In this document: piece by piece, positions 1-64,000 of the stretch
How positions within the stretch are numbered: the stretch's first letter is position 1
Layout of the letters: every line of letters begins with the position of its first letter
NCBI GenBank assembly: GCA_011033025.1
Contig: WFMF01000013.1
Coordinates: forward strand, 124,001 to 188,000
Direction: 5' to 3'
DNA from: Beroe forskalii
Taxonomy: Eukaryota; Ctenophora; Nuda; Beroida; Beroidae
Length of the DNA: 64,000 nucleotides
Program-made: the position numbers and the translations under genes
The notes under the pieces: generated by a model
Told to the model about the DNA's origin: nothing
What the model saw: the letters and a program-made list of their open reading frames with translations, nothing else
The model's database searches: none

Positions 1-155
1 ACGAAATCGCACCGCGCGCTACAACAACGTATTAAAAACGTGTGACGGGCCCAAAAACAACTACCGAACAGACGATATCGTTGAGTTTCCACGTACGCGA
101 ATCGATCAATGAAAATCGATCCTTTGTTTCATCCAATCGATACAAAAACACAAAC

Positions 156-1185
156 CTCTCTTCTTCGTCCTCTTCCGCTCCAATTACGTCATCAACGATG
201 TCGTTCATCATTTCCTCCTTCATGTCCATCATGTCAGCCTGAAAGAAGGAAACGTCACAAAGGAAAGAAGGAAACGTCACAAAACATTCAAATGTGAGTC
301 GGATCTATTTCATGAGTGGAATTGCAACTGTGAAAATTTAAATGTTGGAGTAGAAATGATCCAAAGATATACAAAACTCCTTGTTAACAATTCTACACCG
401 CGTCGTTATAGCATGCCTGTGAATGTTTGCACCATGGAACGTACAAACAACAGATAACATGCAGTTTATTGGGATTCGTCAGCGACCATATTCGTGACAA
501 GAAGGGCCTTAAATACCAAAGGTTCTCGGAATGTATAGTTGAAGTAATGAAAGAATGAATCAAGTATCACCGAAATTACCTGCTTTTCGAATTCCATCAT
601 AATTTTCTGCATTTCAGGCATGTTCATCTGCTTATTCATAGCTCCCATGGCCTTCGTGACACCTTTCATGGCATTGGCCATGGCACCCTGAGACTTCAAT
701 GTAGTGACTTTCAGCGATACAGCCTGGATATTAGCTTTCATCATTATGAATTTCTTAACGTAGTTCCTGGTTCGGACCAAATCTTTAGCCATGACTTTGA
801 CAGCCGCCATTTCACCTTGTTTCGCCATTTTCTTGATGTCAGCGATGACCTTCTTTTCTTGCTGCTCGAGTTTGGTTCGTTCTCTGTCGAGATCTCTGGA
901 AATACGTCACTATGAAATAAATACTACAGCATTAACAAAGGGTGATACAACTGTATTTAAATCTCGAGTATAGTACTCCATACATCGATAGTTAATTCAG
1001 ATATTTAATTGAATTACATCTAAGTTATATCCGAGACATTCGTTGATACAATGCAATACAGTAAATACTACTCAAAACAATTGATACAATACAATGCATG
1101 CTTACCTGATTGCTCTGTTGAGTGCGCGCTGATTCTGCTTCAGCAGTTCTTCGGGCGTCTTTTTACGCCCAAACAGGAACGACAT
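156..1185 (-). CDS. CHMP2A: CHMP2A-like ESCRT-III subunit, 3' exon(s) outside window
   Basis: Three exons are seen: 1106-1185 (start ATG, MSFLFGRKKTPEELLKQNQR), 580-895 and 156-238. All borders are GT/AG and the phases join. Together they encode about 159 residues of a family that is usually about 220 long. The conserved segments MAKDLVRTR, MKGVTKAMG and MDMKEEMMND are the Snf7-family core and favour CHMP2A over CHMP2B. Exon 156-238 ends in the acidic run EEDEEE with donor AG|GTTTGTG, so the C-terminal helix and MIT-interacting motif lie beyond the left edge. Known family role: polymerises with CHMP3/CHMP4 on membranes and recruits VPS4 for endosomal sorting, cytokinesis and membrane repair. 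Introns 239-579 and 896-1105 hold nothing else that I recognise. Confidence 0.93.
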
Positions 1186-1732
1186 TTCTTATTGAGTTTG
1201 CTGATTTCTTGGTTCAACCTTTAATTATTACATTCTAGCTATATAGGGAGGAAATGGATGAGGAAAAATAATCAATTCAAAGAATCAACGATAATTGATT
1301 CAAATGCCAATCAAGGAATCAAGGCCCTACAAATATCTCATTTTTCCATGAAAATGGATTAACACGAACGTCAAATCAGTAACACTCTTTCTAAGGTTCT
1401 AATCAATACATTTGTACATTGTGGGTGAATAAATTAGTGAAATGACAAAACGTAATCATCAAAACATTCCCAACTTTGTTGGGTCATGAATGGAAACTTC
1501 AGGATTTTTGCACAATAACTGAGAACAGGGCTCCAGAATACAATATTAAACCTGGAAATCCTCTTGATTTCATCAACCAACGCGCTTCACTGACACTGCT
1601 AACTTCACTGACATTACTTCTGATTGTGAAATTACACACGATTTGCTCTAGATCGAGGGAGAGCTGAGCATAAACTGAACATAATTTGAACTTTTGAAAT
1701 GATCAAGCAATTGAACATCTGCTGGAAGTACT
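1186..1732. other. intergenic spacer CHMP2A / NTMT1
   Basis: 547 bases lie between the CHMP2A start and the NTMT1 stop, both genes being on the minus strand. The spacer must hold the CHMP2A promoter and the NTMT1 3' UTR. I see AT-rich sequence and no TATA box, repeat or RNA gene that I could defend. Confidence 0.6.
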
Positions 1733-2626
1733 TTATCTGAGCGCGTAGTACTTCACTTTGAACAACTCCCTAGGGAAGCCCTTTTGAAACGTTTCCTCCA
1801 GCAGCTCAAGTCCTGCCTTCTTAAAGATCTGTTTGAGTTGCAGATCTGATCTGGTAACACTGCTATCGTCTGCATCCAGTTCGCACCCTGCCTTGGTGAC
1901 GTTGTCCTTGATCACGATGTAGCCGTTCTTATTGATAGCGCCCTTCAGTCTCGCCAGCAGCTTGATAAAGTCGCTGTCTGAGAGGTATATGATAACCCAT
2001 TGTATCCACACTACATCGTACAAAGTCCCAGGTGCAGGATGGAAGTCCTCCAGACCGCAGCAGTGCTGCGCGGATACGTTAGCGAACATCTTGTCTCCCA
2101 TGAACTCGCGCGCATTGTCCAGATGTTCCCTGCACGTGTCTAACATCTCCACCTTATCGAACACGTTTAGCAGCAGTCCCTGAGTAACTCTCCCAATACC
2201 AGCTCCACAATCCAGTGCTAGCTGCGTCCCGAGACCTCCCTGGTTAACCAGCTTAGCCAGGAACTGGGCTGAGCTGCAGAGGTCAGCGTGAGTCAGTGAG
2301 CCGTACCCTCCCAACATTCCGTCTATAGTACTCGGCACCTGGGTCCAGTAGTCACGTGACTTAGTGTACCACGTGACCCGGTCTGACATGCACTGCTGTA
2401 CCTCGTGGTTACGGACAACGAACTGCTCGCTGGAAGCGAGGGAGCTGTCGTTAGAGCAGAGGGAGGAGGAGTCTGAGCTGGCGGCTGAGGCAGCGCGCGG
2501 ACTGGAGGAGGTGGAGACTTGAGGAGATGAGGTGGAGACTGGGGCTGGGGAGACATGTTTCTCTACATTCTCCAGGGATACGGTGGTAGAGGCGGTGTGA
2601 AGTGTCTCATCTGAATCCAAAGTCAT
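1733..2626 (-). CDS. NTMT1: Alpha N-terminal protein methyltransferase 1, intronless
   Basis: Uninterrupted 297-codon frame. Residues 87-297 match the NTMT1/NRMT family: substrate-loop motif IDGMLGGYG (101-109), SAM-binding motif ALDCGAGIGR (137-146), CCGLEDF (189-195), WIQWVI (207-212) and VIKDN (238-242). Family function: methylates the alpha-amine of proteins exposing X-Pro-Lys after Met removal, such as RCC1 and ribosomal proteins. Residues 1-80 are a Ser/Thr-rich, probably disordered extension absent from the roughly 223-residue vertebrate enzyme. Met80 (MSDRVTWYTKS) would give a normal-length protein of 218 residues, so it may be the true or an alternative start. The lack of introns beside intron-rich neighbours could mean a retrocopy or simple intron loss. 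Confidence 0.95.
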   Translation of the reverse strand: MTLDSDETLHTASTTVSLENVEKHVSPAPVSTSSPQVSTSSSPRAASAASSDSSSLCSNDSSLASSEQFVVRNHEVQQCMSDRVTWYTKSRDYWTQVPSTIDGMLGGYGSLTHADLCSSAQFLAKLVNQGGLGTQLALDCGAGIGRVTQGLLLNVFDKVEMLDTCREHLDNAREFMGDKMFANVSAQHCCGLEDFHPAPGTLYDVVWIQWVIIYLSDSDFIKLLARLKGAINKNGYIVIKDNVTKAGCELDADDSSVTRSDLQLKQIFKKAGLELLEETFQKGFPRELFKVKYYALR

Positions 2627-2661
2627 TTCACACTGCCATGCGCACTGCCGTGCTGAGTCAT
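2623..2661 (-). promoter_or_regulatory. 12-codon upstream ORF overlapping the NTMT1 start
   Basis: An ATG at 2659-2661 opens a 12-residue frame (MTQHGSAHGSVK). Its TGA stop (2623-2625) overlaps the annotated NTMT1 ATG (2624-2626) as ATGA. If the transcript starts upstream, this layout would allow termination-reinitiation or leaky scanning. Transcript ends are unknown. The rest of the 328-base gap up to the TONSL stop (2955) is AT-rich and shows nothing else. Confidence 0.45.
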
Positions 2662-2954
2662 TTTAAAAATTATAAAACTGCCGATAAAATGTATATTATA
2701 ATGCAAATAAGGATAACACATTAAGATGAACCAATGAGCAAAAATGAGGCGTTTTTAACCGAAATAATACAGATGGGTGATGACAGAGAAAACGCAAAAG
2801 CTCGATAAAATTGATTATAAGGTTAAAATTAATAATTAATTCAATGGAATATACAAACTAATTTAAGAATAATTTACAAAAATAACTTCGAAAACAATTA
2901 AAATAAATTCCGGTAAAAGGAAAAAAATTACAAAATTAACAGTAACAGGGCGTG

Positions 2955-5027
2955 TCACCTCCCTTCTCCGTTTATGATAAGTTTGTTACCCTCGCACACC
3001 ACACCACGCCGTACAGACTGCGACAGAACGTTACAGAAACTCTGATAGTTTATCTTATTGTAACTCAAGTCAGCACACTTCACTACGGCATGCAGTGCTG
3101 TGACAGTTTCTGGTGTGATACCAGCTCCTCTACAGTTCTGTAGGACTACTGTAGGCGGAGGAGCGAGAGTCAGGGTGGAAATACCGGAGGGTCCGAGAGG
3201 GTTGGAGGACAGGTCCAGGACGGACAGGTTGGGGAAGAGTTGTACGAGATCCAGCACTGAATCTCCCGTTATGTGGTTGTGGGGGCATTTTAGTGTGGTT
3301 ATGTTAGGGAGGTTGGAAAGATGGGGCTTGAAGTTAGTATCGTTCAAACTACAGTTCTCTAGACACAGAGATTCGAGGGAAGCAGGAAAGGTGATGCCTG
3401 AGTCCTCAATGCTGGTCCCTCCAATTGCCAAGTCCTTGAGATTCTTAGGAAACTCAGGATATTGTGTCATGTGGTTTTGTGATAGATCAAGGTGGGATAG
3501 AGTAGAGTCTCTGAACTTCTGAGCCAGCTCTGGAGTTAGCTGGGAGGAGGTGAGTGTGCAACATTTTGCAGACAGTTTGTCTAGTTCAGGCAGGGAGACA
3601 GCCAGCTCCACAAGGGCAGACAGGCAGTGGGATATACCATTGAAGTCAAGGTACAGTCTCTGCAAAGGGAGTTTAGAGAGAGCCTCAGATACCTTGAGGA
3701 AGTTAGCATTGCTAACCCCACACCCGGACACGTTCAGAGAGGTAAGAGATGTGAGGGTGGGAAGAACACTGCAAAACGTGGTGCACACTTCCTTAGACAA
3801 CCTGTTAAACGATATGTCCAGAGTAGTTAGAGTGACACAGGATAGAATGGTCGTAAACAGACATTCCAGCTGCTGGTGTGATGCGAGGGACTTAGTAAGT
3901 CTGATACTGGACCCACTGCCATCAATGACATCTCTGAGAACATCTTCCACCCCCAATCTGGAGCAAGTTTCCTGATACTTGTGCAGGAGTCCCACATGTT
4001 CATCCTCCTCCACCTCCCCTACCAACTCATCTCCATCCATAAGCAACTCAGCTGCTGAATCCTCCCCCGCTAACTCAGCTCCGTCACTGGTCTTCAGGTT
4101 CAACTTGGGCAAGATGCCAAGTTTAGCTCGGTATCGTTGAGCAGCTTCACCAGCCAAGTCGGCGATGGTTTGTTCAGCTTTGACAGGCATTAGGAAGAGA
4201 GTGTTTCTGATTTTGACCTTGACTCTGAGTTTGAGCGCAGGAACAACAGGTTGTGGTAGGATGTGGGTTGTGATGACAGGAGGAGCAACTGGGGGAGGTG
4301 GGTGGGATACAGGAGTTATGGGTGCCGGGGTTTTAACGGTCGGCGTTACGACAGATGTCTTCTTCTGAGAGAAGGTCTGCTTCTGTCTCTTCATTTCGTG
4401 GTTGCTTCTCGTCAGATCGATATCGGGATGTTTGCGTTTAACAGGAGAGGCGGGGGATTCCCAACTGTCTTTTCTACTCAGAGAGTCAGAATTCCTGGAT
4501 CTAGTTGGCTCTGAGAGTCTGTGCTTACCAAGTTTTGAAGGTTTGCTTCTGGCAGGATCAGATGATCTCTGCTTTGGGGGTTGGCAGAGTCTGTCCACTG
4601 TAGCGAGCATCGTGTTTTCTTTGTTGTGAGACATTCCTCTCCAGACTGAAGTGAGAGTAGGTTTCTCTGACTGCTCCTTGTCTGCTTGGTGTCTGTCCGT
4701 CTGGTTTTTCTCAGACTGGTGTCTGCTCGATTGCTCCCTGTCAGACTGGTATCTCTCTAACTGATTTCTGCCTGGCTGAGATGAGTCGTATTCCTCTGAA
4801 GTAAAGATATCACCCAGTTCCAGCTTGGCATGTTGTTGAGGTTTAGGAGGACATACAATGACCGGAGGGTTCTTGCTGACTTCCTTCAGATAATCTCTGA
4901 TTTGTCGTCTGTTGTCAGAGTTGCCATCTTCTCCAGCATCATCTTCCTCTTCGAGGATGTTGTCAACAAGTTGTAATGCTGTCCTACCCTCGTCATCTTT
5001 AGCAAGGGTGTGAGCTCCGTGTTCTAC
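2955..5027 (-). CDS. TONSL: TONSL last exon: end of ankyrin domain, linker, ubiquitin-like domain, LRRs
   Basis: Exon of 690 codons plus stop, entered at acceptor CAG|GTAGAACACGG (5028-5030). In order it holds the end of an ankyrin repeat (VEHGAHTLAKDDEGRTALQL), an acidic stretch, a long polar linker with repeated Ser/Asp/Arg/Gln blocks, a ubiquitin-like domain (from about LKLRVKVKIRNTLFLMPVKA), and 8-9 leucine-rich repeats (LTTLDISFNRLS, LSHLDLSQNHM, LSVLDLSSNPLG). This is the TONSL order. The family partners MMS22L and reads histone H4 unmethylated at K20 on newly replicated chromatin, promoting RAD51 loading. The final residues (NKLIINGEGR) are close to the family's usual end. Confidence 0.93.
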   Translation of the reverse strand, partial: VEHGAHTLAKDDEGRTALQLVDNILEEEDDAGEDGNSDNRRQIRDYLKEVSKNPPVIVCPPKPQQHAKLELGDIFTSEEYDSSQPGRNQLERYQSDREQSSRHQSEKNQTDRHQADKEQSEKPTLTSVWRGMSHNKENTMLATVDRLCQPPKQRSSDPARSKPSKLGKHRLSEPTRSRNSDSLSRKDSWESPASPVKRKHPDIDLTRSNHEMKRQKQTFSQKKTSVVTPTVKTPAPITPVSHPPPPVAPPVITTHILPQPVVPALKLRVKVKIRNTLFLMPVKAEQTIADLAGEAAQRYRAKLGILPKLNLKTSDGAELAGEDSAAELLMDGDELVGEVEEDEHVGLLHKYQETCSRLGVEDVLRDVIDGSGSSIRLTKSLASHQQLECLFTTILSCVTLTTLDISFNRLSKEVCTTFCSVLPTLTSLTSLNVSGCGVSNANFLKVSEALSKLPLQRLYLDFNGISHCLSALVELAVSLPELDKLSAKCCTLTSSQLTPELAQKFRDSTLSHLDLSQNHMTQYPEFPKNLKDLAIGGTSIEDSGITFPASLESLCLENCSLNDTNFKPHLSNLPNITTLKCPHNHITGDSVLDLVQLFPNLSVLDLSSNPLGPSGISTLTLAPPPTVVLQNCRGAGITPETVTALHAVVKCADLSYNKINYQSFCNVLSQSVRRGVVCEGNKLIINGEGR

Positions 5028-5380
5028 CTGAGGGGAGAACAAGGGTGTAAGTCTGCATTGTATAAGTCTGTAGTAACGTGTAACGGTGTAAGTCTGTAGT
5101 ACCGTATGATTAGATGAATAGATGAATTTTGCTTTTCAAAAGACAGAGGAAATAAGAGATTTTGAGAAAGTTTGTTGCTATGCAATTCATGATGTGTCAA
5201 CAAGACGTTGCCACATCTTGGTAATTGAAGCGTCAGTGTAGGCTGATGTTTATACTGTACCACTGGTGAGTAGCACATTCAGAATCAGCCAAACAGGCCG
5301 ATTGATTTCATTTCAAAACTTGGGCTATTCTTTGTAGACGACAAAATGATGTTGTTCCTACACTAACACATGACTAGCAA

Positions 5381-5741
5381 CCTACCAAGTAAGTGACGAT
5401 GTTGAGGTTCCCCCACTGCGCGACCTACCAAGTAAGTGACGATGTTGAGGTTCCCCCACCACTCACCAGATAAGTGACAATGTTGAGGTTCCCCCACCAC
5501 TCACCAGATAAGTGACAATGTTGAGGTTCCCCCACCACTCACCAGATAAGTGACAATGTTGAGGTTCCCCCACTGCGCGACCTACCAAGTAAGTGACGAT
5601 GTTGAGGTTCCCCCACCACTCACCAGATAAGTGACAATGTTGAGGTTCCCCCACTGCGCGACCTACCAAGTAAGTGACGATGTTGAGGTTCCCCCACCAC
5701 TCACCAGATAAGTGACAATGTTGAGGTTCCCCCACTGCGCG
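5381..5741. repeat. minisatellite made of TONSL exon end plus 5' splice site
   Basis: About nine copies of a roughly 40-bp unit. Read on the minus strand, each has the exon sequence TGGGGGAACCTCAACAT followed by a donor, in two alternating versions: TATCTG|GTGAGTGG and TACTTG|GTAGGTCG. The last copy (about 5705-5741) is the true 3' end of the ankyrin exon, the rest lie in the intron. The GTAGGT version also carries GCGCAG before TGGGGG, so units could look like mini-exons. Confidence 0.9.
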
Positions 5742-5923
5742 GCATCATGAAGTGGGGTTATGCCCCCACACTCCCTTCCCCCTCTGTCGTTGATATCTGC
5801 CCCTGCTGCCACTAACAACTCCACTATCTCCAGGTAACCATGGTTACAAGCTTCGTGTAGGGGTGTCCAACCCGCGTGGTCTCGAGTTTTGGGTGTAGCG
5901 TGCTTTGACAGCAGCTCACGGAC
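5705..5923 (-). CDS. TONSL: TONSL ankyrin exon
   Basis: 73 codons, phase 0 at both ends (acceptor TTCAG|GTCCGT; donor CTG|GTGAGT). It encodes ankyrin repeats with the two hallmark segments GWTPLHEACNHGYLEIV and GITPLHDAAQWGNLNIV. The Asp, Trp, Glu and Asn of RDHAGWTPLHEACN match positions that form the H4-tail pocket in human TONSL (family knowledge). It joins the last exon as TYL|VEHGAH. Confidence 0.92.
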
Positions 5924-6577
5924 CTGAACAAAGTGGTAGGAAGAACGAGTAGAGTGAATTACTAAACGAGGTGGTAGGAGGGAAACGAGGGGATACGTGC
6001 CTGCCTGTAGGCAAACAAGTATACAAGAAATACATGATACCACAGTAGTCTGCGGTAGCCAGTAGTATCATTACATGAGAGAAATGAGGGGGAATGATGC
6101 CAGTACGTAAAGGAATATACAATAAATACATGATATCACAGTGGTATCATTTCCCGAGCAATACCAGCTGTACAGTGCACGGCAATGAATCATTAGCATG
6201 GAAGTAGCCGATGGTTGAATCGTATGACCTATGACCTATACATTTATTAATGATGTTATTCATAATACGTAAGCTTAACAACAGTGAAACTGAAGATGGT
6301 CAGCCAATGAAACAAAGTGCTGGAGCTTTGATTACTCGGCTAATACTACAGAAAAGACTACGGTTTTAAATACAGTTCACTAATGAAAAGAAACGTACAG
6401 AAATCTCCTTCATTACAACAGTACAACACAAAACATCAAACAATAGATCACCAAATGACCTTACATTACAGTGTAATACAACACTTTTAAAGTAATTATA
6501 TCTTACGTCAACTAACGTCACAGTAACACATATCAATATGAGGGTCGAGGGATCCCTCTATCCCACACACTCCTTAC

Positions 6578-6804
6578 CTTCTCAGCCTTTCCCTCAATGC
6601 AGGCTTGGTGAAGGGGCGTCTCCCCCTTCTCATTAACCCGCCCCATCTTGCTCCTCTTCCCTCTCTTCGCTTGTTTCTCCTCCTCCTCCCCTTCCTCCAC
6701 ATCATCTGTCTCACTCTCACTGATCTCAACGTCTGAGAGGGGCATTGAGTCGCAGCTGCTCTCCTCACAGCTGCTACTGATACTGTTCTCTACTCGAGCC
6801 AGCT
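6578..6804 (-). CDS. TONSL: TONSL acidic and first ankyrin exon
   Basis: Exon of 227 bases (starts with two bases of a split Glu codon, ends in phase 0 at AAG|GTAAGG). It encodes an acidic Ser/Asp/Glu region (EISESETDDVEEGEEEE), a basic patch (KRGKRSK), then the first ankyrin repeat GETPLHQACIEGKAEKV. The same acidic-basic-ANK order is seen in vertebrate TONSL. The intron to 5923 holds no other feature. Confidence 0.9.
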
Positions 6805-6965
6805 CTGAAATAGTGAACATTGGAGGGCGGGGATAAGTTGAATACGATTATAACGAAACACAGCATAGATTACTGTTCATAATATATTGTTCTTCATCCC
6901 TCCAATGTCCGATACTCTTACAATAACATGTAAATTTTGCGAATCAGCTGTGTCAGAACACCTAC

Positions 6966-7123
6966 CTTCCTTAGCAGATTCTAGAATTTCCTGAACATCA
7001 AAGTGTTTTGCTATCTTAACGAGAGTTCTAAGACACACGGCCTTGTCTTGAGAGGTCTGGGCTTCTCCAATACCCGCCTGGACAGAGTCATAACACGCCT
7101 GGGAAAGGTACTTCGTTACAGAG
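6966..7123 (-). CDS. TONSL: TONSL TPR-to-acidic exon
   Basis: Encodes SVTKYLSQACYDS through HFDVQEILESAKE, matching the last helical pair before the acidic region. The donor GAAG|GTAGGT joins exon 6578-6804 in frame. The most obvious acceptor (TTCTTCTAG|CTC) leaves a phase that does not fit exon 7333-7484, so the 5' border is uncertain by a base or two, or a small exon or an indel is involved. Confidence 0.75.
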
Positions 7124-7332
7124 CTAGAAGAATCTACTTAGAGAGGGGTTAGCAGTGTATTGAGTGAGAACACATGTTGGAATGCAGCATCAAGGATTTC
7201 CAGTCCATACTAAAATTCCGTATGTATGTGCAAGCCACACACTACACAGCTCATCCATGAGTCATCCACACTCTAGACGGAGACTGGAGCTTATTCCCCA
7301 AACCCTAGCCCCACGCAAACACAAGTCCTCAC

Positions 7333-7484
7333 CTGGTAAGGCTGGTTGTCAGCAAGGTACACCAGAGCGATGTTATTCCAAGTGTCAGCACTGGAGTGAG
7401 TCGTCAGTTGCTGAGTGTAGTGGTACACGGCAAGCTTCATGTCACCTGTCTCTTTACAGCACATGCCCAGCTTTCCGTGGATAT
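7333..7484 (-). CDS. TONSL: TONSL TPR exon
   Basis: 152 bases with acceptor TTTCAG|ATATCC and donor CCAG|GTGAGG. It encodes DIHGKLGMCCKETGDMKLAV...TWNNIALVYLADNQ, a tetratricopeptide helix pair that aligns with the TWLNIAL block of vertebrate TONSL. It joins the upstream exon through a split Asp codon (G|AT). Confidence 0.88.
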
Positions 7485-7621
7485 CTGAAAATAAGAAAAA
7501 GTTGGTGAATGGGATCTGATGAGAGGGAATACGTGACAGTTATTTAACGGTTTGAACGAACATCAACTCAGTCAGTACCAAGTCACACTGTTTATAATGT
7601 TGAAAGTTAACACTTACTGAC

Positions 7622-7967
7622 CAGCGACAGTTTCTGATGAAGAGCCACAATGCTTCGCTAACTTGAGCTCCTTTTCCAACCAAAACATAGCCTGATCGTA
7701 CAAGGTCAATTTGATGAAAATAACTGTGATCTTGGAGAGGATTCCCACTTCCCTTTCTGTCTGCCCGAAGTCTATTTGTCTGGTGGACATGATGAGTTTG
7801 GTAAGCTTGTAGACAGTCATTGCCACATCCAGGTCCATGTCCTTTTGAAGAGCTAGTTTAGAGCTCTTCCTGGCTTCCAGAACGTTCTTCATGTGGATGT
7901 GTACCAGTGACAGAATCTCGTTACTTTTTGCAAAGTTACTGTCGTTAGACTTACTTGTTTTCACTGC
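7622..7967 (-). CDS. TONSL: TONSL TPR exon, most 5' exon found
   Basis: 346 bases with acceptor CCCTAG|GCAGTG and donor GCTG|GTCAGT. The helical TPR segment includes LYDQAMFWLEKELKLAKHCG, matching the AAEAYQKQLRFAELL region of vertebrate TONSL. The first roughly 300 residues of the family (more TPRs) should lie upstream, at higher coordinates. I could not find them before the DDX49 stop at 26350. They may be very short exons, far away, or lost. Confidence 0.85.
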
Positions 7968-9134
7968 CTAGGGTTGGGTAAAATCATACATGAGACAATA
8001 AAAGAAAAGAGCTCCGGACGGAGAAAAAATCAAGATGGTATGCCATATTATTGATGCCAATGTAACCATTACACCCAATACAGGCATGGATCCACGATGA
8101 GCACGGTTCCACCAGACATCTAGGAGTGTGTATGGGGGTGTGCGATTTTTGGAAATTTGATAATTGTGATTTAGAATTTCAATTTTTGGGGTAAAACTTG
8201 CTTAGCACAGGACTAGCATTTATGAGCCAGTTTAACCAATTTCTCATGGAAATCATGCAGAAGCATTTTCATTATGATGCAGTGAGTCAAAAAAGGGAGT
8301 TGAAATAAAGTTATTTCTGCCTTGTCTAGGCCACAAGAATGTGGTTTTTACTCTCATTAGCAGCATGTAAAATCCTCCCAGTAAATTTTAAACATGTAAT
8401 TTAGCTCAATTTCGCCTCTTCAACTGCGCCAAAAATTAAACGAAAAGCAGGAGACAAAAGCACACTATTTCAACTTCCTAATACCTAAAAATTAATTGTC
8501 CTCGTGTCGCTGTTGGTGAAGCGTGCTATAACTATGAGCTCGAGCCTCGAAAACGTTCAATAACTGAGCAATGTTTCAGTAATTGGGTGCTTTTTCTTCT
8601 CGTGGCAAGTCACTTGTCACCGAGAGGGGCATTAGGGCCACGCGGAACATCTTAATTACCAATAGTACTGCTGCTTTAAAGTCACGTTTTAGGACGTCTG
8701 AATCATGAGGAACTATGACGCAAAATGAATAGCGTGCTGTGATTGGTCCCTGAAATGACGTGGCTGAAAATGCATGTAGGTGCATGCGTGTAGGTGCATG
8801 CGTGACACTATCAGATGTGAATCGTCTTAAGATCGAAAAATAAGAGCGTTTTGGTCTCGTAACTAAATTTCGTGCCTACGGCACTCGATTTAGTAACTCG
8901 ACCAATAACTACTCATAATTCAATGTTTTTCGCGGGTGCACAGATGTCCACAAAGACAGATAGCAGATTAGTAAGGATGAATTCGTGACCAATTAACTTG
9001 GAAAAATCGATTGATTATAACTTATAAGTGAACAGTTGGTTGTATAAACAAACAGTTTTTGTACGTTCAACCATTAAAAGTTTCATAATTATAGTGAAGC
9101 AGAATTGTCGATTCTTTATTCCTTTTATCTATAA
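7968..9134. other. TONSL 5' flank or intron, no gene seen
   Basis: AT-rich sequence without a recognisable exon. A small GTAGGTGCATGC duplication sits near 8765-8800, and GGCATGGATCCAC at about 8085 recurs inverted near 48320-48335, probably as the end of an unknown dispersed repeat. Confidence 0.4.
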
Positions 9135-9931
9135 CTAGCAGGCCCGTTTTGGCCTTGGGCCAGCAAAAACACATCTCACTTGACGCTGCTACACAGCTTC
9201 TCTTTCGCAAATTTTAAACACTACCAATCAAAGTGATTGGATACTTTTTACCACATCAAAAAATCCGATCAGTTATCAACGGAATAAAATATTCAGTTTT
9301 ATGAAGGAGCAGAGTGAAGAGTTGTCCTTCGGTTTAGTCGTGCTAAACGATGCGACTTTTGTTACGTTTTGATTGCAAGATGAAGTTAATTCTGACTACC
9401 GATTCTCATACCGACATTGGACAATTTTTTTTTTCATTGATCCAGGCTAGGAACTGTCTTCATAACCTGCTACACTTATATTCGATGGTTTTAAACCTTA
9501 AATTGCTTTAAACAATAAATTTCGTAGCTACAGTTATTACCTACTCAACTTTGATTATCGACCATTGACCAACCTCTGCCACAATGAAAGCAATTCAATG
9601 AATTGTGAATTGTGAATTCATCTGGAATATCCTCCGTTATTCAAGTAATGCCCATTTTCCATCTTGAGATCTTCAAATTGAAATAAAGAAAACGTCAGAA
9701 ATTTTCAAAAAGCTACAGCACAGCATTAAACCGTCGTAGCGTATCAGAAAGCACTCGCATAGAACTGATTGTAATCTGCACGTGCACTTAAATTGGTTTC
9801 CGTAGCAACGGTACCATTATGCGCATCTTAGCCTTCGTTTCTCTTGATATTTTCTTGGCAAGCTCAAATTTAAACTGTGCGCCCGCACAGACAAACATAA
9901 TTCACGTGCTCTTACGAAATTATATATAAGA
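9135..9931 (-). mobile_element. non-autonomous Helitron, copy A
   Basis: On the minus strand it begins TCTTATATATAA (5' end, 9931) and ends with a degenerate GC-rich hairpin followed by CTAG (9135-9138) and a host T. TC...CTRR ends with a subterminal 3' hairpin and A/T insertion are the Helitron hallmarks. No Rep/helicase ORF is present. Confidence 0.75.
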
Positions 9932-10771
9932 CTAGCAGGCCCGTTGGGCCTGCAAATACAGCTCACTCGGCGCTGCTACGCAGCACCTCGTTGGAACGCT
10001 GCAACTCCAATTTATTAAATACTTTTCAACGCATCAAAAACTCCAATCAAGTCGAAAGTTACGGAGCAACTAAATTAAAACAGCATTAAACAGAAATGAA
10101 TGCGCGCAGGACCAAATAATAAGCTCTCAAAAATTTATGAAGGAGCAGAAATACCATTATTCCTTGGTAACTTTTAGTAATGTTGGACCTTGCAAGTTTT
10201 GATCATTATTATTTGCTCTTGTATAACGAATTTAAATCTTAAAATTAAAACCGACTATCGTTCTCATACTGAACGTTGAATTAAAGCATTGATTCACGCC
10301 AAGAGCAGTATTCCAAAGTCGCAATGTGCTAGCCCCAAATTCGATTCAATTTGATTTGATTTTGTTCAATCTTAAATTCCTCTAAATTCACATTTTCCGT
10401 TACCATCAACTCAGCATTGATTTAAATCGACCGACGTCTGTCACAGATTTATGAAGAGATGCTATCAGAAATAGCCTCCACGATGCCAGCCATACCCGTC
10501 CTCTATCTTCAGATCTTGAATTTCAAATGAAAAACAGTAACAGGCCGTTCTTTCAAACGCTAAACCGCAGCAATCAAAAACGTATCAGAAAGCACTCGCA
10601 TAAGACTGATCATAATCTGCACGTGCAAAATATCTGTATCCATAGCAACGGTACCATTATGCGCATCTTAGCCTTCGTTTCTCTTGATAATCTCTTGGCA
10701 AGCTCAAATTTAAAATGTGCGCCCGCACAAACAGACATTATTCACGTGCTCATAGGAAATTATATATAAGA
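9932..10771 (-). mobile_element. non-autonomous Helitron, copy B, abutting copy A
   Basis: Minus-strand 5' end TCTTATATATAA at 10771 is preceded by A. The 3' end has the perfect hairpin GCAGGCCC-AAC-GGGCCTGC running into CTAG (9932-9935), followed directly by the TC of copy A. It shares with A the internal CACGTG, CATAGCAACGGTACC and GCTGCTACGCAGCACC blocks. No coding capacity. Confidence 0.82.
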
Positions 10772-10944
10772 TAATATGTAACTGAAATACTGCAAACGTG
10801 AGAAAAGTAACAGATGAATGTAAATTATTATAGAAACAATGCAGGTGAAACAATGCAGACGTCGAAACAAACAGCTGTGGGGATTAGGCGGTATGTCCTC
10901 AGCAAACCTATATAGTTGACAACCATTCCACGATTGGGGCGGGG

Positions 10945-11042
10945 CCAAGTCCAATTTTGTCCAATTATGTCCAATTTTGTCCAATGCTTTTTTGTCCAAT
11001 TCTCAGAAATGAGGTTAACTTTGGACAAAATTGGACATTTTT
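10945..11042. repeat. short TCCAATTTTG repeats with an inverted copy
   Basis: Four to five near copies of TGTCCAATTTTG are followed by the inverted GGACAAAATTGGAC, giving a foldable tract. The sequence around it (10772-11372) shows no gene. Confidence 0.5.
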
Positions 11043-11372
11043 TGCTTCCAACTCTTAGGCTGTTTAGCTTTGGATTAGTTCATCAACTATAATTACATAG
11101 TTGAATATACAAACCAAAAATCCCTCTATTGAGTGGCAATATAATATCGTTCATACTATATTGCTATTTGTAACCCTGAGATATGGGCGGATCGGACAAC
11201 AGCACTTCTGTAGTTCTGTACTGTAGTTCGTAGATTGAAAAATGACTATAGCCATGGTATCTGTAGCCTATTTTTCCTTCTGAAATTAACTCTTCATGAT
11301 ATAGCCTATATAGTGGAAGAACATCGACAGGCAAAAAGTGGAAATGGAAATGAATATTAAAGTTGAAACAAA

Positions 11373-11757
11373 GCAGTTCGGTAAGTGGTTCAGGAAGCGT
11401 ACTTCAAGGAGCAGTTCGGTAAGTGGTTCAGGAAGCAGTAGCTTCAAAGGAGCAGTTCGGTAAGTGGTTCAGGAAGCGTACTTCAAGGAGCAGTTCGGTA
11501 AGTGGTTCAGGAAGCGTACTTCAAGGAGGTTCAGTAAAGTGGTTCAGGAAGCGTACTGAGGAGCAGTTCGGTAAGTGGTTCAGGAAGCGTAGCTAGGGAG
11601 CAGTTCGGTAAATGGTTCAGGGAAGCGTACTTCAAGGAGCAGTTCGGTAAGTGGTTCAGGAAGCGTACTTCAAGGAGCAGTTCGGTAAGTGGTTCAGGAA
11701 GCGTACTTCAAGGAGCAGTTCGGTAAGTGGTTCAGGAAGCGTACTTCAAGGAGCAGT
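11373..11757. repeat. 38-bp minisatellite, about 10 copies
   Basis: Unit GAGCAGTTCGGTAAGTGG + TTCAGGAAGCGTACTTCAAG, with a few short deletions and insertions. Every unit contains a consensus-like donor (GGTAAGTGG) and then TTCAGG, an acceptor-like sequence. No host exon was recognised next to it. Confidence 0.85.
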
Positions 11758-12195
11758 AGAATTGAGGTTACTTTAGCAATTAGCCGTGCAAGGGATATGT
11801 AACACAGTGTGTTGGTATCACTTGACTTGACGGACCATGCTTTTGCAAACTTTTTTCAAACGTCACAGCAATTAACAGTTAATGTTTCAGATTTCGGATA
11901 GGTAGTATCTGATCCAGTTAGTCTTGGGAACATTTCAAGTACGAGGATTGCAAGATTAGGTCGCATCGCTTTACTGGACAATGATATCAGCTCGCCTCGC
12001 TTTACTGGACAATGATATCAGGTCGGGGAGCGTTCTATGAAACGTAGACTCTCTGTACGTTATACCTGCGACGGCGGCTTCTACTTCTAGTTCTATTGCA
12101 CACGCAACGCCAGTGTTATTCCCGCCCAGGGCGGTTAACCCCGCACAAATGAAATAGGCTGGGGACGTTACTTCCTCTAGAGGCCTCTAAATAGC

Positions 12196-12985
12196 TTTAT
12201 CTTAGACCTCGAGATTTAGCTATAAAACGAGTTTCAGGGCGATCGGTCGAAAATTCTTGTCGTGGGAGGCTTCTAAAATTTGAACTGCAAATTACTTGAA
12301 ATGACGAAAAAATTTACTGTAGCCCTATTCTGTGATACGATGGTGAACTAATAATGGTTTCTCCATGTCTCGCAGTGAATAGGGATGGGAAATATACGAT
12401 GAAATAGTGAAGCACGTGAGTTCACGCGGACGTTTTGTAGAAATTAGGGGATTTGAAAAAATTGATATTTACACGGGATTTTCGACTTGGTTACGTTGAA
12501 ATGAGGCTGGCCAAAGTATGTTGTATAAGTAGGCTATATGGGAAGTTGGTTTGAGCCTATTTTGGTGCTCTAGTGACGTCATCAAAATCGCGTAAAACCG
12601 CTAAAATAACGTATTTTGTGATAGAACGCTATTTTGCGCTACTTTGAACATCTCTAACTCAAAGAGTTTTTATCGGATTATGTTTTACTTCGATATGCTG
12701 CTTTTAGACCTTGAGATTTAGCTATAAAACGAGTTTTAGGGCGATCGGTCGAAGATGGTTGTCGTGGGAGGCTTCTAAAAATTGAACTGAAAATTGATTG
12801 AAATAATGTTTATGACAAAAATTTGTACTGTAGTCCTATTCTGTGATACGATGGTGAACTGATAATGGTAATTTCTCTGTCTCGCAGTGAATAGGAATGG
12901 GAAATATACGATGAACTAGTGGAGCACGTGAGTTCACGTGGACGTTTTGTATAAATTAGGGGATTTAAAGAAATTGATATTTACA
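12196..12985. repeat. two direct copies of a roughly 280-bp block
   Basis: Blocks at about 12196-12475 and 12702-12985 share TTTAGCTATAAAACGAGTTT, GGCGATCGGTCGA, CTATTCTGTGATACGATGG and CACGTGAGTTCACG with scattered differences, 506 bp apart. No coding sequence. The flanks (11758-12195, 12986-13570) show a 37-bp tandem duplication near 11965-12020 and nothing else. Confidence 0.75.
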
Positions 12986-13574
12986 CGCAATTTTCGACTT
13001 GTATTGATCACATTGAAACAAGTGCAAATAAGATCAATGCATGTGAAATTGAAGCCGCTTGCCTTATTTCAGCTCGTGAGTTCACGTCGATGGGTTGTGG
13101 AAATAAAGAAATACGTCTATTTTGTTAATTCCAAGTTAAAATAACGTTGTTTTGGACTGCATAAGGTTTAGTTACGTGGGTTCGAACTGACAAAATGGAT
13201 GTGTCAAAATGGACTTACTCCACCCAACCCAGCAAGGGGTTACTAATCCAACCGTCCGACAGTTTTCTAAACGCTGCACGAGTGTAGCCAGTGAGCCCAA
13301 GTGGCTGTGATTAATCATAATGTACATATTGCACGGTGCGACCAGTTGAGAATACATTTGTAACCGGTGAAGCGTGAAAAACTGGAGTATTTCTCAGTTC
13401 TATGATATAAAGAGCAATAACAATATCTCCTCACTTTGGGAGCTGTACAACAATTTTTACAGAAACTCTTCAAATTATTTGGCCTAGTGGGAAGTGGGAA
13501 CGGACATTTCACCTCAAATTTTTTCACCTACAGCACTTTACCTCCTGATATTTCAACTATAGACGAAGATGAGG

Positions 13575-14661
13575 GTTAGGGTTACCTATACTTCATGATT
13601 ATTCAAGTAAAAGTTAAGGTTATGGTTAGGATCAGTGCTAGATTCAAGGGTTTGGGTTACCTATACTTCATGATTATTCAAGTAAAAGTTAAGGTTATGG
13701 TTAGGATCAGTGCTAGATTCAAGGGTTTGGGTTACCAATACTTCATGATTATTCAAGTCAAAGTTAAGGTTATGGTTAGGATCAGTGCTAGATTCAAGGG
13801 TTTGGGTTACCAATACTTCATGATTATTCAAGTAAAAGTTAAGGTTATAGTTAGGATCAGTGCTAGATTCAAGGGTTTGGGTTACCTATACTTCATGATT
13901 ATTCAAGTAAAAGTTAAGGTTATGGTTAGGATCAGTGCTAGATTCAAGGGTTAGGGTTACCTATACCTCATGATTATTCAAGTAAAAGTTAAGGTTATGG
14001 TTAGGATCAGTGCTAGATTCAAGGGTTAGGGTTACCTATACCTCATGATTATTCAAGTAAAAGTTAAGGTTATGGTTAGGATTAGTGCTAGATTCATGGG
14101 TTTGGGTTACCTATACCTCATGATTATTCAAGTAAAAGTTAAGGTTATGGTTAGGATCAGTGCTGGATTCAAGGGTTTGGGTTACCAATACTTCATGATT
14201 ATTCAAGTAAAAGTTAAGGTTATGGTTAGGATCAGTGCTAGATTCAAGGGTTTGGGTTACCTATACTTCATGATTAATTTCAAGTAAAAGTTAAGGTTAT
14301 GGTTAGGATCAGTGCTAGATTCAAGGGTTTGGGTTACCTATACTTCATGATTATTCAAGTAAAAGTTAAGGTTATGGTTAGGATCAGTGCTAGATTCAAG
14401 GGTTTGGGTTACCTATACTTCATGATTATTCAAGAAAAAGTTAAGGTTATGGTTAGGATCGGTGCTAGATTCAAGGGTTTGGGTTACCTATACTTCATGA
14501 TTATTCAAGTAAAAGTTAAGGTTATGGTTAGGATCAGTGCTAGATTCAAGGGTTTGGGTTACCTATACTTCATGATTATTCAAGTAAAAGTTAAGGTTAT
14601 AGTTAGGATCAGTGCTAGATTCAAGGGTTTGGGTTACCAATACTTCATGATTATTCAAGTA
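13575..14661. repeat. 75-bp minisatellite, about 14 copies
   Basis: Unit with GTTACCTATACTTCATGATT, ATTCAAGTAAAAGTTAAGG and TTATGGTTAGGATCAGTGC. Some units contain AGGGTTAGGGTTACC, resembling TTAGGG telomere repeats. Because 75 is a multiple of three, long open frames run through the array; they are most likely by-products of the unit length. Confidence 0.92.
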
Positions 14662-15218
14662 AAACAACAACACTGGCAACCGCATCCGGTACCGAACTGC
14701 TATCTCCATTATTACAGGACACATAGGACTGAACAAACACTTGCACAGAATAACACGCGCTGACACACCAAACTGCCCTTACTGTACTGACACAGAGGAG
14801 ACAGTTGCACACTTCATTGGTCAATGCCCTGCTTTTATGAGAATCAGAGGCAACACACTCGGGACATACTATTACTATGACTCCATTAACGACATCATGG
14901 ACAACAACAGTATGGACGCACTGATCAGTTACACACTCCAAACCAAAAGACTTCAACGAACAGAGGAGGAGACGGACAATACAGGGGTGACATAGCATCT
15001 ACTCATCTCTCCGATAGCTCTGAAGTATCTGGTATTGTATTGGTAAAGGTATTCTCCAGCTCCCCTCGCTAGCCACACCCTCATCTTTCCCACCTCCACC
15101 ACCATCACCTTTCACCCTCACCCCCCGTCGCCTCGGCGACCAGAGGCAGGCACAGTCCCACTCCGGGACTATCCTCTTGTGGACCTTCGGGTCCGGCCTC
15201 TCGTTTGATGATGATGAT
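14662..15218 (+). mobile_element. 5'-truncated LINE, C-terminal ORF2 and 3' UTR
   Basis: The plus frame to 14995 encodes the end of an I/R1-type ORF2 with the zinc knuckle CPYCTDTEETVAHFIGQCP (CCHC spacing), then a stop. The 3' UTR carries three successive small hairpins (15127-15140, 15154-15170, and GGACC-TTCG-GGTCC at 15181-15194) and ends in a (TGA)n tail at about 15206-15218. It abuts the 75-bp array at its truncated 5' side. Confidence 0.8.
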
Positions 15219-15662
15219 TCATGTTGTGCACAGTAACCTTATTGGCCTTAATTTAACCCGCCCCTTAAGAAAAAAGCGACTTTGAGATTTTTGTCAAAAA
15301 GGCCGGTTAATTTTAAAAAAAAGCTGGTTAAAATGGGGCCGGTCAAATTAAATACCAGTTAATTTAGGTCAAATGAAACTTTTATGACTTTTATACAGTG
15401 TTTGATTCTCTTGAACGCCTTTATATTAATATAACACAGTTATACTTATGGCTGAAGTCATCATGTTAGACTGGGATGTGCGTCTTTTGATGCAATGATC
15501 ATGCAATCTATTGAATTTCAATATAAATGGGTTTTAATGGCTATTTTTAGAGCATAAAATCTTTGATCCACAAGAAAAAAATAGTCCAAAGGGCCGGTTA
15601 AAAATAAAGACGGTTCAAAATTGATTCGATTAGAAAAAGGCCGGCTAAATAAAGGCCAATAA

Positions 15663-16110
15663 GGGGCCATCCTTGCCAGACGTTATCTGCCCCATATTTT
15701 TTTCTGCGAGTCGAGGTGCGCGCGAGGGGGCCAGGCAACGCCTGGCAATTTCCCTGGCCCCCGTCCCGACTCTGCGAGTCGGGGCGCGCGCGCGAGGGGG
15801 TCTGGCAAGGGCCATCCATAATCTTAAAGGACGTCCGCAATGGGGGGGAGTCTGGCCAACGCGGACGTAGGAGGGAGGGGGTGTTTGGCCAAATGCGAAC
15901 GTCTGCAATTCATGGATATTTTGGGCGATTTGACAGCTATTTCAAAAGAAAATCATGAAATTACGGGGCCAAAAATGATGACCCAAACATTTTTCAAGAA
16001 AAATGCAGACGTCCGGGGGGACGGAGGGGTTTCTGGATTGCGGACAAAGGGGGAGGGTCAGGGGGTCTGAAATGGCCGAAATTTTGCGGACGTCCTTTAT
16101 GGATGGCCCC
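15663..16110. mobile_element. Harbinger/ISL2EU-like MITE with TAA duplication
   Basis: Inverted ends GGGGCCATCC...GGATGGCCCC are flanked on both sides by TAA (15660-15662, 16111-16113). Just inside each end lies AAGGACGTCCGC or its complement. The 3-bp TWA-type duplication is as in PIF/Harbinger-like elements. It is itself interrupted by 15673-15808. No ORF of interest. Confidence 0.75.
15673..15808. mobile_element. 136-bp MITE with 9-bp target-site duplication
   Basis: Ends TTGCCAGA...TCTGGCAA, flanked by direct repeats GGGCCATCC (15664-15672 and 15809-15817). The 9-bp duplication suggests a Mutator-like (MULE) transposase. The GC-rich body contains CTGCGAGTCG and CGCGCGAGGGGG twice. It sits inside the left terminus of the larger MITE. 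Confidence 0.8.
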
Positions 16111-16137
16111 TAAGGTATTTATTTTGTTTATTCTAAG

Positions 16138-16359
16138 GCGCCCGTAACGTTTGTCGGTCGATCGAATGTAATTGGTCGATTGATCGAGTCCATTTGAACG
16201 AATGATGTGTTTTAATGTCCCTAATGACTTGAATCGTGTTAAAATGAGCAATATTTTAGCTCAAAGATTTTCTATTTAAATTTTAAAACAAATCAGCCGA
16301 TCAAATGAAGTTGATCGATCGACCAATTCCATTCGATCGACCGACGAACGTTAGGGGCC
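16138..16359. mobile_element. MITE with GTCGGTCGATCGAATG inverted ends
   Basis: Left arm CGTAACGTTTGTCGGTCG and right arm CGACCGACGAACGTTAGG pair imperfectly over about 35 bp around an AT-rich centre. Length about 220 bp, no ORF, duplication not clear. Confidence 0.65.
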
Positions 16360-16445
16360 TGCATCGACTTAGGTCGATCGAAATGTCGCGTCGCGCGTTT
16401 GCGCGTTGCAGCGCCATGGATGTATTAAAAATGAATTCGCGTTTT

Positions 16446-16513
16446 CCAGAATTTCAGAAAAATTGCCACTTCACACGCGCGCGTATGAATTGGCAATTTT
16501 TCTGAAATTCTGG
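16446..16513. repeat. perfect 23-bp hairpin
   Basis: CCAGAATTTCAGAAAAATTG+CCA (16446-16468) and its exact complement (16491-16513) are separated by 22 bases rich in CGCG. It could be a tiny fold-back element or a precursor-type hairpin. Confidence 0.7.
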
Positions 16514-16978
16514 TTTTGCCCAAAGGTAAGACGACGAAATTGTGTAAGTGGGAATTTGTATTTGAACGTGCAAATAAATTCACAATTAATCTTCTATTAG
16601 TGGAATGCAGCCACCTAAATTCTACCCGGAATTTTGTTCGAACTGGGAGCTGGTAGTGAAAAACACTCAGACAGGGAATCATGAACTTTATCATCAAACC
16701 CTACGATGTTTCATTACATTGTAATGTGAAGAGCAACGACGTTTCGTTAATAGGAAATCTGAGTTTACCCAACCCCTTTGCCCATGCGACTGGCATATGA
16801 GCAAGGTGTATTCCACAAACTTCTCCTGGACAGACTCTTACTGATACAGTGTCACATATTATGTTTCTTTTCGGTAAGAGCAGATATTCGGAAAGGTGAT
16901 GGAATGACCGGTATAAAGAGCCACAAATTATGAAGCCCGTTAATCAATCCCCATCTGTTGCGAGAAAGAGACCAGCAT

Positions 16979-17227
16979 GGTATGTCTCCCATATAAACGG
17001 CTTTGAGTGACGTCACAGATCTAAACGTCAATTTTTCTGTATCCTAAACCTAGCCATAGCCCTAACCAAAACCCTAACCTCAATCCTAACCCTAACCCTG
17101 ATAAATCCTGACCCTAATCCTGACCCTAACCCTAGTCCTTAAAGCGCTAGGTGCGCTTGATTATATTTTTCTGAGTGACGTCATTGTCATAGATAATGAA
17201 AGCTCCCGTTTATATGGGAGACCGACC
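16979..17227. mobile_element. MITE copy 1 with CCCTAA-like interior
   Basis: Inverted ends GTCTCCCATATAAACGG (16984-17000) and CCGTTTATATGGGAGAC (17206-17222), probably beginning GGT a few bases further out. Inside both ends is TGAGTGACGTCA, and the middle is a degenerate CCCTAACCCTAACC tract. No ORF. Confidence 0.8.
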
Positions 17228-17660
17228 CTTTTTTATGTGTTTTTCATGAATTTTATGTTTTAGACACTAAAAACACTAAAAAACGCGTCTAAATTCTAAA
17301 ACACAAATTTCATGAAAAAACATTGAAACAGAAAAAACATTGAAACAGAAAAAACATTGAAAACGTGTCTAAAACTTAAACACTAAAAACACGTCTAAAA
17401 CACAAAAAATGTGTCTAAAACACAAAAAACGCGTCTAAAACACAAAAAAACAGTAAAGATGCGTCTAAAACACAAATTTCATGAAAAAACTTACTATGTA
17501 AAAATTATATGATTTTTGTTCTAAAACTTCCTAAGCCCGCATAGGAGTGTGTATGGTGTACGCGCCGCGCGCAACCCACACAGGGATATACGTGTTTAGC
17601 AAGTCTAAAACACGCGCACGTTTTTCGCCTAAAACACAAAAAACATATTATGTGAAAAAA
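17228..17660. repeat. low-complexity GTCTAAAACACAAAAAA tract
   Basis: Many irregular copies of CGTCTAAAACACAAAAA. Near 17535-17600 it includes CCTAAGCCCGCATAGG, a CGCGCCGCGCGC run, and GGGATATACGTGTTTAGC; these recur near 17935-18090 and in part near 20605 and 24410-24450 and look like ends of another transposon family. Confidence 0.5.
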
Positions 17661-17665
17661 AAGTG

Positions 17666-17902
17666 GGTATGTCTCCCATATAAACGGATCTGAGTGACGT
17701 CACAGATCTAAACGTCAATTTTTCTGTATCCTAAACCTAACCATAGCCCTAACCAAAACCCTGACCTTAATCCTTACCCTAACCCTAACAAATCCTGACC
17801 CTAACCCTAGTCCTTAAAGCGCTAGGTGCGCTTAATTATATTTTTCTGAGTGACGTCATTGTCATAGATATTGAAGGCTCCCGTTTATATGGGAGACTGA
17901 CC
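17666..17902. mobile_element. MITE copy 2 with 8-bp duplication
   Basis: Same inverted ends and CCCTAA-like interior as 16979-17227. It is flanked by direct AAAAAGTG at 17658-17665 and 17903-17910, which sets the ends at GGTAT...TGACC. An 8-bp duplication is typical of hAT, P or Merlin-type transposases. No transposase is present. Confidence 0.82.
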
Positions 17903-17990
17903 AAAAAGTGAGCCTGCTGGGCCACCATACTGCAATTGCTAAACACGTATATCCCTGTTTGGCTCGCGCGCGCGCCGCGCGCGTACACAG

Positions 17991-18169
17991 TCAAAATCGA
18001 TTCGCAATCAATATCGATTCGAATTTCGCTTTGAAATCATGAACTTGCAGTATTTCCTAAGCCCGCATAGGTGTGTTACACACCTATGCGGGCTTAGGAA
18101 ATACTGCAAGTGCAAGTTCATGATTTCAAAGCGAAATTCGAATCGATATTGATTACGAATCGATTTTGA
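17991..18169. repeat. near-perfect 179-bp palindrome
   Basis: Arms of 86 and 92 bases meet around a single T at 18077. They differ by one substitution and a 6-base duplication (TGCAAG) in the right arm. The central part is CATAGGTGTGT-T-ACACACCTATG. Confidence 0.9.
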
Positions 18170-18199
18170 CTTTTAAAGAATTGAAGAAAGTTTTCGAAT

Positions 18200-20580
18200 T
18201 AGAATTATAATACAGTCAAAATTGGATTTAAAAGTGGACAAATTCTACACCAAGCGATTTTGCATGGATTCTATAATTTTTTGCATGAAAAATCGATCTA
18301 ACAACTTTCCACACCCCTCCGGAGTGTGGAAAGTGTCGAAAAATCGATTTTTAGCTGAGGCGCAGCCGACTGATATGTAAAAAATCGTATCTCGGCTCAG
18401 GAAGGTCGTAGAGACTTCATCTTGGGCGGAAAATGTGCGCAATGAGCATGTTTATATACAATTGTTACCTAACAAAAATATGCCCTCAAATGCTCAGGAA
18501 CGGAGTTACGGGCGAAAAACAGATTTTTTGGGCAGGCGCAAGACCTGCATAAGGCGAATTTTGTATCTCAGTACAGGAAGGTCGTAGAGACTTCATCTTG
18601 GGCGGAAAATGTGCGCAATGGCCATGTTTATATATAATTGTTCACAAAAATATGCTCTAAAATGCTAAGGAATGGAGTAACGGGTGAAAAACTGTTTTTT
18701 CGGGCAGACGCAAGCCCTGATTTAGGCGAATTTTGTATCTCAGTCCAGGAAGGTCGTAGAGACTTCATCTTGGGCGGAAAATGTGCTCAATGGCCATGTT
18801 TATATACAATTGTTGACAACAATATGCCCTAAAATGCTCAGGAACGGAGTAACGGGCGAAAAACTATTTTTTTTGGCAGCTAACAGGCCTGATATAGAAG
18901 ATTTTTCTATCTTGGTCCAGACATTTATTCCAGTCCTGTATGGTCTTAGTCTTAGTAAAACTGCCAGGGTCGGTTTAATCGGCCAGGCCGGTGGCAGCCA
19001 TGCTGAGCATGGAGACTATCCCTAATACGCTAGGCTAAGGGTGTGAACTCCTGGGTGGTTTTTAGGCCACCCTACTGCCAGGGATATCCTCAGCTGAGAG
19101 CAGCCAGCCGTTCCTGGACCCTCTGGACCGGCGGGCTGCCAACGCCCGTGGCAACAATCAGACTGCAAAGCAAGACAAGGCTTGCCTGCAGATTAAGTCA
19201 GAGATCTGCCAAAGGCGGCTATAATGCACCACCTCTCTTTGTCTAGATGATTCACTGGGAGGTCTGACCCAGCCAGACTGTGTAAATTATTATTCCCACC
19301 GATTGGGATTTAACTGGGCTCAATGGGCAAAGCCCAGTCCTTTATGGTGGTTAATCGTTACCTCGTTTTAGACACATTTCTGTACTCTTCCTACTTCCTG
19401 AGTTGACCATTCCAATTATTTTCTGCTCAGCCGGAAGTCTCTATGGGTGTACGAAATTTCATGTCAGGATACTTCATCTCCCTGTCCTGACCCTAAACAT
19501 CACCCTATAACCTTACCCCGAATCCTAACTCTTACCCATACGCTAACCATTACCCTAACCCAGATCCTTACCTTTGTGTGGGGTTGAAATATTACAAGAT
19601 AAAGTGCCGTGAGATGAAATGTCATGAGATCAAATGTCCGTTACCCGTCTCTTTTACTGGACAGTGATTATATGAAAATCGTCTCAAACCATCGCCAAAT
19701 TTCATTTTTCGCCTATAACTTTCTTCCTGAGAATTTCAGGGCACATGTTTATCCCTTAACTCTTTTATCAGCAAGTCGTACAGAATAAACATGGCCATTG
19801 CGCACATTTTCCGCCCAAGATGAACTCTCTACAACCTTCCTGGACTGAGATACAAAATTGGCCTAAATCAGGTCTTGTGTTGGCCCAAAAAATCAGTTTT
19901 TCGCCCGTTACTCCGTTCCTTAGCATTTTAGGGCATATTTTTGTGAACAATTGTATATAAACATGGCCATTGCCCACATTTTCCGCCCAAGATGAAGTCT
20001 CTACGACCTTCCTGGACTGAGATACAAAATTCGCCTAAATCAGGTCTTGTGTTGGCCCAAAAAAATCAGTTTTTCGCCCGTTACTCCGTTCCTTAGCATT
20101 TAAGGGCATATTTTTGTCAACAATTGTATATAAACATGGCCATTGCGCACATTTTCCGCCCAAGATGAAGTCTCTACGACCTTCCTGGACTGAGATACAA
20201 AATTCGCCTAAATCAGGTCTTGCGTTGGCCCAAAAAATCAGTTTTTCGCCCGTTACTCCGTTCCTTAGCATTTAAGGGCATATTTTTGTCAACAATTGTA
20301 TATAAACATGGCCATTGCGCAAATTTTCCGCCCAAGATGAAGTCTCTACGACCTTCCTGAGCCGAGATACGATTTCTTACATATCAGTCGGCTGCGCCTC
20401 AGCTAAAAATCGATTTTCGGCACTTTCCACCTCGGAGAGGATTTTTACATATCAGTGGAAAGTTGTTAGATCGATTTTTCATGCAAAACTATAGAATCCA
20501 TGCAAAATCGCTTGGTGTAGAATTTGTCCACTTTTTACCCCTTTTTGAGGCAGATTTGACTGTATTATTATTATAACTTG
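18200..20580. mobile_element. 2.4-kb inverted-repeat element with 174-bp subterminal units
   Basis: The outer left segment (CTACACCAAGCGATTTTGCA, 18246 onward) is mirrored by TGCAAAATCGCTTGGTGTAG (about 20501-20520). Inside, the left arm has about three tandem 172-176-bp units (from 18411, 18587, 18759) and the right arm about four inverted 173-bp units (near 19818, 19991, 20164, 20337). The units stay open over about 58 codons (GVTGEKL...QEGRRDFILGGK), pointing inwards in both arms. The centre (18920-19690) is unique and non-coding as far as I can see. Class unknown; no transposase. Confidence 0.75.
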
Positions 20581-20582
20581 TT

Positions 20583-20886
20583 GGCGGATATAATTATATG
20601 ACAAGATTGCTAAACACGTATACCCCTGTTTGCATTGAGGGCCATCCAGAAATGAGTTCATCAAAAATCGACCTTTTTTGCACATACGTACATACTACCT
20701 CATCTTTTGGGAAAGATACATACATACCCCAACGTCATCTCATCATTTTAAGATTTATGTTACATCATTCATTCGATGGGAAAGCCTGAAGTGACGTCAC
20801 TACTGCAATTTAAATTATTCATTCAAAATTGAAAATGGTTGTGGGTTACATTCAGTTTACTACCGGTATCGTCCAATTTTAGAACG
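20583..20886. other. flank of LINE insertion, part of an older inverted repeat
   Basis: GCCATCCAGAAATGAG and CATACTACCTCATC (20641-20740) reappear inverted at about 24285-24380, on the other side of the LINE. The LINE therefore landed inside an earlier inverted-repeat element. CRE-like GTGACGTCAC is present near 20791. Confidence 0.55.
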
Positions 20887-21297
20887 AGTGGTTTATGTCT
20901 ACTACTAAACGGGGGATGGATCTACAAGAGATCCAATCAGAGTCCCCGGCACGGGACCTCCTGCTCGGAGGTCCCGGTTGCCAGGGCTACTGTGGATGGG
21001 AACGAGTCCCGTACCTCCCCAGGAGGACCAATATGCCCGGAGCACATTGGTGTTGACAGCATTGTTACGGGAAGAGACTTCCAGCCCAGTGTTGGTGTTC
21101 CGGGGTACCGTCGAGTCCCAACCAGGATTGGGACTCGTGGTATCCTTTGGTGTGGATCTTCCCGTCGCAAGTCCAGGAGAATTCCATGGTTAGTTAGTTT
21201 CAGGATCGTTATCGACTTTTCTAGGTTCCAGTCGCCCAGTCCTATGAGCATAGCTAACAATCCTGTTCATCTTGAACTTGTCGAAGATGTCGGTCCC

Positions 21298-24240
21298 TTA
21301 GCAGTAGTAGGTACTGAAATACTCCGCCTTAATACTGCCCAGGGCGGGGCACGTTCCGAGGAAATGTGACACCGTCTCTTCTTCACTCAGGCAGAGTGCA
21401 CAAGTTGTACTTACAGCGGGGTTCAGTTTCTTGAGGTGGTAGTTTAGGGCTGCGTGGCCAGTCAGAAGTTGAGCGCAGCTCCTTACCAAATCTGTCCCTC
21501 CACATCATGCCGAACATTCTGGGAGGGTCAGCCTTGAAGGAGCTGGTCCAGACCTCAAACGTCTTAGACTCCTAAGAGCCGCGTAGCAGACGTTACTGGT
21601 TACGCGGAATAGGAAGTAAGACACTGGTTGCGCTGTTGTTTTCATTGGCCGACCCAGCTTTCGCTGTGAGGTCGGCCAACTCGTTTCCCTCAAAACCACT
21701 ATGGGCCGGAATCCAAATGAGTGTTACGCCATTGGACCGGCCCAGTGCGTTGAGGGAGTTTTTGGCCCTGAGGGGCATCTTGTTCTTGATAATCGTGCTG
21801 TAACGGTGGCGTGTCGAACTCATATATGCGCGGCTTTTCCATGCGCGGCGTAATCGTGCGCGGCTTTCTGCCTGTAACTCTGTAATTAACAGGCAGCGAG
21901 CCGCGCACGATAACGCCGCGCATGGAAAAGCCGCGCACATATGAGTTCGACACGCACCTGTTAATCGCATGGATAGCAGATTTACTGTCACAGTTTATCA
22001 AGATCTTTCTGTCCTTCAGTGCGTGTTCCTGTCTTCCTTTAGAATTTCGGCTGTTTTTGCGACTGCAAATACTTCCGCTTGGAACACTGTACTGTGTTGA
22101 CCCAGGTGGAAGACTGGAAGGGTTCACTGTGATTCAGGTGGGCCAAATGTGGCCCTCCTCGTATCACCACCCCTGCTCCTGATTGGTCGTTGATTCTAGA
22201 TCCATCAGTATAACACACAATGTCATAATTACCTTCCTCCGGTCCTCCATAGTCGTCCCTCGAGGGGAAACGCACGGTGAACCGTTGGTCAGTACTAAGA
22301 ATTGGCGTCATTGGATCGTGTTCCGAGGAGGCTACATCTTTGGTGGGCAATGCCCTGAGGAGCTTCTCGTTTGTGTCAATGTGGCTAGCGATGCGGATCG
22401 AGGGTTTCCCAGGCGGTGGAAGAGACCAATGACCATTGGTCTTCAACCGTAGGGCCTCCCTCGCTGCACACTCGTTAATCCACATTGTCATTGGGGCAAA
22501 CCCGTGATCACATCCAGCGCTGTGTTGGGTGTCGAGGGTAGGGCTCCTGTTATCAAAACATTTGCCAACCTCTGTACCCCCGTAAGCAGTTTCTGGTTGT
22601 GTTGTTTCTGTGTGCCAGTAATCCAGATGGTTGACCCGTACATGAGTATTGAGTATCGGTCTGACCATCATCTCGTAGATCCAGCGCATGGTAGTCGGAC
22701 TAAGGCCCCAGGTGGGTCCCACCGCTTTCCTGCATTGCATCAGCAAGGCTTTGGACTTCTTGCACGCGTTCTCAATGTGATCGTTCCACGAAAGTTTCGA
22801 GTCAAGAGTGATACCCAGGAATTTCGTGGTCGTTCGCATTTCTATCTCTACACCGTCCACTTTCAGGGGTCTGGTGAATGACCAATTCCTCCTGTTCGTG
22901 AACATGACGCAGTGTGTTTTCACGTGGCTCAAGGTAAGCCCGTGCGATTTGCACCACTGGTTGATACTGTTGAGGCTTTTCTGCGTAACCTCTCTCAAGG
23001 TGTCCGCATCAAAGCCTTGGATGTTACAACCTGCTGGTTTTTGGGGGGTGGTGACCACAGAGACCAGGGAGATATCATCCGCGAACCCTTGCAGGTCGCA
23101 TGGAATCTTGTCCCTTGTGTACTCTAGACCTAGTAGATCGTTTATTACGAGGTTCCATAGGAATGGCGAGAGGATCCCTCCCTGAGGACACCCACGTAAT
23201 ATAGCTATGACCTTCTCCTTGCCCTGCAGTTCGACAGTAGTGCGCCGGTAGCGGATCATTGACATGATTCATCTGTTTACACCCTGTGACTTGCAGTTCT
23301 TGGATAGGGCCTTGTCTATGGAGTCAAACGACACGTTGTCGAATGCTCCTTCTATAGTTCTATATCCAGGAAAGTGCCGAGTGCCATTCCTTTGTTAAGG
23401 AGGGCCATCTCGATTTTCCTGACAAGTTTGTGGATAGCGGCCGTAGTCGAGTGACCTCGCTTGAAACCAAATTGTTTCTTGCTTAGTTTCTCGTAAACTT
23501 TGAGGTTCGCTCCATGTGCCACAATATCACCCGCTCCATCCACTTAAGGAGGACGGGTGACAAGGTGATTGTCCTAAAGGACTTGGGATTATGTTAATCA
23601 TCCTTCCCAGGTTTAGGCAGAAAGATACCACTGGAGTTCCTCCATGTTTCAGGAGTGTGCCCCAATTTGTAGCTTGCTCTAGCAATGCTAATGAAAGCGT
23701 CACTAATACTGCCCCAACCCTTCTGAAGCATGATGGGCCGTATCCCGTCCGGACCTGCCGCCGATAGAGGACTGAACTCCTGCAGTGCCCTTTTCACTCT
23801 ATTCTCAGAGAATATGTGATCGAGGCTTCATGGCTGCTCAGTCTCATTGGCTGTTTCCTGTGGATTGCTATCCACATGGTTCCCAAGGTCGCCAAAGTGC
23901 ACTTCCGTCATACGCTCCAAGGTTTCGGTCGGGGTCTCAGTGAGACTCCCGTCTTTCTTCCTTACTGCGCACAATTTTGTGTCCTTGTTGTCCTTGATGA
24001 AACTAGAGATTCTTTTCGATTCAGTTTTGACTCCAACTTCGCGCAGAAATCTCTATATTTCTCCGAGATCACCCGATCCCGGAGTTTTTCATATTTCTTC
24101 CGAGAGTCCCTCTTCAACGAGTTGAGGGTAGGGTCTCGGTTTTTCTTTTTAGATGCCTTCCTGATCTTTCCTCTCATCTCCCTTCTCGCATCCTTCACTT
24201 CGGCCGTATCCCACGGGGGTGGTTTAACCTTCGCTGACAC
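21298..24240 (-). pseudogene. degenerate LINE ORF2 (RT - RNase H - zinc knuckle)
   Basis: Frame pieces lie at 23962-24240, 23594-23797, 23352-23543, 22039-23265, 21593-21991 and 21298-21489. The best-preserved piece (22039-23265) spans the RT palm with FADD to the start of RNase H. The presence of RNase H and a CCHC knuckle after RT fits the I/R1/LOA assemblage rather than CR1. All catalytic RNase H segments can be seen, but in different frames. Confidence 0.85.
21809..21955. mobile_element. fold-back MITE inside the LINE RNase H domain
   Basis: GCGTGTCGAACTCATAT (from 21809) and ATATGAGTTCGACACGC (to 21955) start arms of about 65 bp rich in GCGCGGC, joined by a short loop near 21880. It interrupts RNase H between the CDSKSAIHAINR and STIIKNKMPLRA segments. 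No clear duplication. Confidence 0.8.
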
Positions 24241-24260
24241 GTATGTCAGTGGTTTATGTC

Positions 24261-24962
24261 AAAATTTCGCCTCTATTAAGTGATGAGCTCATCATTTTGC
24301 AAACCTACATACATACTACCTCATCATTTCCAAAACATACATACATACCCAAGTGATGAGCTCATTTCTGGATGCCCCTTGAGCGGCGCGCTTCCTCACA
24401 CCTCAGAAGCGCGCGGCGCGTACAGTGTACACACACTTGACTTATGCGGGCTTATGTCCGCCAACAATTCAAACGAATTTGATTTGATTTTAATTTTTTA
24501 AACTTGAAAAATTTTCCGAATTGAAATTGATTTCACTTCATTTTCAAATTAATTCTTATATCTATAATTATTGGTCCGACTAATTCAAATTGAAGACTAA
24601 CATTGAAGTTTTGGGATTAAAAATGGAAAAATAATTCACATTTCAAAAGTCTGCGCTAAAACTAAAACTTAACTTTGGTCTGGTCTAAAAGTAAAACGGT
24701 AAAATTATACAGCAGCTTAAATATGCACCGCGAATCACGTCAAACAAACCTTGTCAAATTAGTTAAAACTCTTAGTCTTATCAAACCACATACGGTCTCA
24801 CTCTCAGGACAGCTGCACCTTGACCTAGCGCTTATCAAATATTCAAAAACTTAAAGAATTTTCTATTGCCGGTGTTTCAATTTTTTTAAAGATTTTTTAG
24901 ATTTTTTGTGAAGAATCACAGTATGTCAAACTTAAAGAATTTATGCCTCATCGGTTTTTCTC
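24261..24962. other. TE-derived spacer
   Basis: Right half of the older inverted repeat (to about 24390), then a CGCGCGGCGCGTAC segment with TATGCGGGCTTATG related to sequence near 17540. From 24500 on it is AT-rich and I see nothing. Confidence 0.4.
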
Positions 24963-25975
24963 TACTAAAAGCTGGAACCACCCGAATCGACCCAAACCCA
25001 CCCGATTTATTATTTTGCCTCGAACCCACCCGAAACCACCAAACCCATCTGAAACCACCCGAACACTCCTCGAACCCACCCAAACCCACCTGAAACTTCC
25101 TTTGTTCAATAATTTTTAAATTAAAATATGAAATTTTCCCAACCCATCCTGAAAGTGAACCCACCCCGAAACGAGCAAAAACTTTACTTACTCATATGTG
25201 AAACCAACCAAAACCAACCGAACTTCAGTGTTTGGCAGGGTTGGGCCCAAACCCTGACCCTGACCCAGTTAAGGGTAGGGTTAGGGTGAGGGCATAGCTT
25301 CCGACCTTTGAAAATCTGTTCGGAGGGCAGTTTTTGACCCAAAAAGAAGGGAAAATCAACGAAAAAAGAGGGCAATATTCTACCAAAAAGTGTCGACTTT
25401 TTTTTTTGGAGACCGCCTCAAAAATGCAATCCGAGATAGTGCCTATTAGGTGTATTTTCAAAATCATGGGTGTGTTTCAGGAGGTAAAGGTGTGTTTTAG
25501 GTGATTCACTAAAAGTGTATTTACAGAATCAATCCGAGATAGTGTGTCTTAGGTGTATTTGCGAAATATATGGTCGACCCTTTTTTTTGGAAACCGCCAA
25601 AAAGACTTTTTAGGCCGTGAATAATAAGTGTATTTTGGGAAGGGTCAAAAAGGAGGGCAAATGGGGCCTTAAAGAGGGCAAAAAGGAGGGCTCGGAGGGC
25701 AAGACCCAATATGGAGGGCAAAAAGAGGGCATGAGAGGGCGCCCTCTCAAATAGAGGGCAGTTCGGAAGCTATGGGTGAGGGTTCCTGTTATGGTTAGAG
25801 AATAGGATTGGTTCGGCTGGGTTTGGGTGGGTTTGGTTGCGTTCTGGCGAAACCACCTGAACTGGTTTCCGGCCATGGGTTCGGGGGGTTTCAGGTGGGT
25901 TTGGAAGGTTTCGGCTGGGTTCGAGGCTAGATCGGGTGGGTTCCGGTCGATTCTGGTGGTTCCTGCTTTAAGAAA
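24963..25975. repeat. degenerate AACCCACCC / GGGTGGGTT inverted repeat
   Basis: The left arm (24968-25170) is made of AACCACCCGAA and AACCCACC units, the right arm (25800-25973) of the complement, with matching outer ends (GGAACCACCCGAATCGACC versus GGTCGATTCTGGTGGTTCC). The element at 25293-25774 lies between the arms. Confidence 0.65.
25293..25774. mobile_element. 482-bp DNA transposon remnant with 8-bp duplication
   Basis: Ends CATAGCTTCCGA...TCGGAAGCTATG, flanked directly by GGTGAGGG at 25285-25292 and 25775-25782. Interior has repeated GAGGGCAAAAAG. An 8-bp duplication suits hAT or P-like transposases. No coding capacity. Confidence 0.8.
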
Positions 25976-26349
25976 CTAACGTATTTCTCTAAATTTTATT
26001 CAAATCACAGAACTAAAACTTCTACTTCGGAGCATACACTGACACAATTTAAACAGACCCAAACTATTTTCATGGGCCGGGTACTTAAGTTCACACAAAA
26101 CTAGGCTGTATGTACTTGTAGTGAGGGGTATGTGCATATGAATTGATTGTGTCGAAAACAAATAAATTTCAGTTTGATTGAAAAATAGCTTGATTGATTG
26201 AGCCGGGAACCCTCCTAAACCCCCCCCCCCCATTAAACCTCCTTTTGGTAATTTTTATAATTATGTCCACCAAAATTAAAAGTGAGGGGGTTCCCCACCC
26301 CCAGGGCTTAACAAATTGAATACAATTTCTCACGATTCTGCATCGAAAT

Positions 26350-26795
26350 TCAACTGGATAATGATTGCAGCTTTCTTGCCTTTTTCACTTTGCTTTTTTG
26401 CTTCGCAACTTTTTTAATTCTCAAAGATTTGATCTTTTTCTCCGAATATTTTGCGGTCCCACTACACACGTGTCTTAGCTTCTTGGAGCTGGTGGAGTTT
26501 TCTGATGCGGGCTGCAGGGTATCCAGAGATAGAACAGCAGTAGCAGGAAGCATTGCACTCTCAGAGTGCATTGAATTCTTTAACTGATTGTCCGTCCTGA
26601 GCCTCCTTTTCCCACCTTTTACCTCCGAATTAACGGGCTGATTAACCGGCTGTTTCTTCCGTTTGTTCTGTTCCTTCTTCTTCCCAAAGTCGTGAGTATC
26701 CAAATGCAGCGCAGCTTCTCTCATAGCTAGTGACACAGACTGCATCAACTTAGCACCTTCCTCGTCAGACATTGTACACTTCTCTAACTTCGTTC
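26350..26795 (-). CDS. DDX49: DDX49 last exon, basic C-terminal tail
   Basis: 446 bases with acceptor CCCACAG|GAACG and stop at 26350. It begins (G)TKLEKCTMSDEEGAK, aligning with the LEEFSVEEAEVL segment after the helicase core, then FGKKKEQNKRKKQ, where human DDX49 has EKKEINKRKQ. The rest is Lys/Ser-rich, as expected for a nucleolar RNA-binding tail, and poorly conserved. The 26000-26349 flank shows no feature other than a C-run near 26220. Confidence 0.88.
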
Positions 26796-26898
26796 CTGTG
26801 GGAAATGTAACAATCAAGTAACGGTTTTAGGCCATGTTTGGGAACTTTTCATTGGTCATTGGACTTTGAGTGATAAGGAAAACCACGTTTCGACGTAC

Positions 26899-27071
26899 CT
26901 ATAGAAGCTTCAATAGCCTGAAGTCTGGTGACATCGTACTGTGTAACTATGGTAACTGCGCGGCCCCCCTTTCCAGCACGTGCTGTCCTTCCCACCCGGT
27001 GCACATAGTCTGTAGGTGAGGAGGGGGTGTTGTAGTTGATAACACACGACACACTCGGGATATCCAGTCCT
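26899..27071 (-). CDS. DDX49: DDX49 exon with helicase motif VI
   Basis: 173 bases. It starts in the innermost array unit (acceptor CTCCTCAG|AGGACTGG) and encodes [19 protein letters not shown], then [15 protein letters not shown] (motif VI), VTIVTQYDV and IEASI, ending at ATAG|GTACGT. Its first roughly 50 bases are the source of the array beyond it. Confidence 0.93.
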
Positions 27072-30000
27072 CTGAGGAGGGGTTTGTATTAGGTGAGGAG
27101 GGGGTGTTGTAGTTGATAACACACGACACACTCGGGATATCCAGTCCTCTGAGGAGGGGGTTTGTATTAGGTGAGGAGGGGGTGTTGTAGTTGATAACAC
27201 ACGACACACTCGGGATATCCAGTCCTCTGAGGAGGGGTTTGTATTAGGTGAGGAGGGGGTGTTGTAGTTGATAACACACGACACACTCGGGATATCCAGT
27301 CCTCTGAGGAGGGGTTTGTATTAGGTGAGGAGGGGGTGTTGTAGTTGATAACACACGACACACTCGGGATATCCAGTCCTCTGAGGAGGGGGTTTGTATT
27401 AGGTGAGGAGGGGTGTTGTAGTTGATAACACACGACACACTCGGGATATCCAGTCCTCTGAGGAGGGGTTTGTATTAGGTGAGGAGGGGGTGTTGTAGTT
27501 GATAACACACGACACACTCGGGATATCCAGTCCTCTGAGGAGGGGGTTTGTATTAGGTGAGGAGGGGTGTTGTAGTTGATAACACACGACACACTCGGGA
27601 TATCCAGTCCTCTGAGGAGGGTCCTATTAGGTGAGGAGGGGGTGTTGTAGTTGATAACACACGACACACTCGGGATATCCAGTCCTCTGAGGAGGGGTTT
27701 GTATTAGGTGAGGAGGGGGTGTTGTTGATAACACACGACACTCGGGATATCCAGTCCTCTGAGGAGGGGTTTGTATTAGGTGAGGAGGGGTGTTGTAGTT
27801 GATAACACACGACACACTCGGGATATCCAGTCCTCTGAGGAGGGGTTTGTATTAGGTGAGGAGGGGGTGTTGTAGTTGATAACACACGACACACTCGGGA
27901 TATCCAGTCCTCTGAGGAGGGTATTGTATTAGGTGAGGAGGGGGTGTTGTAGTTGATAACACACGACACACTCGGGATATCCAGTCCTCTGAGGAGGGGT
28001 TTGTATTAGGTGAGGAGGGGGTGTTGTAGTTGATAACACACGACACACTCGGGATATCCAGTCCTCTGAGGAGGGGTTTGTATTAGGTGAGGAGGGGGTG
28101 TTGTAGTTGATAACACACGACACACTCGGGATATCCAGTCCTCTGAGGAGGGGTTTGTATTAGGTGAGGAGGGGGTGTTGTAGTTGATAACACACGACAC
28201 ACTCGGGATATCCAGTCCTCTGAGGAGGGGTTTGTATTAGGTGAGGAGGGGTGTTGTAGTTGATAACACACGACACACTCGGGATATCCAGTCCTCTGAG
28301 GAGGGGTTTGTATTAGGTGAGGAGGGGGTGTTGTAGTTGATAACACACGACACACTCGGGATATCCAGTCCTCTGAGGAGGGTATTGTATTAGGTGAGGA
28401 GGGGGTGTTGTAGTTGATAAGGAGGGGTTGTATTTGACACACTCGGGATATCCAGTCCTCTGAGGAGGGGTTTGTATTAGGTGAGGAGGGGGGTGTTGTA
28501 GTTGATAACACACGACACACTCGGGATATCCAGTCCTCTGAGGAGGGGTTTGTATTAGGTGAGGAGGGGTGTTGTAGTTGATAACACACGACACACTCGG
28601 GATATCCAGTCCTCTGAGGAGGGTTTGTATTAGGTGAGGAGGGGGGTGTTGTAGTTGATAACACACGACACACTCGGGATATCCAGTCCTCTGAGGAGGG
28701 GGTTTGTATTAGGTGAGGAGGGGGTGTTGTAGTTGATAACACACGACACACTCGGGATATCCAGTCCTCTGAGGAGGGGTTTGTATTAGGTGAGGAGGGG
28801 TGTTGTAGTTGATAACACACGACACACTCAGGATATCCAGTCCTCTGAGGAGGGGTTTGTATTAGGTGAGGAGGGGGTGTTGTAGTTGATAACACACGAC
28901 ACACTCGGGATATCCAGTCCTCTGAGGAGGGGTTTGTATTAGGTGAGGAGGGGGTGTTGTAGTTGATAACACACGACACTCGGGATATCCAGTCCTCTGA
29001 GGAGGGGTTTGTATTAGGTGAGGAGGGGGTGTTGTAGTTGATAACACACGACACACTCGGGATATCCAGTCCTCTGAGGAGGGGTTTGTATTAGGTGAGG
29101 AGGGGGTGTTGTAGTTGATAACACACGACACACACTCGGGATATCCAGTCCTCTGAGGAGGGGTTTGTATTAGGTGAGGAGGGGGTGTTGTAGTTGATAA
29201 CACACGACACACTCGGGATATCCAGTCCTCTGAGGAGGTTTGTATTAGGTGAGGGGGTGTTGTAGTTGATAACACACGACACACCCGGGATATCCAGTCC
29301 TCTGAGGAGGGGTTTGTATTAGGTGAGGAGGGGGTGTTGTAGTTGATAACACACGACACACTCAGGATATCCAGTCCTCTGAGGAGGGGTTTGTATTAGG
29401 TGAGGAGGGGTGTTGTAGTTGATAACACGACACACTCAGGATATCCAGTCCTCTGAGGAGGGGTTTGTATTAGGTGAGGAGGGGGTGTTGTAGTTGATAA
29501 CACCACGACACACTCGGGATATCCAGTCCTCTGAGGAGGGGTTTGTATTAGGTGAGGAGGGGGTGTTGTAGTTGATAACACACGACACACTCGGGATATC
29601 CAGTCCTCTGAGGAGGGTATTGTATTAGGTGAGGAGGGGGTGTTGTAGTTGATAACACACGACACACTCAGGATATCCAGTCCTCTGAGGAGGGGCATGT
29701 ATTAGGTGAGGAGGGGGTGTTGTAGTTGATAACACACGACACACTCAGGATATCCAGTCCTCTGAGGAGGGGTTTGTATTAGGTGAGGAGGGGGTGTTGT
29801 AGTTGATAACACACGACACACTCGGGATATCCAGTCCTCTGAGGAGGGGGTTTGTATTAGGTGAGGAGGGGGTGTTGTAGTTGATAACACACACACACAT
29901 ATCAGTCCTCTGAGGAGGGTATTGTATCGTTTAGGTGAGGAGGGGTTGATAACACACGACACACTCGGGATATCCAGTCCTCTGAGGAGGGGTTTGTATT

Positions 30001-32256
30001 AGGTGAGGAGGGGTGTTGTAGTTGATAACACGACACACACCAGGATATCCAGTCCTCTGAGGAGGGGTTTGTATTAGGTGAGGTTGTAGGATAACACACG
30101 ACACACTCGGGATATCCAGTCCTCTGAGGAGGGGTTTGTATTAGGTGAGGAGGGGGTGTTGTAGTTGAGACACACTCGGGATATCCAGTCCTCTGAGGAG
30201 GGTTTGTATTAGGTGAGGAGGGGTGTTGTAGTTGATAACACGACACACTCGGGATATCCAGTCCTCTGAGGAGGGGTTTGTATTAGGTGAGGAGGGGTGT
30301 TGTAGTTGATAACACACCACACTCGGGATATCCAGTCCTCTGAGGAGGGGTTTGTATTAGGTGAGGAGGGGTGTTGTAGTTGATAACACGACACACTCGG
30401 GATATCCAGTCCTCTGAGGAGGGGGTTTGTATTAGGTGAGGAGGGGTGTTGTAGTTGATAACACACGACACACTCGGGATATCCAGTCCTCTGAGGAGGG
30501 GTTTGTATTAGGTGAGGAGGGGTGTTGTGGTTAGTAGTTGATAACACAATGACACACTCGATATCCAGTCCTCTGAGGAGGGGTTTGTATTAGGTGAGGA
30601 GGGGTGTTGTGGTTAACACGACACACTCGGGATATCCAGTCCTCTGAGGAGGGGGGTTTGTATTAGGTGAGGAGGGGTGTTGTAGTTGATAACACACACG
30701 ACACACTCGGGATATCCAGTCCTCTGAGGAGGGGTTGTATTAGGTGAGGAGGGTGTTGTAGCTTGATAACACACGACACACTGGGATATCCAGTCCTCTG
30801 AGGAGGGTTTGTATTAGGTGAGGAGGGGTGTTGTAGTTGATAACACACGACACACTCGGGATATCCAGTCCTCTGAGGAGGGGTCATTTGTATTAGGTGA
30901 GGAGGGGGTGTTGTAGTTGATAACACACGACACACTCGGGATATCCAGTCCTCTGAGGAGGGGTTTGTATTAGGTGAGGAGGGGTGTTGTAGTTGATAAC
31001 ACACGACACACTCGGGATATCCAGTCCTCTGAGGAGGGGTTTATATTAGGTGAGGAGGGGTGTTGTAGTTGATAACACACCACACTCGGGATATCCAGTC
31101 CTCTGAGGAGGGGTTTGTATTAGGTGAGGAGGGGTGTTGTAGTTGATAACACGACACACTCGGGATATCCAGTCCTCTGAGGAGGGTTTGTATTAGGTGA
31201 GGAGGGGTGTTGTAGTTGATAACACACGACACACTCGGGATATCCAGTCCTCTGAGGAGGGGTTTGTATTAGGTGAGGAGGGGTGTTGTAGTTGATAACA
31301 CACGACACACTCGGGATATCCAGTCCTCTGAGGAGGGGTTTGTATTAGGTGAGGAGGGGTGTTGTAGTTGATAACACACGACACACTCGGGATATCCAGT
31401 CCTCTGAGGAGGGTTTGTATTAGGTGAGGAGGGGTGTTGTAGTTGATAACACACGACACACTCGGGATATCCAGTCCTCTGAGGAGGGGTTTGTATTAGG
31501 TGAGGAGGGGGTGTTGTAGTTGATAACACACACACACTCGGGATATCCAGTCCTCTGAGGAGGGGTTTGTATTAGGTGAGGAGGGGGTGTTGTAGTTGAT
31601 AACACGACACACTCGGGATATCCAGTCCTCTGAGGAGGGGTTTATATTAGGTGAGGAGGGGGTGTTGTAGTTGATAACACACCACACACTCGGGATATCC
31701 AGTCCTCTGAGGAGGGGTTTTGTATTAGGTGAGGAGGGGTGTTGTAGTTGATAACACACGACACACTCGGGATATCCAGTCCTCTGAGGAGGGGTTTGTA
31801 TTAGGTGAGGAGGGGGTGTTGTAGTTGATAACACACGACACACTCGGGATATCCAGTCCTCTGAGGAGGGGTTTGTATTAGGTGAGGAGGGGTGTTGTAG
31901 TTGATAACACACGACACACTCGGGATATCCAGTCCTCTGAGGAGGGGGTTTGTATTAGGTGAGGAGGGGGGTGTTGTAGTTGATAACACACCACACACAC
32001 TCGGGATATCCAGTCCTCTGAGGAGGGGTTTGTATTAGGTGAGGAGGGGTGTTGTAGTTGATAACACACGACACACTCGGGATATCCAGTCCTCTGAGGA
32101 GGGGTTTGTATTAGGTGAGGAGGGTATGACACGACACACTCGGGATATCCAGTCCTCTGAGGAGGGGTTTGTATTAGGTGAGGAGGGGGTGTTGTAGTTG
32201 ATAACACACGACACACTCGGGATATCCAGTCCTCTGAGGAGGGGTTTGTATTAGGT
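27020..32256. repeat. about 68-copy, roughly 77-bp array derived from a DDX49 exon edge
   Basis: On the minus strand each unit reads CCTAATACAAACCCCTCCTCAG | AGGACTGGATATCCCGAGTG | TGTCGTGTGTTATCAACTAC | AACACCCCCTCCTCA. That is a branch-point-like CTAAT, a pyrimidine tract, a 3' splice acceptor, then exon coding for [18 protein letters not shown]. Unit length varies by a few bases through G-run slippage and small deletions. It fills the intron before exon 26899-27071. Confidence 0.95.
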
Positions 32257-32286
32257 AGGCTACGTTGACCGCCTCACACTTCCTAC

Positions 32287-32401
32287 CTGCTAGCTACATC
32301 TGTAGCGACCAGTATCTTGACCGCCTCACACTTGAACTTTGCCAAGGAGGAGAGTCTTTCGTACTGAGACAGCTGGGAGTGGAGAGCAGTACAAGGGAAA
32401 C
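32287..32401 (-). CDS. DDX49: DDX49 exon with helicase motif V
   Basis: 115 bases, acceptor TTGCAG|GTTTCC, donor GCTAGCAG|GTAGGA. Encodes [21 protein letters not shown] and [10 protein letters not shown]; a split Gly codon (G|GT) joins the previous exon and a split Arg codon (AG|A) joins the next, completing motif [13 protein letters not shown]. Confidence 0.94.
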
Positions 32402-33365
32402 CTGCAACAGTGGTTCTCAAATCAAGACAGCAATACAAGGACAGCAGTCAGAGTAACGGGTGATAACTAAAAATGGACTCTTCTTTACAATAAGCCCCAT
32501 GCTATGAAAGATTTGACATAATTCAGGGTGTCAAAAGTTTATTTGGGGCATCTAATTTCGCTCTGTATCACTCATTACTCGATATTCATAATTCAGCTAG
32601 CTTTGGATATGGTGGCATGAACAAGATGTGCAGTTTTCATTTGTACAGTTTTCCTGATACCATAAAACCAACCACTTTGATGGCTTGTTGACAGCCATTG
32701 AAATTGACTGGCAACTTTTTCGGGCCATACCATGATGCACTGCACCTTTCTGGTGGTCTGTATATAAAGATTTTAAGGGTGGGTGCATAACCATATCCAG
32801 TTATAAGCAATCAGAAAATGTCCAAAACGAACCCATGTTTTACCCATCAAATCAGGGTTACTTTGATGAACAGCGTACAATTGACAGTTTTTGTGGGTTC
32901 CTACGCCCATGAACCTGGGTTAGTCTTTGCTATTGAAGAGTCTGTATTGCACACAAGAAGGATTTTTCTAAGGCATAAAATCACAACAAGAATTGCGCCC
33001 GCCGGTGCTTTTCGTGTTTTCCGTTGTTCCTGTATACAGGCGCTTCATTTCCCTCTTCTATATGCTTGATTTAGCGCGCACAAGCACGTGGGCGAATGAT
33101 CGGTCCGGATGCACGTGGCAAAATCTACGCGCGCAATCATCACAATTCGTACAACTCTTTGAAGATTCGTTTGTTGCGCGCCGTTCCTAGTTTCATAACC
33201 AAAGGGTTCATTTTTGTTACGCGTTACATTTTCTTTGCTGTTGATATCAAGCCATCGCACCTTATTGTTGCATCCCGACTCCTTTTGCATGAATTCAAGA
33301 GGTCAATAAACATGAAAATAGAAATGATGGGCAGGTACCAGAATGAAAAAGATTGCAGATCTCTA

Positions 33366-33660
33366 ATATAATTTCGCATTCTCTGTTTTTTTGTTTGTCG
33401 TAACGGCGGAAACATCTTCGGAACGCGCGCGCATTACGATTTGTGCGGGTTACCATGGTGACACGTGCACGGAGAATTACGCGCGCGCTCATTTCTGTTA
33501 AAGTGTTAATGGTGTTTTGATTACGTTGCTTCGTAACTTTTGAACGGATCAGAGTTTTTTGATGCGGTAAAAAGTATTCAGCAGATCTGAAATTTGCGAA
33601 CGAGGTGCTGCGTAGCAGCGCCGAGTGAGCTGTGTATTAGCAGGCCCAACGGGCATTCTA
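33366..33660 (+). mobile_element. Helitron copy, about 300 bp
   Basis: From AATATAATTTCGCATTCTC to GCAGGCCCAACGGGCATTCTA. It is almost identical to 35222-35520 and contains ACGAGGTGCTGCGTAGCAGC before the 3' hairpin, as in all copies. The next Helitron 5' end follows at once. Confidence 0.75.
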
Positions 33661-34018
33661 TTCTTATATATAAAGTAAAGTCACACGTGAATAATGTTTG
33701 TATGTGCCGCCGTCCACAATTAAATTTGAGCTTGCCAAGAAAATATCAAGAGAAACGAATGCAAAAGGGAGAAATGAGGCGCCGTTGCTATGGAAACCAA
33801 TTTTTGCACACGTGCAGATTATAATCAGTGCTATGCAAGAGCTTTCTATTACGCTACAACTGTTAATTTTGATTACGTTGCGATCTCTAATATTAATAAC
33901 TTTTGAACGGATCGGAGTTTTTTGATGCGGTAAAATTTTTTCATGTACTTGGTCGATTTGAAATGTGGTTTTTGAAATTTGCGAACGAGGTGCTGCGTAG
34001 CAGCGCCGAGTGAGCTTT
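33661..34018 (+). mobile_element. Helitron copy, 5' end plus incomplete 3' part
   Basis: Begins TCTTATATATAAAGTAAAG and CACACGTGAATAATG; the first 200 bp are nearly identical to 38583-38795. It has the ACGAGGTGCTGCGTAGCAGC block but stops near 34018 without the terminal GCAGGCCC hairpin. Confidence 0.7.
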
Positions 34019-34333
34019 GAAGTAGAAAATCTATGTACTTATTAGAAATTCTGATGGTCAAAAGTACGATAAGTTGGATAGCTATCGTGTATCGAGATCT
34101 TCGTTTCTGAGCCCTGTTTTATACTGTTTTGAATACGTTTATTTTTTTCTTTCCCTTTAATGCTTTTTGTGGCGTGGCCTGTGCACCAAAGGCAGCGAAA
34201 GCAAATGCTGAGTTATACCGCCTTATGTGCTACCTATGATTTAAAAACTTTCTGATGCACTGATGAGGCTGTAGGATCATTATTTGCTATCAGAAAACTG
34301 AAGAAACGGTAAGAAAATGAAAATTTTAAATTT

Positions 34334-34428
34334 GACTATAGTCGGGCTCGAACCCGTGACCTGCTGCGCGACAGATCAAGGTGATAGATAATTAATTTGA
34401 ACGCGCTAACCATTACGCCACTGAGACG
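34334..34428 (-). tRNA. tRNA-like sequence, probably pseudogene or SINE head
   Basis: On the minus strand it has an A box (TGGCGTAATGGTTAGCGCG) and a T arm/B box CGGGTTCGAGCCCG (34343-34356). The anticodon arm would be TTCAA...TTGAT around a long loop, perhaps with an intron. The acceptor strands do not pair well, so I do not call a functional isotype. Confidence 0.4.
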
Positions 34429-34724
34429 TGATATGGCGTGTAAATAATGTGTAACTATACGAGGAAAATTCGTTGCTTCATAATTGCTTTCAGTGTTTTA
34501 TCGTGATATTGATTCAATTTCCAACATAATTTCTGAAACAATAGTTAAATTTAGCAAGCCTTTTTCACATTGCCTTGGCCAATATCTATTTTTTGGGTCA
34601 AACAATAGTGCTGAACAATGGCTACATTCTTTACGAAAGAGGTACCTGGTACGTCCGAGTGTATCACCAGTGGATACATCACGTGATTGGCGGCAACTAT
34701 AATAAGCGGTTACATGTCGAAGTG

Positions 34725-34834
34725 GTGACCGTATACCGCAACTTACATGGTCGAGGCGACAGCCGAGACTGTGTAAGTTGGATAATGGACGAGGCGTGCC
34801 GAGTTCATTATATTTATCGTAGGTATACGGTCAC
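34725..34834. repeat. two-tier hairpin
   Basis: GTGACCGTATACC (34725-34737) is perfectly complementary to 34822-34834. Just inside it, CAACTTACA (34739-34747) pairs with TGTAAGTTG (34772-34780). Confidence 0.65.
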
Positions 34835-34944
34835 AGCTGAGATCATGGAACCGGATTATACCCCGACCAGAAACAGCTGGGACTGACTATTCTACGGCCA
34901 AACAACAGTATTTCTTCCCATTCGGGTCTGACGACCCTCGTCTT

Positions 34945-35217
34945 ACTTATAATTTCGCAAATTGTGTATGTTCTCCGTACGTCACGCCCCATGGCAACGC
35001 GCGCGCAATGGAGGAAATTGCACGTGCAGATTAACTGCGCGCGCGTTCATTTCTGTTAAATGCTGTTTTAATTTCGGAGCTTCATAACTTTTGATGATCT
35101 GATTGGAATTTTTTGATGCGGTAAAAAGTATTTAGTTGATTTGAAATTTGTGAACGAGGTGCTGCGTGGCAGCACCGAGTGAGCTGTGTATTTGCAGGCC
35201 CAACGGGCCTGCTAGTG
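34945..35217 (+). mobile_element. Helitron 3' part
   Basis: Ends with the perfect hairpin GCAGGCCC-AAC-GGGCCTGC, CTAG and a host-type T, preceded by CGAGGTGCTGCGTGGCAGCA. The 5' border is approximate (ATAATTTCGCAAATTGTG near 34950). Confidence 0.7.
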
Positions 35218-35520
35218 ACTAATATAATTTCGCATTCTCTGTTTTTTTGTTTGTCGTAACGGCGGAAACATCTTCGGAACGCGCGCGCATTACGATTTGT
35301 GCGGGTTACCATGGTGACACGTGCACGGAGAATTATGCGCGCGCTCATTTCTGTTAAAGTGTTAATGGTGTTTTGATTACGTTGCTTCGTAACTTTTGAA
35401 CGGATCAGAGTTTTTTGATGCGGTAAAAAGTATTCAGCTGATCTGAAATTTGCGAACGAGGTGCTGCGTAGCAGCGCCGAGTGAGCTGTGTATTAGCAGG
35501 CCCAACGGGCATTCTATTCT
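35218..35520 (+). mobile_element. Helitron copy abutting the previous one
   Basis: Begins TGACTAATATAATTTCGC right after the CTAG of the preceding copy and is nearly identical to 33366-33660 over its whole length, so one copy is recent. Confidence 0.75.
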
Positions 35521-37085
35521 TATATAGGTAGGTAAAATGCGCTTCCGCGGAGGCGCTGTGCCATACGACATGGCCCCTCATAGTCTGAGAGGCAACGGTC
35601 GCGGTTTGGCTGATATGTTGGCATAACTAATAATCTATATAGTAGAGGACAGATATCTATACAGAGTATTGTTCGCTTATCTATATTCTCCAATTGGGTA
35701 ATAGACCCCAATGGCCCCAGCTCAAGCAGTTATCTGTCTGTTCAACTTGAGCCGAAAACATACGGTTTGCTTCTTTTTGAGGCGATGAAGCAACCAAATC
35801 TTCTCCTCCCATTCTTTTTTATTTCTAGGACAAGTAATGGGAAAGAATGTCCTGTGTCATGTTCCTCATTATTGGGCAAACAGAGTGAATAACCCTTTTT
35901 TGGTTTGTTTCTATTTCTTGGTTTGTTTTTGTGTATTCCTGCACTCCTGCAGGTAAAGCTCCTGTCCTTAAGGTCCTTTTTGCAATCGAAAAAGTGTGTT
36001 TTGTTCAGGCTCAAGAATGAGGCAGTTTACTACGTTATTACTTTACAAAGTGTCTCTGAGCAGTGTTCTCTGGTCGACTATCATTAGCATCCACGTGCTT
36101 AGATTATTTTTGCCTACTTTTCACATAACTTTGATGGTTTAACAATTTAGTTATTTCTTGTTTCATTTTCGTTTTATCCATTGTTTACCTAATAAAGGAT
36201 GGATTTCCGTCAGAACTTCCATATTTCATGGCTGATGTTTAGTATACTGTATTATGAGTTACCTTGTTTTTTCTCTGTTAATTTATGATTTGTGCAGTTC
36301 ACAGATTACCTTGACGGTAGGGTGTGGTTAATTGCATTAGATTCATGGATTCTTGTCATAGTTATCCCTGGTGTTACTACTGTATGTGATGAGGTATCCA
36401 CTATCAAAGTCCTTTTTCATATCTTTTTTGGCGTGTATGGCAAGCTTTATGTGTTTCATTGATGTAATCTCAAGTAGGTTTCATCGTAACATTTATGTCT
36501 GATGTCTATAAGAATGGCTTTTTGGTTGACTTTAATGCTGGGACAGCTTAAAATTTTGTGGTTTTTCTATAAGTGATGGCGTGTTATTCGTTTCTAAAAA
36601 CTGCATTTTCATTATCCACTGGATACAAGGGAATAATTAGTCTAAAACTTATCAGTTTAACGAAGTTGGTGTGCAATGATTTTTTGTTATATCAATAAAG
36701 TTTGTGGTCTTTTTCCATTGACTAAGTGGTTATAGTATTCATGTTGATTTGGTAAATTGGTTTATTTGGTAAATTTGTAATGTATTTTTTTAATTTTGTA
36801 CTACTACTAGGTTAGAAGCAAATTTTGGTGCAAGCATTTTTTGTTAAATGCGTGAAGTTACCACGTAAATTTCATATGGTGTAACAATGTTGCATTCAGT
36901 ACATATTGTTCATGTGCTCACTGGAAACAGCTGTGTTTGGAGCAAACGGCTTCCAGGTCTTGGTTCTTGGGGCAGAGAACAACACTGTTATTCTCCACCC
37001 ACCCCACTTTGAAAGGAAAGTAGAGTGTTGCCAAAAACTGTGACCTGATATAGGTAGATTATAACTGGCAGCAGTTTTGTACTAG

Positions 37086-38165
37086 TGAGGAGTTATTAGA
37101 TTGCTTGGGAGTTGCATGGAGTTATTGGGTTGTTGAGCTCATATGGAACTATTAGGCTCACATAGAGCTGTTGGGTTGTTAGGCTAAATGTAGATATGGA
37201 GCTATTTGGTTTGATGGAGCTATAATGTTTTTGGGCTCACATGGAGCTATTGGGTTGTTGGGCTCCCATGCCATGGTTCTTGGGGAGGAGGATAACACTG
37301 TTATTCTCCACCCACCCCACTTACAAAAGAGAGTGGGGTGTTGCCAATAGCCAATGACCATGGTGATTTGCAGTTTTGTAAGTGGATGTGTTTTAGGGGT
37401 GTAGGGTTGTTGTGAATCACATTACGCTATTGGGGGCTCTTTGGTAATTTTCCTCAAATGTAGTTATTGGGTTCAAATCAAGCTGTTGAGTTGTCTGGCT
37501 GACGAAGAGCTTTTGTGTTGTTGGGCTCACTTGGAGCTAATTGGTTGTTGAGCTTATCTGGAGCTATTGAGTTATTGGCTCACAAGGAGCTATTTGGTTG
37601 ATGGGCTCACATGGAGCTATTGGGTTGATGGGCTCACATTGAGCTATTGGGTTGCTGGGCTCCCCTGGAGCTATTGGGTTGATGGGCTCACATGGAGCTA
37701 TTGGTTTGTTGGGCTCCCTTGGAGCTATTGGGTCGTTGGGCTCCCCTGGAGCTATTAGGTTGTTGGGCTCCCCTGGAGCTATTGGGTTGTTGGGATCTCC
37801 TGGAGCTATTGGGTTGTTGGGCTCCCCTGGAGCTATTGGGTTGTTGGGCTCCCCTGGAGCTATTGTTGGGCTCCCTTGGAGCTATTGGTTGTTGGGCTCC
37901 CTGGAGCTATTGGTTGTTGGGCTCCCCTGGAGCTATTGGGTTGTTGGGCTCCCCCTGGAGCTATTGGTTGTTGGGCTCCCCCTGGAGCTATTGGGTTGTT
38001 GGGCTCCCCTGGAGCTATTGGGTTGTTGGGCTCCCCTGGAGCTATTGGGTTGTTGGGCTCCCCTGGAGCTATTGGGTTGTTGGGCTCCCCTGGAGCTATT
38101 GGGTTGTTGGGCTCCCCTGGAGCTATTAGGTTGTTGGGCTCACAAGGAGCTTTAGAGTTATTGGG
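37086..38165. repeat. 27-bp minisatellite
   Basis: Core unit GGGCTCCCCTGGAGC+TATTGGGTTGTT is nearly perfect for about 20 copies between 37640 and 38130, with degenerate copies on both sides. The 27-base period keeps three frames open; those frames are not genes. Confidence 0.92.
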
Positions 38166-38582
38166 TACATAAGGAGATACCTACTAAGTTGTTCAGCTCA
38201 CATGCCGTCACATATTGTGGTCGAATGTAGCTGTTGGGATACATTCAAGATAATGTGGTTCCTGCAATAGTGGTGGTTAGTTGGTATATAGAAAGGTAGT
38301 AATTATCTTCATATTGATCCCTTACTGGTTTTGCTGCACTAGTGATGATGTAACTTGTATGACATATCATAGAGAGGCTCTTGACACATCAAAATACTCA
38401 CTAAAGTTACAAAACCAATAGAACGCGTTGGGATGCGTTCCACTACTGGTGAGTTCAGTAGTGGAATTTGCTAGCATAGTGCAATGCTAGCGACTCGTCA
38501 GCTTAGACCTAACTGTCAGGGATGAAGCAGTTAAGGACAGTCTCCAGGGCAACCGTCTAGGAGGTGAGCCATAGCCCCTCTA

Positions 38583-38800
38583 TTCTTATATAAAGTAAAG
38601 TCACACGTGAATAATGTTTGTCTGTGCCGCCGTCCACAATTAAATTTGAGCTTGCCAAGAAAATATCAAGAGAAACGAATGCAAAAGGGAGAAATGAGGC
38701 GCCGTTGCTATGGAAACCAATTTTTGCGCACGTGCAGATTATAATCAGTGCTATGCAAGAGCTTTCTATTACGCTACAACTGTTAAATGCTGTGCTGACA
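38583..38800 (+). mobile_element. Helitron 5' end
   Basis: TCTTATATAAAGTAAAGTC followed by CACGTGAATAATGTTTG. Nearly identical to 33661-33866. The matching 3' end might be the one at 45735-45798, 7 kb downstream in the same orientation, but this is inference. Confidence 0.65.
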
Positions 38801-39139
38801 TAGTTTTTGAAAATTTGACGTTGTTTTACATCAAATTCAAGATCTCAAGATGGAGAATGGACATAACTTGAACAACGGAGGATATTTCAGATGAATTGTT
38901 TTCTGTGGCAGAGTTTGGCATATAATCAATGCTGAGTCGGTGATAACAATAGTAACTATAGTTTCGAAATTAGCCGTTTAGTTTACAAAAGTGTACAATT
39001 CAATCGAGTCGAATATAGATGTAGCCGATTACGAAGACAGTTCCTGGCCTGGATTAATTATGTAAACAAAACAAAATGGTCCAATGTCACTGGTATCAGT
39101 ATGAGAATTAACATAGACTTCTTGCAACGGACATAGTTG

Positions 39140-42100
39140 CCAACTTTTGAAAATACCTTCGCAGGGCATGATTTTAGGGCAAAAGAAGGGCATATTAGAA
39201 GGGCAATTTTTAGGTGCCTTTTTGAAAAATCGCCAAATTTGGTACCTTTTGATGCCAAATTTGCTCATTTTTTGCCCTTTTTCTTACTTTCACCAGCAAA
39301 AAAGCGGTACCTTTCCGCAAATCTTTTAGTTTTGGTACCTTTTGAGGTCTGATTAAGAGATATCTGGCACCTTTTTCAAAACTGTCAAAATTGGTACCTT
39401 TTTGAAAACAACATCTTTCTAGATAGGTAGTGTAGCATCTAAAATAGGTACCTTTTTGAAGACAATGATTTCTCTAGACAAACATTTCTCTTATGTGAAA
39501 TGAGTACCTTTTCGAAAGCAATGATTTTCTCCATGGAAACTTTTGAAATAGGTACCTTTTTGAGAACAACCATTTTCTTGAAAAATAGGTACCTTTTTAG
39601 AAACTATCACTTTTTCAAGTGTGACTTTTGAAAAAGGTACCTCTTCGATCACAATGATTTTCTCCATTGAAACTTGTGAAATAAGAACCTTTTGAGAACA
39701 GCAATTTTCTTGAGAAATAGGTACCATTATAGAACCCTCTGCAGTTTTCATGCGGGTCTATAATGGATAGACACTTGCCTGATCGGGTCCATATTGGTTT
39801 AGACCCTCGCCCTACGGGCTCGGGCCAAAACCGGATACCACCCTTGGGCTTACGCCCTCGGGCAGTATCCCAAAATGGACCCGATAGGCGCGTGTCTATG
39901 TATTTTTTAGAAACTATCACTTTCTCAAGTGTAACTTTTGGAAAGGTACTTTTTCGAAAGCGATGATTTTCTCCATTGAAACTTGTGAAATGTGTACTTT
40001 TTTAGAACAAAAATTTTCTTGAGAAATAGGTACCTTTTTTAAAAACAATCACTTTCTCAAGCGTAACATTTGGAAAAGGTACATTTTAAAAAGCAATGAT
40101 TTTCTCCATTGTAACTTGTGACTTTGTGAAATAGGTACCTTTTCAAGAATAACAATTTTCTTGATGAGAAATAGGTACATTTTTTTAGAAACTATCACTT
40201 TCTCAAGTATAACTTTTGAAAAAGGTACCTTTTCGAAAGCAATATATTTCTCCATTGAAAAGTTGGAACTTGTGAAATAGGTACTTTTTTGAGAACAGCA
40301 TTTTTTAAAGAGTTAGGTACCTTTTTAGAAACTATCACTTTCTCAAGTGTAATTTTTGAAAAAGGTACCTTTTCGATAACAATGATTTTCTCCATTGAAA
40401 CTTGTGAAATAGGTACCTTTTTGAACCCAACAATTTTCTTGTGAAATAGGTGTACCTTTTTAGAAACTATCACTTTCTCGAGTGTAACTTTTGAAAAAGG
40501 TTCCTTTTCGATCACAATGATTTTATCCATTGTAACTTGTGAAATGGGTACCTTTTGGAGAACAGCAATTTTCTTGAGAAATAGGTACCTTTATAGAAAC
40601 TATCACTTTCTCAAGTGTAACTTTTGAAAAAGGTACCTTTAAGATCACAATGATTTTCTCCATTGAAACTTGTGAAATAGGTACCTTTTTGAGAAAAGTA
40701 TTTTTTTGAGAATTCGGTACCTTTTTAGAAACTATCGCTTTCTCAAGTGTAACTTTTGAAAAAGGTACCTTTTCGAAAGCAAAGATTTTCTCCGTTGAAA
40801 CTTGTGAAATAGGTACCTTATTGAGAACAGCAATTTTCTTGAGAATTAGGTACCTTTTTAGAAACTATCACTTTCTCAAGTGTGACTTTTGATTAAGGTA
40901 CCTTTTCAATTAAAATGATTTTCTCCATTGAAACTTGTGAAATAGGTACCTCTTTGAGAACATCAATTTTCTTGAGAAATAGGTACCTTTTTAGAAACTA
41001 TCACTTTCTCAAGTGTAACTTTTGAAAAAGTACCTTTTCGATCATCGAAACTTGAGAAATAGGTACATTTTTGAGAACAGCAATTTTTGAGAATTAGGAA
41101 CCTTTTTAGAAACTATCACTTTCTCAAGTGTAACTTATCAAAAAGGCACCTTTTCCAAAGCAAAGATTTTCTCCGTTGAAACTTGTGAAATTGGTACCTT
41201 ATTGAGAACAGCAATTTTCTTGAGAAATAGGTACCTTTTTGTAACTTTTGAAAAAGGTATCTTTCGATCACAATGATTTCATCCATTGTAACTTGTGAAA
41301 TAGGTACCTTTTGGAGAACAGCAATTTTCTTGAGAAATAGGTACCTTTTTAGAAACTATCACTTTTCAAGTGTAACTTTTGAAAAAGGTAATTTTTCGAT
41401 CACAATGATTTTCCATTGAAACTTGTGAAATAGGTACCTTATTGAGAACAGCAATTTTCTTGAGAATTAGGTACCTTTTTAGAAACTATCACTTTCTCGA
41501 GTGTGACTTTTGATTAAGGTACCTTTTCAATCACAATGATTTTCTCCATTGAAACTTGTGAAATAGGTACCTTTTTGAGAACATCAATTTTCTTGAGAAA
41601 TAGGTACCTTTTTAGAAACTATCACTTTCTCAAGTGTAACTTTTGAAAAAGTACCTTTTCGATCACAATGATTTTCTCCATTGAAACTTGTGAAATATGT
41701 ACCTTTTCGAGAACAGAATTTTTTTTGAGAATTAGGTACCTTTTTAGAAACTATCACTTTCTCGAGTGTACTTTTTGAAAAAGGTACTATTTCGATCACA
41801 ATGATTTTCTCCATTGAAACTTGTGAAATAAGTACCTTTTGGAGAACAACAATTTTCTTGAGAAAAAGGTACCATTTTAGAAACTATCACTTTCTCAAGT
41901 GTAACTTTTGAAAAAGTACCTTTTCGATCACAATGATTTCCTCCATTGAAACTTGTGAAATATGTACCTTTTTGAGAACAATTTTCGAGAAATAGGTACC
42001 TTTTTAGAAACTATCGCTTTCTCAAGTGTAACTTTGAAAAAGGTACCTTTTCGAAAGCAAAGATTTTCTCCGTTGAAACTTGTGAAATAGGTACCTTATT

Positions 42101-44170
42101 GAGAACAGCAATTTTCTTGAGAATTAGGTACCTTTTTAGAAACTATCACTTTCTCAACTTTTTGAAATAAGGTACCTTTTCAATCACAATGATTTTCTCC
42201 ATTGAAACTTGTGAAATAGGTACCTTTTGAGAACAGCAATTTTCTTGAGAAATAGGTACCTTTTTAGAAACTATCACTTTCTCAAGTGTAACTTTTGAAA
42301 AAGGTACCTTTTCGATCACAATGATTTTCTCCATTGAAACTTGTGAAATAGGTACCTTTGGGAGAACAGCAAATTTTTTTGAGAATTAGGTACCTTTTTA
42401 GAAACTATCACTTTCTCAAGTGTAACTTTTGATGAAGGTACCTTTTCAATCACAATGATTTTCTCCATTGAAACTTGTGAAATAGGTACCTCTTTGAGAA
42501 CATCAATTTTCTTGAGAAATAGGTACCTTTTTAGAAACTATCACTTTCTCAAGTGTAACTTTTGAAAAAGTACCGTCACAATGATTTTCTCCATTGAAAC
42601 TTGTTACCTTTTCGATCAGCAATGAATTAGGTACCTTTTTAGAAACTGTTTCTCAAGTGTAATTTTGATCACAATGATTTCATTGAAATAGGTACCTTTT
42701 GGAGAACAATAATTTTCTTGAGAAATAGTACCATTTTAGAAACTATTTTCTGAAGTGTAACTTTCGAAAAAGGTACCTTTCGATCACAATGATTTTCTCC
42801 ATTGAAACTTGTGAAATAGGTACCTTTTGGAGAACAACAATTTTCTTGAGAAATAGGTACCAATTCAGAAACTATCGCTTTCTCAAGTGTAACTTTTGAA
42901 AAAGGTACCTTTTCGAAAGCAAAGATTTTCTCCGTTGAAACTTGTGAAATAGGTACCTTATTGAGAACAGCAATTTTCTTGAGAATTAGGTACCTTTTTA
43001 GAAACTATCACTTTCTCAAGTGTGACTTTTGATTATGGTACCTTTTCAATTACAATGATTTTCTCCATTGAAACTTGTGAAATAGGTACCTCTTTGAGAA
43101 CATCAATTTTCTTGAGAAATAGGTACCTTTTAGAAACTATCACTTTCTCAAGTGTAACTTTTGAAAAAGTACCTTTCGATCACAATGATTTTCTCCATTG
43201 AAACTTGTGAAATATGTACCTCTTCGAGAAACAATTTTTTGAGAATTGTTCCTTTTTAGAAACTATCACTTTCCCAAGTTTTTTGAAAAAGGTACTATTT
43301 CGATTTTCTCCATTGAAACTTGTGAAATAGGTACCTTTTCGAGAACAATTTTCTTGAGAATTAGGTACCTTTTTAGAAATTATCATTTTCTCAAGTGTAA
43401 CTTTTACCTTTTCGAAAGCAATGATTTTCTCCATTGAAGCTTCTGAAATAAGTAAGTACCTTTTCGATTTTTAGAAAACAATTATTTCTTTAGACTTTTA
43501 GAGGGTACCTTTTCAAGTGTAACCTAAGAAATAGGTACTTTTTGAAAAAATAATTTCCTCTTTTTGAAATAAATTACTTACGTAATAAGCTTACGTAATA
43601 AGCTTACGTAATAAGCTTTCCAAAACAAGGACTTTTTCTAGTGTAACTCATGAAATGGCACCTTGTTCATTATTGAAACACTCATTTTCAATAACTCTAG
43701 TGAAAAGGTGGAAGTTGTGGAGGGTGTTCCTTTTTAAAAACAGCCATTTTCTCAATAGTGTAACCTGTGAAAAAGGTACCTTTTTGAAAATAAACAATTT
43801 TCTTTAGTGAAACTTGTGAAGTGAGCAACTTTTTGAAAAAAAAACATCTAGTGTAACTCATGAAATATGTACAGTTTTGAATTAACAATCACTTTATCCA
43901 GTGTAACTTGTGGAATAGCTGAATAGGCAACTTTTTGAAAACAAAGATTTTCAATTCTTGTTTCTAGTTATTAGTTAACCTTCTTGAAAACAACCACTTC
44001 CTCTGGTGTTACTTGTGAATAAGTACCTTTGAAAAATTATTTTATTTTTTAAAACAGATTAAAGAACTAATAATAATCGGTTTTCTCTGGTGTATCTTGT
44101 GAAATGAGAACTGTTTTGAAACCATTTTTAGCATGGATTAGCATATTATTATCTTGTAAAATGGGCACCA
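39140..44170. repeat. 5-kb higher-order array with GGTACC in each subunit
   Basis: Three related subunits, each starting GGTACCTTTT, alternate: (a) AGAAACTATCACTTTCTCAA, (b) GATCACAATGATTTTCTCC, (c) GAGAACAGCAATTTTCTTGA. Each is about 36-48 bp and together they give a period of about 130 bp. The order is most regular from 40200 to 43430 and decays outwards. Confidence 0.9.
39767..39899. mobile_element. MITE inside the GGTACC array
   Basis: ATAGACACTTGCCTGATCGG and CCGATAGGCGCGTGTCTAT form imperfect terminal inverted repeats. Inside, GGGTCCAT/ATGGACCC and CCGAGGGC-type arms continue the pairing. About 133 bp, no ORF. Confidence 0.6.
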
Positions 44171-44603
44171 TTTTGAAAACATCTAGAGCAATTTATATAC
44201 ATTAATATTAATTCTATGGCCTTAGATAATTCAAATTGCATAGTCAACTTTGCACCAATCAAAGGAGAAAGTCTACTTAATCTATCATCCATAATCTATA
44301 TTTTCAACTTAGTCATCTTTGGCTTGATTTTTTTTTATTTGAGAGCAAAATCAAGAAAACCTGACTTGCATCAGCAAAAAATAAAGTGGTTGGGAATTTT
44401 TTCTGTCTAGAACGGACCATTCACATCTCCAATATTTGTCTTCACTTCAAAACTTTAGTTGTTCTACCAATTAGACTGTTAGCGGTTGTGGGCAATACGT
44501 TCATTTTTGGCCTTTTTGTGAACATCTCAAAGATGGGGATTTTGGATAGAAATTTGCATAGAAATTTACTTCAATTTAGATAAATTGGTACCTTTTTGCT
44601 GAT

Positions 44604-45669
44604 GATGGCCAGGGGCGTAATACCAACATTTTGACAGTGGTCTTGAGTCCATAGGTCCAACATTGCCCATGTGAGGCCTCAGACAAAAATGGCGTCCAAA
44701 AATCGAAATTTTCCTGATGGAGATAGAGCTTAGCTTTTGGTTGCATTCGATTCGTGGGCGAAATCATTTAATGTACTTGTTTGTCAAAATCGGATGAAAA
44801 ATGGCCCAGTTATGCCCATGCGAAGCGTGCGCCAAAGTGGCAGTTGGCCTATTTTTGGGCCTTAAGATGGCCATTTGGCCACATTTTTGGAATATGAGCT
44901 TCAAACTTGTTTTTGCCCATCATTTAGGTCAAAATTGATGGGCAAACCAATTTTCAAGTGAATTGGACCTTGGCCATTTTATTGAGAAACATTTAAAATC
45001 CCCGGGGATTTATCTCAGTTAATTTTGCCCCAAATGGATAACTCTTGAGGCCTTTTCCAATGTTTCTGCATGAAATTTTCAGAATCGCTTTGAAACTTAA
45101 TTTCGCATATTGACCAAAATTTTGAGTTAGGCCTCCAAAAAATTTTATGCCCATGAAGCCAAAAACCCCATAAGCCCACCAAGTTTCCGAAACATTGAAA
45201 AATGGTGGAGGAGTAGCGAAAGAGTAAAGTCCATTTGGGCAAAAATCCGGCCCAGGAGAAACAATATGGATTTTTGAAGGCTTTTGAAAAATGGCCAAAT
45301 AAGGTCCAATTCACTTAAAGTTGGTTTGCCCATCAATTTTGACCTAAATGATGGGCAAAAACAAGTTTGAAGCTCATATCTCCAAAATGTGGGCCAAATG
45401 ACCATCTTAAGGCCCAAAATAGGCCAACTGCCACTTTACAAAGGCTTCGCATGGGCATAATCTCTGGCCATTTTTCATCCGATTTTGACAAACAAATACA
45501 CTAAAATGATCAGCTCGTCGAGACGAATCGAATGCAACCAAAAAGCTAAGCTCTATCTCCATCATGAAAATTTCGATTTTTGACCATTTTGCCCGAGGCC
45601 TCACATGGGCAATGTTGGACCTATGGACTCAAGACCACCGTCAAAATGTTGGTACACGCCCTGGCCATC
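44604..45669. mobile_element. 1.07-kb fold-back element with roughly 390-bp arms
   Basis: GATGGCCAGGGGCGTAATAC (44604 on) is matched by the complement ending 45669. The arms share TAGGTCCAACATTGCCCATG and ATGGGCAAACC in inverted order with about 10% differences. The centre (about 45000-45280) is unique and non-coding. Long-arm elements of this kind are often MULE- or Foldback-like. Confidence 0.8.
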
Positions 45670-45734
45670 CTGGCCAACTCATATCTCAAATTCGTGTTTT
45701 CCAAAATGTGAGGGGTGAACCCCCCCCCTTAAAA

Positions 45735-45798
45735 TTTGCGAACGAGGTGCTGCGTAGCTGTGTGATCTGTGTATATGCAGGCCAAACGGGCCTGCTAG
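45735..45798 (+). mobile_element. Helitron 3' end
   Basis: CGAACGAGGTGCTGCGTAGC, then hairpin GCAGGCC-AAA-CGGGCCTGC and CTAG (45795-45798) followed by T. Confidence 0.65.
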
Positions 45799-46146
45799 TT
45801 TGCATATAATTACGGGGATAACTTCTACTCAATTCCTTGGATCCATCGTCGCACTCAAGTCTCAAATCATTAATTCATTGTCAGTTAGATTAAGATGCTC
45901 AAGCTGATAAAAGACTAAATGTTTCAAACTCCAATTGAAACTATGAAAATCGATAAATATTTTTAATTCATTATTTCATCGTGAAAAGATTCGATGAAAT
46001 TGATCTAGCAAGGTTTTAAAAAGAATCAATTTCAAGGTTACCTAGAATTCAACCTGAGCATTGAACCCAAATTCCTGTCAGCTAACTGCAGTGTACAGTT
46101 TCACTCGATGCCACTACACCAAAAACTCCAAAGTACCCCGACTTGA

Positions 46147-46800
46147 CTGATATTATAAAGGAGCAGTTGCATGATTTCTTACGCCATTTGTGGGAATTTC
46201 TCCCCCATTTGTGGAAATTTCTCCCCCATTTGTGGAGATTTCTCCCCCACCCGGGCACTTTTCAGAATTAACAGTACTGATAAAGGTAGTATACACAAAT
46301 TCTCCCAAAATCCTCCAAACCACGATCTCTGCTAACCCTCTCATTTGCCTTTTTGTAAAACAAAAATGCAATTGGAGAGGGAAAATGCAATTGGAGAGGG
46401 AAAAAAATCTCGGAAAATGCAATTTTTGTCGAAAGTGCAAATTTTTGAAATTTTGAGGGTGGATAAAGTGCACTTATCGTTGAGCTATGCTCATGAAAAT
46501 TTCTTCAGTGTTTGGGCATTGTTTTCAACTAAGCAGCGCTGTTGTTGCTTTCGTACAAAATCTCAGTTAATATAAAATCAAAAGAGAAGCAGGGGTCTGG
46601 GGCGGCAGCCCCCAGAAGCCAAAGATTTCCAGTATAAAGGAAGAAAGAAATGGCATTGTTTTAACTTAACAGAGCCTTTGTTGCTGTCGTACGCAATCTC
46701 AGTAAATACGTGAATATATTGACAATAAAAACAGTAGCAGTGGGTCTGGGGCAGCAGCCCCCAGAAATCAGAGATCTGGAGTAATTAAGAAATTATGGAA
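46147..46800 (+). mobile_element. non-autonomous copy of the MPFCKTK-leader element
   Basis: Begins TGATATTATAAAGGAGCAG and carries three 21-bp CCCCCATTTGTGG repeats (46186-46250). Then come ACAGTACTGATAAAGGTAG, CCACGATCTCTGCTAACC and GCCTTTTTGTAAAACAAAAA, shared with 54355-54530 and largely with 56765-56940. The frame after the leader decays quickly. Two imperfect roughly 140-bp direct repeats (GGTCTGGGGCRGCAGCCCCC) follow at 46500-46780. Confidence 0.6.
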
Positions 46801-48522
46801 AATCAATTGCGTTGTGCCTGTTATTTGCTATCGGACATAATTTCGAAGTTGAAGTACCTCCCCAAGTCATCGGCATTCAGGATTGAGACTCACATCGCAC
46901 TGACAATGCTGACAGCATTACAACACAATAACAACCTTAGTGCTCCTACAACTGCTCACATGAAAGTGGCATAGGTACTCCCGAGCCCAGAAAGACTATG
47001 TCCTCAAAACTGACAATGTAAGGGATGCAATTCCTTGCAAGAAGTCGTTGCTCCAGCAAATCATCAGCAATCTGAGAAACAATCCACCCTTACTTCAGAT
47101 TTCTCACATCACATCCGAAAGCCAGTGCCTAAAACATTTCATATGGCCGAAAAACCCTGCAAGAATGTCCTGATGGAGCGTGCACTAAGCAGAATTGAAG
47201 CGGGGAAACTGAACATGACAATATTATCAATATCTATAATTTGAACTAATTGAAAGTTCCATAAGAAACAAATCACCAAACTGTGTGTCTAGCATACATT
47301 TTTCCAAACGTAACAGGTCCTTTAATATTCACGCTCGATCCAGTCACTTCAAATTTCAACAGAAATTCGAAATTTTCGGCTCAATTTTTCCCATTTTGTT
47401 CCACGATTTGAATACTTGAACTGAAGATTTTTCAATAATTTTCGTTAATCAATATGATAAATTTCCATATTGCAGGTACTAACTATGAAAAATAAGTATA
47501 GTTTCCTTGAAAATTTTTATTATTGGTGCATTTCAAGAGATGAAGGCCCGTATGCAATGTAAGTCACTAGCTAGTAGTTACTAGGTAGTGACTAGGTAGT
47601 GACTCACTAGCTAATAGTTACTAGGTAGTGACTAGGTAGTGACTAGGTCTCAAATTTGGCGCCTCGACCGTTGAAATTTTAAGAGGAAATACCGGACTCA
47701 ATTTTCAAGGACTTGAAAATCACGGACATAAGTATCACGGACAAAATTTTAACGGACATTAATATTCACGCTGAGGGGCTCAGCTTGAATGTAATGTCCG
47801 TGATAATTATGTCCGATGAGGTACATATTCGTTGCTGTAATACTGCAAAGGCAGTATAATTTCTGAATCAATAGGAACCGAGATCTTTTTTGCAGTTTCA
47901 AGCCTTAAAGGCTGCTGGCATGAAAATTATTTCCTGGATGGATGCCGAAAAATCGTGTGTAGTACACGTTAGACTACACAATCACCCTCGCCCAACTAAT
48001 GACCCTTTTTAGCCCACGAGCACTTTTTTCACTTCTCAAGCCTTAAATTATTTGGAAGTGTGCTTCTTGTTAATTGCATAACACATGAGTCCTCTCTTCT
48101 TCTTCCTTTCCCAGTTCCTTTTTGCTAACTACCCAGTACTGTAGTTTGTAGATAGAAATATCATTATCAGAGGTATTGATATTTAGAATATGCTTTTAGA
48201 AGTAATGAATGAATGAACTTTTTCAAGTTTATTTTTGGCATCTTGAATTCATTACAAGCATAAACTTTTCAAAAATCGCATGCCCCCAAATTTCTGATGG
48301 GGCGTGCGCACGCCCCCGGTGGATCCATGCCTGCAAAAAATATGATGAAAATTCAATGGTTTGGCTGCAGTGACTGTTACAAAAAAAGTCCCATTTTTTA
48401 GTTAGGTATCACCCGTTAACATGTTTTAGAGCAGAGACACTCCAATGACAACCGACCTTCTATAAAAGTATAAAAAGGATTTAACAACATTGTAAGCTGA
48501 TATTCTGAGGGAGGAAACTCAC

Positions 48523-48676
48523 CGAGTTTCTTGAGTCCGATGGTGAGTATCTGGGCAGCTCTACAGGAGTGCGTGAAGACAATGCAGGTGTCCTCCTGGC
48601 CCTGGAGGAGGTGGGTCAGTGCCCCGTTCCGCAGCAACTCAGGGACCAGCACGTACTCCTGTTTCAAGGTCTCCAC
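48523..48676 (-). CDS. DDX49: DDX49 exon with helicase motif IV
   Basis: 154 bases, acceptor TTCCAG|GTGGAG, donor CTCG|GTGAGT. Encodes VETLKQEYVLVPELLRNG, CIVFTHSCRAAQIL (motif IV region) and IGLKKL. Phase 0 at its start, with one base of a split Gly codon at its end. Confidence 0.93.
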
Positions 48677-48721
48677 CTGGAACATTCACTCAGCCATGAC
48701 CTTATAACACGTCTCATCACC

Positions 48722-50135
48722 AGTTCTCATCTCACATGTGCTGAGTGATCTCACATGTGCTGAGTGATCTCACATGTGCTGAGTGATCTCACATGTGCTG
48801 AGTGATCTCACATGTGCTGAGTGATCTCACATGTGCTGAGTGATCTCACATGTGCTGAGTGATCTCACATGTGCTGAGTAATCTCACATGTGCTGAGTGA
48901 TATCACATGTGCTGAGTGATCTCACATGTGCTGAGTGATCTCACATGTGCTGAGCGATCTCACATGTGCTGAGTGATCTCACATGTGCTGAGTGATCTCA
49001 CATGTGCTGAGCGATCTCACATGTGCTGAGTGATCTCACATGTGCTGAGTGATCTCACATGTGCTGAGTGATCTCACATGTGCTGAGTGATCTCACATGT
49101 GCTGAGTGATATCACATGTGCTGAGTGATATCACATGTGCTGAGTGATCTCACATGTGCTGAGTGATCTCACATGTGCTGAGTGATATCACATGTGCTGA
49201 GTGATATCACATGTGCTAAGTGATCTCACATGTGCTGAGTGATATCACATGTGCTGAGTGATATCACATGTGCTAAGTGATCTCACATGTGCTGAGTGAT
49301 CTCACATGTGCTGAGTGATATCACATGTGCTGAGTGATCTCACATGTGCTGAGTGATCTCACATATGCTGAGTGATCTCACATGTGCTGAGTGATCTCAC
49401 ATGTGCTGAGTGATCTCACATGTGCTGAGTGATCTCACATGTGCTGAGTGATCTCACATGTGCTGAGTGATCTCACATGTGCTGAGTGATATCACATGTG
49501 CTGAGTGATCTCACATGTGCTGAGTGATCTCACATGTGCTGAGTGATCTCACATGTGCTGAGTGATCTCACATGTGCTGAGTGATATCACATGTGCTGAG
49601 TGATCTCACATGTGCTGAGTGATCTCACATGTGCTGAGTGATCTCACATGTGCTGAGTAATCTCACATGTGCTGAGTGATCTCACATGTGCTGAGTGATC
49701 TCACATGTGCTGAGTGATCTCACATGTGCTGAGTGATCTCACATGTGCTGAGTGATCTCACATGTGCTGAGTGATCTCACATGTGCTGAGTGATCTCACA
49801 TGTGCTGAGTGATCTCACATGTGCTGAGTGATCTCACATGTGCTGAGTGATCTCACATGTGCTGAGTGATCTCACATGTGCTGAGTGATCTCACATGTGC
49901 TGAGTGATCTCACATGTGCTGAGTGATCTCACATGTGCTGAGTGATCTCACATGTGCTGAGTGATCTCACATGTGCTGAGTGATCTCACATGTGCTGAGT
50001 GATCTCACATGTGCTGAGTGATCTCACATGAGCTGAGTGATCTAACATGTGCTGAGTGATCTCACATGTGCTGAGTGATGTCACATGTGCTGAGTGATCT
50101 CACATGTGCTGAGTGATCTCACATGTGCTGAGCGA
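48722..50135. repeat. 19-bp satellite, about 74 copies
   Basis: Unit CTCACATGTGCTGAGTGAT with few variants (ATCACATGTG, GAGCGAT, GTGCTAAG) that are partly grouped, suggesting stepwise spread. It occupies most of the 1.9-kb intron between exons 48523-48676 and 50563-50745. Confidence 0.97.
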
Positions 50136-50243
50136 TTAATCTAAAGAATAATGTTGACAGCTTGGTGATAATAATAATAATAATGGTGGGACAGCTCGGT
50201 AGGCCATAACTGTGCGACGTTCCGCGCCTGCTATAATTACAGT

Positions 50244-50520
50244 GAACTAGCAGGGCCCGTGGCCTCCGGCCACCATTCACCATTCGTACAGTACAATGTA
50301 GTACTGTAGTTCTTTTCAGTGATGAGGTCATATTTTAATCGGATGTGGCTACTCCTCTAAGTGATGTCTATATGCCTGGTGGTGTCAAACGTCACTGGTA
50401 CTTTCGTATGAAAATTCCGATCATCGGCAATCGGCATGCTTGATTGGGTACTGAGTGATGTCAGAGAGGTCTGTGGCTATATATAAGGAAGACCGGACAG
50501 ACAGATATATATATTTATTA
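50244..50520 (-). mobile_element. possible second Helitron family
   Basis: On the minus strand a GTGGCC-GGA-GGCCAC hairpin is followed by CTAG and T. The opposite end has TATATATAAGG-like sequence near 50480-50490. Weak evidence; ends not confirmed. Confidence 0.35.
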
Positions 50521-50562
50521 ATTTATATATGAGGAAGAATTATAAGTAGTAAGATGAGGTAC

Positions 50563-50745
50563 CGTTGCAATGTCTGCTGGCGCAATGTAAAGGTGTGGCG
50601 GGGAGGGGCCCCGTAGCTGCTCCAAGGTTTGGGAGAGGGTTGCACTGAACAGCAGGGTTTGTCTGCTTGTGGGCAGGCACGAGAATACTGACGCAAGATC
50701 TGCCTCGAAGCATGGCTCAAATAACCGGTCTGCTTCATCCAAAAC
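50563..50745 (-). CDS. DDX49: DDX49 exon with DEAD and SAT motifs
   Basis: 61 codons, phase 0 at both ends (acceptor CTGTCAG|GTTTTGG, donor ACG|GTACCT). Encodes [17 protein letters not shown] (motif II) and [17 protein letters not shown] (motif III). Confidence 0.94.
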
Positions 50746-50898
50746 CTGACAGATGGTCATGGTCAGTTGATATTTGTTGATATTTGAGGTTGATACTTTA
50801 AGTAATAAGAATAACGAGTAGAATAACGAGTAATTAGATTATGGCGACACGTCACCACCGAGGAGCTTTGGAAGTGCAGATAAGCGAACACAATTTAC

Positions 50899-51106
50899 CA
50901 GGAATCTGACTTTGGAGAGGTCGAGGCCGTCCCCTGAGTTGATGTGATCAGCTAACCGGCCAGGAGTGGCGACCACGACATGAGGCTTCCTGGCGAGCTC
51001 TACACTTTGTGACAACATGTCCATGCCCCCAACCACCACACTCACTCTCACTCTCATGTGGGCGCCCAGAACCGTAAACTGCTCCTTTATTTGAAACGCC
51101 AACTCT
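50899..51106 (-). CDS. DDX49: DDX49 exon with motifs Ia, GG and Ib
   Basis: 208 bases, acceptor CCTCAG|AGAGTT, donor CTG|GTAAAT. Encodes (R)ELAFQIKEQFTVLGAH, VVVGGMDMLSQSVELARKPH, VVVATPGRLADHINS and KVRFLV. The GGMDM..Q..EL.RKPHVV..TPGRLADH signature identifies the DDX49/Dbp8 subfamily. Confidence 0.95.
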
Positions 51107-51254
51107 CTGAGGGATGTTGGTGAATGTTGAACTATTGAAATTAGATCAAAAGTCAATATCAGATATTACTAAGAAGGAATGATACTATGATATGAAAAGG
51201 GTTTAAAGGAACCAATTAGCACATATCTGGGAATTGTACTGTATGTTGAGCAAC

Positions 51255-51378
51255 CTGGTAGGAGTCAGAACCAGAGTGAATATCCCGTAAGGGTCGTCAC
51301 TTAACGTGTGGAGGACAGGCAAAGCAAACGCAGCCGTTTTGCCAGAACCTGTCTTGGCACACCCAATACAATCTTGAC
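51255..51378 (-). CDS. DDX49: DDX49 exon with Walker A; most 5' exon found
   Basis: 124 bases, acceptor ACTCAG|GTCAAG, donor CCAG|GTTGCT. Encodes (G)[19 protein letters not shown] (motif I) and [15 protein letters not shown]. The product is an ATP-dependent RNA helicase for 18S rRNA processing in the nucleolus (known for yeast Dbp8). The start codon and Q motif exon(s), about 55 residues, were not found upstream and may be short, far away, or displaced by TEs. Confidence 0.94.
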
Positions 51379-52748
51379 CTGAGTGAATTTTAAAGTTTTT
51401 TAAAGTTTTAAAAAACTTTTAAGTTTTTTGAAATAGATGTCAAATTGCTCGACACAAGAAGTTCATGTCCCCCCCCCCCAAATTATGGAATTACCGTGAT
51501 GTGCCAAAACGTGCCGAAGTCCACAAGATCCCTTTATTCAATTATTTTCAAAATTCTATCGAGAGTGTATATAATATTAATACACACGCAAATCCTTCGG
51601 ACGCTACGCAAAATTCAGGTGGCGTCATTCGGGACCCCGTATTCTAGAGAGGAGTATACTCAGTTCTGAAATCAGTGACAAAGAAATTCGAACGCATTTT
51701 ATTTAGGGCTAAAATAAAAGAAATTCGAAGTTTTTTATTTCTCACAAAAAATCGTGTAAATTGCTTGAAAATACATCTATTTCACCAAATAATCCTGATT
51801 CCGGTAATTTTGGCACTTTTTACAGTTTTTTGTTACATTTCAAAAATTTTTCCTGAGCCAAAATCAAAGGATATCGACCTAATACTTGTTACCTACTATT
51901 TTTTGGGCCGAAAATTTCATTTTTCGAGGTTTTGGAGTCCCCATCTCAAACCATTTACCCGCAATTTCCAATCAAACTTTAACTATTCAAAATAAGTAAA
52001 TTTGGAAAAGTGTACCTCATTCAAACTCCATTTGCGTGCACATATGAAGAGATAATGAGCTATTGTTGTATACAATTCGAAAGCTGAGAAAATTTTCTTT
52101 TATGGCCTTGTCACCATTGTTGGTTATAATGCTGTTTTCTATGCGTAATTTTGGCCTGAAAAGTGTTTATTTCATAAATTGAAAAATACTAAAATGTCCA
52201 ACTTTGTGACGTCATAGCGACCCTTTTAAGGGACCGACCGAAAATCTCACATAGCCCAGTCCACATAAACATCAAAGAACTCTCAGATTCCAGCCGGACA
52301 GATCCGTTACTCCTCCCAGAGCTGAGTCTTCGCATTTGCAAAATAGGTCACTTTTAAAAAGTTAATTTTTTACCTACCTTCACGTTTGCGTGATTTTCTC
52401 AGTGATCCCGTGGAGTAAACACGAATTTCGGTAGATTTTCTGAAAGTTCGAAAAATTTGCAATCGCAATAGGTGGCCTCAGATTTTTGCTATCTCGCTTC
52501 CTTCTGGCCGAAAAATGCGTCTAAAGATAGCCAATTTTCGGGAAAATCGGAAAAAAAGTTCCCCAACTTTGTGACGTCATAAAGACGTCATGGGGACCTT
52601 ATAAAATATTTTCAGGTACTTTCCGGTGTAGTTCCACCTTAGTTGAGTAAAACGTGGGGTCGATCACCTCTGTAGTATATTTGGTTCTCGAGATATGGGC
52701 CTCTAAATAAGGGTCCCAAAGCGTCTCCCTATGTGGTATTATATATTA
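51379..52748. other. DDX49 5' intron or flank, no exon seen
   Basis: A TTTAAAGTTTTTTAAAGTTT low-complexity tract (51390-51432), a C-run near 51470, and three GTGACGTCAT motifs in 52200-52590. Otherwise featureless to me. Confidence 0.4.
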
Positions 52749-53450
52749 CTAGAAAAGCCCGTTGGGCCTGCTAGATAATACAGAACCAAATGATAAGCTC
52801 CGAGAAAGTTTATGAAGGAGCAAAATTTAACCTTATTCGTTGGTCACTTATAGTTATGCTGGACCGGCCACGTTTTGATTATTATAATTTGCTCTTGTAT
52901 GATAATGTTAAATCTGAAAATTGAAACCGAGCATCGTACTCATACTGAACGTTGAATTAAGCATTGATTCACGCCAAGAGCAGTCTTCTAAATTCGCAAT
53001 GTGTTATGCCCAAATTCGATTCAATTTGATTTTTGCTTTTGCTGAATCTTAAATTGCACTCTAAATTCGCATTTTTTCGCTATCAACTCAGCATTGATTC
53101 AAATCAACCGACGTCTGCCACAGATTTATGAAAAGATGCTATCAGAAATAGCCTGATCCACGATGCCAGCCATACCCGTTATCTATCTTCAAATCTTGAA
53201 TTTCAAATGAAAACAGTAAACACACTGTTCGTTCAAACGTTACAATGCAGCAGTCAACAACGTATCAGAAAGCACTTGCATAGAACTGATCATAATCTGC
53301 ACGTGCAGAATATCTGTATCCATAGCAACGGAGCGACTTAGCCCAGCTTAGCCTTCGTTTCTCTTGATATTTTCTTGGCAAGCTCAAATTTAATTGTGTA
53401 CGGCGGCACAGACAAACATAATTCACGTGCGCTTACGAAATTATGTAATA
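52749..53450 (-). mobile_element. degraded Helitron copy C
   Basis: 3' end hairpin GCAGGCCCAACGGGC and CTAG at 52749-52752 on the minus strand. The body is collinear with 9932-10771 (TTGATTCACGCCAAGAGCAG, ATGCCAGCCATACCCG). The 5' end near 53440 is mutated. Confidence 0.7.
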
Positions 53451-53476
53451 CTAGCAGGCCCGTTGGGCCTGCTAGT
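53451..53476 (-). mobile_element. solo Helitron 3' hairpin
   Basis: CTAGCAGGCCCGTTGGGC+CTGCTAGT directly abuts copy C, as though another Helitron joined head to tail and then lost its body. Confidence 0.55.
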
Positions 53477-53691
53477 AGTAATAAGCGAATTTTTCCCCTC
53501 TTTTTGATTTTCTTATCATTCATGTTGATCTATTTTAAATCACAACCATAATTCCATTACCTTAAGAACGCAATGAATAAGTCTCATTCAATTCATGAAT
53601 TAGAAAATATAATAACAGGGCTTATGGGCACGTATATATATCGGAGTGAAATAATGTATGGATTTATGTCAAGTATTAATTAATTAAGAAA

Positions 53692-54354
53692 TTATGTTGA
53701 AATTTGACGCATCAACTCAAGAGATTTTAAACTAACAACATATCGGTGATTGATCATGAATCCCCACTTCATTCTATAATCTCGACTCTCGACTTTTCGC
53801 ATCATTTCATCATGCAATTTAGCTATAGGATCGTGAAATTTCATGAGACCGTTTATCACCAAGTAAGATACAAATGGCTCATGGCCAGTATCAGTTTCAA
53901 AGTCAGATTCCTTGGGGATCAACTTGAACATTTTAGCGTTATTGAAAAAAGACAAACGTCGTTCTCTTTCTCGTAGATTTTCATCGTATATGCTGCGATG
54001 TTTTACCATGTTTAATCTGTTCTGTTCCCTGCGTCGCTCTTTGTCCTCGACACTCATCTTTTTCCTCCATCGTGCCGTGCGTTCTCTCGCCCTCAGCATC
54101 TTTTCTTCGAGTTCACAATCAGTTAAATTACTCAAGCGTTTTGAGTAATTTAATCTTTTGCAGTATAGTCTAGCTCTTCTCTGTCTCCTTGATTCTGTTT
54201 TCTTCTTTGAACACTCTAGGTCTAACAAAAGATTCCATTTTTCGTTGCTCAACCTGTAATAGTAATCTTTCCCTTTGGACAGTCTTTTCTTACGCTCACG
54301 TTCAGTCTCATTTTTTCCTGTTCCCAATCGCGTTTTTGTTTTACAAAAAGGCAT
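53692..54354 (-). CDS. basic, coiled-coil-like TE protein of 220 residues
   Basis: Intact frame starting MPFCKTKTRLGTGKNETERE. The first two thirds are Arg/Lys/Glu-rich helix (ERERKKRLSKGK, RRQRRARLYCKRL, ARERTARWRKKMSVEDKER, NLRERERRLSFFNNAK); the last third is less charged (PFVSYLVINGLMKFHDP). The charged repeats resemble the N-terminal repeats of some Helitron replication proteins, but no Rep or helicase motif is present. Its leader (54355-54530, with TATTATAAAGGAG) recurs at 46150 and 56765, so I assign it to a mobile element, not to a host gene. Confidence 0.55.
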   Translation of the reverse strand: MPFCKTKTRLGTGKNETERERKKRLSKGKDYYYRLSNEKWNLLLDLECSKKKTESRRQRRARLYCKRLNYSKRLSNLTDCELEEKMLRARERTARWRKKMSVEDKERRREQNRLNMVKHRSIYDENLRERERRLSFFNNAKMFKLIPKESDFETDTGHEPFVSYLVINGLMKFHDPIAKLHDEMMRKVESRDYRMKWGFMINHRYVVSLKSLELMRQIST

Positions 54355-54530
54355 TGAGAAAAGGTTAGCAGAGATCGTGTTTTGTGGGGGTTGTGTGTAT
54401 ACTACCTTTACGCGTACTGTTAAATCTGAAATAGGTGGTGTACCGAATTTGGTCGTATGCGCGTGGTATGTATGTCACTTAGCTTCAAGCATCCGACTAC
54501 TCCTTTATAATATCACTCGCGCCAATATAG
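54355..54530 (-). promoter_or_regulatory. conserved leader of the MPFCKTK element
   Basis: On the minus strand: TGATATTATAAAGGAG (TATAAA-like) near 54499-54516, then ACAGTACGCGTAAAGGTAG and CACGATCTCTGCTAACC, ending at the ATG of the 220-residue ORF. Order and spacing match the copies at 46147 and 56765. The 54531-55500 stretch beyond shows no gene. Confidence 0.5.
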
Positions 54531-55505
54531 CTTGGTGTAGTGGCATTCTGTACTGTTTGCACTGCAGCTAGCTTGCAGTTATCGGGTTCAATGCTCTGTT
54601 CATCGTAATATTGAAACTTTGAAATTGATTTTCTTGAAATCTTCATCATTCTTCAATTTCTTCAAACTTTTCAATAAGGAGAGTTACATGAATGCCAATT
54701 CCGATTTTCTTGAAATTCTCCATTATGTATTACGAAATTTGAATCTTTAATCTTGAATCTAGTAATCCTTTTTTATGTGTTCAAGTTGGCACAGTTGATC
54801 ATAAAGTCGCAAATTTCGCCGCTCAGGAAGGACATTGCATTTGGTTGAATATCAATGGTCGCCATGAGCAATCCGCGATCAAGTGAGCTCTGGCCTCTGA
54901 CTGTGGTATTTGAGCATTAGCAACATAACATCAAACAGCAGAAACTTGTAAGAACAGAAAATAATAATGTGATTTCGAATGGAAACGCTTGATAAATGAT
55001 AATGCGCACGCTTGATGTGGCACGAGACGATTCACAAAGCTCAAAAGGAAACAACCAAGAATGAATGCGTACGCGCGCAAACAGAACATGGCAGGTGTTC
55101 ATGAATTTTGCGCGCGCAGTAAAATGCACGTGCGACTTGTGATCACGTACGACCATATAATATTGCTATTTGCTTCATAGAATTTCAGCGCATGGCGCTC
55201 GCCGAGGTTAAAGAAAACGAGCGTATTCTTTCCAGTTTATACTTTAACGAATGGAATATTCATAAAATTGATTCATAAATCATAGTACTATAGTATTGCG
55301 ATGTTCAAAACGATGAAGCGTTTTATCGTCAACTCATCGAGAAATCTTGTCAGTAAGCGAGGCAGGCAATGGTTACGGCGTGTTTTAATATTTAATTTAC
55401 ATCTTTAGTTTCAGCACTGTTTGGGACTTTCTCCATTCCACGAGTTTCAAGATCCCTTGATTTCGCTGATCTGACATTGCTTTTGAATGTGAAATTAGAC
55501 TTTAA

Positions 55506-55703
55506 TTATATTCTATTTCTAATGACGGCGTGTTTAATACCAGCCCCAGGGAACAGGAAATTAAGCGCCTGCATACGGGAACAACGGGCACAAGAAATAA
55601 GCCGGCAGGCGCATTTCTTGTTCCTTTTATTCCTTCTGTAATCCCGATCCTTTTCACGGCGTCTTTTCAACTGCTCTTCATTCATGGTAGTAATACAAAC
55701 CAA
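55506..55703 (-). pseudogene. short basic ORF with Cys cluster, TE fragment
   Basis: Encodes MNEEQLKRRREKDRDYRRNK then CACRLISCARCSRMQAL. The Arg-rich helix plus CxC...CxxC cluster looks like the beginning of a Helitron-type protein. It lies in sequence with GCGCCTGCATAC and GCAGGCGC blocks also found at 33000 and 55990. Confidence 0.4.
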
Positions 55704-55889
55704 ATAACTTCCGCAAAATGATCAACGAAAACCTACTGTAAGATCGCAGGTGAATCAAAATACTAATTTTGCTCCTTCACAAATCATTTTTTTGGTGTTT
55801 TGGAAAAATTGAACAATTATGTACTTATGTAGAGTGAGTGAATGAGCTACGGTACAAAACCAGCAAAGTAGGCCAGTTTGACATCTTAA

Positions 55890-56340
55890 TACACAGCTAA
55901 CTCGCCGGCGCTACGCGCCACCTCGTTCGCAAATTTCGGACATATACGATTCAAAATAATGAAGAACTTTTTACCACATCGAACAAGAATTGCGCCTGCG
56001 GGCTAAATTCTTCAATTATTGTTTGTGGGATGTAACGGCCGTATGCAGGCGCTTAATTTCCCTCCCCGGCGGTGCTTGATGTAACCTTAGCATCATACTA
56101 CAACAGGGACTCCTAGTAGGGGTATAAATATTGCGCCAATGCTGCGCGCGACCACCGAGAACATGCCTTGGCACGTGCCATTTCTTCTGAAATTCTTGCG
56201 CGCGCGTTCTTACGTACCAAGTTGTTGTAATCAGTTCGTTGTAGATTTCGCGCCATTTCGTTGAATTGGTTTACGTTTCGTGTAATGTGTAACCGTTTGT
56301 TCACGCGCTGTATTTTCTTGACTGTTGATGTCACTTTTCA
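55890..56340 (-). mobile_element. Helitron fragment with short basic ORF
   Basis: GGCGCTACGCGCCACCTCGT (the block next to Helitron 3' ends) at about 55905-55925, GCGCCTGC...GCAGGCGC inverted blocks at about 55990-56055, and a 73-codon minus frame (56113-56334) with KKIQRVNKRLHITRN and VRKNARARISEEMARAK. No helicase motif. Confidence 0.5.
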
Positions 56341-56693
56341 TCTGATCTTCAAAATTTCATGCTTTCTGTTTCAATGCTGTCACTCGTTCCGAAAAGAATC
56401 AATCGTCTTCCACAAATCACATCGACCCACCATATTCAGTATACAGTCGAATAGTGATACAGTTTGGTACTAAAACTAATACAGAACCGAAGCCTTATCA
56501 TATCTTATCCCTCAATCCATAACCCAACTTACTCCTAAGATTTTATGTCACGAATTCTTCAACAGCCTTTCAATTTAGAATTTATCATAATTTTAGAGAA
56601 TTTGAGCATTTTCCACAGATAGACCAAGTCAGACTTTAGTTTTGACAAACGACAGCCAATGATTATAAAATTCGTGATTTTGAAGATGTGATA

Positions 56694-56760
56694 AGGGGAC
56701 GGACGGAAGGACGGACGGACGGACGGACGGACGGAGGGACGGACGGAGGGAGGGACATTT
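56694..56760. repeat. GGAC microsatellite
   Basis: (GGAC)n with GGAGGGAC variants, directly before the leader copy at 56765. Confidence 0.9.
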
Positions 56761-56764
56761 TCGC

Positions 56765-56940
56765 GACTGATATTATAAAGGAGCAATCCGGGCACTTTCC
56801 AGAAATTACAGTATTTCTATTGCAAATCTGAACCTGCTATACACATATCCTATTTCTAACCTTCCCAAACCACGATCTCTGCCAACCCTCTCATTTGCCT
56901 TTTTGTATTCACAAAAAGGCCAATGGGGAGGGAAAAAATT
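56765..56940 (+). mobile_element. third copy of the MPFCKTK-element leader
   Basis: TGATATTATAAAGGAGCAA, CCGGGCACTTTCCAGAA, CCACGATCTCTGCCAACC and GCCTTTTTGTATTCAC. No ORF survives behind it; Helitron sequence follows. Confidence 0.55.
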
Positions 56941-56999
56941 CAAATCAGAACCAAAGATACAGGATCAGTGGAGTAGCGAAACAAAATTAACAAAGCCTG

Positions 57000-57752
57000 C
57001 TATTGCTAATACACAGCTTACTCGGCGGCGCTACGCGCCACCTCGTTCGCAATATTCAAACAATGCAATTCAATTTTGTGAAAATCTTTTTACCGCATTG
57101 AAAAATCCGAATCAGAACAAAAGTTATTCTGGGAAATAGCGAAACAAAATCCGTAAAGCAAGAAATGAAATTTACACACTATACTTGTAACCATAGCTAC
57201 GCGAGCACTTTCCGCACTCTGCACGTGCATGCCGACACAAACCCATACACACATCGACACAGTGCCCATACACACGCATATTCCATTCTAATCAATGATG
57301 CCGACACAATGGTCCATACACACGCCGACACAAAATCCACACACACGCCGACACAGTGTCCATACACACGGTTTTCCCATTCTAATCTATGATGCCGACA
57401 CAATAATCCACACACACGCCGACACAAAATCCACACACACACACCTTCGCGCCACCTCGTTCGATGCTAGCCATACCCGTCCTCTATCTTCAGATCTTGA
57501 ATTTCATTTGAAAAACAGTAAACACACCGTTCTTTCAAACGCTACAATGCAGCAGTCAACAACGTATCAGAAAGCACTCTCAAAGAACTGATTATCATCT
57601 GCACGTGCGAAAATTGGTTTCCATAGCAACGGCGCCCTATTTCTCCCTTTTGCCTTTGTTTCTCTTGATATTTACTTGGCAAGCTCAAATTTAATGGTGT
57701 GCGCCCGCACAGACAAACATTATTCACGTGTGAATTTACTTTATATATAAGA
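57000..57752 (-). mobile_element. Helitron copy D with internal CACACG repeats
   Basis: 5' end TCTTATATATAAAGTAAATT at 57752 on the minus strand, preceded by A. The 3' side block GGCGGCGCTACGCGCCACCT sits at about 57025-57045; the terminal hairpin is lost. The middle (57225-57440) holds two roughly 117-bp repeats of ACACGCCGACACAA type. Confidence 0.6.
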
Positions 57753-57772
57753 TATATATGTCCAAATCCACG

Positions 57773-59007
57773 TTACGTAACGCACACTTTTTACTCAATT
57801 TTGAGGATTCAAAGGTCAAGGCAGCCAAATTGAAGTCATCACAGCACTATTCCTTGCTTTAGAGACAAACTTCAAACATTCATTGAGCCTATTTGATGTT
57901 TTGAATGAGAATTGGTTGCACAGAAAATTTTACACAAGCCATCAAAAATGTTACGTAACGCACAGGACTGGATCAAATAAAATCAATTGACAGAATTTGA
58001 TCACAAAAGTCAGTTCCATGTGAGCGAATGGGAGTTCACACTAGTTTCTAATGATAGAAGAATATATAAACTTTAAGTTTAACAATGCTTTTATTGGTTG
58101 ATGCACCCCATTTTTCTTTTACCAGGCTCATAATTTGTTACGTAATGCACAAAATGCCTGTTACGTAATGCACAAATTTTCCTCACTGTGAATAGACCTA
58201 TTTTATACTGTTCTATTGACATAGTAAGGCCTCAATTAGATGCAGGAGCAATCAAGGTCCTCAATCTAAAAAAATCTTGGTGGTTCTATCAATTTCAGTC
58301 CCATATTAGGCCATCAAAGTGTAGCAAAAATTGGATCAATTTTCTATGATTTTACTGTCATACTCAGAATATTTCATTTCTGACAGGGTTAAGATCACTC
58401 TTGGTATCACCCAGCAACTTTATAAGATGAATAATGGCCGATTCCTATCGTGAGAGGCCAAATTCAACGATTTTCGAATTTGCTAGTAGAAAAAGATGTT
58501 TTTTCATGTGTCACAAAGTGGCAAATTTTTGAGAAAATCACTTTTTGAGGCCATTAAAGCACAATTCCTCAAGGGCATTGATATCTTATACCCCTGAATA
58601 CATTTTTGATAGCATTTAGGTTCTAGAAAAAAGAAAATTTATCGATTTATGCTTTGATTTTCTAATGTATGTGGGATTGAATGACTAAATACTAAATTTT
58701 TCTTTGTAATTCTTTTCTAAGTTGAAATTTACTTTACATTCCTTATCTGTAAGTTATTACAGAATTTTCTGATTAGAAATGGATATTTCTTGCAGTTTCT
58801 TTCATTGAAAATTAATTGGAAAAAGTTTTGTGCATTACGTAACGTTACGTAACGCACAAGGCCATATTGTCTAAATTTGATCAGTCTAAGCTTTCACACA
58901 TGTGCCATGACGACCAAAAGTATCCAAAACAGCTGAAAATGAGTTTTCGGCATAAATGGAAATGAATTAAGGCTTTTACAAAACTTTTGCATCATTTTGT
59001 TACGTAA
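57773..59007. repeat. seven TTACGTAA sites in 1.2 kb
   Basis: TTACGTAA at 57773, 57951, 58138, 58161, 58835, 58845 and 59000; six are followed by CGCACA or TGCACA. The pair at 58835/58845 forms a palindrome TTGTGCATTACGTAA-CG-TTACGTAACGCACAA with one mismatch. No ORF in this AT-rich stretch. Confidence 0.85.
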
Positions 59008-59880
59008 CGCACACATCAATTGTCCCCAAAGAGTTTGAACGTCACTTCAAAATAGTTAGAGAAAGCGATTATTCATATTAAAATATGAATCAAACTAGAT
59101 CAAAAGTCCACTATGGAGCAAAATTATTCCCTTGATTACAAATATAAGCATTCTTTATGATAATTCAAAATGCCATTAATTGAGGGCTGAACATTGTCCA
59201 AAAGTAACCCTATACTCAATCGCGCAAATCATCGAGGTCTTTCAATATTTTTTGATGCGGTTTTTTTGCATCATTTAGAGGAAAGTCTTAGCTTTCATTT
59301 GAAGTCAAAGCTTTTTGCTGGACTGATGATTTCAAATTTCAAAATTTTTCCTCGTTTTCGTGGATTTGCCCATATATGCTAACATTACATCGTGTATACT
59401 ATACCCTGGCAGCCCAAAATTTGAAATTGACGTTTTTGGGGGGATTTTTGAGGGGGATTTTTTAAAGAATAGATTCCACCTGAATTTTGGGCCCTTGCCA
59501 GGGCCTTAATATGGTTCTATTTTGAATTACTGTACTGCATTTTAGATATATTCGCAATGTGAAGCAATGTGAAGCAATGTGAAGCAATGTGAAGCTCCAT
59601 TGGTAGCCAATTTATTCACTTATGGATTACTTCTAACTTACAAAATCAATGTGTTTGTAGCCAAAACTCCAAAAGCACTGTATTGTAAAGCACTGTCTCA
59701 TGAGCAAATTCTGAGCATGTTATGATTAGATATGCCTCATGTCTAACTCAACATGCCTTCAACCCTGTACAGACTTACAGAGGATGAAGTTGCAGAAATA
59801 ATAAAATAATTGCAAAATGGTGTGCCCCAGGTGTGCCCAGGTTGTGCCCCAGGCGCATCGGCAGATTACCGAGTTACCTG
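59008..59880. other. AT-rich spacer
   Basis: Four tandem GCAATGTGAA copies at about 59553-59592 and a GTGCCCCAGGTGTGCCCAGG repeat near 59821; no gene seen. Confidence 0.4.
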
Positions 59881-59889
59881 GTAAATCTA

Positions 59890-60211
59890 GTGACTTTCCC
59901 ATAACGGTTTTTGATTTATGTTAATGATCTCCCAAATGTGTGCAGTAATTGTGAGTTTACCTTGTTTGCTGATGATACAAATATTTTTGTTGAAGGTAAG
60001 GATAGGATGCTTGTATATGAAAACACAAATAAAATTCTACAAACAGTCCACCTCTATATACTTGTGAACAAGCTTCACATCAACATGTCCAAATGTTGCT
60101 TCATGGACTTAAAGCCAAACAAAACCGATGCCCTTGACCTTTCTCTAAAAATTAATGACTTAAAAATCAAAGTCAGTGATGCAAGATTTTTGGGAGTTTA
60201 CCTTGATTTTT
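59890..60211 (+). pseudogene. LINE RT fragment, cut by another LINE
   Basis: Frame 59911-60222 encodes IYVNDLPNVC, FTLFADDTNIF (FADD catalytic box), KLHINMSKC and ARFLGVYLDF, the palm-to-thumb part of a CR1/Jockey-type reverse transcriptase. It breaks off after GVYLD, where the minus-strand LINE ends. Confidence 0.8.
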
Positions 60212-63200
60212 TGTTGTTGTGAAACCCACGGTGGGGCTGGCAATGTGCCGCAATATTATATCAATATTATTACACAAGTTTAACAATCCAACAAAAACAT
60301 AAACTCATAAAGCACTGATTTACGTATTTAAGGAGTTCATCTTTATGTAATATGTCGTTTCAAAGCATATGAAATACGGATATTACCAAGACTGCAGATC
60401 AATAATAACAAAATAGATAGAAACTGTCAAAACATAACTTCACTGAAAAATCCTGCAAAACAATTTATTGCAAATCAAGAACAATACGGATAAAAACTGT
60501 CAAACATAAATCTTCTAAAAAACTCGATAAACCGTGATTTTTTTATTAGTTATGGCAAAACGGTTCATATTACATTCATATACAATTCATATACGAATTA
60601 ATTTTATAAGTTTGTAATCACGTCATCATAATTTGTAATAAATTAATATTGAATATTTATACACTTATTTAATACACTCATTAGCATTGTACACTGTAGT
60701 TAACAATTTTGCCTTCATTTCGCATGGATCTAAGACCTCTAATGTCAAAAATTAAGAAGCTATTAGTCCTCCAATCGTTTTGCTCACCCTCTGACTGTAA
60801 TTTTATCATAAACTTTTTTGAATTATTTTTTAAAAATATTGAATGAGATGCAACAAGCAGGTGAAAGGAAACTTTGTACCGTTCGCTGGTCGTAGTATAA
60901 AAGTGGACCTTTAAAAAACACAGAGTTTCTGAACACCTGAGTGTTGTGTTCATTGAACCATGCTAAAAACGAGGAATTAGTCTGATCCAGTGTACTCATA
61001 GTCAAGATATCACTATTGATCGTGGTTTTAATTGAGATTGGTAACATGGACGGAAAACTTTTGGCCTTATGCATCATTTGAACTGCCTGATTTGGTAATA
61101 ATGCCGTGGATTGTTAGAATACCATAATCATTGAAAGAGCTTTTCGTGCTAGTAGGAAGCCTACCGTCCTTGTAGTAGTAGTTGACATATCCCCGGCATT
61201 ACTGCTCATAGCTTTTTTTCTGTGCGGTGAAAAGTTGACTTATGTTACTTTTGTTCGTAAAGCCCCAAACTAAACAGCAAAAAGTTAAGATGACTCTGAA
61301 CAAAACTATGATATATCTGAAGCCTTACTTGTTCAGGAACTTTGGATTTTATCTTGTACATAATGCCAACGTATCTTGACATTTTACTTCTTAGGGCCTT
61401 AATGTGAGCAGACCATGCCAATTTTTCGTCAACCATCACTCCAAGGAAGCGAGCTTCCTGGACTCGCTTGATGGGGAAGTTGTTAATTTTAAGATCGGGA
61501 TTTTGCAAAATTTTATTTCTGCTGAATATCATGTAGTGGGTTTTTTGAGGTTTAGCATCAAGCCATTGCTATTTACCCATTGGAATAATTTACAGCTTAA
61601 AGTTGCTAACTTATTTTCAATTTCAGAGACACTTTTGCCAGTAATTATTATGTTAGCATCGTCAGCATATAGGATGAATTTGGCAAATTTGTCTATACCA
61701 GGCATGTCATTTATATATATAATAAAGAGCAAAAGGTCCCAATATACTCCCTTGGGGAACACCAAAACGCACATGCTGGTTAGATGACTTTTCGTTATCT
61801 ATCGCTACAAATTGTTTCCTATTGTTTAGATAACTTTTTAACCAATCAAGGGTTTTGCCGCGAATTCCATAATTCGCGAATTCCATAATTCGCGATCTAT
61901 ATCGTGATCTACCATATCAAACGCCTTAGAGAAATCAATAAGAAGCAGCAGAGATACTGCATTCTTGTTAAGAGAACTTAGCAGGGTATTTTGAGCCATT
62001 AACAAGGCATGCTCACATGACCGGCCTGCCCTAAAAGCCGTACTGTAGTTCATGCAGCGACTTATTTTTATCAAGATAGGACATAATTCTTATGTGCATT
62101 AATTTTTTCATATATTTTAGAGAAAGAGCCTAAGAGTGAGATAGGTCTATAGTTAGCTACATCAGTCTTTGGCCCTTCCTTGTGTATTGGAACTACCTGC
62201 GCTAGCTTAAGAGATTCAGGAAATATACCTTGATCAAGGATGCTTCGATGGTATCGGTAAGTATTTCAATAAAACTATCATCTTCGGCCGCTAATTTTAG
62301 CACACTTATTTTCGTGTCCCTAGTAGACTTGTTCTTGAACTTATTAATTATGTCCCTAACTTCATGCTTCATGACTCCTAAAGTGACTATGGTATTGGAC
62401 ACGGAACCATTTAGATGACACCTGTAATCGTTATCTGAACCGGAATTTTCAATTTTTTGTTTGAGGTTGCTGGCAATATTGGTGAAATAATCGTTGAATT
62501 TTTCGCAGATTGCTTCAGTATCATGAGTTACTATTCCGTCCTTATCAATCAATTTCTTAATTTGGACGCGTTTATTATTCCTGTTCAGTAGTTTGTTAAT
62601 CATTTGCCACTTTTTCCTGCAGTTATCAGAATAGTCATCAAAATATTTTCGATAATATTTTTGTTTGGCAATGTTTATATGTTTGTCGCAAAATTTACAT
62701 CTTTTCATATTTCGTTTTACTTTGCGCGGTAGGATTATTTACGAATTCGTAGTATAACAAATTTTACGATTACAGGCATTCTCTAACCACTCCGTTATCC
62801 AAGGTTTAGGAAGTACACGCTCATTTTTCGCCGAACTCTTTTATCCACGAGTGGATACGCTACTTCATAGTGCTTTGTATAAGTTCCTATGAACTGGTTA
62901 TATTTATCATCAGCATTTACGATATTTTAACATCGTCCCAGTTTTCATTAGCCAGTAGTTCCTTAAAACTTATCATTATTAGCTTCGTTAAAGAGCCTAT
63001 AGTTGCATGTTTTACTATCATTGCGACGATTGACTGGTCGGGTAGTTCTGTCATACTCGCCATCAAGAGAAACTCTGATATACGTAGCGAGGTGGTCTGT
63101 TATGTCGAGCGTTACAACTGCCGTGTTTACTACTTTGTGAACTTGGTTAGTGTAGATGTGGTCTATTAAGGTTGCGCTGTGGTCAGTTATGCGAGTAGGC

Positions 63201-64000
63201 CTTGATATGACTTGTGAGAAGCCATGGTTGCTAGTTAAGTCAATCAGATCGCGAGCATGATCGTCGGATTCGTATTTAATCAAGTCAATGTTGAAATCTC
63301 CGACAATCAATACCTGTTTAGTCCTATGTCTAATTAGTTTGTTTTAGAGAGCTCTCTATGATATTATGGAAACTTTGGGCGGTACGTGATGATGGTGATC
63401 GATAAACATTGCCAATTATGACAGTGCGACTGAGTTTTTTTGCACGATTTTATTTTTAAGAATAGCACCTCGCCGTCAGTGGACGGTTCCTCTTCAAAGC
63501 TAATGGCCTCAATGTCATCTTCTTCACAAGCGTTTAAGTTAACATAAACTAATAATCCTCCCCACGGTGGCTCTTGCGTGCCGGTGCTTGGTGGACAGGT
63601 GGGTGAAAGCCTTCAATTCGCAAGTCATCTAGCCCGTTAGCAAGTCTCTCGGTATTTGTGCAGGTTTCATTAAAACATAAAACATCGAACTTAGCAAAGG
63701 TGTTGTTTAGGTCAAGTATAGACTCTAAGTTTTTATGGACAGATCTTATGTTTAGGAGAGCACACTTAGTTCATTTTTCTTAGCGTGGGTGAGATTTTTA
63801 AGTATCGTATACTTGCAGTTTACCAATAAGTCTGATACGTTGGACCACATTTCATTATTTTCTTCCTCATTACTGATCTGATTACCAATTATATTTACGG
63901 AATTGTCCTGGGCGTATGGATTAAATACAGAATTATTTTTCCAGCCACTCATATCCAAAAGTTCATACGCATGATACCAATATCCTGGGATCATGCTTCC
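60212..64000 (-). mobile_element. CR1/Jockey-type LINE, runs past the right edge
   Basis: The 3' end is a (CAA)n-like tail at about 60212-60225. From the right edge it encodes endonuclease pieces (NIRSVHKNLESILDL near 63700; GDFNIDLI and STLIDHIY-type motifs at 62963-63310), an EN-RT linker (62202-62708, KFNDYFTNIASNL), RT (VVPIHKEGPKTDVANYRPIS at 62120-62190; FRAGRSCEHALL at 62000; FILYADDANI at 61660), thumb (61245-61532) and C-terminus (60681-61077, FFKGPLLYYD). No RNase H, unlike the LINE at 20900. At least five frames are needed, so it is inactive. Confidence 0.88.

Follow-up and report, generated by a model that had tools for sequence, protein, structure and literature searches.

The closest described relatives of the array reported here are the 'mirages' of amphioxus, in which tandem units are reported to span an exon border and carry its splice signal, with the authentic border at one end, an unstable array length and undisturbed splicing (PMC3087553). 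A similar case in lancelet PGBD5 is described as splicing normally (PMC3902484). Human internal tandem repeats at exon–intron boundaries, found in segmental duplications, can also multiply splice signals; they are reported to be tied to recent paralogues and to give rise to new introns and alternative splicing (PMC2812944). Intron content likewise changes where DNA with splice signals is duplicated, as reported for introns gained through tandem genomic duplication (PMC4974935) or, in Cryptococcus, through repeat expansion (PMC2395259).

We analysed a 64-kb stretch of the Beroe forskalii genome (the window) in which one intron of a DDX49 gene consists largely of an array of this form. Its unit spans the exon–intron boundary, and an intact border at one end gives the normal reading frame. 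Like the mirages, arrays in this genome occur at either kind of border and in several genes, with repeat units from tens of bp up to about 160 bp. The DDX49 array has 69 acceptors in this assembly; for the two BflGb6 haplotypes of amphioxus the reported repeat numbers are 6 and 3 (PMC3087553). In contrast to the human boundary repeats and their recent paralogues, the last exons of DDX49 match the assembly once, and an existing intron has probably been lengthened, whereas the work on intron gain concerns new introns (PMC4974935, PMC2395259). Among the literature titles and abstract openings listed by a search that lay mostly outside subscription papers, none described a border array this large, or one in a non-bilaterian. 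The array is probably an extreme case of the known mirage kind, in another, non-bilaterian animal lineage than the lancelets, and was examined here in the DNA of one assembly. The mitochondrial COX1 of this genome, on a 13,339-bp contig, has four in-frame TGA codons, read as Trp; its AGR codons fall at conserved Arg positions (favouring code table 4 against 5 and 13), presumably unlike amphioxus. This codon use suggests an animal outside the Bilateria, perhaps a ctenophore.

DDX49 is encoded on the minus strand. Splicing of seven exons, located from 51378 to 26351, gives a single open frame free of stops, and the resulting protein matches Pfam DEAD and Helicase_C; exons encoding the N terminus did not turn up. 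Aligned with human DDX49, the spliced protein shows 53.7% identity over 376 aligned positions (414 bits); the best solved structure, CshA, scores 246 bits. DDX49 was absent from the best 60 of 74 solved-structure sequences, and the gene is named from the alignment with the human protein. A 633-base piece with the last two exons gave a single match in the genome, and this search found no second haplotype with another array length. No tRNA was found in a search of the 64-kb window. The features of the locus are as follows.

32287..32401, minus strand: DDX49 exon upstream of the array, ending AGCAG, with the frame open across seven exons
32281..32286, minus strand: 5′ splice site GTAGGA of the expanded intron, read from the sequence
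32265..32281, minus strand: 17-nt copy AAGTGTGAGGCGGTCAA of upstream-exon sequence (exon copy 32333-32317), just inside the intron
32234..32235, minus strand: AG of the first acceptor, which with the donor would define a 53-nt intron
27013..32256, minus strand: minisatellite of 77-bp units with 69 acceptors (TRF and unit parse)
27072..27073, minus strand: AG of the last acceptor, which gives an open frame as none of the other 68 does
26899..27071, minus strand: DDX49 exon after the array, starting with R; Pfam Helicase_C in the spliced protein
48729..50136, minus strand: other array, in an upstream DDX49 intron, 19 bp x 74 with 72 CTCAG words (TRF)

The expanded intron (32286-27072, 5215 nt) opens with a 30-nt start, after which the minisatellite begins. 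TRF reported 77 bp x 67.2 copies over 27013-32124 (93% match, score 8887), and the unit pattern continues to 32256. Each unit is made of the 22-nt 3′ tail of the intron (CCTAATACAAACCCCTCCTCAG), with a branch-point-like CTAAT, a short C/T tract and CTCAG, followed by the opening 55 nt of the exon that comes next. The junction CTCAG/AGGACTG occurs exactly 69 times on the minus strand, the last occurrence being the true exon start; the first exonic base is 32233 at the first acceptor and 27071 at the last. The final array unit includes the first 59 nt of the 173-nt downstream exon, whose own donor lies at 26898. A preliminary description, made from the sequence, had proposed a roughly 68-copy array of the 3′ exon edge with an acceptor in each unit and CTAAT in nearly all of them. 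The exact count bears this out, with CTAAT no more than 30 nt upstream of 68 of the 69 acceptors. The extent it gave, 27020..32401, has to be redrawn to 27013-32256, as 32287-32401 is the upstream exon.

Intervals between successive acceptors, 68 in all, range from 63 to 87 nt, with 26 of exactly 77 nt. No interval is of double length, and every unit has therefore kept its acceptor. A 26-nt window identical to that of the true acceptor is shared by 44 of the 69, the true one included, and 40 of the 68 unit sequences are distinct. A sequence scan of the array found neither AGGT nor GTRAG (0 each). A genome-wide DNA search with 388 array bases, scoring best candidates and skipping very common words, returned 20 matches, all within the DDX49 array. 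With no matches elsewhere in that search, a mobile element or dispersed satellite was rejected; nor was one intron sequence seen in many genes, as for introner elements, though diverged copies would be missed. The 19-bp array of the upstream intron is no copy of its own exon border, where the true acceptor is TTCCAG/GTGGAG and the exon starts at 48676.

Each of the 69 acceptors was spliced in silico to the upstream exon, and the product was translated as far as the downstream exon reaches. The frame was open from the last acceptor only (1/69), as anticipated in the preliminary description; the other 68 all ran into a stop. Twenty-four of these wrong acceptors add a multiple of three, yet still meet stops, because one of the frames reads a TAA from CTAAT and 50 of the 68 intervals are not multiples of three. 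Wrong acceptors had been expected to add residues or shift the frame through variation in unit length. Frameshifts do occur, but the basic 77-nt unit is itself not a multiple of three, and every wrong acceptor leads to a stop. A hidden coding repeat is ruled out by the 50 frame-shifting intervals and the TAA within CTAAT. Recursive or mini-exon splicing within the array appears ruled out by the lack of AGGT and GTRAG.

Among groups of units, identity to the consensus ranged from 99.7% for units 65–68, adjoining the exon, down to 89.3% for units 25–32. A five-C variant prevails on the exon side and a four-C form on the donor side, and indels lie mainly in C-runs and GT-rich runs. The 56 substitutions fall on 25 of the 77 unit positions, with none in the last ten and first seven positions around the acceptor; were mutated positions spread evenly, such an outcome would have a chance of about 4e-4. 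Unit positions 51–62 are also free of substitutions, the acceptor block was picked after the data had been seen, and mutations are concentrated in runs rich in GT or C. Since the pattern was recognised post hoc and mutation is clustered, we do not claim selection on the acceptor core. A substitution-free core is nevertheless not predicted by plain neutrality and counts against our best explanation. Units two apart are slightly more similar than expected (z 3.5), the other lags from 1 to 10 lying within z −0.7 to 1.3.

That explanation, to which we give a probability of about 0.85, is that the array is a minisatellite of the mirage type, seeded at the exon border, nearly neutral and spliced at its last acceptor. 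The preliminary proposal that the unit came from the gene's own border is supported by its composition of intron tail and exon head and by the single-copy ends, still readable as CTACCTAATAC on the donor side and TCACCTACAG on the exon side, with TCACCTAATAC at unit junctions. ACCTA is common to both ends, and duplicating the sequence from one of these 5-bp words to the other yields exactly the unit. The ancestral short intron and the beginning of its 3′ exon would have held ACCTA as a 5-bp direct repeat flanking the acceptor; a slippage or microhomology event may have duplicated the stretch between the two words, and unequal exchange with slippage could then have brought the count up to 69 acceptors. 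Of the two routes suggested earlier, slippage (or unequal exchange) is thus plausible, and nothing was seen to indicate rolling amplification. As donor and first acceptor stand 53 nt apart, the intron was probably once about that short and has grown about 100-fold. The 17 nt of upstream exon repeated at 32281-32265 form a second trace of border duplication.

Pairing of splice sites across an intron favours the first acceptor, and pairing across an exon favours the last. From the anatomy and this general knowledge of splicing, we infer that the last acceptor is used through exon definition: the donor at 26898 would pick the nearest acceptor, 5.2 kb from the intron start, over 68 near-equals. 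If the spliceosome takes this last acceptor, nearest the downstream donor, the array could persist as nearly neutral, because that choice alone rebuilds the original mRNA.

Similar arrays are present at borders of both kinds in other genes. One is on the donor side, in a putative TONSL-like gene.

5385..5741, minus strand: nine donors in tandem, following an ankyrin exon of the TONSL-like gene (TRF and sequence; Pfam Ank and LRR)

Its donors follow the exon end as CACTTATCTG/GTGAGT or CACTTACTTG/GTAGGT, with spacings of 38 and 43 nt. The first joins the next exon, which starts at 5027, in frame (VEHGAHTLAK); of the eight later ones, seven lead to a stop and one shifts the frame (+38 nt). Genome searches that scored lists of best candidates gave at least 96 Helicase_C and at least 135 kinase matches, from which we drew a small sample of 36 exon matches (27 from 20 loci and 9 from 9 loci; three of the 36 are kinase exons, and DDX49 is left out); the exons were chosen, almost all with short open frames. 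Five of the 36 have their own acceptor and exon start in tandem copies, with 2 to 23 acceptors. Apart from CHD1, the names below are putative, given to loci that match Pfam Helicase_C.

CHD1-like: 71-bp unit, 23 acceptors, 1 of 23 frames open
DDX55-like: 6 acceptors by strict motif, 7.2 copies by TRF
RecQ-like: 5 acceptors
SNF2-like: at least 4 acceptors, the array running beyond the stretch examined
DDX51-like: 2 acceptors

Donor-side copies were found in none of the 36, within a zone of the match plus 60 nt that farther exon ends could escape. This lean towards the acceptor side (5 vs 0), although in small numbers, is not explained by neutrality alone. Twelve near misses (L018, L019, L023, L026, L027, L031, L032, L034, L037, L040, L044 and L047) are arrays or repeats near exons that we judged to be intronic or wholly within an exon and not to cross the border.

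Tandem arrays cover 12–17% of bases in six arbitrary 10-kb pieces, depending on cut-offs, 18–23% of the 64-kb window and 6–9% of the 20 helicase loci. Border arrays (5/36, 14%) showed no enrichment over the 12–17% of the arbitrary pieces and, with arrays covering that much of them, the border matches need no special cause. We also considered donor motifs as array seeds genome-wide and rejected them: three tandem GGTRAGT occurred 5975 times (2432 + 3543), against 7994 (3749 + 4245) for the reversed pattern. The border arrays look like a tolerated share of a large minisatellite load, tolerated because the original mRNA can still be made when the border lies inside the unit.

Could the ladder of acceptors instead be regulatory, with upstream acceptors partly used, premature stops and nonsense-mediated decay tuning DDX49 output, and copy number as the dial? 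The stop after every one of the 68 upstream acceptors, the absence of substitutions from the acceptor core of 68 units and the identical window in 44 acceptors would suit such a role. Stops are, however, near-automatic from frame-shifting units in which one frame contains TAA, other genes have arrays of this kind about as often as array coverage of the genome would give, and the published mirages reportedly leave splicing undisturbed (PMC3087553, PMC3902484), which also bears on the effect on splicing fidelity that the preliminary description thought possible. We regard this reading as very improbable, and give equally little credence to its broader form, in which acceptor arrays are genome-wide standing ladders of splice sites, acceptor-biased and kept by selection or homogenisation, and the length of the DDX49 ladder tunes helicase output through stop-containing transcripts.

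The preliminary description also allowed that the array might be partly an assembly product. If the assembler had enlarged or jumbled a genuine short duplication of the border, this could account for the concentration of variation in C-runs and GT-rich runs, a pattern expected of sequencing error, and for units 25–32 (89% to consensus) being the least regular; a supplement legend also records an earlier error in the draft assembly of a mirage (PMC3087553). Against this, the distinct units include regional variants (five-C vs four-C) and like anatomy appears at independent loci, and we judge a copy number that is largely artefactual to be very improbable. An assembly product in full is unlikely, because 40 of 68 units are distinct and the same anatomy is found in other genes. 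It is also improbable that the intron itself was born by tandem duplication of exon sequence, under the Rogers model named in PMC3087553. Such a birth would fit the 17-nt repeat of the upstream exon and the recurrence of the intron's CCCCTCCTCA in the exon head, but the recurring words are short and the array lacks AGGT.

A mirage-type array at DDX49 places dozens of near-identical, well-built acceptors in one conserved helicase intron, with the productive one farthest away. Intron definition and exon definition make opposite predictions here (the first acceptor with a 53-nt intron vs the last with a 173-nt exon), and the locus offers a natural test of choice among many identical splice sites, with 69 rungs at DDX49 and ladders of 2 to 23 elsewhere. 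The findings suggest that border minisatellites of the lancelet type are common in a distant animal, which bears on gene prediction and on intron growth.

A minus-strand gene with an ankyrin exon, termed TONSL-like, carries a mirror image of the DDX49 acceptor array: its repeat unit joins an exon end to the donor, which places nine 5′ splice sites in tandem. A second DDX49 array, in a separate intron, holds 72 acceptor-like CTCAG words and stops ~50 bp short of the true acceptor.

Tandem arrays in the window and in other stretches of the same genome (L-numbers).
Window 5385-5741: TONSL-like donor array
Window 11372-11757: 38-bp x 10 array
Window 39904-43454: 133-bp family, inside the 16-kb DDX49 intron
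Window 48729-50136: 19-bp x 74 array, second DDX49 array
L009 2196-5949 (immediately left of the window): 133-bp family, second member
L038 and L024 (contig G000:C737), 38434-39992: CHD1-like gene, 71-bp units, 23 tandem acceptors

The CHD1-like intron also contains a recurrence of the gene's donor region, CGGACATCAGGTAA. Many units of the 38-bp array contain CGGTAAGTGG, and the two members of the 133-bp family are very similar.

Stretch L048, a 13,339-bp contig (G000:C1134), encodes a divergent COX1 in which TGA codes for Trp and AGR seems to specify Arg; the contig is probably a non-bilaterian mitochondrial genome.
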